From Bacilli bacterium (GTDB lineage Bacteria; Bacillota_I; Bacilli_A; RF39; UBA660): DNA of 36,255 nucleotides. Where the stretch lies: positions 1 to 36,255 of the forward strand of contig JAFWGF010000012.1 of assembly GCA_017512495.1 (NCBI GenBank). Reading direction: 5' to 3'. Under the pieces are notes generated by a model that saw only the letters and a program-made list of their open reading frames with translations, did no database searches and was not told the origin of the DNA. A program made the position numbers and the translations under genes. Numbering within the stretch: the stretch's first letter is position 1; each line of letters starts with the position of its first letter. Below are positions 1-36,255 of the stretch, piece by piece.

Positions 1-519
1 TGGATAGTTTGTTTTATCAGAATTTTCAATATAACTAAATCTTACTTTTAATGATTCTGTTGTTCCTGCTTTCAACTCTTGTTTATCATCTATAGTAGTT
101 TCATCAGAATATGTAACTGTATATTCTAAATATTTCTTTTGAGCTGTAGTTAATGTTGGACTAATAGAAAAACTATCTATCATTGCATCCATTGTTCCAG
201 TATTTATTACATCTACAGTAAACTCATAGAAGTCATTCGGTTCATCTAGAGTAGCTGCGAATGTTACTGTAGTTGGATTTGTTATGCTTGCTGCTGTTGT
301 TGGAGTTACACTACCAGTAGTTACATTTAAATTAGTAAAATGTACATCCCATCTAGCTGCTGTTACATTAGCTGTTCCATTTATATTTAAATTACTTTTG
401 ATATAGGCATAACCTATTCCTGTACTTGCAAGCACTATGAAAAGAAGAATATAAATAATATTCATTTTCTTTTGAAATCTTATTCTTTTATCAAATTTTA
501 ATCTTCTCTTAAATGCCAT
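1..519 (-). CDS. SipW-type surface protein, partial (copy A of tandem family)
   Basis: The 5' part of a gene that runs off the left window edge; 173 codons are visible with no stop. The start is the ATG at 517-519, preceded by AGAGGAT. The protein opens with a basic stretch (MAFKRRLKFDKRIRF), a single hydrophobic segment at about residues 20-36, and then GIGYAYIKSNLNINGTA, which resembles the SipW-dependent signal/anchor class seen in TasA and camelysin-type exported proteins. An Ig-like beta-rich region follows. It is nearly identical to the N-terminal modules of the genes at 1312-2322 and 2401-3699, so it is one of three tandem paralogs. The C-terminal domain is outside the window and cannot be described. 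Export and surface location are inferred from the signal segment. Confidence 0.8.
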   Translation of the reverse strand, partial: MAFKRRLKFDKRIRFQKKMNIIYILLFIVLASTGIGYAYIKSNLNINGTANVTAARWDVHFTNLNVTTGSVTPTTAASITNPTTVTFAATLDEPNDFYEFTVDVINTGTMDAMIDSFSISPTLTTAQKKYLEYTVTYSDETTIDDKQELKAGTTESLKVRFSYIENSDKTNYP

Positions 520-584
520 ATCTTATCCTCTAATATAAGTATACTATTATTAATTGTTAGTCTAAATAAACCAAACGTTTACAC

Positions 585-613
585 AAAAAAAGAAGTCATT
601 ATTCATGACCTCT
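585..613 (-). terminator. rho-independent terminator of the VUT-like gene
   Basis: A 9-bp stem (AGAAGTCAT 591-599 with ATGACCTCT 605-613, one wobble pair) overlaps the stop codon of the gene ending at 599. On the minus strand it is followed by a run of seven T (585-591). T residues also follow on the plus side, so it could work in both directions. Confidence 0.7.
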
Positions 614-1177
614 TTTTAATTTATAATCCATTATAGAAATTGGTATACAGACAAGTGCTTGTATTCCTATTGTAATAAAATAACCTGTCCAATATTCATC
701 ATACATTACTAAATCTAAATAAATAATTGAATAAAATAAATAAAACACTAATAAAGCAAATATATAATTCAAATATATTAATATAATTGGAGATTTAGTA
801 TTATTAATTATATACAAATAAATAGTCAAACCAGCAAATTGACTTACTACATAGCCACAAAATTCACCACTAATACTACTTAATATAGGTTTTTCTCCTA
901 AACCAAACGATACCATTGCGGTAAAACATACAAAGATTACTCCTGATATTGATATAGCAGCTATTGCTTTTTTATAATCAAACCTTTTTGCAATATAATT
1001 AACTATAAAATATATCAATGGTAATGGTATTAAAGAATAAGTTAATTCTACTCCTGCAATATTAAAAGTATAATCTTTTAATGATTCAAGTAATATTACC
1101 AATGTAGTTAATAATAAAACATATAAAGAACAATCTTGATATAACTTTTCTTCTTCTTTTCTTGTAATTAGTTTCAT
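599..1177 (-). CDS. VUT/QueT-like integral membrane protein (possible queuosine-precursor transporter)
   Basis: A 192-aa protein made almost entirely of hydrophobic segments, about six membrane spans. The start is the ATG at 1175-1177, behind AGAGGTGGT at good spacing; a longer in-frame extension to 1225 has no ribosome site before it. The run 'LTYSLIPLPLIYFIV...AKRFDYKKA' and the later 'GEFCGYVVSQF' resemble the VUT family (YhhQ/QueT type), whose members import queuosine precursors such as preQ0 and preQ1. No queuosine gene lies nearby to support the substrate. It sits between two copies of the tandem surface-protein family and may share their transcript, since I see no terminator in 1178-1311. 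The family call is moderate and the substrate call weak. Confidence 0.5.
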   Translation of the reverse strand: MKLITRKEEEKLYQDCSLYVLLLTTLVILLESLKDYTFNIAGVELTYSLIPLPLIYFIVNYIAKRFDYKKAIAAISISGVIFVCFTAMVSFGLGEKPILSSISGEFCGYVVSQFAGLTIYLYIINNTKSPIILIYLNYIFALLVFYLFYSIIYLDLVMYDEYWTGYFITIGIQALVCIPISIMDYKLKRGHE

Positions 1178-1311
1178 AATACCACCTCTATTATAATTGA
1201 TTATATTAAAATATTTATTAATCATTTGTTGCTTTTTTTGAGTGCATCTTCAATCAGATAATTTATACATATGTTTTTTTTAGTCTTTTCTCTTATTTTT
1301 TCTATATTTTA

Positions 1312-2322
1312 CTAATTATAATAACTGTTACTACAGCGAGAATATGGTGAATAACCATTGATTGCAACTTCACATTCCCAATAATCCTCTTCATAAACAA
1401 CACTTCCAGAAGAAGTAGCATAAGAATCAGGACATCTATAATAGTTAAGAGTGCCCTCGTCTTCATAGCAGTTGTCACTTCCAAAAATAGTATTAAGTGT
1501 TGTCTTATTGATTTCATAAGCTGCTGCTTTTCCTATCAAATAATATAAGTTGTTGTTATAAAAAATACCAACATCCCCTCCAATAACTTGGTTATTACTT
1601 ATAATGTTTCTTATAAATACATTATTTCCTGTATTTAATACTTCTTCTGGTGTTGTATAATAGTCTCCTGCCAAAGATACATTATCATTCATGTGTATCA
1701 AATTTGTGTTAGATCTATATATATAAGTTCTTACTGGTGTTGTAGCAGAATCAGCTTGTGTATAACTTACTGTGAATTCTATGTTGAAACTTTGATCTTC
1801 TGTTGGATAATTTGTTTTATCTGAATTTTCTATATAACTGAATCGAACCTTTAGTGTTTCAGATGCATTTGCTTTTAATTCTTGCTTATTAGCTAACGGA
1901 ACATCATCACTATAACTAATTATATATTCTAAATATTTTGCTTGTGCTGTAGTAAGTGTTGGACTAATAGAAAAACTATCTATCATTGCATCCATTGTTC
2001 CATTATTTACTACATCAACAGTAAATTCATAAAAGTCATTTGGTTCATCTAGAGTTGCCGCAAATGTTACCGTAGTAGGATTTGTTATGCTTGCTGCTGT
2101 TGTTGCGGTAACACTTCCTGTTGTTACATTTAAATTAGTAAAATGCACATCCCATCTAGCTGCTGTTACATTAGCTGTTCCATTGATATTTAAATTACTT
2201 TTGATATAGGCATAACCTATTCCTGTACTCGCAAGCACTATGAAAAGAAGAATATAAATAATATTCATTTTCTTTTGAAATCTTATTCTCTTATCAAATT
2301 TTAATCTTCTTTTAAACGCCAT
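1312..2322 (-). CDS. SipW-type surface protein, copy B, with unique Cys-containing C-terminus
   Basis: 336 aa. Residues 1-191 match copies A and C almost exactly: basic N-terminus, hydrophobic segment, GIGYAYIKSNLNINGTA, then an Ig-like region. Residues 192-336 are unrelated to copy C. They lack the WWLR...PAFRIG end of the DUF6273 type and instead carry a short Tyr/Asn-rich tail with four Cys residues (CYEDEG, YRCPDS, WECEV, SRCSN), which could form disulfides outside the cell. The ribosome site is AGGAAG before the ATG at 2320-2322. The same presentation module thus carries a different passenger. Its role is unknown; a surface adhesin or receptor is plausible but not shown. Confidence 0.8.
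   Translation of the reverse strand: MAFKRRLKFDKRIRFQKKMNIIYILLFIVLASTGIGYAYIKSNLNINGTANVTAARWDVHFTNLNVTTGSVTATTAASITNPTTVTFAATLDEPNDFYEFTVDVVNNGTMDAMIDSFSISPTLTTAQAKYLEYIISYSDDVPLANKQELKANASETLKVRFSYIENSDKTNYPTEDQSFNIEFTVSYTQADSATTPVRTYIYRSNTNLIHMNDNVSLAGDYYTTPEEVLNTGNNVFIRNIISNNQVIGGDVGIFYNNNLYYLIGKAAAYEINKTTLNTIFGSDNCYEDEGTLNYYRCPDSYATSSGSVVYEEDYWECEVAINGYSPYSRCSNSYYN
1750..2322 (-). repeat. Repeated N-terminal module of the tandem surface-protein genes
   Basis: About 573 bp encoding residues 1-191, repeated at 1-519 (partial), 1750-2322 and 3127-3699. The roughly 100 bases next to the start codon look identical between copies B and C, and copy A differs at only a few positions there. Divergence is sharply higher beyond codon 191. 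This pattern indicates recent duplication or gene conversion of the 5' part of the genes. Confidence 0.8.
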
Positions 2323-2374
2323 AAGAATCTTCCTATTCTAAAACAATTATATCAGTAAATGAAAACTTGTTCAA

Positions 2375-2401
2375 CAAAAAAAGTCAAGCTATTCTTGACT
2401 T
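2375..2401 (-). terminator. terminator of surface-protein copy C
   Basis: Perfect stem AAGTCAAG / CTTGACTT (2381-2388 and 2394-2401) with a 5-nt loop, followed on the minus strand by a T run (plus-strand A run 2375-2382). It abuts the stop codon of the gene at 2401-3699. Confidence 0.8.
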
Positions 2402-3699
2402 TAACCAATTCTAAAAGCAGGTGATATATAATTAGTAACATCAGCAGTACTATCGCCCCAATGACCAGTATCATTTACTCTCATAAAATCATCTTTATCA
2501 TCATTGTCAGCTGTACGTAACCACCAATTCTTAGTATTGCCATTATACTTCTTTATAGCTCCATTATTACTGTCTGTTCTAATTCCTTGAGCTTTATAAT
2601 AATCTAGTTGTCTAGTTTCTACTTCTGCCGTATCTCTATCACAAACATTAGTTGTTCCTTCTTTTCCCCAAACTTCTTTTGTTGATAAAAGATATAGTTT
2701 ATCAGTAGTTATAAAATTACTCTCTCCAGATTTTTTTCCATGACCTGATACTACATAAGTATCAATAATATTATTTCTAATAATTTCTGGTATCAAATTA
2801 TACACTGTACTATTTAAATAAGTACGAAGTTCAGCAGCTTCCCAACCACCTTCATTAGTTTCAGAAGAATTCATTTTTTGTTCATCAATAATATCTGCAA
2901 ATTCAAAGACTATTCCACAAGCTGTTTGAGAAAAGCCACTATTTGAACACTCACTCGGAGTTGATGTATTAGCAATTCTTAATGTATGTACTCCTAATGT
3001 TCCCAAATTAACTTCTTTACTAGCTCCGACAGTGTAATAATCCGGTATTCTATTAGTCTTTATATTTTCAATAATATTTTCCCATGATTCATTAGAAAAA
3101 GAATGTTCAACATCAATGGCTGTTTCATCTGCTTGTGTATAAGTCATTGTAAACTCAATAGTAAATTGTTGATCTTCTGTTGGATAATTTGTTTTATCAG
3201 AGTTTTCTATATAACTAAATCTTACTTTTATGGTTTCTGATGTTCCTTGCTTTAATTCTTGTTTATTTTCTAAAGAAGTTCCATCACTATAGACAATTGT
3301 ATATTCTAAGTATTTCTTTTGCGCCGTAGTTAGCGTTGGACTAATAGAAAAACTATCTATCATTGCATCCATTGTCCCTTGATTTGTTACATCTACTGTG
3401 AATTCATAAAAATCGTTTGGTTCATCTAGAGTAGCTGCGAATGTTACTGTTGTTGGGTCTGTTATTGAAGCTGCTGTTGTAGCTGTTACACTACCAGTAG
3501 TTACATTTAAATTAGTAAAATGTACATCCCATCTAGCTGCTGTTACATTAGCTGTTCCATTGATATTTAAATTACTCTTTATATAAGAATAACCTATTCC
3601 TGTACTCGCAAGCACTATGAAAAGAAGAATATAAATAATATTCATTTTCTTTTGAAATCTTATTCTCTTATCAAATTTTAATCTTCTTTTAAACGCCAT
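2401..3699 (-). CDS. SipW-type surface protein with DUF6273-like C-terminal domain, copy C
   Basis: 432 aa. Residues 1-191 are the module shared with copies A and B (basic start, hydrophobic segment about 20-36, GIGYSYIKSNLNINGTA, Ig-like region). Residues about 198-432 form a domain that resembles DUF6273: 'SWENII', 'GTLGVHTLRIAN', 'GGWEAAELRTYLN', 'DKLYLLSTKEVWG', and the end 'WWLRTAD...YISPAFRIG'. This domain is clearly homologous to the C-terminus of the protein at 29948-31261. Domains ending in WWLR...PAF are often variants of a C-type-lectin/sulfatase-modifying-like fold; that is family knowledge recalled, not tested here. The gene has its own terminator at 2375-2401 and starts 49 bases left of the rbfA stop codon. 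Confidence 0.82.
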   Translation of the reverse strand: MAFKRRLKFDKRIRFQKKMNIIYILLFIVLASTGIGYSYIKSNLNINGTANVTAARWDVHFTNLNVTTGSVTATTAASITDPTTVTFAATLDEPNDFYEFTVDVTNQGTMDAMIDSFSISPTLTTAQKKYLEYTIVYSDGTSLENKQELKQGTSETIKVRFSYIENSDKTNYPTEDQQFTIEFTMTYTQADETAIDVEHSFSNESWENIIENIKTNRIPDYYTVGASKEVNLGTLGVHTLRIANTSTPSECSNSGFSQTACGIVFEFADIIDEQKMNSSETNEGGWEAAELRTYLNSTVYNLIPEIIRNNIIDTYVVSGHGKKSGESNFITTDKLYLLSTKEVWGKEGTTNVCDRDTAEVETRQLDYYKAQGIRTDSNNGAIKKYNGNTKNWWLRTADNDDKDDFMRVNDTGHWGDSTADVTNYISPAFRIG

Positions 3700-3738
3700 A
3701 TTCTATCCTCATAATTATTATAGTATATTTTTGTAAAC

Positions 3739-3760
3739 AAAAAAAGACCTAACTGGTCTT
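3739..3760 (-). terminator. terminator of the rimP-rbfA operon
   Basis: Stem AAGACC / GGTCTT (3744-3749 and 3755-3760) with loop TAACT overlaps the rbfA stop codon. It is followed on the minus strand by a T run (plus-strand A run 3739-3745). It closes the translation operon before the surface-protein genes. Confidence 0.75.
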
Positions 3761-4099
3761 CTTTTCATTAATTTCATCAATTAATTTATCAATATGCTCT
3801 CCATAAGCAATAGAAGTATCATAAATAAATTTTAATTCTGGAGTATGTCTTATTTCTACTCTTTCTGCAAGTTTTGTTCTAATAAACGATGCTGCTTTTT
3901 CTAGAGCTTCTGCAGTTTTCTCTTTCTTAGAATCATCTAAAACTGTGTAATATACTTTAGCAAAGCTTAAATCACTAGTTGTATCTACTCCAGTAATAGT
4001 TACAAACTTAATATCTTCATCTTTTACTTCTCTCATAAGTATCATACTTATTTCTTCTTGGAAAGCATGATTTAATCTTTCTATTTTGATACTTGCCAT
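3749..4099 (-). CDS. rbfA: Ribosome-binding factor A
   Basis: 116 aa, the usual length for RbfA. The sequence has the characteristic opening 'RLNHAFQEEISMILMREVKD', the central 'VTITGVDTTSDLSFAKVYYTVL' and the 'RHTPELKFIYDTS' block of the KH-like fold. RbfA binds the free 30S subunit and helps mature the 5' end of 16S rRNA. It is the last gene of the rimP-nusA-ylxR-infB-rbfA operon, five bases after infB, and ends in a terminator. In Bacillus the next gene is truB, which here lies upstream of rimP instead. Confidence 0.95.
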   Translation of the reverse strand: MASIKIERLNHAFQEEISMILMREVKDEDIKFVTITGVDTTSDLSFAKVYYTVLDDSKKEKTAEALEKAASFIRTKLAERVEIRHTPELKFIYDTSIAYGEHIDKLIDEINEKKTS

Positions 4100-4103
4100 A
4101 ATA

Positions 4104-6242
4104 TTACCTCTTAATTTCTACTAGTTCGTATACTTCGATGATATCTCCCTCTTTATAATCTTGACAATTTTCTAGAGTCATACCACAGTCCATATCTTTT
4201 TTAACTTCTTTCACTTGATCTTTTTCATGTTGTAGTGTTTTTACTGAACCATTGTATACTACTATATCATCTCTAATTATACGAGCTTTTAAATTGTTCT
4301 TAATCATTCCACTAGTAACATGGCATCCTGCTATTAAACCTACTTTAGAGAATTTAAAGATTTGTCTTATTTCAGCAGTACCTACTACTTTTTCTTCAAA
4401 TTCTGGATCTAACATACCTTTCATAGCTCTTTCCATGTCTTCTACTACTTTATAAATAATATCATATGTCTTTATTTCGATTCCATATTGTTTAGCATAA
4501 TCAATAGTAGAACCTGTACCTCTAACATTAAATCCAATAATAATAGCATTTGAAGCACTAGCTAATACTACATCACTTTCAGTAATAGCTCCTACTCCAC
4601 CTCTTATTACAGATACTTTTACACCTTCAACATCTATTTTTTCTAAAGCTCCTCTTACAGCTTCTAAAGAACCATTTACATCAGCTTTTAATACTACTTT
4701 AATTTCTTTTTGACCTTCTTTAATTCTTCCAAATAAATCTTCTAAAGTCATACCACTAAAGTTAGTATCTTTTTCTTTTGAACGAAGTGCTCTTTCACTA
4801 GCAATTTCTTTTGCTTGTTTTTCTGTTTCAAAAGCCATGAATTTATCACCAGCGCTAGGTACTTCTGAAATACCTGTTACTTCTACTGGCGTAGATGGAC
4901 CTGCTTCTGTAATATTTTGCCCTTTATCATTCTTTAATGTTCTAACTTTACCTGCAAAGTTACCAATAACAATTGGATCTCCTAATCTAATAGTTCCATT
5001 TTGTACTAATAATGTTGCGATAGAACCAACTTTTGAATCTTTCTTAGCTTCTACTACGGCACCACTTGCATAACGTGATGGATTAGCTTTATACTCATGC
5101 ATTTCAGCAACTAATAAAATACTTTCTAATAGTTCATCAACACCTTGTCCTGATTTAGCAGAAATCTTATTAACAATGGTATCTCCTCCCCATTCTTCAG
5201 GAGTTAATCCATTTTCTACTAAAGCAGTCATTATTCTATCTACATTAGCTTCAGGTTTATCAATCTTATTAATAGCAACGATAATTGGTACTCCAGCAGC
5301 TTTAGCATGATCAATTGCTTCTTTTGTTTGAGGCATTACACCATCATCAGCAGCTACTATAATAATTACTATATCTGTAATACTAGCTCCTCTAGCTCTC
5401 ATCTCAGTAAAAGCAGCATGTCCTGGTGTATCAATAAATGTAATTCTCTTATCATTACACTTAACAGAATAAGCACCAATAGCTTGAGTAATTCCTCCAG
5501 CTTCTCCACCAACTACATCAGTCTTTCTAATATAATCTAATAAAGTAGTTTTACCATGATCAACATGTCCCATAATAGTAACTACTGGTGGACGTTCCAC
5601 TAAATCCTCTTCTTTATCTTCTATTTCATAATTTTCAAAATTAGAAATATCGGCAGTTTCTTCTTTCTTTAACACCTTATCATAATCAGTAACAATAACT
5701 TCAACAGTATCATAATCAAGTGCTTGATTTAGCGAAGCCATTACTCCTAAACCAATTAATTTTTTAATTAAATCAGTTGGATTAATTTCTAATAAATTAG
5801 CTAATTCAGTAACAGTCATTCCTTCTTTATAAAGAATAACATTATCTGCTACTTCTGCTTCATTACTTTGAAGCTTTTCACGATGTTTATATAATTTCTT
5901 TCTTTCTTTTAAAAAGTCTTTTTTGTTGTCAGTCTTCTTTGCTTCTTTAGTTTGTTTTACTTTAGTAAATGAAGTAGTATTCTCTAAATCAAATCCTGTA
6001 TTACTAGCTAATTCTTCTGCTTTAGATTCTACTTCTTCTTCTATTCTTTGTTCTTCTAAATCGTCACTATCTTCTCCAATATAGTCTTCTTCATCTTGCA
6101 TTTCATTATCTAGTAAAGTAATACTAATATCATCTAATAAAGATTTTTCATCTTCATAATTAATTCCCACTTTATCACATAAAGCTTTTATTTCTTCTAC
6201 AGATTTTCCTACATCTAATGCATAATCTTCTAAAGTCATCAT
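4104..6242 (-). CDS. infB: Translation initiation factor IF-2
   Basis: 712 aa. An acidic, charged N-terminal region (1-~130) precedes the IF2_N domain (~135-190), then the GTPase domain with G1 GHVDHGKT (225-232), G3 DTPGH (271-275) and G4 NKID (325-328). The beta-barrel and C-terminal domains that bind fMet-tRNA follow. IF-2 places initiator tRNA on the 30S subunit and promotes subunit joining. Two ATGs in a row (MMTLED) follow a GAGGTGAG site, so either may be used. In Bacillus ylxQ lies between ylxR and infB; here only 11 bases separate them, so ylxQ is missing. Confidence 0.97.
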   Translation of the reverse strand: MMTLEDYALDVGKSVEEIKALCDKVGINYEDEKSLLDDISITLLDNEMQDEEDYIGEDSDDLEEQRIEEEVESKAEELASNTGFDLENTTSFTKVKQTKEAKKTDNKKDFLKERKKLYKHREKLQSNEAEVADNVILYKEGMTVTELANLLEINPTDLIKKLIGLGVMASLNQALDYDTVEVIVTDYDKVLKKEETADISNFENYEIEDKEEDLVERPPVVTIMGHVDHGKTTLLDYIRKTDVVGGEAGGITQAIGAYSVKCNDKRITFIDTPGHAAFTEMRARGASITDIVIIIVAADDGVMPQTKEAIDHAKAAGVPIIVAINKIDKPEANVDRIMTALVENGLTPEEWGGDTIVNKISAKSGQGVDELLESILLVAEMHEYKANPSRYASGAVVEAKKDSKVGSIATLLVQNGTIRLGDPIVIGNFAGKVRTLKNDKGQNITEAGPSTPVEVTGISEVPSAGDKFMAFETEKQAKEIASERALRSKEKDTNFSGMTLEDLFGRIKEGQKEIKVVLKADVNGSLEAVRGALEKIDVEGVKVSVIRGGVGAITESDVVLASASNAIIIGFNVRGTGSTIDYAKQYGIEIKTYDIIYKVVEDMERAMKGMLDPEFEEKVVGTAEIRQIFKFSKVGLIAGCHVTSGMIKNNLKARIIRDDIVVYNGSVKTLQHEKDQVKEVKKDMDCGMTLENCQDYKEGDIIEVYELVEIKR

Positions 6243-6253
6243 TAAGACTCACC

Positions 6254-6517
6254 TCACTTTTCTATTATTTCTTTTATTTCATCATAGACACTATCCTCTA
6301 TTTCACATTCTAATCTTTTTTCTAAGATTTTACTTTTCTTAGCTTTTTCTAAGACTTCTAGGTCTCTTTTAATATATGCTCCTCTTCCATTTAATTTTCC
6401 TGTTTCATCAGGTAATACTTCTCCATATGGAGTTCTTACTATTCTTAATAATTCACTCTTAGGAAGAGATTCTTTAGTTACTACACAAGTTCTTAAAGGT
6501 ATTTTTCTCTGTTTCAT
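6254..6517 (-). CDS. ylxR: YlxR family RNA-binding protein
   Basis: 87 aa, typical for the family. The motifs 'RTCVVTKES' near the N-terminus, 'LLRIVRTPYG' and the signature 'GRGAYI' (about residues 44-49) are clear. YlxR proteins bind RNA, and B. subtilis YlxR (RnpM) has been linked to RNase P regulation; that is family knowledge. It lies directly behind nusA (9-base gap) in the translation operon. Confidence 0.92.
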   Translation of the reverse strand: MKQRKIPLRTCVVTKESLPKSELLRIVRTPYGEVLPDETGKLNGRGAYIKRDLEVLEKAKKSKILEKRLECEIEDSVYDEIKEIIEK

Positions 6518-6526
6518 AAATACCTC

Positions 6527-7774
6527 CTATCTAAAGTTAATTCCTGCTTCTCTAGCTTGTTCTGTTGTCTTAATATCAATCTTCTTAAATTTAGTTAAAC
6601 GAGTAGCAAGACGTGCATTTTGTCCTTTTTTACCAATAGCTAGTGAGAAATTATCTCCATCAGCAATAACCATTGCTTCTAATTTCTTTGGATCAGTAAT
6701 AGCTACTGTTAAATCTTTAGCAGGACTTAACGCATTTTCAATAAATACTGCTGGATCAGCATCATATTTAATTACATCTAATTTTTCTCCATGTAATTCA
6801 TTAATTATTCTAGCAATTCTACTACCTTTTTCTCCAATACAAGCTCCAATTGGATCTACATTAGGATTTTCAGAATAAACTGCAACTTTACTTCTATTTC
6901 CTGGATCTCTAGCTACACTATAGATCATTACAGTACCATCATTAATTTCTGGTATTTCTAATTCAAATAGTCTTTTAACAAAACCATAATGACTTCTACT
7001 AAGTAATATTAACAAATTCTTTCCATTATTATCTACTTTAGATACATATACTTTAATTTGAGATCCCATCTCAATCTTTTCTCCAGGAATACAATCTTTC
7101 TTAGGTAAAATACCATTAGTTCTACCTAAATCAATAAAGTAATTATCTGTATCTTCAAGTGCTACTGTACCAACTAATAATTCATCTTGTTTATCTCCAA
7201 ATTCATCCATAATACTGTTTCTTTCAGCTTCTCTTATCTTTTGAACTACTACTTGTTTAGCTGTAGAAGTAGCTACTCTACCAAAATCTTTAGGAGTTAC
7301 TTCAGTATCAATAGTATCTCCAACTTCTAATGTTTTATTAATCTTCTTAGCATCACTTAATTTGATTTCAGTCTCGCTGTTAAAGAATGAAGGTAATTCT
7401 TTCTTTTCCTTTTCATCTTCTCCTTCTTCTGTAGTTTCTTCTACTACATCAGGTTTAGTATCTAATTCATCATCATTAGCATAACTTTCAAACAAAGCAT
7501 CTTCATATTCTTCTTTAGTCATCTTATCATCAGGTACTACTGTAAGGAACGAATATACTTTAATATCTCCTGTATCACGATCAAATACTACTTTTACATT
7601 AGTCTTAGAATTAAAATTCTTTTTATAAGCAGAAGTTAAAGCTAATTCCATAGCACTATAAACTACTTCAGGATCAATATTCTTTTCTGCTACTATATTA
7701 TCTAATGCTTTTTTAAATTCTTTTCCATTCATTTTAAATTCTTTTTCTTCTGTTTTCTTAGCCATTTTATTCAT
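6527..7774 (-). CDS. nusA: Transcription termination/antitermination protein NusA
   Basis: 415 aa, slightly longer than Bacillus NusA because of an acidic insert (about residues 110-140, EETTEEGEDEKEKKE). Domains in order are the N-terminal RNA polymerase-binding domain, S1 ('GTVALEDTDNYFIDLGRTNG'), KH1 ('IGACIGEKGSRIARI') and KH2 ('LAIGKKGQNARLATRL'). NusA controls pausing and intrinsic termination. The start at 7774 has GGAG seven bases upstream; a second ATG four codons in (MAKK) is possible. It overlaps the end of rimP by 8 bases, which suggests translational coupling. Confidence 0.96.
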   Translation of the reverse strand: MNKMAKKTEEKEFKMNGKEFKKALDNIVAEKNIDPEVVYSAMELALTSAYKKNFNSKTNVKVVFDRDTGDIKVYSFLTVVPDDKMTKEEYEDALFESYANDDELDTKPDVVEETTEEGEDEKEKKELPSFFNSETEIKLSDAKKINKTLEVGDTIDTEVTPKDFGRVATSTAKQVVVQKIREAERNSIMDEFGDKQDELLVGTVALEDTDNYFIDLGRTNGILPKKDCIPGEKIEMGSQIKVYVSKVDNNGKNLLILLSRSHYGFVKRLFELEIPEINDGTVMIYSVARDPGNRSKVAVYSENPNVDPIGACIGEKGSRIARIINELHGEKLDVIKYDADPAVFIENALSPAKDLTVAITDPKKLEAMVIADGDNFSLAIGKKGQNARLATRLTKFKKIDIKTTEQAREAGINFR

Positions 7775-8018
7775 TATCTCCTTTCTCTTTAGAATAAATA
7801 TCTAATTCATCAATATCTTCTAATAAATTACTTTCATCAATAATCTTATTAATTATTCTAGATGCTTCAGTTACTTTATTTAAATCAATAACTTCTTCAC
7901 TATCAAGTACAATATTAAATATCTTTTTACCTTCCTCAGTACTAGTAAAAGCATCATCTACAAAGACATTTAAATCTTTTATTTTAGAATCTACTAACTC
8001 ACTAATTTTATTCTTCAA
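7767..8018 (-). CDS. rimP: RimP-like ribosome maturation factor, N-terminal domain only
   Basis: 83 aa from a TTG start at 8016-8018. The ribosome site AGAGGGTGAT lies just upstream of it; the longer frame to 8036 would place that site inside the coding region. Usual RimP is about 150 aa with an N-terminal alpha/beta domain and a C-terminal SH3-like domain. Here only the first part is present ('LNVFVDDAFTSTEEGKKIFNIVLDS', 'ASRIINKIIDE') and the protein stops before the SH3-like domain. Position before nusA supports the identity more than the sequence does. The product may be a minimal RimP or a remnant. Confidence 0.72.
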   Translation of the reverse strand: MKNKISELVDSKIKDLNVFVDDAFTSTEEGKKIFNIVLDSEEVIDLNKVTEASRIINKIIDESNLLEDIDELDIYSKEKGDNE

Positions 8019-8043
8019 TTTATCACCCTCTATCAAATAATAA

Positions 8044-8067
8044 GAGTGGGACTATTCTTTCCCACTC
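8044..8067 (-). promoter_or_regulatory. Leader hairpin of the rimP-nusA operon (candidate attenuator)
   Basis: A perfect 8-bp stem GAGTGGGA / TCCCACTC (8044-8051 and 8060-8067) lies in the 5' leader, between the promoter (8080-8107) and the TTG start at 8018. On the minus strand it is followed by TTATTATTTGATAG, an imperfect U-rich tract. NusA-dependent termination in the leader of this operon is known in B. subtilis; this hairpin is in the right place for such control, but the mechanism here is inferred. Confidence 0.5.
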
Positions 8068-8079
8068 CTTTCTGTTTGT

Positions 8080-8107
8080 ATTATAACACATTTATTTTAT
8101 TTTACAA
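8080..8107 (-). promoter_or_regulatory. Promoter of the rimP-nusA-ylxR-infB-rbfA operon
   Basis: On the minus strand, -35 TTGTAA (8102-8107), a 16-base spacer and -10 TATAAT (8080-8085) with an upstream TG (TGTTATAAT, extended -10). The predicted start near 8073 gives a leader of about 55 bases that contains the hairpin at 8044-8067. Confidence 0.7.
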
Positions 8108-8137
8108 GTATTATTGATTATTTTTCAATAATCTCCT

Positions 8138-8166
8138 TTGACAATTATATATGGCGATGTTAAAAT
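8138..8166 (+). promoter_or_regulatory. Promoter of the candidate antitoxin RNA
   Basis: Consensus -35 TTGACA (8138-8143), a 17-base spacer and -10 TAAAAT (8161-8166) on the plus strand. No plus-strand ORF follows, only a ~78-base stretch ending in a strong terminator, which marks it as the promoter of a non-coding RNA starting near 8173. Confidence 0.75.
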
Positions 8167-8172
8167 GAATTC

Positions 8173-8251
8173 AGGGAGCACTTTCCGTTATAAGTGCTTA
8201 CCTCATGTGGGTGCACTTAATCTAAGTTGATTGAGTGCTTTTTATTTTTTT
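8173..8251 (+). ncRNA. Candidate antisense RNA antitoxin, convergent with the small peptide gene
   Basis: A roughly 78-nt RNA bounded by a consensus promoter (8138-8166) and a strong intrinsic terminator (stem GCACTTAATC / GATTGAGTGC, 8213-8222 and 8229-8238, then TTTTTATTTTTTT). It has no ORF. It can form an internal hairpin GCACTT / AAGTGC (8179-8184 and 8192-8197). It points toward the 24-codon peptide gene on the other strand and would be fully complementary to the 3' untranslated part of that mRNA if the mRNA extends past 8174. This is the layout of txpA/ratA and bsrG/SR4 type I toxin-antitoxin pairs. Role inferred from layout. Confidence 0.6.
8213..8251 (+). terminator. Terminator of the candidate antitoxin RNA
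   Basis: 10-bp stem with one wobble pair (8213-8222 with 8229-8238), 6-nt loop, then T5-A-T7. A strong rho-independent terminator on the plus strand only; the minus side of the hairpin lacks a T run. Confidence 0.85.
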
Positions 8252-8256
8252 CATTA

Positions 8257-8331
8257 TCATTTTAACAATAAAATAATAAGAAGGTATATGATAATGATCT
8301 GGAAAAAGATTAAAAAATCTTTTTTCGTCAT
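8257..8331 (-). CDS. Small hydrophobic peptide, candidate type I toxin (24 aa)
   Basis: A 24-codon ORF starting MTKKDFL and ending LLLK-TGA; residues 6-23 are almost all Ile/Leu/Phe, a single membrane span with Lys at both ends. A strong ribosome site GGAGG stands 7 bases before the ATG. That site is paired in a CTCC-GAAA-GGAG hairpin (8340-8351), so translation is likely held back. Further upstream, the mRNA 5' end (8349-8372) can pair with a 3' segment (8174-8204). Size, hydrophobicity, hidden ribosome site and convergent RNA fit holin-like/TxpA-BsrG type membrane toxins. I do not recognise the exact family. No clear consensus promoter: TAATAT about 8377-8382 may be the -10. Confidence 0.6.
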   Translation of the reverse strand: MTKKDFLIFFQIIIIYLLIILLLK

Positions 8332-8388
8332 TTAACCACCTCCTTTCGGAGATAAGCACTCATTATGCTCCCAATATATTATTCGAAA

Positions 8389-8412
8389 AAAAAGCTCTAA
8401 TTTATAGAGCTT
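8389..8412 (-). terminator. Terminator of the VanY-TruB gene
   Basis: Stem AAAAGCTCTA / TAGAGCTTTT with a short AT loop, followed on the minus strand by a run of eight T (plus-strand A run 8386-8393). It insulates the fusion gene from the toxin-antitoxin locus. Confidence 0.75.
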
Positions 8413-8413
8413 T

Positions 8414-9811
8414 TTAATTAAAATTTTTCCATACTTTTAAATTGTTATGACTAACTTCATAGATTCCTAATAATTTATCATTATATGTAAATATTACTTT
8501 GTCTTTAATATTCCATTTATTAGATACTTTTACTCCGTTAGATATTACTTTTAATAAATCTTCTTTAATATCAACAATTGGATAATCTAGTACTTCTTCT
8601 ATCTTATAATATTTATAATTATTACTTTCTATTTCTTCTAATGTATTAGTCTTTTCAATAAAAATATTACCTTGTTTAGTTCTAACTAAAGATGTCATTG
8701 TACCAATAGTATCTAAAGATTTGCATATATCATTAATCAAACTTCTTATATAACAACCTTTAGTAACTAAAGATCTAAATGTAAATGTATTATCATTATT
8801 ACTTAATAATTCTATTTCTTTTATAGTTACTTCTTTCTTTGGTAATTCTACATCTATATTATTTCTAGCATATTCATATAACTTTTTACCTTTTACTTTT
8901 ACAGCAGAATATACTGGTACTTCTTGTAGATAAGTCTTTTTAAAACTATTTAGAACTTCTTCAAGATTTAAACTACTTGGAACTTCTTTTTCTTCTAAAA
9001 CTTCTCCAGTAATATCTAAAGTATCAGTTTTAATTCCTAATTTAACTTCAGCAATATATTCTTTATCTTCACTAGTTAATAATTCAACTATTTTAGTAGC
9101 TTTACCAACACATACTAACATAACACCGGTAGCTAAAGGATCTAATGTACCAGTATGTCCTACTCTTTTAATTCCAAACAAATTACTTATTTTATAAACT
9201 ACATCATAAGAAGTTACATCTTTTGGTTTATTAATATAAAGTACACAACCAAAATCTTTTAAATATTCTTCTAAAGTTAAATTATTTTCATAAATAATCT
9301 TAGCTGGTATTTCTCCAACATATCTAATATGCCATGGTTCATAATTATATCCTGTAATATTTTCTTTATTTTCTGGATATCTTAAAATAAAACCAAATTT
9401 ATATAGATATGGATGTATTTTCTTTAATACTGGTTCAGTTATATTAAATTTATCATCACTATAAATAAATTCTCCATCAATCATTACTTCTATATCAATA
9501 GCTAATCCTGTATGATGTTCTGAATATCCTACTTCTGCAACATATTTATCACAATAATCTTTACCATTTTTATTTAAATAATCATCATAAATAGCTTGTT
9601 GATATGAAAAATCTCGATAAGCTGTATCAATACCTATTTCTAAATCTAATTTTTCTTTTATAAATTCTTTTAATTTTAAATAATTATTATAAGTTTCTTC
9701 TTCTATTAAAGTATCTTCATTTAAAACATTCTTAGTAGTAATTAAATTAACTTTACTTAGATAATTATCTTTAATTTTATTTTCTTTATTAACTAATACT
9801 TTATATTTCAT
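8414..9811 (-). CDS. truB: Fusion of a VanY/VanXY-type D-Ala peptidase domain to tRNA pseudouridine-55 synthase TruB
   Basis: 465 aa in one uninterrupted frame. Residues ~1-185 are a peptidase M15B domain: S97-x-H99-x-x-G102-x-A104-x-D106 (SEHHTGLAID) and E158-P-W-H161 supply the zinc ligands and catalytic Glu typical of D-Ala-D-Ala carboxypeptidases. Residues ~188-465 are TruB, with the motif GHTGTLDPLATG (218-229) and catalytic D224, which makes pseudouridine 55 in the T loop of tRNA. There is no signal peptide or membrane span, so the peptidase half should be cytoplasmic, like VanX or VanXY. TruB alone is about 290 aa; this fusion is unusual. The gene has its own terminator and sits upstream of rimP rather than after rbfA. 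Confidence 0.9.
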   Translation of the reverse strand: MKYKVLVNKENKIKDNYLSKVNLITTKNVLNEDTLIEEETYNNYLKLKEFIKEKLDLEIGIDTAYRDFSYQQAIYDDYLNKNGKDYCDKYVAEVGYSEHHTGLAIDIEVMIDGEFIYSDDKFNITEPVLKKIHPYLYKFGFILRYPENKENITGYNYEPWHIRYVGEIPAKIIYENNLTLEEYLKDFGCVLYINKPKDVTSYDVVYKISNLFGIKRVGHTGTLDPLATGVMLVCVGKATKIVELLTSEDKEYIAEVKLGIKTDTLDITGEVLEEKEVPSSLNLEEVLNSFKKTYLQEVPVYSAVKVKGKKLYEYARNNIDVELPKKEVTIKEIELLSNNDNTFTFRSLVTKGCYIRSLINDICKSLDTIGTMTSLVRTKQGNIFIEKTNTLEEIESNNYKYYKIEEVLDYPIVDIKEDLLKVISNGVKVSNKWNIKDKVIFTYNDKLLGIYEVSHNNLKVWKNFN

Positions 9812-9829
9812 ACAACCACCAATTTAATT

Positions 9830-9860
9830 ATAACAAAAATAGAGTCATTTGACTCTATTT
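9830..9860 (-). terminator. Terminator of the polymer-forming-type membrane protein gene
   Basis: Stem AAATAGAGTC / GACTCTATTT (about 9837-9846 and 9851-9860) with a 4-nt loop overlaps the stop codon at 9855. It is followed on the minus strand by ATTTTTGTT. Confidence 0.75.
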
Positions 9861-10910
9861 ACTATTAATATTACTTTTAATTAATTCAAAATAAACACCT
9901 AATCCAAAACATAATGAAATGAATGTTACTAATCCACCAATTCCTGGAATCATTCTTAAGATGTAAATAGCTAATAATGAAATAGCAAATAATCCAAATT
10001 CATTTTTAATCTTGTCTTTTAAGAATACATTTCCTAAATAGTAAGCTGTTGGGATTACTGATAGATAAATCATTATTCCATATAATAGTAATGAAATAAT
10101 AGAAATTGGTACACCAACTACTGTAACCAATAATATGATAGCAGCAATTGGAACTACTACTAAGAATACAAATCCAACACCTACATTTTTAGCAAATGTG
10201 CTTACATCTTTTTTAATCTTAGCTATCTTTGTGAATACTTTTTTATTTAGAGCCATTAAAATTATTCCAATTATTAGCATTGAAATAAATGCATATAAAC
10301 GATCTAAAACTTTACTTTTAAATGTTTTTTCTGAAGTACTTGTATCTACTTTATATGTTGTTTTTTGAGCAACTTTAGCAGTTTCTGCAATACTAATTTT
10401 AGCGTTTTCAGGATAATTTAATGTACCTATAATTTCAGCCTCTTTACCAATAACTATATTTTCAGCTGATATTTCTACATCACCATTAATTATTGAGTTA
10501 ATAGTAACATTAGTTCCTCCCAAATAAGCATTTCTGCTAATATTCGAATCAATTCTAATTGTTTCTGCAGCTGCATATAAATCTCTGATATTAGATGATT
10601 GAACATTAATATTTGATCCAGCAACAAAAGCATCTTTTGCATTTACCTCATTTAAAGTTACACTATTTCCTGCAGTAAATAAGAAATCTTGTGAACTTGA
10701 TACTGAAACATTATTTCCTGCAATAAAGGCAGCTCCATCAATTTCAGAATTAACATTAACAGTATTACCTGCTGCAAAAGTTGTAGCTCCAATACTTTTA
10801 TCAAGTTTTAAATTATCATTTGCTACAAAATTATCTTTTGATTTTGCTCCTACTGGAACCATCACTAATGACAAGACTAAGATTAACAATAAAAATATTT
10901 TCTTTTTCAT
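9855..10910 (-). CDS. Bactofilin/polymer-forming-like membrane protein
   Basis: 351 aa from the ATG at 10908-10910, which has GGAGGAG just upstream; the longer frame to 10928 starts inside that site. A signal peptide (MKKKIFLLLILVLSLVMVPVGA) is followed by residues ~25-195 built of short repeats such as 'FAAGNTVNV', 'FIAGNNVSV', 'FTAGNSVTL', 'FVAGSNINV', the pattern of a right-handed beta-helix in polymer-forming cytoskeletal (bactofilin-like) proteins. About four membrane spans occupy residues ~205-340. The repeat part would lie outside the membrane after export. Function is unknown; a cell-envelope role is inferred. Confidence 0.65.
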   Translation of the reverse strand: MKKKIFLLLILVLSLVMVPVGAKSKDNFVANDNLKLDKSIGATTFAAGNTVNVNSEIDGAAFIAGNNVSVSSSQDFLFTAGNSVTLNEVNAKDAFVAGSNINVQSSNIRDLYAAAETIRIDSNISRNAYLGGTNVTINSIINGDVEISAENIVIGKEAEIIGTLNYPENAKISIAETAKVAQKTTYKVDTSTSEKTFKSKVLDRLYAFISMLIIGIILMALNKKVFTKIAKIKKDVSTFAKNVGVGFVFLVVVPIAAIILLVTVVGVPISIISLLLYGIMIYLSVIPTAYYLGNVFLKDKIKNEFGLFAISLLAIYILRMIPGIGGLVTFISLCFGLGVYFELIKSNINSK

Positions 10911-10940
10911 TTTACTCCTCCTTGCCAATATTCTATCATT

Positions 10941-10967
10941 AAAAAAAGAATATTTCTATTCTTTTTT
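10941..10967 (-). terminator. Bidirectional terminator
   Basis: Stem AAAAAAGAATA / TATTCTTTTTT (10942-10952 and 10957-10967) with loop TTTC. It lies at the 3' end of the gene ending at 10966. Confidence 0.75.
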
Positions 10968-11802
10968 AATCATGAATTATAACACTCTTTAACACATATC
11001 CATTATCAGTCTTTTCAACTTTAAATGTAGTGATTGGTATTCTTACTTCTACTGTCTTATATAAATCTTCAGTTAAATTAACTCCCGGTCCATCTTCAGA
11101 ATCTTCATCACCTTCTAAAACAGGGTTAATTCCTTTTACACTATCTTCATAGCTCTTATAGTATGAAGATAAAAAGCAAGTATCTCCACAAGTATTAGAA
11201 TATAATATTTTGAAATTTGCAGTTATTAAGTTACCATCTTTCTCACCAGAAACATAAAATAATGCTGCTCCAGGATTTGAAAAGCCTCCATGTCCCATAT
11301 GTTTCTCATTAGGAACATACTCTCCATCTTCATATAAGTATAATGGTTCTTCATCAGATGTTGGACATTCAATATCTTCATGTTTTATCTTAATACTATT
11401 TCCAAAATAACTTTCTACTTCTTTTTCTATTTCAGAAGCTTTAATTGAATCGTTAAAACCAATTCTGTTTAAAGACCAAAGCAATAACTTTTGGTTATCA
11501 ATTTTAGATAAATCTTCTAACGGATAATATAAAGCAAAATTATTACTTATTTCTTTTGCAAAATCTTTAATATCATCTATTTCTCCTTGACTTAATTCTT
11601 TATCAAGTTTTGTATCTGATTCTTCTTTCTTTTCTACTTCTTTTTCTTTTACAGGTAATTTAATTATTCCTTTGTCATAACAAATATAACCTGTTGCTCC
11701 TAATAGAGCTAAAACTAAAATTACAATAATTACTTTTAAACCTGTATTACTCTTATTTTCTACTACAATTTCTTCATTTTTTTCAATTTCTTTCTCTTCC
11801 AT
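10966..11802 (-). CDS. Single-pass membrane protein of unknown function
   Basis: 278 aa. A charged cytoplasmic N-terminus (Glu/Lys-rich, 1-22) precedes one membrane span (~23-47, GLKVIIVILVLALLGATGY). A Lys/Glu linker and an outer domain of about 200 residues follow, with three Cys in the folded part (ECPTSDE and CGDTCF). I recognise no domain. The start has GAGGTGAT at good spacing. It lies downstream of the double-HEPN gene with 52 bases between them and no clear terminator in the gap, so the two could be co-transcribed. Nothing in the sequence defines a function. Confidence 0.75.
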   Translation of the reverse strand: MEEKEIEKNEEIVVENKSNTGLKVIIVILVLALLGATGYICYDKGIIKLPVKEKEVEKKEESDTKLDKELSQGEIDDIKDFAKEISNNFALYYPLEDLSKIDNQKLLLWSLNRIGFNDSIKASEIEKEVESYFGNSIKIKHEDIECPTSDEEPLYLYEDGEYVPNEKHMGHGGFSNPGAALFYVSGEKDGNLITANFKILYSNTCGDTCFLSSYYKSYEDSVKGINPVLEGDEDSEDGPGVNLTEDLYKTVEVRIPITTFKVEKTDNGYVLKSVIIHD

Positions 11803-11854
11803 ACTATCACCTCTATTATTATTTTATCACCAAATTATAAATATTACTAATATA

Positions 11855-13696
11855 TTATTTTGAAGATGTTTTCTCTTCAGTTTCTTGATTAGATTCTTGT
11901 GTATATGTAAATAATGAAACAATTAAATCGCTATTAAGTCTTGATTCATTTATTTCCTCTTCATTGATATGATACTTAACATTAGTATCTTCTTCCCATT
12001 TACTTAAAGTTTCTTTAGCTACTCTCATTAGTTTTTCATCAGAATAAGCTTGTGCTGGCAATGCTATTTCTATTTGATCACTTCTATAATATACTGGATT
12101 TCTTTGCTTTATTCTTTTAGTTAATATTTCAATTATTTTAGTTAATTCTCCAACATTTATTTTTGCTTTGAATTTATCTGCTCCATCAGAATCAGAAAGT
12201 ATTAAATCAATACTATCAAAATCTTTTATATATAGAGCTTTTCTATAATCTATTTCATATGTAAAATGAGTAATACTATTTCTTAATCTTCTAAAGAATT
12301 CATTTGTATATGCATAGTGCGGCTTAAAATTATCAATTTCTTTTTGATTTATTTTAAGTAATTGAATAACATCTTTTAACTCTTTGTTTTTTTCTTTAAG
12401 AGTATCATTTAAGATAATTAATTTTTCTTTTTTTTCTGTTTCTGTTAATTCTTTATTAGAAGTAATACCTTCTATTTGTGCATTACAACTATTTATTTTT
12501 CTATTAAGTTTCTTTCTTTCTTTTTTTAGATATTTACGTTCTTCAACTAAATACTGTGGACTATCAATATGTTTAACATAGTCTGATTCAGAACCTTCTA
12601 AAAATTCTACATTTTGTACTTCAATATCCTGATAAACCACTTCATTTGTCTTATCTCTTGTCGAAGCCTCTTTAGCAAAATTTAATGAATAATATGCATA
12701 ATCAGAAAAAACAGAAATAAATGCAAAAGGAGAAATATAAGGGGTATTTAATGCAGCATCAAAAAAATTTTCTTCACTAGTCGTTTTATAAACAAAATCA
12801 TTTTTTATTGGCTTACTCAAATAAAATTCATTATGAACATCATAAAATTCATTATTAATTATTTTATTTAAAAACAAACTTAACAATTCTTCTCTAAGAT
12901 ACGGATGTATCTGTATCCAATTTTTTTCTCCATAATACCTAATATATTTACTTACCAATCTTTTAGTTTCAGAATCTATTTTTTCCTGATTTATAGCTAT
13001 TTCTTTAGAAGGAGACAAACAAAGATGTGTAGTACCAATAGGTACTGTGCCTAATACTGGAACAAAATATTCTACGAGTCCTCTTTCAAATTTTATTTTT
13101 GTAATTTTATTTAATGCTGTTTGCCATTCTCTTTGATTTGTCGTTTTTAACTCAGCAAATGGAAAATAATTAGCTAAATAACTATCCCTCTTGACATTTA
13201 ACATCTTTTGATCTCGCATTATATCAGACATATAGTGAACTATCTCTAGCGGTAATACTGCTTTTATTTTTTCATCTTCAAATATAACAGATATTTTTTC
13301 ATCAGTAATTGCTAATTTAAAAGTTGCATGAGCAAAAGCATTTCTAATACATACAATTATTTGATCTTCACTTAGGGGTTCTGTTTTCTTTATTATGTAC
13401 TCATCTAATTTTAGCTTTATATAAATATTTTTTAATATTGTTAAATACCTATTTTCATCAATAGAATTATCTTTTTTTAATATTTCCATATTTCTTAACA
13501 TTTTAGATATAGCTGAATTAAGAAATACTTTTAAAATTGTTATGTGATTTACTAATGTATATTCACTTATTACTTTACCTTTGTTAACATTTCTAATGTT
13601 AGCACAATGCCTCCAGTACTGTAATAAAAAACTGTAAAAATCCAACACTTTATCATAGTCTTTAAAATTATCGATAATTTTGATTGGTTTACTCAT
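11855..13696 (-). CDS. Double-HEPN putative ribonuclease
   Basis: 613 aa. Two HEPN-type active-site motifs R-N-x-x-x-H are visible: R118-NAFA-H123 and R472-NSIT-H477. Each is followed by a similar beta-rich stretch and a helix ('ISVIFED...LEIVHYMSDI' and 'LYIKDFDSIDLIL...VGELTKIIEIL'), so the protein looks like two related HEPN-beta halves. Between them, residues ~385-455 are strongly charged and likely coiled-coil. HEPN domains of this motif are mostly RNases in abortive-infection, toxin-antitoxin and Cas13 effectors. No CRISPR array or obvious partner antitoxin is adjacent. The start is the ATG at 13694-13696 behind AGGTGAT; an upstream extension to 13726 would begin upstream of the promoter -10. 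Function is inferred. Confidence 0.7.
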   Translation of the reverse strand: MSKPIKIIDNFKDYDKVLDFYSFLLQYWRHCANIRNVNKGKVISEYTLVNHITILKVFLNSAISKMLRNMEILKKDNSIDENRYLTILKNIYIKLKLDEYIIKKTEPLSEDQIIVCIRNAFAHATFKLAITDEKISVIFEDEKIKAVLPLEIVHYMSDIMRDQKMLNVKRDSYLANYFPFAELKTTNQREWQTALNKITKIKFERGLVEYFVPVLGTVPIGTTHLCLSPSKEIAINQEKIDSETKRLVSKYIRYYGEKNWIQIHPYLREELLSLFLNKIINNEFYDVHNEFYLSKPIKNDFVYKTTSEENFFDAALNTPYISPFAFISVFSDYAYYSLNFAKEASTRDKTNEVVYQDIEVQNVEFLEGSESDYVKHIDSPQYLVEERKYLKKERKKLNRKINSCNAQIEGITSNKELTETEKKEKLIILNDTLKEKNKELKDVIQLLKINQKEIDNFKPHYAYTNEFFRRLRNSITHFTYEIDYRKALYIKDFDSIDLILSDSDGADKFKAKINVGELTKIIEILTKRIKQRNPVYYRSDQIEIALPAQAYSDEKLMRVAKETLSKWEEDTNVKYHINEEEINESRLNSDLIVSLFTYTQESNQETEEKTSSK

Positions 13697-13717
13697 ACTA
13701 TCACCTACTATTATTTT

Positions 13718-13746
13718 ATCATACATAAAAATTAAAAAAGTGTAAA
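13718..13746 (-). promoter_or_regulatory. Promoter of the double-HEPN gene
   Basis: On the minus strand, -35 TTTACA (13741-13746), 17-base spacer, -10 TATGAT (13718-13723). The -35 box is part of the polC terminator stem, so the gene can be transcribed independently of polC. Confidence 0.6.
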
Positions 13747-13769
13747 AATAATTATCTTTACACTTTTTT
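13734..13769 (-). terminator. Terminator of polC
   Basis: Perfect 13-bp stem AAAAAAGTGTAAA / TTTACACTTTTTT (13734-13746 and 13757-13769) with a 10-nt loop, touching the polC stop codon. A/T-rich ends give U runs on both strands. Confidence 0.8.
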
Positions 13770-16700
13770 TAAAACAATGATAATTGATTTGAATCAGGTA
13801 ATCCTTCTAAGATACCCATTTCTTTCATTTTATCTATTAGCGTTCCAGAGACTTTAGCTCTTTTTTGAACATCTTCTATACTTAAGAATTTACCCTTTTC
13901 TCTTTCTTCAACAATCTTTTTAGCAACTGTATCACCTAGTCCTTCAATCGCACTAAATGGTGGATAAATTTCTTTATCATTTTTAGTTTTCCAAACAGTT
14001 GCTTCTGATTCATATAAATCAACATTTAAGAATTTAATACCTCTAGCTGTTGCTTCTAAAGCTACCTTCAAAGATTCAGCTTGTCCTGCTTCTTTATTAG
14101 TTGCTTCATAGCCTTTTTCTTCTATATCTTCTAATCTAGCTTTAATTGACTTATATCCTTTAATCATACTTTCTACATCGACATCAGTTGCCTTACATGA
14201 ATACCATGAAGAATAGAAATATACTGGCATATGTACTTTATACCAAGCTATTCTAAATGCACTAATTACATAAGCTGCTGCATGAGCTTTCGGGAACATA
14301 TATTTAATCTTCCTGCAAGACTCAATAAACCATTCTGGTATTTTAGCATCTTTCATAGTTTTAACATGTTCTTTCCAAGCCTCAGGATCTTTAGATGCTT
14401 TTCCCTTACGAACAAACTCCATAATTTTAAATGCTTTAATTGGAGCTACTCCATTATACATTAAGTAAACCATAATATCATCACGACAACCAATAGTATC
14501 TTTAAAAGGAACAATATTCTTTTGAATCAATTCTTGAGCATTTCCTAACCAAACATCAGTACCGTGAGATAATCCTGATATCTTAATCAACTCACCAAAA
14601 GTAGTTGGCTTAGTATCTTCAACTAATTTAATAGTAAATGGAGTTCCAAACTCTGGAATACCTAAAGTACCAGTATTACACATTATTTGTTCTTTAGTAA
14701 CTCCCAAAATATCTGTAGAAGTAAAAATACTCATAGTATCTTTATCATCTAAAGGTACATTTAAGACATCTGTTCCTGATTGATTTTGAATTAGTCTTAA
14801 TTGAGTTGGATCAGAATGACCTAAAATATCTAATTTTAATAAACATTGATCAATTGAATGGTAGTCAAAGTGAGTGGTTCTCCATTCAGCCGTAGCATCA
14901 TCTGCTGGGAACTGATATGGAGTAAAATCAGACACTTCCATGTAGTCTGGAATAACAACAATTCCTCCTGGATGTTGACCTGTAGTTCTCTTAACTCCAG
15001 TACAACCCATAGCTAATCTTTCTATTTCAGCACTACGCATATCATCAATGCCTTTTTCTTCTAAATAACCTTTAACAAATCCAAATGCTGTCTTATCAGC
15101 AACAGTACCAATAGTACCAGCACGATAAACATTATCTTCCCCAAATAATACTTTTGTATAAGCATGAGCAGATGCTTGATTTAAATCCGAGAAGTTCAAA
15201 TCAATATCCGGTACTTTATCGGCGTTAAATCCTAAGAAGGTAGCAAATGGCATGTCTTGTCCATCTTTAATCATTGGAATATGACAATTAGGACAGTCTT
15301 TATCAGGTAAATCAAAACCAGAAGAATATTCTGCTCCAAAAGATTTACCATTCTCATCTTCAAAGATACTTAACTTACACTCTTTACAACGATAATGTGC
15401 AGATAATGGATTAACTTCTGTAATACCCATCATAGTTGCGACAAAGGAAGATCCAACAGAACCACGAGACCCTACTAAATAACCTTCATCATTAGAGTGT
15501 TTAACTAGTCTTTGAGAAATCAAATAAATCGGATCAAATCCTCCACCAATAACTCCTCCTAGAGCTTTCTTAGTAGCTTTTTCTAATCCTTTTTCATCTA
15601 ATTCTTCTTCACTATTTTTCTTAACATATTCTCTTACTAATTTTTTTATATTTTCAGAACCTTTAAGTATTTCTTCATGTAATCTTTGATGAGTTTCAAT
15701 ATCTAAGTCTTCTCCAAAAATACCTTTAGATTCAAAATCTTCTTTGATAATTCTATAAACAACATCACCATATAATTCAGTAGCAATTCTCTCTTCAATT
15801 GCATATGGAAGAGGATCTCCATACCAATCTGCTGCTTTAGTATAAACAAGATCTGTTACTACAACTGGACAGTCTAAATATTCTTTTCCATCATCTGATT
15901 TAACTCTAGGAGAGAATGGAATACCACCAGTATCAATAATAACTTCTACTATTTCACACATATCAGCTATTTTATTAGTATTTTCCACAACAATTTCATA
16001 AGCTTTTTCTGCTCCTAAGAAATCAAAATCTTCTAACATTTCATCAGTAGTTCTAAAATGATTAGAAGGAATACTTGTAATATTACTTTTAGCTAGAGGA
16101 TGTCTACCTCCACCAGGAACTTTTTGATTAACTATTATTTCACGATAAATCTTATCATCACGTTTAATATGATGAACATCACCAGTAGCAACAATTATCT
16201 TTCCTGCTTCTTCAGTAACTCTAACTACTTTTTCTATATTGGCAGCTACTTCTACTTTAGTAGCAAAATCACTTGTTTGAATTAAATGATCATAACATTC
16301 TATTGGTTGTACTTCTACATAATCATAGAATCTAATAATATTAGATAAATCTTCATCACTCTTAGATTTTGCTTCATTAAAGACTTCTCCTTCATAGCAA
16401 CCACTACCTATTAATAATCCTTCTCTATGCTCTTCAACAACACTTCTAAGTATTCTAGGTGTTTTATATAAATAAGTAGTATTAGCTAAACTAACTAATT
16501 TAAATAAATTCTTTAAACCTGTTTTATTCTTTACTAATAAATTAATATGATGAGCACGACCATATTTATGAATTTCATCACGAGACACTAATTTATCTAA
16601 ATCACTCATTATATCTATATTACGATTAGATAATTTCTTTAACATTTTATGAAATACTAAAGCAGTTCCTTCAGCATCATAATCTCCTCTATGATGTGCT

Positions 16701-18385
16701 GTTTCATCCCATGGTACTTCATATCTTTTTACTAAAGCACTTAAACTATGTCTAGCATAAGCTGTATCTAATGTTCTAGATAATTCTAAGGTATCAATAA
16801 CAGGATTTTTAAATGTACCAAAATTATATTTTTTATATGCCATCTCTAAGAAAGATACATCAAACTTAGCATTATGAGCAACCATTGGACAGTCTCCAAA
16901 CCATTCAATGAATCTTTTAACAGCATTTTCTTCAGTATCTTTATCTTTTAACATTTCATCTGTAATATTAGTTAATTCTACTATCTTATCTGGTAATGGT
17001 CTTCCTGGATTAATTAATTCATCATATCTTTCAATGATTACTCCATCTTTAATCTTAACTGCACCTATTTCAATAATAGAATCTTCTCCACCAGCATTAA
17101 ACCCAGTAGTTTCAAAGTCAAATACTACATATGTTTCTTCTAACATAACCTTATTAGTAGGTCTAATTACAATATTAACCGAATCATCAATCATTGTAAG
17201 TTCTGCTCCATAAATAGCTTTAAATGGTTCTTCTCCTTCTTTTAACTTTTTATTATGAGAAGTAACCATATTAAAGACATGAGGGAATCCTTGGACTCCA
17301 TTATGATCAGTAATAGCAACTGCTTTCATACCAAACTTCATAGCTGTTTTAACTAAATCACATTCATCAGCTACTCCATCCATTTGACTCATTTTACTAT
17401 GAGCATGTAATTCTACTCTTTTAACTGAAGCAGTATCTTTAATATCTTCTTCATCTTTTTCTATTTTAACTATGTCCCTAGCATTTAAAACTATTTCTTT
17501 AGAATAAGGATCATTCTTAGTATAACCTTTTATTAAATACCAATTGTCTTCTTTTAATTCCTTTTTTAATTTACTATACTCTTCATCATCCCTAACGAAT
17601 AATTTACAATACATACTGTCAGAATAATCAGTTATCTTTAAAGTAATTATTTTAAAATCTGTCTTAGCTGATTCAAAGAAATCAGTACCAAACACTTTAG
17701 CTTCTACTACTACATCCCCATCTTCACCTAAAATAGTTTTAATCTTAATAGGTTTATCTTTAATAGCTCTTCCTCCAAAAATACTATTTTCATCTTTCTT
17801 TTCTCTACGAAATAATCTTTTTTCTTTTTCTTTTGGAGGTTCTTTCTCTTCAATTATTTTAAGATCTTTTAAAGTGTCTTCTAATTCTTTTTGAATAGCA
17901 TCTTGAATGTCTTCTTTATGATCAACAATTATTTCTATATCTTGACCATAATCAAGTTTCTTATAAAACTTCTGTACTTTGTTAAGCACTTTATTTAACT
18001 TAGTTTGTTCTTGTTCATTAGAAACTACTAAAACTAATTTATCATCTCTAATTTCCATACAATCTTCATAGATTTCTGTTACTCTTAAATCCTTCTTTAA
18101 AGTACTTAATAAGTATTTATAATAACTCTTATAATCTGTAGTTTTCTTATATTTAATAGTATAAATAAAATCAATATTATTAGCATTCTTATCTAGTAAA
18201 TTCTTTTTACTTTCAACTTCTTCAAATACATCTACTGGTAATAAAGTATCAATATCAATATAAATAATCCAACTATTCTTATTAGGATTAATTTTAATTT
18301 TAGATAAAACAGCACTAGAAAAATATTGATAAGATTTCTCATCAATATTTATTTTATCAAGTAATATTTTCATTTTATCGTTCAT
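13769..18385 (-). CDS. polC: DNA polymerase III alpha subunit, Gram-positive PolC type
   Basis: 1538 aa, slightly longer than Bacillus PolC (about 1440). Domains in order: N-terminal region and OB fold (~1-310), PHP domain with HAHS (327-330), an inserted DEDD 3'-5' exonuclease starting at DFETTG (423-428), then the polymerase with GSRGSVGSS (972-980) and the catalytic PDIDLNF (1059-1065, D1060 and D1062). A zinc knuckle C1000-x2-C1003...C1031-x2-C1034 is intact. The C-terminus ends NQLSLF, a sliding-clamp-binding motif. This is the main replicative polymerase of low-GC Gram-positives. AGGAGG precedes the ATG. Confidence 0.98.
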   Translation of the reverse strand: MNDKMKILLDKINIDEKSYQYFSSAVLSKIKINPNKNSWIIYIDIDTLLPVDVFEEVESKKNLLDKNANNIDFIYTIKYKKTTDYKSYYKYLLSTLKKDLRVTEIYEDCMEIRDDKLVLVVSNEQEQTKLNKVLNKVQKFYKKLDYGQDIEIIVDHKEDIQDAIQKELEDTLKDLKIIEEKEPPKEKEKRLFRREKKDENSIFGGRAIKDKPIKIKTILGEDGDVVVEAKVFGTDFFESAKTDFKIITLKITDYSDSMYCKLFVRDDEEYSKLKKELKEDNWYLIKGYTKNDPYSKEIVLNARDIVKIEKDEEDIKDTASVKRVELHAHSKMSQMDGVADECDLVKTAMKFGMKAVAITDHNGVQGFPHVFNMVTSHNKKLKEGEEPFKAIYGAELTMIDDSVNIVIRPTNKVMLEETYVVFDFETTGFNAGGEDSIIEIGAVKIKDGVIIERYDELINPGRPLPDKIVELTNITDEMLKDKDTEENAVKRFIEWFGDCPMVAHNAKFDVSFLEMAYKKYNFGTFKNPVIDTLELSRTLDTAYARHSLSALVKRYEVPWDETAHHRGDYDAEGTALVFHKMLKKLSNRNIDIMSDLDKLVSRDEIHKYGRAHHINLLVKNKTGLKNLFKLVSLANTTYLYKTPRILRSVVEEHREGLLIGSGCYEGEVFNEAKSKSDEDLSNIIRFYDYVEVQPIECYDHLIQTSDFATKVEVAANIEKVVRVTEEAGKIIVATGDVHHIKRDDKIYREIIVNQKVPGGGRHPLAKSNITSIPSNHFRTTDEMLEDFDFLGAEKAYEIVVENTNKIADMCEIVEVIIDTGGIPFSPRVKSDDGKEYLDCPVVVTDLVYTKAADWYGDPLPYAIEERIATELYGDVVYRIIKEDFESKGIFGEDLDIETHQRLHEEILKGSENIKKLVREYVKKNSEEELDEKGLEKATKKALGGVIGGGFDPIYLISQRLVKHSNDEGYLVGSRGSVGSSFVATMMGITEVNPLSAHYRCKECKLSIFEDENGKSFGAEYSSGFDLPDKDCPNCHIPMIKDGQDMPFATFLGFNADKVPDIDLNFSDLNQASAHAYTKVLFGEDNVYRAGTIGTVADKTAFGFVKGYLEEKGIDDMRSAEIERLAMGCTGVKRTTGQHPGGIVVIPDYMEVSDFTPYQFPADDATAEWRTTHFDYHSIDQCLLKLDILGHSDPTQLRLIQNQSGTDVLNVPLDDKDTMSIFTSTDILGVTKEQIMCNTGTLGIPEFGTPFTIKLVEDTKPTTFGELIKISGLSHGTDVWLGNAQELIQKNIVPFKDTIGCRDDIMVYLMYNGVAPIKAFKIMEFVRKGKASKDPEAWKEHVKTMKDAKIPEWFIESCRKIKYMFPKAHAAAYVISAFRIAWYKVHMPVYFYSSWYSCKATDVDVESMIKGYKSIKARLEDIEEKGYEATNKEAGQAESLKVALEATARGIKFLNVDLYESEATVWKTKNDKEIYPPFSAIEGLGDTVAKKIVEEREKGKFLSIEDVQKRAKVSGTLIDKMKEMGILEGLPDSNQLSLF

Positions 18386-18403
18386 ATTAATCCTCCTGTT
18401 GTA

Positions 18404-19234
18404 TTATTCTTCTGTTTTCTTTTCTTCTTTCTTTTCTCTAACTATATATCTTTGATTACGTATACAGAAATCAATAAACTCTTCAATATTCATTTTCTTT
18501 AATTCTTTTTCATAAGCATATTTATTAAGTTCAAAGACTATTTTATCACGCATCATATAATTAGCCAATTCATCTTTAGGAACACCTAAATACATTAGCC
18601 AATATGGATATAACCATCTTTTCAAAGAAGATAATTCTGGTTTTCCACTTTGATAAAAACTTCTACCAGTTAATCTAGTAGCATATTCATTTAAAGCTAA
18701 TTCTACAATAGCATTTTTAAATCTATGTGGTCCTTCACGATATCTTTTAATATTATTAAATAATATTTTTTTATTAATATCTAATAATATTTTTAAAGTG
18801 TTTTTCTTATCAATTTCTTTTCCTACAATCATAGCATTATGAGTAGGATAATCTATTATATTAAACTCTCTATTAATAATAAATATAGTATGATCAGTTA
18901 TTTTTAAACGAATAATATTTTTAAAGAAATAATCAGTTTCTTTCTTATTCTTATCCCAAATAAGCATTACTTCAAGTCGATACTTTTCAACTTGTTTTCT
19001 TAATTTATCATAATCTTTATTCTCTAATATAATATTATAAATAGTATCATCATTAGGAATAAAGTTTTTATAATCATCTAATATTATTTCTTTATCTTTG
19101 TATAGTGAATTATATTCATTCTTATAAGTATCCCATATTTTTTGTTTTAATTTATATATATTTTCTGAAATAGAAGCTTGAAATAACAAATTCCAGATTA
19201 ATATATAATCATTTACGATGAAGTTAGCTTTCAT
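18404..19234 (-). CDS. Conserved-looking protein of unknown function upstream of polC
   Basis: 276 aa with no signal peptide or membrane span, so probably cytoplasmic. It is rich in Lys, Ile, Tyr and Asn. A distinctive block 'AIVELALNEYATRLTGRSFY' (about residues 178-197) is followed by a Trp/Tyr-rich stretch 'RWLYPYWLMYLG'. The C-terminus is highly charged. I do not recognise a domain. It is 18 bases upstream of polC on the same strand, so co-transcription is likely. The sequence does not reveal a function. Confidence 0.75.
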   Translation of the reverse strand: MKANFIVNDYILIWNLLFQASISENIYKLKQKIWDTYKNEYNSLYKDKEIILDDYKNFIPNDDTIYNIILENKDYDKLRKQVEKYRLEVMLIWDKNKKETDYFFKNIIRLKITDHTIFIINREFNIIDYPTHNAMIVGKEIDKKNTLKILLDINKKILFNNIKRYREGPHRFKNAIVELALNEYATRLTGRSFYQSGKPELSSLKRWLYPYWLMYLGVPKDELANYMMRDKIVFELNKYAYEKELKKMNIEEFIDFCIRNQRYIVREKKEEKKTEE

Positions 19235-19264
19235 ACAATATCACCACCATAAATATATAATACC

Positions 19265-19300
19265 AAAAAAAAAGAAAAAGTTGAACAACAACTTAATCTT
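19265..19300 (-). terminator. Terminator of the 681-aa surface-protein gene
   Basis: Stem AAGTTG / CAACTT (19278-19283 and 19289-19294) with loop AACAA. A-rich DNA to the left (19265-19279) supplies the U tract on the minus strand. Confidence 0.65.
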
Positions 19301-19311
19301 TTTATTATTAA

Positions 19312-21357
19312 TCATTGAACTATATATGGATCAGCCATACTACCAGTACCACTAACATATTCAGTTCCTGGTTTTAGAGAGATTGCTGGACGAAGGCCAA
19401 AACTTATAGTTGATTGTGCACCTGATATTCCTCCAGATGCAGAAACACTTCTTACACCTGCATAATAATTAAACTCTCGCGGTGAAATTAACCAATATTC
19501 TGCTCCTGACTTATTTATATTACTATTAAATGGTAACGTAATTTCAGGATATTCTAGTAATCCTACAGGGTATGTTAGTTTTGCTTTATTATTTGCTATA
19601 CTAAATTTATCTGTTTCATTATTACAAAATAAACTATTATAACTTTGATTAAACTCTAACTGTTTTTTTATACTTCCATTACTTGAATCCCATCCACCTA
19701 GTTTGTTTATACTTCGATCATTACAAAAAACAACATCTTCTAATTGACTAGTATAATTTGTCATATATTTTTTATACCATGCATCTACTCCTGTTTTGAT
19801 TGATGAATTAACTTGATTAACAGTATCTGAACTTATCATATTATCTAATGCAATAGAAACATTTTCTACTCCGTTCAGTTTAATAGTACTTATCGTTGCT
19901 GCATAATAATAGTATACATAATTAACTGATGTACAAGTTGTTTCATTACTAAAGCACGTATAATGATGATTGTTTAGCAACTCTTGTTCTGTTGATAGTT
20001 CAACATCCCAAATTTTTTTAATATCACCAGTCAATGTATACACAGCATTATTGTAACTTATACTTTCAGAATAAAAATATGCATCTTGACTACTAAAATA
20101 ATAATAGCCTGTCTTACTAGGATTTCTACTGCTACAAATACGTTTCAGATTACTGCAGCTATTATTATTACCATCACAAAGATATTTTCCTTTATATATA
20201 TTATAATCACTAACATTAGTGAACCAATCAATATAAGAAATATTGACTGGATTTGTTAATGTATAGATACCTTCACTTTCAGTATAAGAATCTCCTATAG
20301 TTAATGATGTACTAATGTCACCGTCTCGAAGTTCGCGAAACGAAATTTTGTTTTCCTCTACAGATAACACATATATAGCTCCTGTATCGGAACCACTTTC
20401 TCCTGAACCCAAAATGTATTTTCCAACTAAATTACTATAATCATTCAAATCAGATACTAATTGTGGATTAATTAAAGTATATTGATTACTAACTATATTT
20501 CCATAATCTATCGCAGTTGAATAATACCAGGTGTCTTGTATTGTAGCTTCTGCCGAAAAAGCAATATTATAGTGTTTAGCATAAATATTATTGTATGGAA
20601 AAGTCGTATTATACATATAACCAACATACGCCGGTAATTCGGTTTTTTGATTATATGCAATTTTACCAAATTGTGAATATTGTGAATTAGCATTTAGTGT
20701 TGCAACGTAGTATGTCGTTCCCCCTGAAAACTTATCAACTAAATATAATGTCCCACATGTTCCTGTACTTGTTGTTTGCTTGCAAGTATATTGACCAGTT
20801 TGAATTGTTCCAGTTGTAATTGTTCCATCTAGTGAAAAAACATTATTAGTAGAATCGTATGTATAGCTTGTTCCATAGTAGTAAGTAGGTAATAATTGTG
20901 TTGTAGTTGAAGATCCATATCCAACATGATTACCTCTAGTATTTAAACATTGATTGTTCTCTGCTTCACCATTGTAAACCATCTTTACTCCGCCAGTATC
21001 TGTTGTTCTTATCATTTGCCAACAATGATTGGCAAAGATAACATTATTTTTATCTTGAATAGCTGTTCCATCTGTATCATTATTTGCCCACCAATGATAT
21101 ATTTTTTTAGTTGGTTCTACCGTAAATGAATCATGGTGTTCTCCAGTATATTCTAGCGCATATCCTTTACTAACAGCTTTTTCTAAAACCCCATAAAGAG
21201 TTTGATCGTACTTTGATACATTAAGCGTTCCATTTATTCCTAGATTAGTAGTAAATGCTGAATAACCTATTCCTAAACACACTACTAAAAGAATGACCAT
21301 TGCTGTAATCATTCTTTTTCTTTTACGTATATTAGATGAGAATTTCTTACTGAACAT
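19312..21357 (-). CDS. SipW-type repeat-containing surface protein with DUF6273-like end
   Basis: 681 aa. A basic start (RKRKR) and hydrophobic segment (17-33) lead into GIGYSAFTTNLGINGT, the same style of exported N-terminus as in the tandem family. Residues ~85-140 contain 'VIFANHCWQMIRTTDTGGV', a block I associate with surface proteins of gut Bacillota. Four imperfect internal units begin at about residues 172, 291, 363 and 438 ('FSLDGTIT', 'YTLINPQL', 'YTLTNPV', 'YTLTGDI'); three carry a Cys pair some 20-30 residues later. The end 'EYWLISPREF...SFGLRPAISL' resembles DUF6273. AGGTGAT precedes the ATG. It follows the tail-anchored gene by 26 bases and may share its transcript. Function unknown. 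Confidence 0.75.
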   Translation of the reverse strand: MFSKKFSSNIRKRKRMITAMVILLVVCLGIGYSAFTTNLGINGTLNVSKYDQTLYGVLEKAVSKGYALEYTGEHHDSFTVEPTKKIYHWWANNDTDGTAIQDKNNVIFANHCWQMIRTTDTGGVKMVYNGEAENNQCLNTRGNHVGYGSSTTTQLLPTYYYGTSYTYDSTNNVFSLDGTITTGTIQTGQYTCKQTTSTGTCGTLYLVDKFSGGTTYYVATLNANSQYSQFGKIAYNQKTELPAYVGYMYNTTFPYNNIYAKHYNIAFSAEATIQDTWYYSTAIDYGNIVSNQYTLINPQLVSDLNDYSNLVGKYILGSGESGSDTGAIYVLSVEENKISFRELRDGDISTSLTIGDSYTESEGIYTLTNPVNISYIDWFTNVSDYNIYKGKYLCDGNNNSCSNLKRICSSRNPSKTGYYYFSSQDAYFYSESISYNNAVYTLTGDIKKIWDVELSTEQELLNNHHYTCFSNETTCTSVNYVYYYYAATISTIKLNGVENVSIALDNMISSDTVNQVNSSIKTGVDAWYKKYMTNYTSQLEDVVFCNDRSINKLGGWDSSNGSIKKQLEFNQSYNSLFCNNETDKFSIANNKAKLTYPVGLLEYPEITLPFNSNINKSGAEYWLISPREFNYYAGVRSVSASGGISGAQSTISFGLRPAISLKPGTEYVSGTGSMADPYIVQ

Positions 21358-21383
21358 TTACATCACCTATTCTCATATAATTA

Positions 21384-22376
21384 TTATGACATTTTCATAT
21401 ATATAATATAAGCAGCTACTGCTAATAAAGCTAATATTAATATGAAGATTAATATCTTTACTATTACTGGTACCTTTTTATCATCAAAGTCAGCAGCTAA
21501 ATTAAAGTCTTTATCTGATAAATCCATACTTCTTGTATAAAAATCTTGATCTCTTGCAGCAAAACTACCTGTTTTTGGATTTACTTCACTTCTTCTTTTA
21601 CCTTTCTTTTTAACTTCCTCTACTTCTTCTTCATCTAAACCATTACTAAATGATTCTACTGTTACTGATGTTACTAATTCTGTTTCAGTTTTAGTATCTT
21701 CATCATCATCATCAAGTTTTGTTTCAGGTAACTTATCAGTTATTTCTTTTATCTCTTCTACTTCTTCAGTATCAGCAGTAATACCAGCTACAGTATCTAA
21801 TAAACTAGTAGCCATCAAATCACTTAACAAATCTACTGTCGTTTCTTTATCTATTTCTCCAGCAAAAGTTTTTTCTAATAAATCCTCAGTTAATCCATGT
21901 AATTCTTCCTCTTCTGGAGTTCTAATTCTTTTCTTTTTTTCTTCACGATACTTCTCTAATTGTTCTTTATTAATACTTGCTAAAATATTATAAGCATTAT
22001 TTTTTAATTTTCTTTTTTCATCTAAATCATCTTTTTCAGGACGATTTTTACGTGCTTCTTCTAGGAAACTATTAATATCATAAGTCTTGTTTTCTTTCTT
22101 TTGATATAAATAATTAAAATCTTCTAGTTCTTTTTTGTTCTTAGGCATTGGCTCTACTGTTTGATATTTTTGCATTTGTTGATATGCCTCTCTAGTAGTA
22201 TGAGAATCTTTGTTAGTATTATTATTTATTTCAAAAGCATTAGCATTAGTTACATCAGTTATATTAGTATATATAGCATTACTAGATAAGTTATGATATA
22301 ATTCTTGATTCTTATCCATTCTGCTATTTTTTTCTAATTTTTCTTCTTCATCTTTATAACGATCCATTCGCCTCAT
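21384..22376 (-). CDS. Acidic C-terminally anchored membrane protein of unknown function
   Basis: 330 aa from the ATG at 22374-22376; the ribosome site AAGAAGGTG lies just upstream and the earlier in-frame GTG is inside it. The first ~300 residues are hydrophilic, Glu/Asp/Lys-rich and largely of low complexity (runs such as DDDDEDTKTE, KEITDKLPE). One hydrophobic segment close to the C-terminus (PVIVKILIFILILALLAVAAY) would anchor it with the bulk in the cytoplasm. That topology is seen in some envelope and division factors, but I see no specific domain. It precedes the 681-aa surface-protein gene. Confidence 0.75.
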   Translation of the reverse strand: MRRMDRYKDEEEKLEKNSRMDKNQELYHNLSSNAIYTNITDVTNANAFEINNNTNKDSHTTREAYQQMQKYQTVEPMPKNKKELEDFNYLYQKKENKTYDINSFLEEARKNRPEKDDLDEKRKLKNNAYNILASINKEQLEKYREEKKKRIRTPEEEELHGLTEDLLEKTFAGEIDKETTVDLLSDLMATSLLDTVAGITADTEEVEEIKEITDKLPETKLDDDDEDTKTETELVTSVTVESFSNGLDEEEVEEVKKKGKRRSEVNPKTGSFAARDQDFYTRSMDLSDKDFNLAADFDDKKVPVIVKILIFILILALLAVAAYIIYMKMS

Positions 22377-22441
22377 ACTATACACCTTCTTATAATAATT
22401 TTAGCATAACATACAATAAAACAAAAGCTCTTAAATAGTCC

Positions 22442-22494
22442 TTTACGTAAACGTAAATCTATTACTTTACGTTAGATGTTTTTTTAGTTATAAT
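22442..22494 (+). promoter_or_regulatory. Ferredoxin promoter with overlapping inverted-repeat operator
   Basis: -35 TTTACG (22466-22471), 17-base spacer, -10 TATAAT (22489-22494). A perfect inverted repeat AACGTAAA-N8-TTTACGTT (22450-22457 and 22466-22473) covers the -35 box, and a second palindrome TTTACGTAAA (22442-22451) overlaps its left arm. Three TTTACG-type half sites in a row suggest binding of a dimeric regulator; the regulator is not identified. Confidence 0.6.
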
Positions 22495-22516
22495 ATAAAT
22501 GAAAGGAAGATGAATT

Positions 22517-22705
22517 ATGAAAGTAAAAGTTAATAAAGAAGCATGTATTGGATGCGGAGCTTGTATGTCTATTGCTGATGATGTATTTGAAATGGACAAT
22601 GATGGTTTATCTTCAGTTAAAGTTGCTGAAGTACCAGAAGGATCTGTAGACCAAGCTAAAGAAGCTGTAGAAAGCTGTCCTACAGGAGCTATTGAAGAAG
22701 CATAA
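22517..22705 (+). CDS. fer: Single-cluster [4Fe-4S] ferredoxin
   Basis: 62 aa. Cluster ligands are C10-x2-C13-x2-C16 and C54 in the C-terminal 'SCPTGAI'. The second Cys triplet of two-cluster ferredoxins is absent, so it binds one [4Fe-4S] cluster, as in Bacillus Fer. It is acidic and soluble and would carry electrons in the cytoplasm. It is one of only two protein-coding genes on the plus strand here. It has its own promoter with an operator-like repeat and a terminator shared with rluB, so it is a single-gene unit. Confidence 0.93.
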   Translation: MKVKVNKEACIGCGACMSIADDVFEMDNDGLSSVKVAEVPEGSVDQAKEAVESCPTGAIEEA

Positions 22706-22730
22706 AAAAAGAACTTAACAAGTTCTTTTT
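22704..22730. terminator. Bidirectional terminator between ferredoxin and rluB
   Basis: GAACTT / AAGTTC stem (22711-22716 and 22720-22725) extended by A5/T5, with T runs on both strands. It serves the convergent genes on each side. Confidence 0.8.
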
Positions 22731-23445
22731 ATTTGTCTTTATAACTATATACTTTTTGTATTTCTTTAGGAGTTAATCTACGATATTCTCCTGATTTTAA
22801 ATCTTTAATATCAAAGAATCCTATTTGTTTTCTAGTCAATTTTTCTACATGAAATCCAACACTTTCAAACATTCTTTTAACTTGATGATTTAATCCTTCA
22901 TGAATAGTTATTTCTACTAATGATTTATTAGTATTAGAATCTACTTTCTTTAATTTAACACGACTAGGTTTAATCTTTTTATTATCTAGTACTATTCCAT
23001 TTTTTAAAGTATTAATTTGTTCTCCTTTAATAATACCTTCTAATTTAGCCAAATATACTTTTTCTAGATTATTAGATGGATGCATAATAATATTAGCAAA
23101 ATCTCCGTCATTAGTTAATAATAAAGCTCCTGTAGTATCATAATCCAATCTTCCTACTGGATAAATTCTACTATTTGTATTAATTAATTCTATAACTGTC
23201 TTTCTATTTTTATCATCACTAGTAGAAGTAATTACTCCTCTTGGTTTATTTAATAAATAATATTCTTTTTGTTCTTTTTCAATTATCTTGTTATTTACTT
23301 CTATTCTATCATTAGAATTTACCTTAGTACCTAATTCAGTTATTACTTTACCATTTACTTTTACTTTTCCATCTTTAATTAACTCTTCTGCTTTTCTTCT
23401 TGATGTTATTCCAGAAGCAGCTATTACTTTTTGTAATCTTTCCAT
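22729..23445 (-). CDS. rluB: Ribosomal large-subunit pseudouridine synthase, RluB family
   Basis: 238 aa. An S4 RNA-binding domain at residues 1-60 ('RLQKVIAASGITSRRKAEEL') is followed by the RluA/RsuA-type catalytic domain with GRLDYDTTG (99-107, catalytic D101) and 'LLNKPRGVITS'. The C-terminal 'EGLNHQVKRMFESVG' block is typical of RsuA/RluB/RluF enzymes. It modifies uridine in 23S rRNA; assignment to RluB rather than a close relative is by overall similarity. An extended -10 (TGTTATAAT, 23468-23473 on the minus strand) stands upstream. Confidence 0.9.
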   Translation of the reverse strand: MERLQKVIAASGITSRRKAEELIKDGKVKVNGKVITELGTKVNSNDRIEVNNKIIEKEQKEYYLLNKPRGVITSTSDDKNRKTVIELINTNSRIYPVGRLDYDTTGALLLTNDGDFANIIMHPSNNLEKVYLAKLEGIIKGEQINTLKNGIVLDNKKIKPSRVKLKKVDSNTNKSLVEITIHEGLNHQVKRMFESVGFHVEKLTRKQIGFFDIKDLKSGEYRRLTPKEIQKVYSYKDK

Positions 23446-23467
23446 CTAATCACCTCTAACGAAGCTC

Positions 23468-23476
23468 ATTATAACA
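23468..23476 (-). promoter_or_regulatory. Extended -10 promoter element of rluB
   Basis: TGTTATAAT on the minus strand, about 25 bases upstream of the ATG at 23445. No good -35 box is visible, but the TG extension can compensate. Confidence 0.45.
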
Positions 23477-23547
23477 TAATCTTTCTTTTTTTTCTAGATA
23501 ATAACTATTTTTTAAATAATTCATAAAATATTATGAAGGAGGTATTT

Positions 23548-23769
23548 ATGTATCCTAATAATCAAATAATTTATACAGACTATCAAGGAAATGATGAAAG
23601 ATTCTTTTTAGCTCCATTCTTATTTGGAGGTCTTGCAGGTACTGCTTTAGGTTATGGTATTGCGAATAATAATCAAATGAATAATCAAAGTTATCCTATT
23701 TATCCAATGTATCCAGTATATCCTCAACCTATTATTCCTACTTATTCAAGTTATAACTATTACTATTAA
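23548..23769 (+). CDS. Small Pro/Tyr-rich protein of unknown function
   Basis: 73 aa from the ATG at 23548. The ribosome site AAGGAGG lies within the longer in-frame extension from 23533, so the later ATG is the real start. A Gly-rich hydrophobic stretch (FFLAPFLFGGLAGTALGYG, about residues 18-36) is followed by an Asn/Gln stretch and a C-terminal tail of Pro and Tyr repeats (PIYPMYPVYPQP) ending in YNYYY. Similar Gly/Tyr/Pro-rich small proteins occur in spore coats and cell surfaces, but I cannot assign a family. It is a single-gene unit with a terminator right behind it. Confidence 0.6.
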   Translation: MYPNNQIIYTDYQGNDERFFLAPFLFGGLAGTALGYGIANNNQMNNQSYPIYPMYPVYPQPIIPTYSSYNYYY

Positions 23770-24422
23770 AAGTCTTTAGACTTTTTTTCTTTAGGTAAAA
23801 TTATTTTTACTTGAGTACCAATACCTTTTTTAGAATTATATTCTACTTTACCATGATGTCCTTCTATTATTTCTTTTATAAAAGATATTCCTAGACCTGT
23901 ACCATTTATTTTAGTTGTATATCTTTCTTTTCCTATATTGTTCAATTCATAATTATCCATACCTATTCCATTATCTACTATTGTAATAATATAATAATCT
24001 TTTCCTTCTAATGTTTTAATTACTACTAATAGTTTATTATTATTTTTAGCTTCTAAAGAATTCTTTAAAATATTGATAAACACTTGTTTTAATTTATCAT
24101 AATCAGCTTCTACTAATAATTCATCTTCATCTAAAATAATTATTTCAGCATCATTATTTAAAAACAAATCATTTAAAGTATCTTTAATATCTTTAAACAA
24201 GCAAGTTAAATCAATTATTTCCAAATTCAGAGTATTATTTTTAGAAAATTCACTTAATATTAGTAAACTTCTGTTTATTTCTTCTTTGATAATTTCTAAA
24301 TAGGTATTTCTTGTCTTTTGATCCTCATTATTTATCATACTTAAATAACCATTACAAATAGTTAATGGATTCTTAATTTCATGAGCCAATAACGATATAT
24401 TATCTTTTACTATTGTATTCAT
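23766..24422 (-). CDS. Minimal cytoplasmic sensor histidine kinase
   Basis: 218 aa containing only the kinase core: dimerisation/phosphoacceptor helix with H14 in 'LLAHEIKNPL', N box N117-ILKN, G1 DNGIGM (150-155) and G2 GTGLG (174-178). No sensor domain, membrane span or linker precedes it, and no response regulator is adjacent. Such stripped kinases receive their input through partner proteins; the sporulation kinases KinA-E share this HisKA type, but no link to sporulation is shown. It is transcribed alone. Confidence 0.88.
   Translation of the reverse strand: MNTIVKDNISLLAHEIKNPLTICNGYLSMINNEDQKTRNTYLEIIKEEINRSLLILSEFSKNNTLNLEIIDLTCLFKDIKDTLNDLFLNNDAEIIILDEDELLVEADYDKLKQVFINILKNSLEAKNNNKLLVVIKTLEGKDYYIITIVDNGIGMDNYELNNIGKERYTTKINGTGLGISFIKEIIEGHHGKVEYNSKKGIGTQVKIILPKEKKSKDF
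23768..23789. terminator. Bidirectional terminator
   Basis: AAAGTC / GACTTT stem with loop TTTA and T or A runs on both sides, between the convergent genes ending at 23769 and 23766. Confidence 0.75.
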
Positions 24423-24476
24423 TTTATCACCACAAGTAGTATATTTTATTTACTTGTAGAATTTTGTCGAAAAAAG

Positions 24477-24501
24477 AAAAAAATGACTTTTTTGTCATTT
24501 T
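24477..24501 (-). terminator. Terminator of the EIIB-like gene
   Basis: AAAATGAC / GTCATTTT stem (24480-24487 and 24494-24501) with a T6 loop, followed on the minus strand by TTTTTTCTTTTTT. Confidence 0.8.
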
Positions 24502-24809
24502 ATTTCATCAATATACTTTTTTAAATTTTTTGAATCATTACCTAAAATAATCTTTAATTGATTATCTATTTCTACTATACCTTTTGCACCCAACTTTTGT
24601 ATTCCTTCTTTATTAGCTTTAGATACATCTTTTAAAGTTACTTTAAATCTAGACATATTAGTTTCAGTACTAACAATATTATCTTTACCACCTAGTAATT
24701 CTACTAATTTATTAAAATCTAATCCAGCATCTTTCTTAGTAGCTTTTAAGATAGCTAATAAAATAATTACTAGTACTACTACTATTATTAAATATTGTAA
24801 CCAATTCAT
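24495..24809 (-). CDS. Membrane-anchored PTS EIIB-like domain lacking the active-site Cys
   Basis: 104 aa. One N-terminal membrane span (about 4-21) is followed by a glucose-type EIIB domain: 'LLGGKDNIVST', then 'TNMSRFKVTLKD' and 'KLGAKGIVEIDNQLKIILG'. In active EIIB proteins the block reads xCxTRxR and the Cys is phosphorylated; here Asn51 holds that position while Arg54 is kept. The protein therefore cannot pass phosphate in the usual way and may be a regulatory or scaffolding relative. No EIIC permease is nearby. It lies directly downstream of recO but is separated from it by a terminator-like hairpin. Confidence 0.72.
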   Translation of the reverse strand: MNWLQYLIIVVVLVIILLAILKATKKDAGLDFNKLVELLGGKDNIVSTETNMSRFKVTLKDVSKANKEGIQKLGAKGIVEIDNQLKIILGNDSKNLKKYIDEIK

Positions 24810-24840
24810 ACTATCACCAAATACATTATATATTATTTTT

Positions 24841-24885
24841 AAAGAAAAAGAAAGCTAATTTTTATTTATCTGATTTAGCTTTCTT
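24841..24885 (-). terminator. Terminator overlapping the 3' end of recO
   Basis: Perfect 11-bp stem AAGAAAGCTAA / TTAGCTTTCTT (24848-24858 and 24875-24885) spans the recO stop codon. On the minus strand it is followed by TTTTCTTT. Confidence 0.65.
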
Positions 24886-25598
24886 ATAAAATTCTTACTC
24901 TTCATATATAATCCAGTATAACGATCATAGTAATCGTCTAAAAATTCATTTATTTCTCTAGTTACTTCATCACTAACATCTAACTTAGTAATATTTTTAA
25001 TATCAACGTAGTAATACATTCTAATCATTTTAATAGTTTTTTCACTTACTAATGGTTCATTATTATAACAATCTTTACAAATATATCCTCCACTATCACT
25101 AGCTAAAGTAACAATATCTTTAGTACTACCACAATGACTACAAGCATCTATACTAGGAGCTACTCCTAAATAATCTAGTAGTTTTAATTCTAAAATATTA
25201 GTTAAAGCTATTGGATTTAATCCTTCATCTATCTTTGACAAAGTATCTACTACTAATTCTAATATTTCATCACTATCAGTTTGTTTTACTACTTGATTTG
25301 TTAAATCTAAGATTAATGATGCATACGATATCTTTTCTAAATCCATAACTGTTTTAGAAAATGAATTTATAATATCAACACTTATTAAAGTAGATAATCC
25401 ATTCTCTTTATAATAAATATGAAATGTTCCATAGATTAGTTTTCTACTTACTCCATGAAGTTTATTTTTCATATTACGACATCCTTTAGACATCATACCA
25501 ATTAATCCATGTTCTTTAGTTAAAACATTTAATATCTTACTGGATTCAGAATAATTAGTTTCTGTTAAAACTAATCCTTCTACACTTTCTATTTTCAT
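24855..25598 (-). CDS. recO: DNA repair protein RecO
   Basis: 247 aa. The N-terminal OB fold opens with 'VEGLVLTETNYSESSKILNVLTKEHGL', and a C-terminal zinc site is formed by C-S-H-C ... C-K-D-C. RecO loads RecA onto SSB-covered single-stranded DNA with RecR. Its ATG directly follows the TAG of the yqzL gene with no bases between them, so the two are translationally coupled. The era-yqzL-recO order matches Bacillus. Confidence 0.95.
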   Translation of the reverse strand: MKIESVEGLVLTETNYSESSKILNVLTKEHGLIGMMSKGCRNMKNKLHGVSRKLIYGTFHIYYKENGLSTLISVDIINSFSKTVMDLEKISYASLILDLTNQVVKQTDSDEILELVVDTLSKIDEGLNPIALTNILELKLLDYLGVAPSIDACSHCGSTKDIVTLASDSGGYICKDCYNNEPLVSEKTIKMIRMYYYVDIKNITKLDVSDEVTREINEFLDDYYDRYTGLYMKSKNFIRKLNQINKN

Positions 25599-25685
25599 CT
25601 AATCACTTCTTTTTATTTTCATTAACAAATTATAATATTTAATATCACCAGTTTTAATAAATAATTTCCATAATATTTCTATCAT
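25599..25685 (-). CDS. yqzL: YqzL-like very small protein
   Basis: 28 aa, starting MIEILWKLFIKTGDIKYYNL. The pattern WKLF-x2-TG-x-I/V-x2-Y is that of YqzL, the small protein between era and recO in Bacillus; position and sequence agree. It is shorter than Bacillus YqzL (about 45 residues). The ribosome site GAGGTGAT sits in the right half of a strong hairpin (25686-25717), and its stop abuts the recO start. Function of the family is unknown. Confidence 0.75.
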   Translation of the reverse strand: MIEILWKLFIKTGDIKYYNLLMKIKRSD

Positions 25686-25717
25686 AAAATCACCTCTATT
25701 AATATAGTGGTGATTTT
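25686..25717 (-). promoter_or_regulatory. Hairpin covering the yqzL/recO ribosome site
   Basis: AAAATCACC / GGTGATTTT (25686-25694 and 25709-25717) plus inner CTAT / ATAG with loop TAAT. The RNA stem includes the ribosome site GAGGTGAT and ends next to the yqzL ATG. It lacks a long U tract, so it may control translation of yqzL-recO rather than end transcription of era. Confidence 0.5.
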
Positions 25718-25726
25718 TATTACTTT

Positions 25727-26617
25727 TTATTCATCTTCATTATTTAATCCTAATTCTAGGATATACTTTTCTTGATCTCGCCAATTCTTAATTGTCTTAA
25801 CATATGTTTCTAAATAAACTTTTTTACCTAAGAATTGTTCCATATCTTGTCTAGCTCTAATACCTACTTCTTTAAGTAATGATCCATTCTTACCAATAAT
25901 CATTCCCTTTAAGTTTTCTCTATCAACAACTATTAATACTTGAATATGAACACTATCTTTTTTTTCTTCATAATTTTCAACATAACAAGTTACAGTATGT
26001 GGTATTTCATCATGTGTTAATTCTAATAGTTTTTCTCTTACAAATTCAGCCATGATAAATCTAGTTGAAACATTAGTTAATTCTTCTTCTGAAAATATTC
26101 TATCTTGTTCTTCTAATCTATCCTTAATACATTTTATTAAGACATCTATATTATCATTCTTAGTTGAAGAGATAGGTATTATTTCATCAAAATCATATAA
26201 TTCTTTTAATTTAGTTATTTCTTCTAATAAAGTCTCTTTGTTCTTTACTAAATCTATTTTATTTAATAATAAGAATATTGGTATTCCTTTATCTTTAATT
26301 TTATTTAAGACAAATTCGTCTCCTTTACCAAATCCTTTAGAAATATCTATTAAAAATAATATTACATCTACTCCTTCAGTATTATTATAGGCTTTTCTAT
26401 TCATAACATTACCTAGTTTATTTTTAGGTTTATGAACTCCCGGAGTATCTACAAATACTATTTGTGAATCTTCATCATTATAAATACCTCTAATAACATT
26501 TCTAGTAGTACCACTAACATCAGATGTGATAGCTAGTTTCATTCCTAGAATAGTATTAAGTAAAGTGCTTTTACCAACATTTGGTCTTCCTACTAAACTA
26601 ACAAATCCACATTTCAT
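25727..26617 (-). CDS. era: GTPase Era
   Basis: 296 aa from the ATG at 26615-26617, which has AGAGGAAG at good spacing and overlaps the cdd stop as ATGA. G1 GRPNVGKS (10-17), G3 DTPG (57-60) and NKID are present, followed by the C-terminal KH domain ('GMIIGKNGSLLKEVG'). Era binds the 3' end of 16S rRNA and is needed for 30S assembly. Part of the ybeY-dgkA-cdd-era block. Confidence 0.97.
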   Translation of the reverse strand: MKCGFVSLVGRPNVGKSTLLNTILGMKLAITSDVSGTTRNVIRGIYNDEDSQIVFVDTPGVHKPKNKLGNVMNRKAYNNTEGVDVILFLIDISKGFGKGDEFVLNKIKDKGIPIFLLLNKIDLVKNKETLLEEITKLKELYDFDEIIPISSTKNDNIDVLIKCIKDRLEEQDRIFSEEELTNVSTRFIMAEFVREKLLELTHDEIPHTVTCYVENYEEKKDSVHIQVLIVVDRENLKGMIIGKNGSLLKEVGIRARQDMEQFLGKKVYLETYVKTIKNWRDQEKYILELGLNNEDE

Positions 26618-27000
26618 TTTAAATCTTCCTCTCCAAAAGGATCTGGACACAATTCTTCTACTGTATATTCTTTAAATTCTCCTTCAGTGTTGTAACATCT
26701 AACGATAGAATCTTTATCAAATAATTCTGAAATCATTTGACGACATACAAAGCAAGGAGTACTTATTTCTCCTGAAGCAACCATTACATTAACTTCTTTA
26801 AATTCTCCTTTTTTAACACCATTGGTAATAGCATTAAAAATAGCATTTCTTTCTGCACAGGTACCAGCTCTTGTAGATGAATCTTCTACATTTACTCCAT
26901 AATATTCTTTTTCATCTTTAGTAACTATACAAGCTGATACTGGAAAATTCGAAATAGGTACGTAACTATTCTTATGTAATTCTAATAACTTCTCTACCAT
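26614..27000 (-). CDS. cdd: Cytidine deaminase
   Basis: 128 aa from the ATG at 26998-27000, behind GGAGG. Zinc ligands and proton shuttle are C48-A-E50 and P-C83-x2-C86, the standard homotetrameric cytidine deaminase set. It converts cytidine and deoxycytidine to uridine and deoxyuridine in pyrimidine salvage. It overlaps era by 4 bases (ATGA) and begins 2 bases beyond the dgkA stop; the order dgkA-cdd-era is that of Bacillus. Confidence 0.95.
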   Translation of the reverse strand: MVEKLLELHKNSYVPISNFPVSACIVTKDEKEYYGVNVEDSSTRAGTCAERNAIFNAITNGVKKGEFKEVNVMVASGEISTPCFVCRQMISELFDKDSIVRCYNTEGEFKEYTVEELCPDPFGEEDLK

Positions 27001-27001
27001 A

Positions 27002-27427
27002 TTAACCTCCAATTAACATAAGTGCTTTTGGTCCAAAGATAATTATACCTCCAATTAAAGCAGTTAAACATAATATTAAAGTAGCACTACTAGCTGTATC
27101 TTTTGCTATCTTAGCTAATGGATGAATTTCTGTAGTATATAAATCAATTGCTGCTTCAATTGCAGAATTAATCATTTCAGATGCACTAATAGTTCCAATC
27201 ATTGTAATAATAAACAACCATTCATAAGCACTTAATTTATAAGTAATACCTGCTAAAGTAACTAATACTGTAGCTATCATAATAATAATCATATTATGTT
27301 CATATTTTATACAATAAATAATTCCATCTATCGCATGCATAAAACTCTTTTCATAACGTTCTACAGCTGTACCTTGATCCTTATTTCTCTTAGGTGATTT
27401 CTTTCTAAATTTATCTAGTAATCCCAT
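27002..27427 (-). CDS. dgkA: Undecaprenol/diacylglycerol kinase
   Basis: 141 aa with three membrane spans after an N-terminal amphipathic region. The family block 'ASEMINSAIEAAIDLYTTEIHPLAKIAKD' is present, including the Glu and Asn residues of the active site. In Gram-positives this enzyme (DgkA/UdpK) phosphorylates undecaprenol for cell-wall carrier recycling. It overlaps ybeY by 17 bases. Confidence 0.93.
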   Translation of the reverse strand: MGLLDKFRKKSPKRNKDQGTAVERYEKSFMHAIDGIIYCIKYEHNMIIIMIATVLVTLAGITYKLSAYEWLFIITMIGTISASEMINSAIEAAIDLYTTEIHPLAKIAKDTASSATLILCLTALIGGIIIFGPKALMLIGG

Positions 27428-27860
27428 AAGCTTCTAGTACCTCCTTTTGTTTACCAAACATAACCTCTTCATCTTCTTTAGTCATATGATCATATCCTAA
27501 TAAATGATAAAAACCATGAACTGCTAAAAAAGACAATTCTCTAAGTAGTGAATGACCATATTCTTCTGCTTGACTCTTAGCTTTATCTAAAGAAATATAA
27601 ATATCTCCTAATACTCTTTCATCACTACCATTTATTACTGTATCATCATCTTCTAAAGCAAAAGTAATAACATCAGTTTCTCTATCAATATCACGATAAG
27701 TCTTGTTTAATTCATGAATATACTTATTATCAACAATTATTAAATTAAAAGAAACGTTATCTAACTTTTCTTTATCAAGAGCACTATAAAGTACTTTTTC
27801 TACAGTTTCTAATTCTTCTATTTCTTCTCCCACTTGAACAAATACTTCTATCTTATTCAT
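27411..27860 (-). CDS. ybeY: Endoribonuclease YbeY
   Basis: 149 aa. The zinc-binding motif H115-G-F-Y-H119-L-L-G-Y-D-H125 is complete, with the upstream 'ETDVITFAL' and 'LGDIYIS' blocks. YbeY acts in 16S rRNA 3'-end processing and ribosome quality control. It lies in the conserved string before dgkA, but phoH and pgpH, which precede it in Bacillus, are replaced here by a VanZ gene. Confidence 0.95.
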   Translation of the reverse strand: MNKIEVFVQVGEEIEELETVEKVLYSALDKEKLDNVSFNLIIVDNKYIHELNKTYRDIDRETDVITFALEDDDTVINGSDERVLGDIYISLDKAKSQAEEYGHSLLRELSFLAVHGFYHLLGYDHMTKEDEEVMFGKQKEVLEAYGITR

Positions 27861-27867
27861 ATTCCTC

Positions 27868-28479
27868 CTATAAAACTAAAACAATCATTAAAATTAAACC
27901 AATAAATAATACTACTGATAATATATTTAAAAACCATTCACTCTTACAAAATTTTGGTAAACCAGATCCAATTATTCTTAAAAGATCATATATAAAGTAA
28001 CCAATTATTCCACCTAACATATTTAGAATAATATCGTCTACATCGAATACTCTACCTATTGCTAATTGAACTAATTCAATTGATACTGAAGCAATTAAAG
28101 TTAAAATAATTGGTAGATGTATCTTCTCTACTTTTAAATAATAACTAACAAAGAATCCAAAAGGTAAAAACATTATCATATTACCTAATACATTCTTAAT
28201 AAACAATCTACTAGTAATATCATATCTTAGTATCTCTTGAAATGGAATAAAGTTATTACTAGCCCATGAAGTATCATCTTGAAAAGTAACAACTTGGAAT
28301 AAACAAAGTATATATACTCCAAATATTAACATTAATAATTCTTTATACAAAACAAATTTCTGTTTATTTGCTATTAAATAACTAATTCTAAATGACACCA
28401 TGATAACAACCGATATAATTACCATTGGCCATGTAAAATTAATAACTTGTTGGATTGTATTAGATAATGGCTTTATCAC
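27868..28479 (-). CDS. VanZ family membrane protein
   Basis: 203 aa with about five membrane spans. The VanZ signature region 'NFIPFQEILRYD...NVLGNMIMFLPFGFF' and the C-terminal 'RVFDVDDIILNMLGGIIGYF' are both clear. VanZ of vancomycin operons gives low-level teicoplanin resistance; most chromosomal VanZ-like proteins have no assigned role. It sits between yqfD and ybeY, the place taken by phoH and pgpH in Bacillus. Confidence 0.85.
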   Translation of the reverse strand: MIKPLSNTIQQVINFTWPMVIISVVIMVSFRISYLIANKQKFVLYKELLMLIFGVYILCLFQVVTFQDDTSWASNNFIPFQEILRYDITSRLFIKNVLGNMIMFLPFGFFVSYYLKVEKIHLPIILTLIASVSIELVQLAIGRVFDVDDIILNMLGGIIGYFIYDLLRIIGSGLPKFCKSEWFLNILSVVLFIGLILMIVLVL

Positions 28480-28483
28480 AGTA

Positions 28484-29647
28484 TCACTCCTCTTTTTTAT
28501 TCATTTCTTCAGGTGTTATTTTTGATATATCTTGATAATCTGTAATATTTTCTTGTACATTAACAAAAATATCTACTTCTATTTTACTATTTTTTTCTAT
28601 CTTTTTCAAAATTTTTTTATTTAAGATTTTCTCATCCTTTTTAAGTCTCTTATTTATTTCTTTTACAGAAGCTTTGAAAGCTAGTTTATTTAATTCTTTA
28701 TTAGTTAGTTTTTTATACTTAACTTTAGTTTTTTGATATTTATTAATACTTAAACTAACAGGTATAAATTTACTCTTAATTATATTATACGTATCTTTTT
28801 TATATCTTTTGTAAGGTTTAATTATTTTATACTCTTTATTGAATATTTTTAAAGTAATACCTATTTTTTTATTAGATAATAATTCTTCCTCTTCTTTGTA
28901 TTTAGGAATATCTACTTTAACTTGATACCATACTTCTCCATATACCTTACCTTTAGCACATCGTTTAGATACTATTTCATCTTTATTATAAATAAATCCA
29001 CTAATTATTACTTCTCCTTTAGAAACATAATTATTAATACTTTTCTTTACTTCTCCAGAATAAGCATCAATATCAAGTATTAAAGCATTCTTTTTTGAAA
29101 TAATATTTCTAGGTAAACATTTATCTTTCTTTTTATTAAATTTCTTTTCTTCTACTTTAACAATATACTTAGTACCATATTCTTCTATTTCTATCCAATC
29201 AATTATTTTTTCTTTCTCTTTAAGTTTTTCTTTAATTTTTTCTTTTCTCTCATAGTTAACTTTAAAATGATATTTCTTAATACCCAATTCATTTAAATCT
29301 TTTAGAACAATTTTTCTTATTTCTTTATTAGGATGAATTACTTCTATTTTGAAAATCATTTGTGATAAAACAATATTCATCATAATACCTAGTAATAAAA
29401 AAACAATTAATAAATAAAATTTTTTAAAATAATATTCTAATTTATTAAAACCATATCTATTAATTATATTAATTTTATAAGTAGTTTTAATATCTTTAAT
29501 CTTTTGATAATCAGAATAATCGATAATTAATATTAATCTTTTTGTTTCTCTTTCTAAATGATAAATATTTATCTTTTCAGTAATTATTTTCTTTAAAAAA
29601 TAATCAGGATTATTGCCTAATATTTCTATTTTTAATCTGCTATACAT
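28484..29647 (-). CDS. yqfD: YqfD family membrane protein (sporulation-associated family)
   Basis: 387 aa from the ATG at 29645-29647 behind GAGGT; the upstream frame extension is inside yqfC. A hydrophobic segment around residues 75-100 divides a short cytoplasmic start from a long Lys/Glu-rich outer domain with 'IDWIEIEEYGTKYIVKVEEKK' and 'LPRNIISKKNALILDIDAYSGE', which match YqfD. In Bacillus yqfD is expressed in the mother cell under sigma-E. The start overlaps the yqfC stop by 8 bases. Confidence 0.88.
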   Translation of the reverse strand: MYSRLKIEILGNNPDYFLKKIITEKINIYHLERETKRLILIIDYSDYQKIKDIKTTYKINIINRYGFNKLEYYFKKFYLLIVFLLLGIMMNIVLSQMIFKIEVIHPNKEIRKIVLKDLNELGIKKYHFKVNYERKEKIKEKLKEKEKIIDWIEIEEYGTKYIVKVEEKKFNKKKDKCLPRNIISKKNALILDIDAYSGEVKKSINNYVSKGEVIISGFIYNKDEIVSKRCAKGKVYGEVWYQVKVDIPKYKEEEELLSNKKIGITLKIFNKEYKIIKPYKRYKKDTYNIIKSKFIPVSLSINKYQKTKVKYKKLTNKELNKLAFKASVKEINKRLKKDEKILNKKILKKIEKNSKIEVDIFVNVQENITDYQDISKITPEEMNKKEE

Positions 29648-29882
29648 CGATAACCTCAATATTATTAATAGTCCCTTTTATTAATAATTCATTATCTAAT
29701 ATTTTACTTAGTATTAAATTATTTCCAGTTACTAATATTTTTTTATCTAGACATAGTATAGATAGATAATTATTTTCTAAAGAAATAATCTTTTTATAAT
29801 TAATAATATGAATTTTATCATTATATAAAGTTAATCTAAATTCTTTATCATTCACATAATTAGATATTTTTTCTAACATCAT
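29640..29882 (-). CDS. yqfC: YqfC/YabP family protein
   Basis: 80 aa with no membrane span. The YabP/YqfC fold is recognisable from 'IHIINYKKIISLENNYLSI', 'LVTGNNLILSKILDNELLIKGTI' and its position directly before yqfD. Two ATGs in a row follow AGGTGAT; the second (29877-29879) has the better spacing. In spore formers the pair is sigma-E controlled. Confidence 0.85.
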   Translation of the reverse strand: MMLEKISNYVNDKEFRLTLYNDKIHIINYKKIISLENNYLSILCLDKKILVTGNNLILSKILDNELLIKGTINNIEVIDV

Positions 29883-29913
29883 ATCACCTATCTAAATATA
29901 TGAATTATTACAA

Positions 29914-29945
29914 TAAAAAATATCCAAATAGCTATTTGGATATTT
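29914..29945 (-). terminator. Terminator of the DUF6273 surface-protein gene
   Basis: Perfect palindrome of 28 bases (29918-29945), 12 bp stem with loop AGCT, followed on the minus strand by TTTTTATTG. It sits between the surface-protein stop and yqfC. Confidence 0.75.
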
Positions 29946-29947
29946 AT

Positions 29948-31261
29948 TTAACCAATTCGGAAAGCTGGAGAAACCCCCATAGTACCATTAGAACTGTTGT
30001 GGACCCAGTCACCAAAGTTGGTCACAGTGCAGAAACTGTAATTATTGTTAGAATTAGCCGAGCGCATCCACCAATAAGAAATTGAACCATTATTCAGTTT
30101 AATTGCTCCTGAGTAATTACTTGTTGTAACATTTTGTGAACTATAATAATCTAATTGTCTTGTATTATTATATGCTGTATCATAGCTATCTATTCCACTA
30201 TTTGTATTTCCATCTACATCTTCCCATACTTCATGTGTTGATAACAAATATATTTTATCTATTGATGTGAAGTTTGTCTCTCCACTTGTTGATCCATGTC
30301 CTGATACTACTGTTGTATTGATTATTCCGCTTTTTAATTCAGATGGCAATGCATTATATATATCACTATTTACATATGTCCTCATCTCACTTGCTGGCCA
30401 TCCTCCTATATTTCTATATCCTGTTGTTGCACCTGAAGTATATGGATTCATTATATGAGTTGTGATTATATCTACAAACTCTAAGACAAATCCACATGCT
30501 GTTTGTGAGGATCCTGTTGTAGAGCATTCTGCTGGTGTACTTTTATTGGCTATACGAAGTGTATGTGTTCCTAAGCTTCCCATATCTACTGTCTTTGTAT
30601 CTCCTACATTATAATTACTTGTATTACCTGAACGAACATTAGCAATTATTGTTTCCCATGAATCCAATTCAAACTGACTTAGATGTATTACTTCAGTTGC
30701 AGCATCAGTTGCTTGTCTATATGTTACTGTAAATTGAAATGGTAAACTTTGATTTGTTGCTGGTATTTGATTTAATTCTATATCATCTTTATATTTTATT
30801 CTTACTTTGTATGTTTCTGTTGTTCCTGCAGCTAGTAATTGATTTACTGCTAGTGGTACTCCATCAGAATAAGTTACTGTATATTCTAAATAATCTGGTA
30901 GATTGGTTATTGTTGCCCCATTAAGCTTAGATGTAATGCTGTCTATCATTCCATCTATTGTACCTGAGTTAACTGCATCTACTGTGAACTCATAATAATC
31001 TCCTGGTATATTTAAGACTACTGAATATGTTACTGTAGTCTGAGCACTATTAATAGTTGGTGTAGATGCACTTACTGATCCTTCTTTTACTTGTACATTT
31101 GCCCAATGAATATTCCATGTAGGTGCTCCCATATTAGCTGTTCCATTGATATTTAAATTACTTTGGATGAGAGCATATCCTATTCCTAGTATGAGAATTA
31201 AATTTACTATGATTGATACTACACTTTGTTTTTTTCTTCTAGCAAATTTTCTTCTTCTCAT
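29948..31261 (-). CDS. SipW-type surface protein with DUF6273-like domain and atypical 3' end
   Basis: 437 aa from the ATG at 31259-31261, behind GGAGGGAT; an upstream extension to 31312 is not supported by a ribosome site. A basic start (MRRRKFARRKKQ), a hydrophobic segment and GIGYALIQSNLNINGTA match the tandem family at the left end, followed by an Ig-like region and a DUF6273-like C-terminal domain ('GSLGTHTLRIANKSTPAEC', 'GGWPASEMRTYVN', 'DKIYLLSTHEVW', 'WWMRSAN...GVSPAFRIG'). It aligns over its full length with copy C. The last ~120 bases differ sharply from the rest in composition (see the separate entry). It interrupts the space between yqeY and yqfC. Confidence 0.82.
   Translation of the reverse strand: MRRRKFARRKKQSVVSIIVNLILILGIGYALIQSNLNINGTANMGAPTWNIHWANVQVKEGSVSASTPTINSAQTTVTYSVVLNIPGDYYEFTVDAVNSGTIDGMIDSITSKLNGATITNLPDYLEYTVTYSDGVPLAVNQLLAAGTTETYKVRIKYKDDIELNQIPATNQSLPFQFTVTYRQATDAATEVIHLSQFELDSWETIIANVRSGNTSNYNVGDTKTVDMGSLGTHTLRIANKSTPAECSTTGSSQTACGFVLEFVDIITTHIMNPYTSGATTGYRNIGGWPASEMRTYVNSDIYNALPSELKSGIINTTVVSGHGSTSGETNFTSIDKIYLLSTHEVWEDVDGNTNSGIDSYDTAYNNTRQLDYYSSQNVTTSNYSGAIKLNNGSISYWWMRSANSNNNYSFCTVTNFGDWVHNSSNGTMGVSPAFRIG
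29951..30070 (-). other. Candidate diversity-generating retroelement variable region
   Basis: The last ~40 codons of the surface-protein gene. By hand count, 54 of these 120 bases are G or C (45%), against 32 of the next 120 (27%) in the same gene. Codons ending in C are frequent (CGC, AAC, TAC, TTC, TGC, ACC, GAC, GTC, CAC), which is rare elsewhere in the window. The encoded stretch is Asn/Ser-rich between conserved WWMRSA and GVSPAFRI. NNC codons at the 3' end of a lectin-like fold gene are the mark of adenine mutagenesis. No template repeat or reverse transcriptase is in the window. Confidence 0.45.
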
Positions 31262-31300
31262 ACTATCCCTCCTATTATAATTATACATTTTTTTGTAATA

Positions 31301-31324
31301 AAAAAAAAGCATCTTTTGATGCTT
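31301..31324 (-). terminator. Terminator of yqeY
   Basis: AAGCATC / GATGCTT stem (31307-31313 and 31318-31324) with loop TTTT, followed on the minus strand by eight T. Confidence 0.85.
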
Positions 31325-31760
31325 ATTGTAATTTTTCTTTAATAATATTAGATACAGTTTTCATATCAGCTTTACCTTTTAATTTAGCATTAGCTTCTTT
31401 CATTACTCTACCCATATCTTTTTGTCCTTCAGGTTTTACTTCGGCAAAGATTTCATCAATTACCTTTAATACTTCTTCTTCTGATAATTGTTCAGGTAAA
31501 TATTTCATTAAGATATCTATTTCTGCTTGAGTTTGATCTATTAAATCTTGTCTATTACCTTTTTCAAATTCAACAATAGATTCTTTTCTCATCTTAATTT
31601 GTCTACTAACAACTTCGATTAATAATTCATCATTGATTTCTTTTTTATGATCAATTTGTTCTTGTTTTAAACCAGCTTTTACAGTTCTTATAACAGTTAA
31701 TCTTTCTTTTTCATGATTCTTCATTGCTTCGATCATATCTTTTTCTAATTGTTCTACCAT
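31323..31760 (-). CDS. yqeY: GatB/YqeY domain protein
   Basis: 145 aa. The whole protein is the GatB/YqeY domain: 'LEKDMIEAMKNHEKERLTVIRTVKAGLKQEQID' at the start, 'EIDILMKYLPEQLSEEE' in the middle and 'KDMGRVMKEANAKLKGKADMKTVSNIIKEKL' at the end. It resembles the tail domain of GatB, which binds tRNA, but its own role is not settled. It lies next to rpsU, as in Bacillus. Confidence 0.93.
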   Translation of the reverse strand: MVEQLEKDMIEAMKNHEKERLTVIRTVKAGLKQEQIDHKKEINDELLIEVVSRQIKMRKESIVEFEKGNRQDLIDQTQAEIDILMKYLPEQLSEEEVLKVIDEIFAEVKPEGQKDMGRVMKEANAKLKGKADMKTVSNIIKEKLQ

Positions 31761-31802
31761 ATTATCATCTCCTATTAAAAATTATAACACTTTTTTATTA
31801 AA

Positions 31803-31831
31803 TTAAAAGTAGTATCACAAAAGATACTACT
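31803..31831 (-). terminator. Terminator of rpsU
   Basis: AGTAGTATC / GATACTACT stem (31808-31816 and 31823-31831) with a 6-nt loop, followed on the minus strand by TTTAATT, a weak U tract. Confidence 0.6.
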
Positions 31832-31835
31832 TATT

Positions 31836-32039
31836 TTAATAATCTCTACTACGATTTGAGCGTTCTCTTTTTCTAGAATTCTTTATTCCTTCTTTTTTAG
31901 CTGCTCTTCTTCTTACTCCTGGCTTATCATAAGCTTCTCTCTTTTTCCACTCAGAAGGGACACCATCTCTTGCGACTTTTTGTTTAAATTTTCTTAAAGC
32001 TTGATCAAGATTTCCTCTTACAGTAACTTTAGTTGCCAC
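31836..32039 (-). CDS. rpsU: 30S ribosomal protein S21
   Basis: 67 aa with the S21 pattern 'LDQALRKFKQKVARDGVPSEWKKREAYDKPGVRRRAAKKEG' and a basic tail. It starts at GTG (32037-32039) behind a strong GGGAGGG site. It has its own promoter (32074-32102) although the bacteriocin operon ends just upstream. Confidence 0.96.
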   Translation of the reverse strand: MATKVTVRGNLDQALRKFKQKVARDGVPSEWKKREAYDKPGVRRRAAKKEGIKNSRKRERSNRSRDY

Positions 32040-32073
32040 TATTTTTCCCTCCCTTCGCTTTCAACTAAAAAGA

Positions 32074-32102
32074 ATTATAACAAAAGATTAGTCAATTTTC
32101 AA
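32074..32102 (-). promoter_or_regulatory. Promoter of rpsU
   Basis: On the minus strand, -35 TTGAAA (32097-32102), 17-base spacer, -10 TATAAT (32074-32079) with TG extension (TGTTATAAT). Confidence 0.65.
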
Positions 32103-32136
32103 GTTTTTTTGCGAAATATCAAGGAAAATACAATTT

Positions 32137-32310
32137 TTAGTCTAACGGACACATTTTATTTTCACTTATTCTTCTAATACCAGAACCAACACTATAACCA
32201 GCATCTCTTAATAAATTAATCACATTAACAATTGCATTTATAATTGGACCATTCACAGTAGTATTACCTCCAGTTATATTATCAAGTTTATCATCACTAA
32301 TTTTATTCAT
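32137..32310 (-). CDS. Double-glycine bacteriocin precursor peptide 2
   Basis: 57 aa from the ATG at 32308-32310, behind GGAGG nine bases upstream; a longer frame reading out to 32394 lies in the other precursor gene. The leader MNKISDDKLDNITGG (15 residues) ends in Gly-Gly, the cut site for C39 peptidases. The predicted mature peptide has 42 residues, with an amphipathic middle (NGPIINAIVNVINLLRDAG), a G38-x3-G42 motif and one Cys near the end. GxxxG motifs are typical of class IIb two-peptide bacteriocins. It overlaps the first precursor gene by 4 bases (ATGA). No immunity gene follows. Confidence 0.75.
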   Translation of the reverse strand: MNKISDDKLDNITGGNTTVNGPIINAIVNVINLLRDAGYSVGSGIRRISENKMCPLD

Positions 32311-32462
32311 GCTTTGCAACCTCCAGGATTTACCATGCCGTCTATTAAACCCGCCAAGAATATAACTATAGAGGCAATAGCTATACCAGTCCAAACAGTT
32401 ACTGTTGCGCCACCTTTTATTTTCTCTAAATTATCATCACTTATTTTACTAATTCTAATCAC
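32307..32462 (-). CDS. Double-glycine bacteriocin precursor peptide 1 (start uncertain)
   Basis: 51 aa if read from the GTG at 32460-32462. The leader ends ISDDNLEKIKGG and is clearly related to that of peptide 2. The mature part of 33 residues is strongly hydrophobic (WTGIAIASIVIFLAGLIDG) with G38-x3-G42 and ends PGGCKA. The GTG has no good ribosome site, whereas AAGGTGAT stands at proper spacing before an ATT at 32451-32453. Starting there gives a 15-residue leader that lines up exactly with peptide 2. It overlaps both neighbouring genes, so expression is coupled. Together with peptide 2 it may form a two-peptide bacteriocin. Confidence 0.7.
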   Translation of the reverse strand: MIRISKISDDNLEKIKGGATVTVWTGIAIASIVIFLAGLIDGMVNPGGCKA

Positions 32463-32868
32463 CTTCCCAAATAATTTTAAATATTTTAATTAATAATATT
32501 CTTCCTTTTATAAAAACCAAATTCATTACATCATTTGTTTTAATCTTTTTATTTTTAAAGGGAAACTTTAATACTAGCTGGTAGTAATCTTTATTACCTT
32601 TATGCATTACTATTCCTCTATCTTCAATAATTTTATATTTTCTTTTAAAATCATTGAAAAACAATGTTTTATTACTATAGACAGTTTTTCTTTCTTCTTT
32701 GTCTACTACTACTAAAACCAAATCTTTTTTTATTACCAATCCAGTAATTTTAGAATACTCATTTATCTTAAAAGTATTTAGAAAAACAATAACTATTACC
32801 TCTACAATTAATACTACTAATACTAAAAAAGTAATTAATTCTTTTTTTTCATAATTTCTAACTTTCAT
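32455..32868 (-). CDS. Small membrane accessory protein of the bacteriocin exporter
   Basis: 137 aa with one membrane span (~11-31) and a basic outer domain rich in beta strands. The stretch 'KFPFKNKKIKTNDVMNLVFIKGRILLIKIFKIIWE' recalls the C-terminal barrel of HlyD/LcnD-type adaptor proteins, but the long coiled-coil hairpin of that family is absent. Its frame overlaps the ABC exporter by 11 bases and the first precursor gene by 8. A helper in secretion is inferred from position and topology; immunity is the alternative. Confidence 0.6.
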   Translation of the reverse strand: MKVRNYEKKELITFLVLVVLIVEVIVIVFLNTFKINEYSKITGLVIKKDLVLVVVDKEERKTVYSNKTLFFNDFKRKYKIIEDRGIVMHKGNKDYYQLVLKFPFKNKKIKTNDVMNLVFIKGRILLIKIFKIIWEGD

Positions 32869-34930
32869 GAATTATTCCTTTATCTAATTTTAAAACTCGA
32901 TCAAATACTTTCTTATTATTAAAACGATGCGATATAACTATTATTGTTTTATCTTGTAAATACTTAAAGATGTTTTCTAATATTTTTTTCTCTCTACTAA
33001 TATCAATTTGAGTTAATGCTTCATCAAAAATATAAATATTACTTTTTTTTATAATACTCCTTGCTAAAATTATTCTTTGTCTTTCTCCGTTACTAAAATT
33101 AAAACCATTTTCTTCAACTAAAGCATCATATCCATTACCAATATTTTTAACAATATCATCTACTAAACATACTTTACAAATTTCATTAAACTCTTCTTCA
33201 CTATAATCTTTATACAATAAAATATTATTTCTAATTGTATCTGTAAATAAATATTCATTACTAGTTACATAAGTAATATTTGATCTAATATTTTCTAAAT
33301 GATAATGGTTTATATCAATACCAGCTATTTTAATCTTATTAAAATCTACTTCAACATATCTTAAAAGCATTTTCATTAAAGTACTTTTACCACTACCACT
33401 TTCTCCACTTAGTAATATTTTTTCTCCTTGTTTTATTTCTAAATTTAAATCTTTAAACAAATATTTACTACCCATCTTATAACTCAAATTATTATAATTA
33501 ATATTACCTATTAATGTAAATGTTAAATAAAAATAATTGTTTTTAAAATTATCTCTATTAATCATAAAAATTTCTTCAACTCTATTCAAAGCTACTTTAT
33601 ATGAATTATATTCTTCTAAAATACTTATCAAGTTATAAAAACTATTATTATAATATGAAAAGAAAAGTTGATATACAATTAAATTATTTAGAGGTAAAAA
33701 TCCCTTTACAACATGATAAGATCCTAAGCCAAAAATTATTAATAAAGAAATATCATTTATAATATTCTTATTAAAAGTATATTTTTCTAAAAGTAAATTA
33801 TAAGAATAAATAGACTCTAAAAAAGATTTATAATTAAGTGAAAATTTGTCAATTAATCTCTTTTCTAAGTGACTACCTTTAACAGTATCAACATTACTTA
33901 TTCCTTGAATTAAATATGAATTAATTATATCTTCTTTATTACTAATATTCTTAATTAATTTTCTTTTTTGGGGATTTATTAAAAATTGATAGATTATTAA
34001 ACTAATAGTAGAAATAATAAGATATATAGTCATCTTTTTATTGTAATTAAACATTATAATTGTAAAAATTATGATACTTATTAAATCAGTAGAAATAATG
34101 CAGAAGAATTTATTAATAAAATTACGGATAGTATTTAAATCTTTGAATCTAGAAACAACTTCTCCAGTAGTTCTATTTTTATAATATAAATATGGAAGTA
34201 AAAGTAATTGTTTATAAGTGTTAGTTGTTACTTCATTATCAAATAATATTATCCATTTACTAAGTAGTATATTTCTCAGTAAATTATTTATATTTTTAAG
34301 TAGATATAAAATAATCATAATAGTAGTTATATAGTATATATTTTTTGTTAAATCATAATTAATAGAGTATTCTAAAAGATATTTAAAATGAAAAGAAGTA
34401 TGTATGTTTAAAACAAAAAATGATAATGTTAAAAATACTATGATGAATAATAATTTTTTATTCATTTTAAATAATTCAATAATATTTTTATAAATTATAT
34501 TTCTCTTCTGCATTATTGGTAATTTTTTAATAGGCTTTAAAAATATATAATTATTACTTGATAATAAATTAAACTCCGCAATTGAGATTATTTTCTTTCC
34601 TTTACTAGGATCCATTAAAGTTACTTGACTTTTCTTTTTATTAATTTCATATAAAACAACAAAATGTTTATAACTTTTATTCACAATAAAATGGGCTATA
34701 CAGGGTAAGTTATTTACTTCTATATTTTCTATTTTTCCTGAAAGACCTATTGCTTCAAAACCAATTATTTTTGCCCCTTCAATTAAATTGTAAAAAGAAA
34801 CTCCATCTTTAGTAGTATTTGTTATTTCTCTTAAGTATTCCTTAGATACTTCTCCACCATAAAATCTAATAATAGATAAGAGACAGCAAATTCCACAATC
34901 TTTAATACCATCCTGAAGAACTACTTTCAC
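32858..34930 (-). CDS. Peptidase C39-containing ABC bacteriocin exporter
   Basis: 690 aa. Residues 1-~130 are a C39 cysteine peptidase: Q6, catalytic C12 in 'KDCGICCL', H89 in 'YKHFVVLYE' and D107 in 'LMDPSKG'. About six membrane spans follow (~150-430), then the ATPase domain with Walker A 'GESGSGKST', signature 'FSNGERQR' (a variant of LSGGQ), Walker B 'IYIFDEALTQ' and the 'VISHR' His loop. Such transporters cut double-glycine leaders and export the peptide. The start is GTG (34928-34930), 14 bases from GGAGG, with a duplicated GTGAAAGTA at 34922-34930 and 34937-34945. First gene of the bacteriocin operon. Confidence 0.92.
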   Translation of the reverse strand: MKVVLQDGIKDCGICCLLSIIRFYGGEVSKEYLREITNTTKDGVSFYNLIEGAKIIGFEAIGLSGKIENIEVNNLPCIAHFIVNKSYKHFVVLYEINKKKSQVTLMDPSKGKKIISIAEFNLLSSNNYIFLKPIKKLPIMQKRNIIYKNIIELFKMNKKLLFIIVFLTLSFFVLNIHTSFHFKYLLEYSINYDLTKNIYYITTIMIILYLLKNINNLLRNILLSKWIILFDNEVTTNTYKQLLLLPYLYYKNRTTGEVVSRFKDLNTIRNFINKFFCIISTDLISIIIFTIIMFNYNKKMTIYLIISTISLIIYQFLINPQKRKLIKNISNKEDIINSYLIQGISNVDTVKGSHLEKRLIDKFSLNYKSFLESIYSYNLLLEKYTFNKNIINDISLLIIFGLGSYHVVKGFLPLNNLIVYQLFFSYYNNSFYNLISILEEYNSYKVALNRVEEIFMINRDNFKNNYFYLTFTLIGNINYNNLSYKMGSKYLFKDLNLEIKQGEKILLSGESGSGKSTLMKMLLRYVEVDFNKIKIAGIDINHYHLENIRSNITYVTSNEYLFTDTIRNNILLYKDYSEEEFNEICKVCLVDDIVKNIGNGYDALVEENGFNFSNGERQRIILARSIIKKSNIYIFDEALTQIDISREKKILENIFKYLQDKTIIVISHRFNNKKVFDRVLKLDKGIIHES

Positions 34931-34990
34931 TTATAATACTTTCACCTCCTATATATATCTTTCGAAAAAATTTTCATTTATAACAAAAAA

Positions 34991-35099
34991 GCACAAAAAA
35001 AGAAGAGAAAAATTTCTCCTCTTGGGATAAATACTCTAAACCAAACGCGTGATAATTGATTAGAAATAAGAAAAAAACAAGTTTTTCTAATTATCCCAA
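34991..35099 (-). ncRNA. Candidate small structured RNA upstream of the bacteriocin operon
   Basis: A promoter-terminator unit of about 105 bases without an ORF. Outer stem TTGGGATAA / TTATCCCAA (35091-35099 and 35022-35030) closes an inner hairpin TTAGAAA / TTTCTAA, then a strong terminator follows. It could be an independent small RNA or the terminated leader of the bacteriocin operon. I do not recognise a known riboswitch or Rfam class by eye. Confidence 0.45.
34995..35022 (-). terminator. Terminator upstream of the bacteriocin operon
   Basis: AGAAGAGAAA / TTTCTCCTCT stem (35001-35010 and 35013-35022, one wobble), with seven T following on the minus strand (plus-strand A run 34995-35001). 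Confidence 0.8.
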
Positions 35100-35103
35100 T
35101 TTC

Positions 35104-35132
35104 ATTTTATCACACATATAATATTAGAACAA
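35104..35132 (-). promoter_or_regulatory. Promoter of the small RNA/leader
   Basis: On the minus strand, -35 TTGTTC (35127-35132), 17-base spacer, -10 TAAAAT (35104-35109). It begins only a few bases behind the stop of the gene at 35136. Confidence 0.5.
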
Positions 35133-35135
35133 TAT

Positions 35136-36188
35136 CTATATTGACATATTTAATTCAGTATTAATGTTGTTTACACTTTCTTTTTCTAAATCATCAATAT
35201 TAATACCTTTTAATCTATTTTCTAACTTGTCAAGTTCTTCTGAAGCATCAGGAATTCTATTCCTTAATATTTCTAATTCCTCAACAATATCTTGGTACTC
35301 TTTAATTATTTCTTCTCTTATCTCTTTAAACTCTTCTTGTTTATCTTCTACATCTATTTGAATTGTTGGTTCTATTGGTAACACTTCTGTTTCTTCTCCA
35401 AAGACTAAGTCAGATAGATAATTTTCTACATTACTTAAATTGTTTTCATTTTCAGACATAATCATTGAGATAGTTTCTGAAATTCTTTTTAATTCTATAT
35501 TTTGTGTTTCTTGTTCTTTATTAATTTCTTTCTGTAATTCTTGACATACTTCATTAACTTTAGCAGCTTTTTCTTTTTCTATTAATCTATTATTTAAATG
35601 ATCTTCATCATTTAAACTACCATTCTTTATTAAATTCATTGTAAATCTATAATTGTCATTTAAGAGAATGTTTTGATAATTTAATTCAATAGTTCCTTCT
35701 TCCATATCTAATGAGTTTATTTCTTCATCAATCATTCTCTTAATAATATCTTCAACAGCTAATGGTCCATCTTCTACTTCTAATTGTTTATTAGATAATG
35801 AAATATCATATACTAATTGTAATAAAATAGATTCTTCTTCACGTAGTTTAGCTAAAACCTCATAATAATTATATTTCATAATATCAGCATTTATTGAAGA
35901 TTCTATTCTTGAGATATCAGACTCTTTTGCACACTTACATAATTCATCTAACAATTTTTTTATATCAGAAGACAAAGTATAATGCTTATTATATTTACCA
36001 TGACAAACGGAAAACAATATTTGTGATATTTGGTCTTGTTTTAACAAACTAGTTTTAATAGATTTATATTCTTCAGTACTAGTGTTAATATTTCCATTCA
36101 TTATATTATTAAGTCGTTGTGTAGTACTCATAAACAAGTTTTTTAATTCATTATGCAATACATAATAATAAAAATTATCTTTATCCAT
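35136..36188 (-). CDS. Predicted coiled-coil protein of unknown function
   Basis: 350 aa, hydrophilic, no signal peptide or membrane span, rich in Glu, Lys, Asn and Ile. Long helical stretches dominate, with likely coiled coils at about residues 200-250 ('NRLIEKEKAAKVNEVCQELQKEIN') and 285-340 ('EEFKEIREEIIKEYQDIVEELEILRNRI'). Three Cys lie near residues 62-87 (SVCHGK, ELCKCAK). I recognise no domain. It has its own promoter (36209-36236) and GAGGTGG ribosome site. Function unknown. Confidence 0.75.
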   Translation of the reverse strand: MDKDNFYYYVLHNELKNLFMSTTQRLNNIMNGNINTSTEEYKSIKTSLLKQDQISQILFSVCHGKYNKHYTLSSDIKKLLDELCKCAKESDISRIESSINADIMKYNYYEVLAKLREEESILLQLVYDISLSNKQLEVEDGPLAVEDIIKRMIDEEINSLDMEEGTIELNYQNILLNDNYRFTMNLIKNGSLNDEDHLNNRLIEKEKAAKVNEVCQELQKEINKEQETQNIELKRISETISMIMSENENNLSNVENYLSDLVFGEETEVLPIEPTIQIDVEDKQEEFKEIREEIIKEYQDIVEELEILRNRIPDASEELDKLENRLKGINIDDLEKESVNNINTELNMSI

Positions 36189-36208
36189 GATATACCACCT
36201 CTATTATA

Positions 36209-36236
36209 ATTTTATCACAGTTTCAAAGATTTTCAA
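36209..36236 (-). promoter_or_regulatory. Promoter of the coiled-coil protein gene
   Basis: On the minus strand, -35 TTGAAA (36231-36236), 16-base spacer, -10 TAAAAT (36209-36214) with TGTGA before it. Confidence 0.55.
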
Positions 36237-36255
36237 GCAAATAAAAAGAGATTAA

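Follow-up and report, generated by a model that had tools for sequence, protein, structure and literature searches.

Known HEPN proteins and the tandem-HEPN gene

HEPN RNases are known as a kind, and pairs of HEPN domains on a single chain have been described for Cas13 and Csm6-2. HEPNs typically homodimerise, and the two HEPNs of Cas13 pair intramolecularly (PMC12165695); these Cas13 domains have been placed with AbiD/F, and the AbiD branch is the proposed source of Cas13 (PMC12165695). In Csm6-2, an ancillary RNase of type III CRISPR systems, two modules arranged in tandem dimerise within the molecule (PMC13187428), and Csx1 is listed with a HEPN dyad (PMC3710099). AbiD and AbiF (Abi_2, PF07751) are defence-associated proteins with a single HEPN and the motif context RNLCAH. 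The pEK499_p136 (PF18736) proteins are single-domain "HEPN family nucleases" of enterobacterial plasmids, about 150 aa in length and with one HEPN, and pEK499_p136 HEPNs are also found in the R-M and Pgl defence operons of other bacteria (PMC3710099).

The window analyzed here (the whole stretch of 36,255 nucleotides from a Bacilli bacterium) carries on its minus strand a gene for a 613 aa protein with two HEPN motifs (13696 to 11855). In having two such motifs per chain this tandem-HEPN protein resembles CRISPR-Cas13, including the compact Cas13an and Cas13e, but no CRISPR array or Rfam RNA was found for it and, in profile comparison with AbiD, neither of its HEPNs resembles that branch. It shares with Csm6-2 the arrangement of two tandem HEPN modules per polypeptide; unlike Csm6-2 and the Csx1-type CARF-HEPN proteins, however, it has no CARF domain detectable by Pfam, PADLOC or NCBIfam, and no type III CRISPR locus was seen within the window. 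AbiD/AbiF proteins are likewise HEPN proteins and are genomic neighbours in some relatives, but they lack profile similarity to it. The PF18736 proteins align with its second module over the motif, strands and last helix and more weakly with its first, while the tandem-HEPN protein has a second module and, in addition, a middle region and a coiled-coil hairpin. The preliminary description held that the protein is not tied to CRISPR, and this agrees with the absence of CRISPR-like repeats from the window and 15 related loci and of any match to Rfam families at the gathering threshold.

The reading frame (11855..13696, ATG at 13696, stop at 11855) is supported by 18 full-length homologues and a family-HMM match. 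An RBS-like AGGTGA is found at 13706-13701, just 5' of the ATG; an alternative longer frame would start at 13726 and encode 623 aa. A promoter-like site (TTTACA-17-TATGAT, 10/12 match, minus strand, 13718..13746) lies 21 nt 5' of the ATG but is weak, as the scan returned 24 sites against 22.7 expected. Immediately 3' of the polC stop is an A/T-rich hairpin on the minus strand (13734..13769, inverted repeat I11), a candidate terminator that was not picked up by the terminator scan; it suggests that the tandem-HEPN gene is its own transcription unit. A 17 nt direct repeat flanks the gene (11813-11829 and 13705-13721). It was considered as an insertion footprint and dropped because in both genes the promoter/RBS region overlaps with it, and a common start signal is the simpler explanation.

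Conservation of the two motifs

Translation confirms that both motifs reported in the preliminary description, R118-NAFA-H123 (13328..13345, minus strand) and R472-NSIT-H477 (12266..12283, minus strand), are exact R-N-x3-H sequences at the residues given; the protein has no further match to R-x4-H. The chance expectation for R-N-x3-H is 0.03, and two or more such motifs were found in 43 of 100,000 composition shuffles. Conservation across homologues is a stronger test of the motifs than these shuffle statistics. A search with the single protein recovered only two distant relatives, and the family was therefore built from a PF18736 search followed by iterative profile searches with growing alignments. 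It comprises 19 full-length proteins, the window protein and 18 relatives that are 13-24% identical to it, most of them 545-700 aa in length (one is 833 aa, and one lacks its start because it is cut by the end of its locus).

Both [R/K]-N-x3-H motifs are kept in 19/19 full-length members. The only invariant columns of the 19-row alignment are N119, H123, R472, N473 and H477, while R118, A122 and D502 are conserved at 90% or more (R118 in 18/19, with K in the member L006). The conserved R-x4-6-H of the HEPN superfamily, often R-N-x3-H, therefore occurs twice in 19/19 homologues. Homologues lacking both R and H, which had been named as grounds for abandoning the HEPN assignment, were not encountered among the full-length proteins. 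Furthermore, dN/dS between two close family copies is 0.24, which indicates that the gene is under constraint (purifying selection). On the evidence of motif conservation and the profile matches given below, both modules are HEPN domains and both motifs are under selection.

Predicted structure and relation of the two halves

An AlphaFold2 model built from the 19-row family alignment had a mean pLDDT of 74.7 and a pTM of 0.70; an earlier run with three sequences was poor (pLDDT 53). In the predicted structure, the first motif lies at the end of helix 110-122 and is followed by strands at 127-149 and a helix at 150-167, and the second lies at the end of helix 465-476 and is followed by strands at 480-514 and a helix at 515-532. 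The similar beta-then-helix regions noted earlier from sequence are thus present after each motif, and pLDDT is about 83-94 near both. The predicted secondary structure puts both motifs on HEPN-like helical elements.

The model divides the protein into four parts, all encoded on the minus strand. The HEPN1 module (residues about 14-167, 13196..13657) consists of four helices, the fourth ending in the motif, three strands and a helix, with pLDDT of 80-94 in most blocks except around residues 30-50. It is followed by a poorly conserved middle region (residues about 173-317, 12746..13180), of which 284-317 is of low confidence, and by the HEPN2 module (residues about 318-532, 12101..12745), within which the PF18736 match described below falls. 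The C-terminal tail (residues about 533-613, 11858..12100) is variable and of low confidence. The preliminary description had the two modules split by a coiled coil. In the model the separator is instead the middle region of ~150 residues, and the coiled-coil hairpin (residues 381-447, 12356-12556), which directly precedes the core of HEPN2, probably represents extended helices of HEPN2 itself. A Foldseek search of the whole chain against the PDB and viral models returned no significant match (best E-value against solved structures: 0.18).

When compared as profiles, HEPN1 and HEPN2 matched each other with a probability of 95.7% (E-value: 1e-8), while control comparisons of either module with the middle region gave 0.2-0.4%. 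With the motif masked, the score fell to 9.9% (E-value: 0.003), so that most of the similarity comes from the motif. The tandem arrangement proposed earlier is supported, while an internal duplication is plausible rather than proven. It is likely that the two modules arose either by duplication or by fusion of related HEPNs, the similarity beyond the motif being thin.

Relationship to pEK499_p136 HEPNs

PF18736 matched residues 436-524 of the window protein (E-value: 2.3e-4) at 21.4 bits, below the curated cut-off of 26.6. A relative in G740 scored above this cut-off (27.8 bits) in the genome search, and among 16 members examined, three matched PF18736 (best E-value: 1.2e-6). The same 16 members gave weak matches to HEPN_MAE_28990 and Abi_2 and to the PADLOC models RTasHEPN (four members) and CARF_HEPN (two models). 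Profile comparison was then made with a pEK499_p136 set containing one protein from a relative, three plasmid proteins and, from a further protein of the window's genome, its C-terminal HEPN. HEPN2 matched this profile with a probability of 95.3% (E-value: 2e-8) over the motif, strands and last helix, and HEPN1 with a probability of 57% (E-value: 1e-4). This further protein (G000:C41:4063-4338, L021) is a second HEPN protein, in a frame of about 1,010 aa with RNAFAH near its C-terminus, and scores above the PF18736 cut-off.

The window protein was not recognized by the PADLOC defence models or NCBIfam. A description of the family was not found in the open-access literature searched for tandem or two-HEPN proteins and for pEK499_p136.

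Distribution and genomic context

All 19 full-length members belong to the window's taxonomic family, and the gene is present in 8 of 39 genomes of the genus and 8 of 193 genomes of the family. Two family loci also occur in uncultured Firmicutes/Bacilli metagenome-assembled genomes, one of them from goat colon. No member was found in a sample of 214 other genomes of the phylum, or among the viral contigs and the plasmid and phage collections searched. In the gene tree, which has long branches, each of the two main clades includes members from the genus, with four label changes of which at least three are forced. A truncated extra copy (L010) in G061:C28 (L017:9788-10795) retains the first motif only, as KN-x3-H; it adjoins a degraded-looking stretch, and an intact copy is found on C1 of the same genome. 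Weak matches in G286, G359, G489 and G387 were rejected as unrelated proteins. Two genes precede the G168 copy (L079:1688-2839 and 3179-4705, the nearer overlapping it) and look by eye like motif-less versions of it; they were rejected as dead paralogues since neither matches the family HMM.

In the window, the tandem-HEPN gene lies between polC and a gene for a 278 aa membrane protein. Comparison by blastn with the sister genome G727, which of the relatives sampled is nearest at polC (96% over the C-terminus of PolC), delimits an accessory cassette (11845..13768): the flanks are 91% (polC) and 75% (next gene) identical, while the interior is unrelated and encodes a different, 272 aa protein in G727. 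This replacement protein (L075:1381-2199) has a glycine-rich tail and no Pfam match, and by eye may be a type VII secretion system (T7SS) substrate. G756 carries its own copy, 24% identical, in the same polC-rimP interval (L074), where two consecutive and apparently mutually related genes (301 and 294 aa, L074:2650-4457) stand just before it; the second has no Pfam match. Other copies occupy many unrelated sites, beside prfB, thrS, secA, polysaccharide genes and others (gene names assigned by eye). Core-gene neighbours of many copies include polC, prfB, thrS, valS, secA and ftsK, and most copies lie among core genes rather than in clear defence islands. No conserved partner gene, small or otherwise, was found beside family copies. 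A conserved linkage to the 278 aa membrane protein, raised in the preliminary description, was rejected, as G727 has the membrane protein without the HEPN gene and the membrane protein does not stand beside other copies. The tandem-HEPN gene is thus an accessory gene: patchy, single, and swapped for another gene in G727.

In G738, G729 and G740, the tandem-HEPN gene stands immediately behind an AbiD-HtrA pair (for the G729 AbiD, Abi_2 E-value: 1.6e-41, PADLOC AbiD E-value: 5.8e-61), and in G734 an HtrA-like gene is also in place before it. A dedicated AbiD-HtrA-tandem-HEPN operon was considered and rejected. Of 21 additional genomes, 20, including the window's own, carry AbiD, usually with HtrA and whether or not they have the tandem-HEPN gene, which points to a shared position rather than a dedicated partnership. 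These AbiD genes (Abi_2, HEPN; G000:C29:28553-29500 in L092, L077:5370-7317 and L086-L105) are 55-84% identical and usually overlap the gene for the HtrA-like trypsin/PDZ protease. In several genomes AbiD adjoins a type VII-secretion-like cluster. A gene named for defence here behaves as a core gene.

Proposed function

We lean slightly towards the reading that the protein is a stand-alone HEPN endoribonuclease, its two pEK499_p136-like modules pairing within one chain, with a probable role in defence or stress. RNase activity would be expected from the family to which its modules belong. The coiled-coil hairpin may bring the modules together and so unite R118/H123 with R472/H477 in one composite site within the chain, as suggested by analogy with Cas13 and Csm6-2 (PMC12165695, PMC13187428). 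The enzyme would be latent until triggered by a signal, for which the middle region, itself poorly conserved, or the C-terminal tail may be the sensor. Once active, it might cleave cellular RNA and halt growth, acting as a one-gene system for abortive infection or stress. A defence role is suggested by the accessory, swappable distribution of the gene and by related HEPN proteins, since pEK499_p136 domains occur in defence operons, but is weakened because there is no clear defence-island setting. Other points against this reading are the K in place of R118 in L006 and in truncated L010, the lack of a significant Foldseek match, the non-recognition by PADLOC and the core-gene settings.

An unlikely but still serious alternative is a regulatory or housekeeping RNase, acting in RNA processing or stress without a role against phages, or a toxin with a non-adjacent antitoxin. 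The position of many copies beside core genes is consistent with this, as is the absence of the family from the phage, plasmid and viral collections. A gene that can be cleanly replaced and that only a few percent of the family's genomes carry is, however, unlike a housekeeping gene, and a toxin is disfavoured by the lack of a conserved small partner gene. Somewhat less probable is an active site at the interface of two chains, each module meeting its counterpart (HEPN1 with HEPN1, HEPN2 with HEPN2), which would give two composite sites per dimer and the same RNase chemistry. Homodimerisation is the rule for HEPNs (PMC12165695) and nothing in the analysis places the two motifs together, but 19/19 members conserve the two motifs together on a single chain, and in both known tandem cases, Cas13 and Csm6-2, the pairing is intramolecular (PMC12165695, PMC13187428).

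The preliminary description also raised kinship to Cas13 or Abi effectors, and kinship of this kind, to Cas13 or its AbiD/F ancestors, is now improbable. In its favour are the two HEPNs per chain, the position of the gene in three or four genomes, where it is the second gene behind AbiD, and, in one member, a match to the NCBIfam Cas13e model that spans the HEPN2 motif. This match is weak (20.9 bits against a cut-off of 175, E-value: 1.6e-4) and can be read as motif similarity, and Cas13 models did not match the window protein. When HEPN1 and HEPN2 were compared with 22 AbiD sequences, using shallow profiles and with AbiD standing in for Cas13 itself, the probabilities were 0.1-0.6%, against 57-95% for the pEK499_p136 proteins. 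As described above, neither CRISPR repeats nor a known guide RNA were found at the loci examined, and AbiD is core in the genus irrespective of the tandem-HEPN gene. Together, the pEK499_p136 match and the lack of an AbiD match make the protein look like a HEPN pairing separate from that of Cas13. A secreted T7SS effector is barely credible, for although T7SS-like clusters lie upstream of the copies in G738, G729 and G740 by eye and the G727 replacement gene may encode a T7SS substrate, no N-terminus of secretion type and no neighbouring immunity gene were seen, and parts of the cluster also occur in genomes without the tandem-HEPN gene.

If the stand-alone endoribonuclease is a separate HEPN fusion, without guide or CARF, then the fused arrangement arose more than once. 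We consider it close to an even chance, though a little short of one, that two fused pEK499_p136-type HEPNs represent an independent, non-CRISPR use of a Cas13-like principle, a self-contained, switchable RNase that serves streamlined gut Bacilli in defence and has no relation to the AbiD/F-Cas13 branch. The family would offer a small system for asking what switches such an RNase on, and it marks accessory sites of small-genome gut Bacilli that lie outside current defence catalogues.

Other features of the window

Three further features were observed. By eye, the gene at 8414-9811 encodes a TruB-like pseudouridine synthase with an N-terminal stretch like a VanY-type peptidase, and this VanY-like start recurs at the same place in several genomes of the genus. 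Surface-type proteins encoded at 1312-3699 and 29948-31312 share a similar N-terminal module (LNINGTAN...), which is near-identical in the two neighbouring ones; the proteins apparently form a repeated gene family. At 32137-34930, a small peptide with a double-glycine-like leader (LDNITGGN) is encoded beside a 690 aa ABC transporter with a peptidase-like N-terminus; judged by eye, this is a possible bacteriocin export cluster.

Follow-up and report, generated by a model that had tools for sequence, protein, structure and literature searches.

A DUF6273 gene of an RF39 bacterium very probably ends in a retroelement variable region rewritten in trans

Background

Multiple variable regions (VRs) are present in 28.6% of diversity-generating retroelements (DGRs) (PMC6642488), and in Treponema denticola one template serves seven dispersed chromosomal targets, whose differences fall mostly on template adenines (PMC4891356). 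The use of dispersed targets by a single template is thus already published, as is the role of DUF6273 as a DGR target: in prophage targets of Faecalibacterium the variable region lies at the C-terminus of a DUF6273 domain (PMC11792537). Tentaclins likewise contain DUF6273, with a predicted C-type-lectin-like fold (PMC10743442). In the DGR of Bordetella phage BPP-1 (mtd), a hairpin is found just downstream of the VR (PMC3240598). Literature searches for DGRs in RF39 and for RUG10970 returned no paper.

Here we analyze a stretch of 36,255 nucleotides (hereafter the window) from a Bacilli bacterium of the RF39 lineage, which corresponds to contig C13 of a 1.37 Mb MAG of 51 contigs that is 86% complete. 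An original prediction, made from the letters of the window alone, had interpreted the 3' end of a surface-protein gene as a retroelement variable region. This reading is supported by an A-specific pattern of variation, by a homing footprint and by the occurrence in relatives of complete cassettes whose targets are homologous, and we consider it almost certain that the segment is the VR of a DGR target, written in trans from a single common template at no fewer than seven dispersed DUF6273 genes.

Results and discussion

The target gene and the composition of its 3' end

The target gene occupies positions 29948 to 31312 of the minus strand and encodes a protein of 454 residues, with a hydrophobic N-terminal anchor segment, a middle domain common to its paralogues and a C-terminal DUF6273 domain (29954 to 30412, minus strand). 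The match to this domain (residues 301-453; E 6.8e-19) agrees with the DUF6273-like domain that had been proposed. The VR is situated at the C-terminus of the protein (29979 to 30066, minus strand) and is followed by a conserved GVSPAFRIG end (29951 to 29978, minus strand). Directly past the stop codon is an inverted repeat with a 12-bp stem and a 4-nt loop (29918 to 29945, minus strand; z -4.2). Such a repeat is seen 3' of the VR in the window and in most copies described below; it is indistinguishable from a transcription terminator, and may be a terminator, the downstream hairpin of a DGR target, or both.

The compositional anomaly on which the prediction rested is real: the G+C content of 29948-30067 is 43.3%, as against 27.5% in the adjoining 120 bp and 26.4% in the whole window, and the maximum among the 120-bp stretches of the window (45.8%, starting at 29952) falls here, with only 0.03% of such stretches reaching 45%. 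The excess of NNC codons is equally evident, with 12 of 42 codons ending in C at the 3' end of the gene versus 25 of 412 in its remainder. As a control we used a paralogue at 2401 to 3699 (minus strand), which has a DUF6273 domain with a C-terminus that is not a variable region; its matching end shows the normal AT-rich codons ascribed to it, with 2 of 42 ending in C and a G+C content of 33%. The genes at 1312-2322 and 2401-3699 are tandem paralogues with a near-identical N-terminal domain and differing C-termini that are not hypermutated, and the C-terminus of the latter is, unlike those of the VR genes, kept in another species (locus L078). Elsewhere in the window, at 32137-34930, a gene for a short peptide, whose leader (DNITGG) is of the double-glycine type, lies near one for a putative C39-peptidase ABC transporter; by eye, this resembles a bacteriocin-type export locus.

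Copies in the same genome vary at template adenines

A search of the bacterium's own assembly recovered near-copies of the segment on contigs C17, C23, C3, C7, C32, C45 and C12 besides C13, and wherever the gene is present on the contig these copies close genes with the same DUF6273 domain. Several are less than 500 bp from a contig end, and C32 starts within a VR. The VRs of C7 and C32 are identical over ~90 bp with flanks that are 4% different (L027:1-400, L028:1-400), from which it follows that diversification is not constant; one cluster of differences lies just 3' of the VR. As these two are most likely strain versions of one locus, we count at least seven dispersed targets and not eight.

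To infer the template we took five gapless copies from this genome (125 bp; columns 11-98 scored) and placed A at every column in which any copy holds A, and the majority base at all others. There are 42 variable columns, of which 37 hold A in at least one copy. Seen from the other side, 37 of the 38 A-holding columns vary, each at the first or second position of its codon, with a single invariant A, as compared to 5 of the 50 columns without A, each of which varies through one copy. Agreement between copies at the 50 non-A positions is 92-100%, and single A columns independently show up to four different bases while third positions stay fixed. The inferred template, with its 38 A and 50 non-A positions, is rich in both AAC and AAT; the anticipated A-mutagenesis of the template is upheld, with the amendment that its codons are not AAC alone.

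Of the 38 A positions of the inferred template 15 are changed in the window copy, and of its 50 non-A positions none, a fit that is partly circular because the template was derived from the genome's own copies. Significance was assessed by a hypergeometric test on copies outside the inference: two copies from genome G034, which belongs to another species of the genus, each differ at 19/38 A and 0/50 non-A positions (p ~4e-9 each). Similarly, one copy from G015 differs at 18/38 A and 1/50 non-A positions and one from G001 at 14/38 and 2/50. The non-A deviations are larger in the more distant species, as would be expected if each species has its own template. A column-shuffling null for the presence of A in variable columns was uninformative, as it retains the A excess there. 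A-biased variation at the species level is clear.

A footprint of replacement

Among the five paralogues of the genome, third positions differ by 28% across the DUF6273 backbone, by 13% in the 29 codons upstream of the VR, by 4% within the VR and by 37% in the last nine codons. This dip in silent divergence shows that the VR was exchanged whole, from a single source. The replacement is more recent than the divergence of the paralogues and has a sharp 3' boundary before GVSPAFRIG, which is likely the side on which homing initiates. The originally proposed extent can be refined: the 3' end is hypermutated, with the variable segment confined to about 29979-30066, and 29951-29978 is conserved in protein with its DNA, including silent sites, not homogenized.

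Complete cassettes in related genomes

A search of the GTDB collection with a template-specific pattern returned five loci, from the same genus and from related Bacilli. Locus L107 has, in order, a DUF6273 target with a VR, an Avd-like gene, a template repeat (TR) and a reverse transcriptase (RT) gene, and its target is homologous to the window gene. The TR and VR of this locus match at 90 of 111 columns; substitutions occur exclusively at template adenines, and the sole other difference is that the VR has an insertion of 3 nt. L109, from a contig of genome G006 of the same genus, has a consecutive array of Avd-like gene, TR and RT; L106, L108 and L110 are similar, with the RT adjoining the TR, and the RT of L108 is split over two frames. 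Four of the five loci are on contigs of 4-8 kb. By sequence, the L107 RT is matched best in the PDB by 8ub7 (E 5.6e-7), which we take to be the RT of the Bordetella phage DGR. RTs with 54% or more identity to the L107 RT are found in ~8 of the family's 386 genomes, in several cases on small contigs, and among 39 genomes of the genus only G006 has an RT closely homologous to the cognate one. The Avd-like gene of L107 and L109, coding for 180-196 aa, stands upstream of the TR and RT; the L109 protein matched no named Avd model, only an unnamed phage family, and a match to the bAvd model was obtained for the family's other DGR type. Compared with the window VR as its possible cognate, the L107 template differs at 16 of 37 A and 16 of 71 non-A positions, which shows it to be related and not cognate.

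A second DGR type occurs in the genus at L092 (G018:C21:14000-20000, minus strand), where a target with a related N-terminal domain and a Cys-containing variable tail is followed by a TR, an Avd-like gene and an RT; its TR (~4277-4398) and VR (~4648-4770) match at 105 of 122 columns, with the changes almost all at template A. L107 has two copies (109-2020 and 5734-7645) of a segment with the target gene and the greater part of the Avd-like gene, 5,625 bp apart, with differing outer ends and an IS-like transposase in between, either through duplication or as an assembly artefact. Fragments of Avd-like genes were also detected at G018:C3:25596-25691, just downstream of a VR, and at G006:C2:97379-97633; these are possibly remnants of lost cassettes.

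The missing cassette and rival explanations

In the bacterium's own assembly no RT was found with PF00078 or with the G006 and L107 RTs as queries, no Avd with the L107 Avd-like protein, and no TR with the inferred template, which at E 10 recovered nothing beyond the known copies and some short matches due to chance. Hence, of the near-copy with an adjoining RT that the prediction had led us to seek, near-copies differing at A are present, whereas template and RT are absent from the assembly. Likewise, G001, which is 96% complete, has four template matches and no RT match. The TR and VR patterns had no match in IMG/VR, giving no sign of a phage home. A lack of RT and TR is an outcome that the prediction had named, for a complete genome, as counting against it; here it is not decisive, because the assembly is a MAG of 86% completeness in which several contigs break off at copies. 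Incompleteness is the simplest reason for the missing RT, Avd and TR, and is favoured because such cassettes contain repeats and are often on short contigs; the species would then carry a cassette outside the assembled 86%, which may still be active. An arrangement with chromosomal targets and with RT and template on a separate replicon that is mobile or often absent, such that the population shares a diversifier of its resident surface genes in trans, appears quite improbable.

The most serious competitor is that these are orphan VRs, i.e. that a DGR once acted whose RT and template have since been lost, leaving copies that evolve in the ordinary way. The lack of RT, Avd and TR in the assembly would fit, as would the Avd-like fragments in G018:C3 and G006:C2, and Treponema denticola isolates that have targets but are without the core cassette have been published (PMC4891356). 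Nevertheless, we regard such a loss as unlikely: the window VR has 0 of 50 non-A differences from the template while the silent sites of the paralogue backbone differ by 28%, so that the last replacement was recent relative to the age of the paralogues, and cassettes on contigs as small as those of four of the five known loci are easily lost in assembly or binning. In any case, this alternative touches only present activity and is compatible with a DGR origin of the segment.

Two further alternatives dispense with reverse transcription. Recombination among silent cassettes, in the form of gene conversion between paralogues, draws on the fact that several paralogues share segments in one genome, but it would shuffle existing variant blocks rather than yield up to four bases per A column with fixed third positions, and the differences in other species also fall on the inferred A columns; it is accordingly highly improbable. 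Alternatively, a 3' end richer in G+C could have been acquired horizontally, or a binding loop could be under ordinary diversifying selection, and the sharp step in base composition might be cited in favour. However, neither predicts changes limited to template-A columns with near-frozen third positions, nor a matching TR adjoining an RT in relatives, and we give these processes practically no chance of being the explanation. We therefore retain the DGR reading.

Predicted fold and role of the target protein

The last 250 residues were modelled with AlphaFold (pLDDT 72, pTM 0.77). The best fold match of the model is to the IgA peptidase of Thomasclavelia ramosa, in its N-terminal part, with Z 13.7 and 3.2 A over 182 residues. 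Residues 32-283 of PDB 9qa6, from this peptidase, have the same predicted fold as the DUF6273 region of the target. Most of the remaining matches are C-type lectin domains with Z 4-6, individually weak and nearly uniform. The modelled C-terminus thus resembles C-type-lectin-like domains, in agreement with published DUF6273 models (PMC10743442). Searching the PDB by profile and by sequence, with the DUF6273 alignment and the Avd-like protein as queries, gave no match. The hydrophobic N-terminal segment suggests membrane anchoring; the protein would presumably be displayed on the surface, with the varied loops binding ligands.

In the mechanism that we propose, a template-repeat RNA with ~38 adenines in AAY codons would be copied by an error-prone RT with an Avd-type partner, with adenines giving rise to any base during copying. 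The cDNA would then replace the matching end of the target gene, in trans, at each of at least seven dispersed DUF6273 genes, and would thereby vary the binding loops of the product, in all likelihood a lectin-like binding protein anchored in the membrane.

Implications and comparison with known systems

These observations add a small-genome, apparently uncultured lineage of Bacilli to the cases of DGR diversification of many cell-surface proteins at once. They also illustrate that, where a MAG lacks the cassette, paralogues by themselves suffice for recognizing VRs and reconstructing the template; this genome would be missed by searches that begin with the RT.

With Bordetella phage BPP-1 the window VR shares A-specific replacement from a template, and the inverted repeat 3' of the VR may correspond to the phage hairpin. 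It differs in that the species has multiple targets in trans instead of a phage tail protein, and in that the inverted repeat is A+T-rich with a loop that is not of the GRNA type. The likeness to the Faecalibacterium prophage targets and tentaclins lies in the variable region inside DUF6273 and in the C-terminal end, which is shared with Faecalibacterium proteins; in contrast to those phage-encoded proteins, the genes described here look chromosomal by their neighbours and encode anchored proteins. The target domain of the Treponema denticola DGR is not known to be DUF6273. It is to this system that the arrangement inferred for the window species is comparable in having one template for several scattered targets, the differences being that Treponema belongs to another lineage and has its TR and RT in the same genome, where the assembly of the window species has neither.

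Follow-up and report, generated by a model that had tools for sequence, protein, structure and literature searches.

A vertically inherited core operon in an order of uncultured Bacilli resembles class IIb two-peptide bacteriocin systems

Introduction

Class IIb bacteriocins, among them lactococcin G, plantaricin EF and the lactobin A/cerein 7B type (TIGR03949), derive from adjacent double-glycine precursors encoded with a C39 exporter, and their mature peptides are helical, membrane-type molecules that both carry a GxxxG motif. Such bacteriocin-like pairs are normally accessory and strain-variable, and the known two-peptide clusters comprise at least five genes, including one dedicated to immunity (PMC6957408). 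A disulfide-containing group of two-peptide systems with GG leaders (gallocin A, thermophilin 13, brochocin C and ABP-118) has two cysteines per peptide, and intramolecular disulfide bonds have been shown in gallocin A; the classic pairs named in the same paper have no cysteine (PMC10100652).

A C39 exporter, an accessory protein and several GG peptides are also found together in the pneumococcal rtg, com and blp loci. The function of rtg is still debated. This locus, which contains genes for regulators and pheromones, varies strongly, with an intact exporter gene (rtgA) in 5% of strains and its peptide genes in ∼4 to 60% (PMC7018657). Other C39 exporters are connected with processes unrelated to bacteriocins. 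HetC, for example, has a role in cell differentiation in Nostoc (PMC10986499), and in Faecalibacterium the gene for the protein MAM adjoins that of a C39 exporter (PMC8836110).

Here we describe an operon from the order RF39 that was found in a contig of 36,255 nucleotides, referred to below as the window, and that had been described from its sequence as a compact class IIb-like cluster. It shares with class IIb systems the adjacent double-glycine precursors, the C39 exporter, and the GxxxG motif in both helical, membrane-type mature peptides, but it consists of only three or four genes, includes no dedicated immunity gene, and encodes peptides with a single invariant cysteine, a number that also sets it apart from the gallocin A group. 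Moreover, it is a core trait of a whole order rather than a strain-variable locus. The pneumococcal bacteriocin loci are patchy and variable, whereas this operon is near-universal, is under purifying selection, and, unlike rtg, has no linked regulator. Our survey of the literature on RF39-type bacteria, the coverage of which was incomplete, returned no paper on the operon, on its nature as an order-wide core system without an immunity gene, or on the structured RNA upstream of it. Neither the RNA nor the order-wide distribution formed part of the original prediction.

Results

The four genes lie on the minus strand in the order exporter, 137-aa protein, peptide 1, peptide 2, and overlap by 11, 8 and 4 bases (Table 1), exactly as first described. 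Both the gene order and the style of overlap are found again in relatives across genera. The gene for peptide 1, which had been pointed out as being only 51 codons long and easily missed, is real, and 37 of its sequences could be aligned. Chance GG open reading frames were ruled out as an explanation for the two precursors by the conservation of the motif in both peptide alignments and by its rarity in the window, where an LxxIxGG-type leader occurs in peptides 1 and 2 only among the 101 open reading frames of 30-110 aa. The operon is followed by rpsU, a conserved neighbour in most relatives. Several DUF6273-type paralogs are present at both ends of the window, and the copy between yqeY and yqfD is missing from that position in most relatives.

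Table 1. Positions of the operon, its neighbours and other features in the window
Feature	Position	Strand	Details
C39-peptidase ABC exporter (PCAT)	32858-34930	minus	GTG start, 690 aa, RBS AGGAGGTG at 34943-34950
Adaptor-like membrane protein	32455-32868	minus	ATG start, 137 aa
Peptide 1 precursor	32307-32462	minus	GTG start, 51 aa
Peptide 2 precursor	32137-32310	minus	ATG start, 57 aa
Promoter-like site for rpsU	32074-32102		strong; between peptide 2 and rpsU
rpsU (ribosomal protein S21)	31836-32039	minus	TIGR00030, 52.1 bits; first gene downstream of peptide 2
yqeY	31323-31760	minus	Pfam YqeY, 163.8 bits; downstream synteny, marks a stable chromosomal place
DUF6273-type paralog beside yqeY	29948-31312
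Other DUF6273-type paralogs	1-519, 1312-2322, 2401-3699
Candidate small structured RNA	34995-35099 (wider interval 34995-35105)	minus	∼100 nt, directly upstream of the exporter

The exporter has the make-up of a PCAT: a C39 domain (Pfam Peptidase_C39, 103.5 bits against a cut-off of 22) and the ABC membrane and ATPase domains (matches to ABC_membrane and ABC_tran), with the C39 residues Q6, C12, H89 and D107 and the nucleotide-binding motifs all intact. Against TIGR01193 it scores 333 bits, which is under the cut-off of 524 for that model. Because it is the sole C39 gene in the 1.37-Mb draft genome and both leaders carry L(-7), I(-4) and GG, both precursors are expected to be cut by it, and these sequence features make it almost certain that the C39 transporter cleaves and exports the peptides. 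In another family of the class, two loci (L143 and L144) have a C39-ABC exporter directly upstream of ybeY, a housekeeping place, and no GG peptide was seen behind either exporter.

Peptide 1 has a leader ending in NLEKIKGG and a neutral mature part of 33 aa, which is one long hydrophobic helix of near-pure membrane type with the GxxxG sequence GLIDG, an NPxxC end and a single cysteine. Peptide 2 has a leader ending in KLDNITGG and a mature part of 42 aa with a net charge of +1, an amphipathic helix containing GYSVG as its GxxxG, an RR pair, a CPLD end and again one cysteine. In alignments whose members were chosen by eye from the loci, a few divergent pairs being left out, the invariant columns were GG, F35, G38, G42, P46 and C49 for peptide 1 (37 sequences) and included GG, G38, G42, R47 and C54 for peptide 2 (43 sequences). 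The GxxxG motif and single cysteine that had been noted in both mature parts are not peculiar to the window, and every aligned homolog has a GG leader, the lack of which had been named beforehand as counter-evidence.

Several peptide 1 homologs from sister genera pass the class IIb model TIGR03949 (21.9-32.8 bits, cut-off 21.5), and some of them would thus already be annotated automatically as bacteriocins. The window's own peptides fall below the cut-offs of the class IIb models among the curated models of the Pfam and NCBIfam type; the only model that its peptide 2 passes is TIGR01847, which describes the leader (16.3 versus 15.7 bits). Among solved structures, the bacteriocin-type matches to the peptides, CtA and carnobacteriocin B2, cover the leader only and have weak E-values.

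A search for the gene set in related genomes, which had been proposed along with the original prediction, located the exporter in all 49 sampled sister genera (C39 family search), and in nearly every sister-genus locus whose contig continues, two GG peptides lie downstream of it. A 43-member profile of peptide 2 matched 111 of 117 genera of the order, with hits in 358 of the 385 genomes sampled (289 of the 305 of good quality). In other families of the class, a class-wide sample gave weak matches confined to the leader half. The locus is usually found directly upstream of rpsU-yqeY, and no copy of the operon was present in collections of plasmids, phages and viral contigs, the contig scans having been made with a genus-level profile of peptide 2; together, these two results rule out a mobile cluster. 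The named relatives are uncultured Bacilli, and several come from the gut or rumen of goat, sheep, deer and, judging by isolate names, rabbit. The draft contigs of six genomes (G019, G027, G031, G032, G037 and G008) break in or beside the operon, which may reflect strain mixtures at the locus or only short assemblies.

Absences were followed up in 15 genomes chosen because the peptide, the exporter or the adaptor had not been found in earlier searches. The neighbour yqeY was also missing from 9 of them. Three belong to the same genus and have a close yqeY match. In one of these (G022) peptide 2 is found beside yqeY, and in the other two the match lies close to where the contig stops. Many apparent absences are thus assembly gaps, and true absence from the negative genomes is mostly unsupported.

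Both peptides are under purifying selection. In close pairs, peptide 1 gave dN/dS values of 0.07-0.19 and peptide 2 a value of 0.09, which are rough because some pairs approach saturation at synonymous sites, and the mature parts of both peptides are conserved at least as much as their leaders. Within the genus, the exporter has a mean identity of 60%, peptide 1 of 53%, peptide 2 of 59% and yqeY of 78%, with the 137-aa protein, at 35%, the fastest-evolving of the four operon products. Distances between exporters parallel those between core genes nearby (Mantel r 0.71, with 0 of 2000 permutations as high). The operon is vertically inherited and core to the order.

A linked immunity gene is absent from the window's operon. 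There is no third small gene, and only 97 bases separate peptide 2 from rpsU, a gap that holds the promoter-like site for rpsU (Table 1), so that no room is left for an immunity gene after peptide 2. In same-genus loci, no extra gene recurs between the upstream neighbours and the exporter, and no dedicated immunity gene could be recognised in any locus inspected. The lack of such a gene, remarked on when the operon was first described, thus extends beyond this genome.

The structure of the 137-aa protein modelled with AlphaFold from 25 homologs (pLDDT 89.5) has one N-terminal membrane helix followed by an extracytoplasmic beta-barrel domain that ends in a short helix. This layout of anchor and then barrel resembles that of HlyD/MFP adaptors (HlyD, MexA, MacA and the LcnD/ComB type), but the model has neither the alpha-helical hairpin nor the lipoyl domain, in keeping with the view that the operon encodes no large HlyD-type adaptor. 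Its best fold matches are mostly adaptors, with Z 6.4-7.8 for MexA, AcrA, MacA and Spr0693, and the alignment with HlyD (7sgr_C, Z 6.1) spans 128 of 137 residues, membrane helix included. Since unrelated barrels reach similar Z values (6-8), the fold alone does not prove kinship with adaptors; the position of the gene and its exporter partner also agree with this assignment. The protein is therefore best read, on the strength of the model, as a putative HlyD-type accessory reduced to anchor and barrel. Searches by sequence gave no relative among PDB entries, and no Pfam or NCBIfam model scored above its cut-off.

A single-sequence search found homologs of the protein in 31 of 39 same-genus genomes and seven in other genera of the family, five of them weak. 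At the locus itself, the gene is missing from 17 of the ∼44 sister genera with full loci, all of which keep the peptides, and a profile that recovered all six held-out members of the family detected no full-length copy anywhere in these 17 genomes. Its presence is scattered on the exporter tree, where well-supported branches force at least five changes. We therefore conclude that the protein is neither essential for export nor a general immunity factor, and that the minimal conserved unit is the exporter plus the two peptides. Of the two tasks originally proposed for it, that of an adaptor is in line with the modelled structure, and that of general immunity is ruled out by the 17 genera that retain the peptides without it.

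The candidate RNA upstream of the exporter consists of an outer stem, a hairpin with the near-invariant loop UUAUCACGCGU, and an intrinsic terminator, and is preceded by an extended -10-like box. The outer stem covaries (GGGAUAA/UUAUCCC, GUGAAUAAA/UUUAUUCAC and GUGAUUAAA/UUUAAUCAC); the structure comes from single folds and a pattern search, a MAFFT alignment having given only 4 base pairs. The RNA is conserved in 21 same-genus or sister loci and in about two thirds of same-genus loci. Its pattern is single-copy: 20 of the 39 genomes of the genus have it once each, and in 18 of these 20 it precedes the exporter by ∼100 bases. No Rfam family matches the RNA. Because a separate promoter for the exporter seems to lie beyond the terminator, the RNA may be either a separate small RNA or an attenuator.

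Discussion

The near-universal presence of the operon, its stable chromosomal place and the lack of an immunity gene identify it as part of the core equipment of the lineage and not as a weapon that members may or may not carry. Our preferred explanation, in which our confidence is about even, is that this vertically inherited operon supplies a constitutive, membrane-acting peptide pair that is most likely directed against competitors, with self-protection that does not depend on a dedicated gene in the operon. According to this explanation, the C39 peptidase of the exporter would cut both precursors at GG and the pair would be exported. Where present, the 137-aa protein would accompany the exporter as a pared-down accessory of the HlyD type, and members of the order that lack it would export the peptides without it. 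The mature peptides of 33 and 42 residues are likely, by analogy with class IIb pairs, to associate as helices in the membrane through their invariant GxxxG faces, and their single C-terminal cysteines may lock the pair by a disulfide. Such a bond is a prediction; with only one cysteine per peptide, any disulfide must join separate molecules. The product would then be made by the whole lineage, and we favour outside competitors as its target over the producer's own envelope or kin. Protection of the producer would come from its own envelope or from an unlinked gene. The original reading of the operon as a two-peptide bacteriocin cluster is partly supported, in that it seems to act in the manner of class IIb systems, yet it is a core trait of the lineage. 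Counting against the preferred explanation, a role in signalling or one directed at the producer itself would account equally well for the purifying selection and the conservation across the order. Also against it are the lack of the dedicated immunity gene that bacteriocin loci normally carry (PMC6957408), the middling Z values of the adaptor's fold matches, and the failure of the window's own peptide 1 to reach any class IIb cut-off.

Such a role is the alternative that we take most seriously, although on balance we consider it doubtful. The pair would then be a physiological or signalling product, a heterodimeric exported peptide whose target is kin or the envelope of the producer itself, and not a weapon. 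Besides its conservation, the stable housekeeping locus of the operon, the failure to find an immunity gene in any inspected locus, the single-copy RNA linked to it, and the precedents for C39 exporters with roles outside bacteriocin production are all consistent with this possibility. However, no receptor, histidine kinase or regulator gene adjoins the operon, and two different membrane-helix peptides with paired GxxxG motifs would be unusual for a signal and are typical of class IIb systems. A bolder form of the idea, which seems to us rather unlikely, holds that the peptides form an order-defining, non-bacteriocin pair: a covalent heterodimer secreted by every member for housekeeping or kin-directed purposes, its expression coupled to the upstream RNA.

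Considerably less probable is a conventional class IIb cluster with the 137-aa protein as its immunity protein. The gene for this protein does lie between the exporter and the peptides, immunity proteins can be as small as the one-helix, 42-aa CbnZ (PMC6957408), and its rapid divergence relative to the exporter might be taken as a sign of such a function. The fold of the protein nevertheless matches transport adaptors, and 17 genera keep the peptides without it, with several losses on the exporter tree. Furthermore, conserved peptides alongside a diverging protein are the reverse of what tight matching between toxin and immunity protein should produce. A single effector peptide with the other exported alongside as its neutraliser or carrier, as might be imagined from the contrast between the near-pure membrane helix of peptide 1 and the amphipathic peptide 2 and from the gallocin A immunity peptide that mimics bacteriocin peptides (PMC10100652), is very improbable given that both have exporter leaders and an invariant GxxxG and cysteine and that they occur together in nearly every locus read.

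Either of the two main readings has consequences for a widespread, uncultured gut order with small genomes, in which a kind of system that is normally accessory has become core. If the pair kills, the whole order carries a weapon that its members must themselves withstand. If the pair has no such activity, peptides that are automatically annotated as bacteriocin form a family with another job. The peptides are short and, as far as seen, unmodified, so the killing and non-killing readings are both testable by synthesis. The repeatedly lost, trimmed adaptor provides in addition a natural experiment on whether C39 exporters need a HlyD partner.

Two further observations concern individual loci. 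Upstream of the exporter in six of them (L035, L042, L047, L059, L062 and L063), the recurrent neighbours include an apparent SpoIVFB-type site-2 protease, judged by eye, and with yqfD downstream, this places the operon among sporulation-related genes in these uncultured Bacilli. One locus (L137, genome G082) has two tandem peptide pairs ∼400-980 bases after the exporter, the second of which keeps GG and GxxxG and has no C-terminal cysteine, and it thus offers a natural contrast for the role of that residue.
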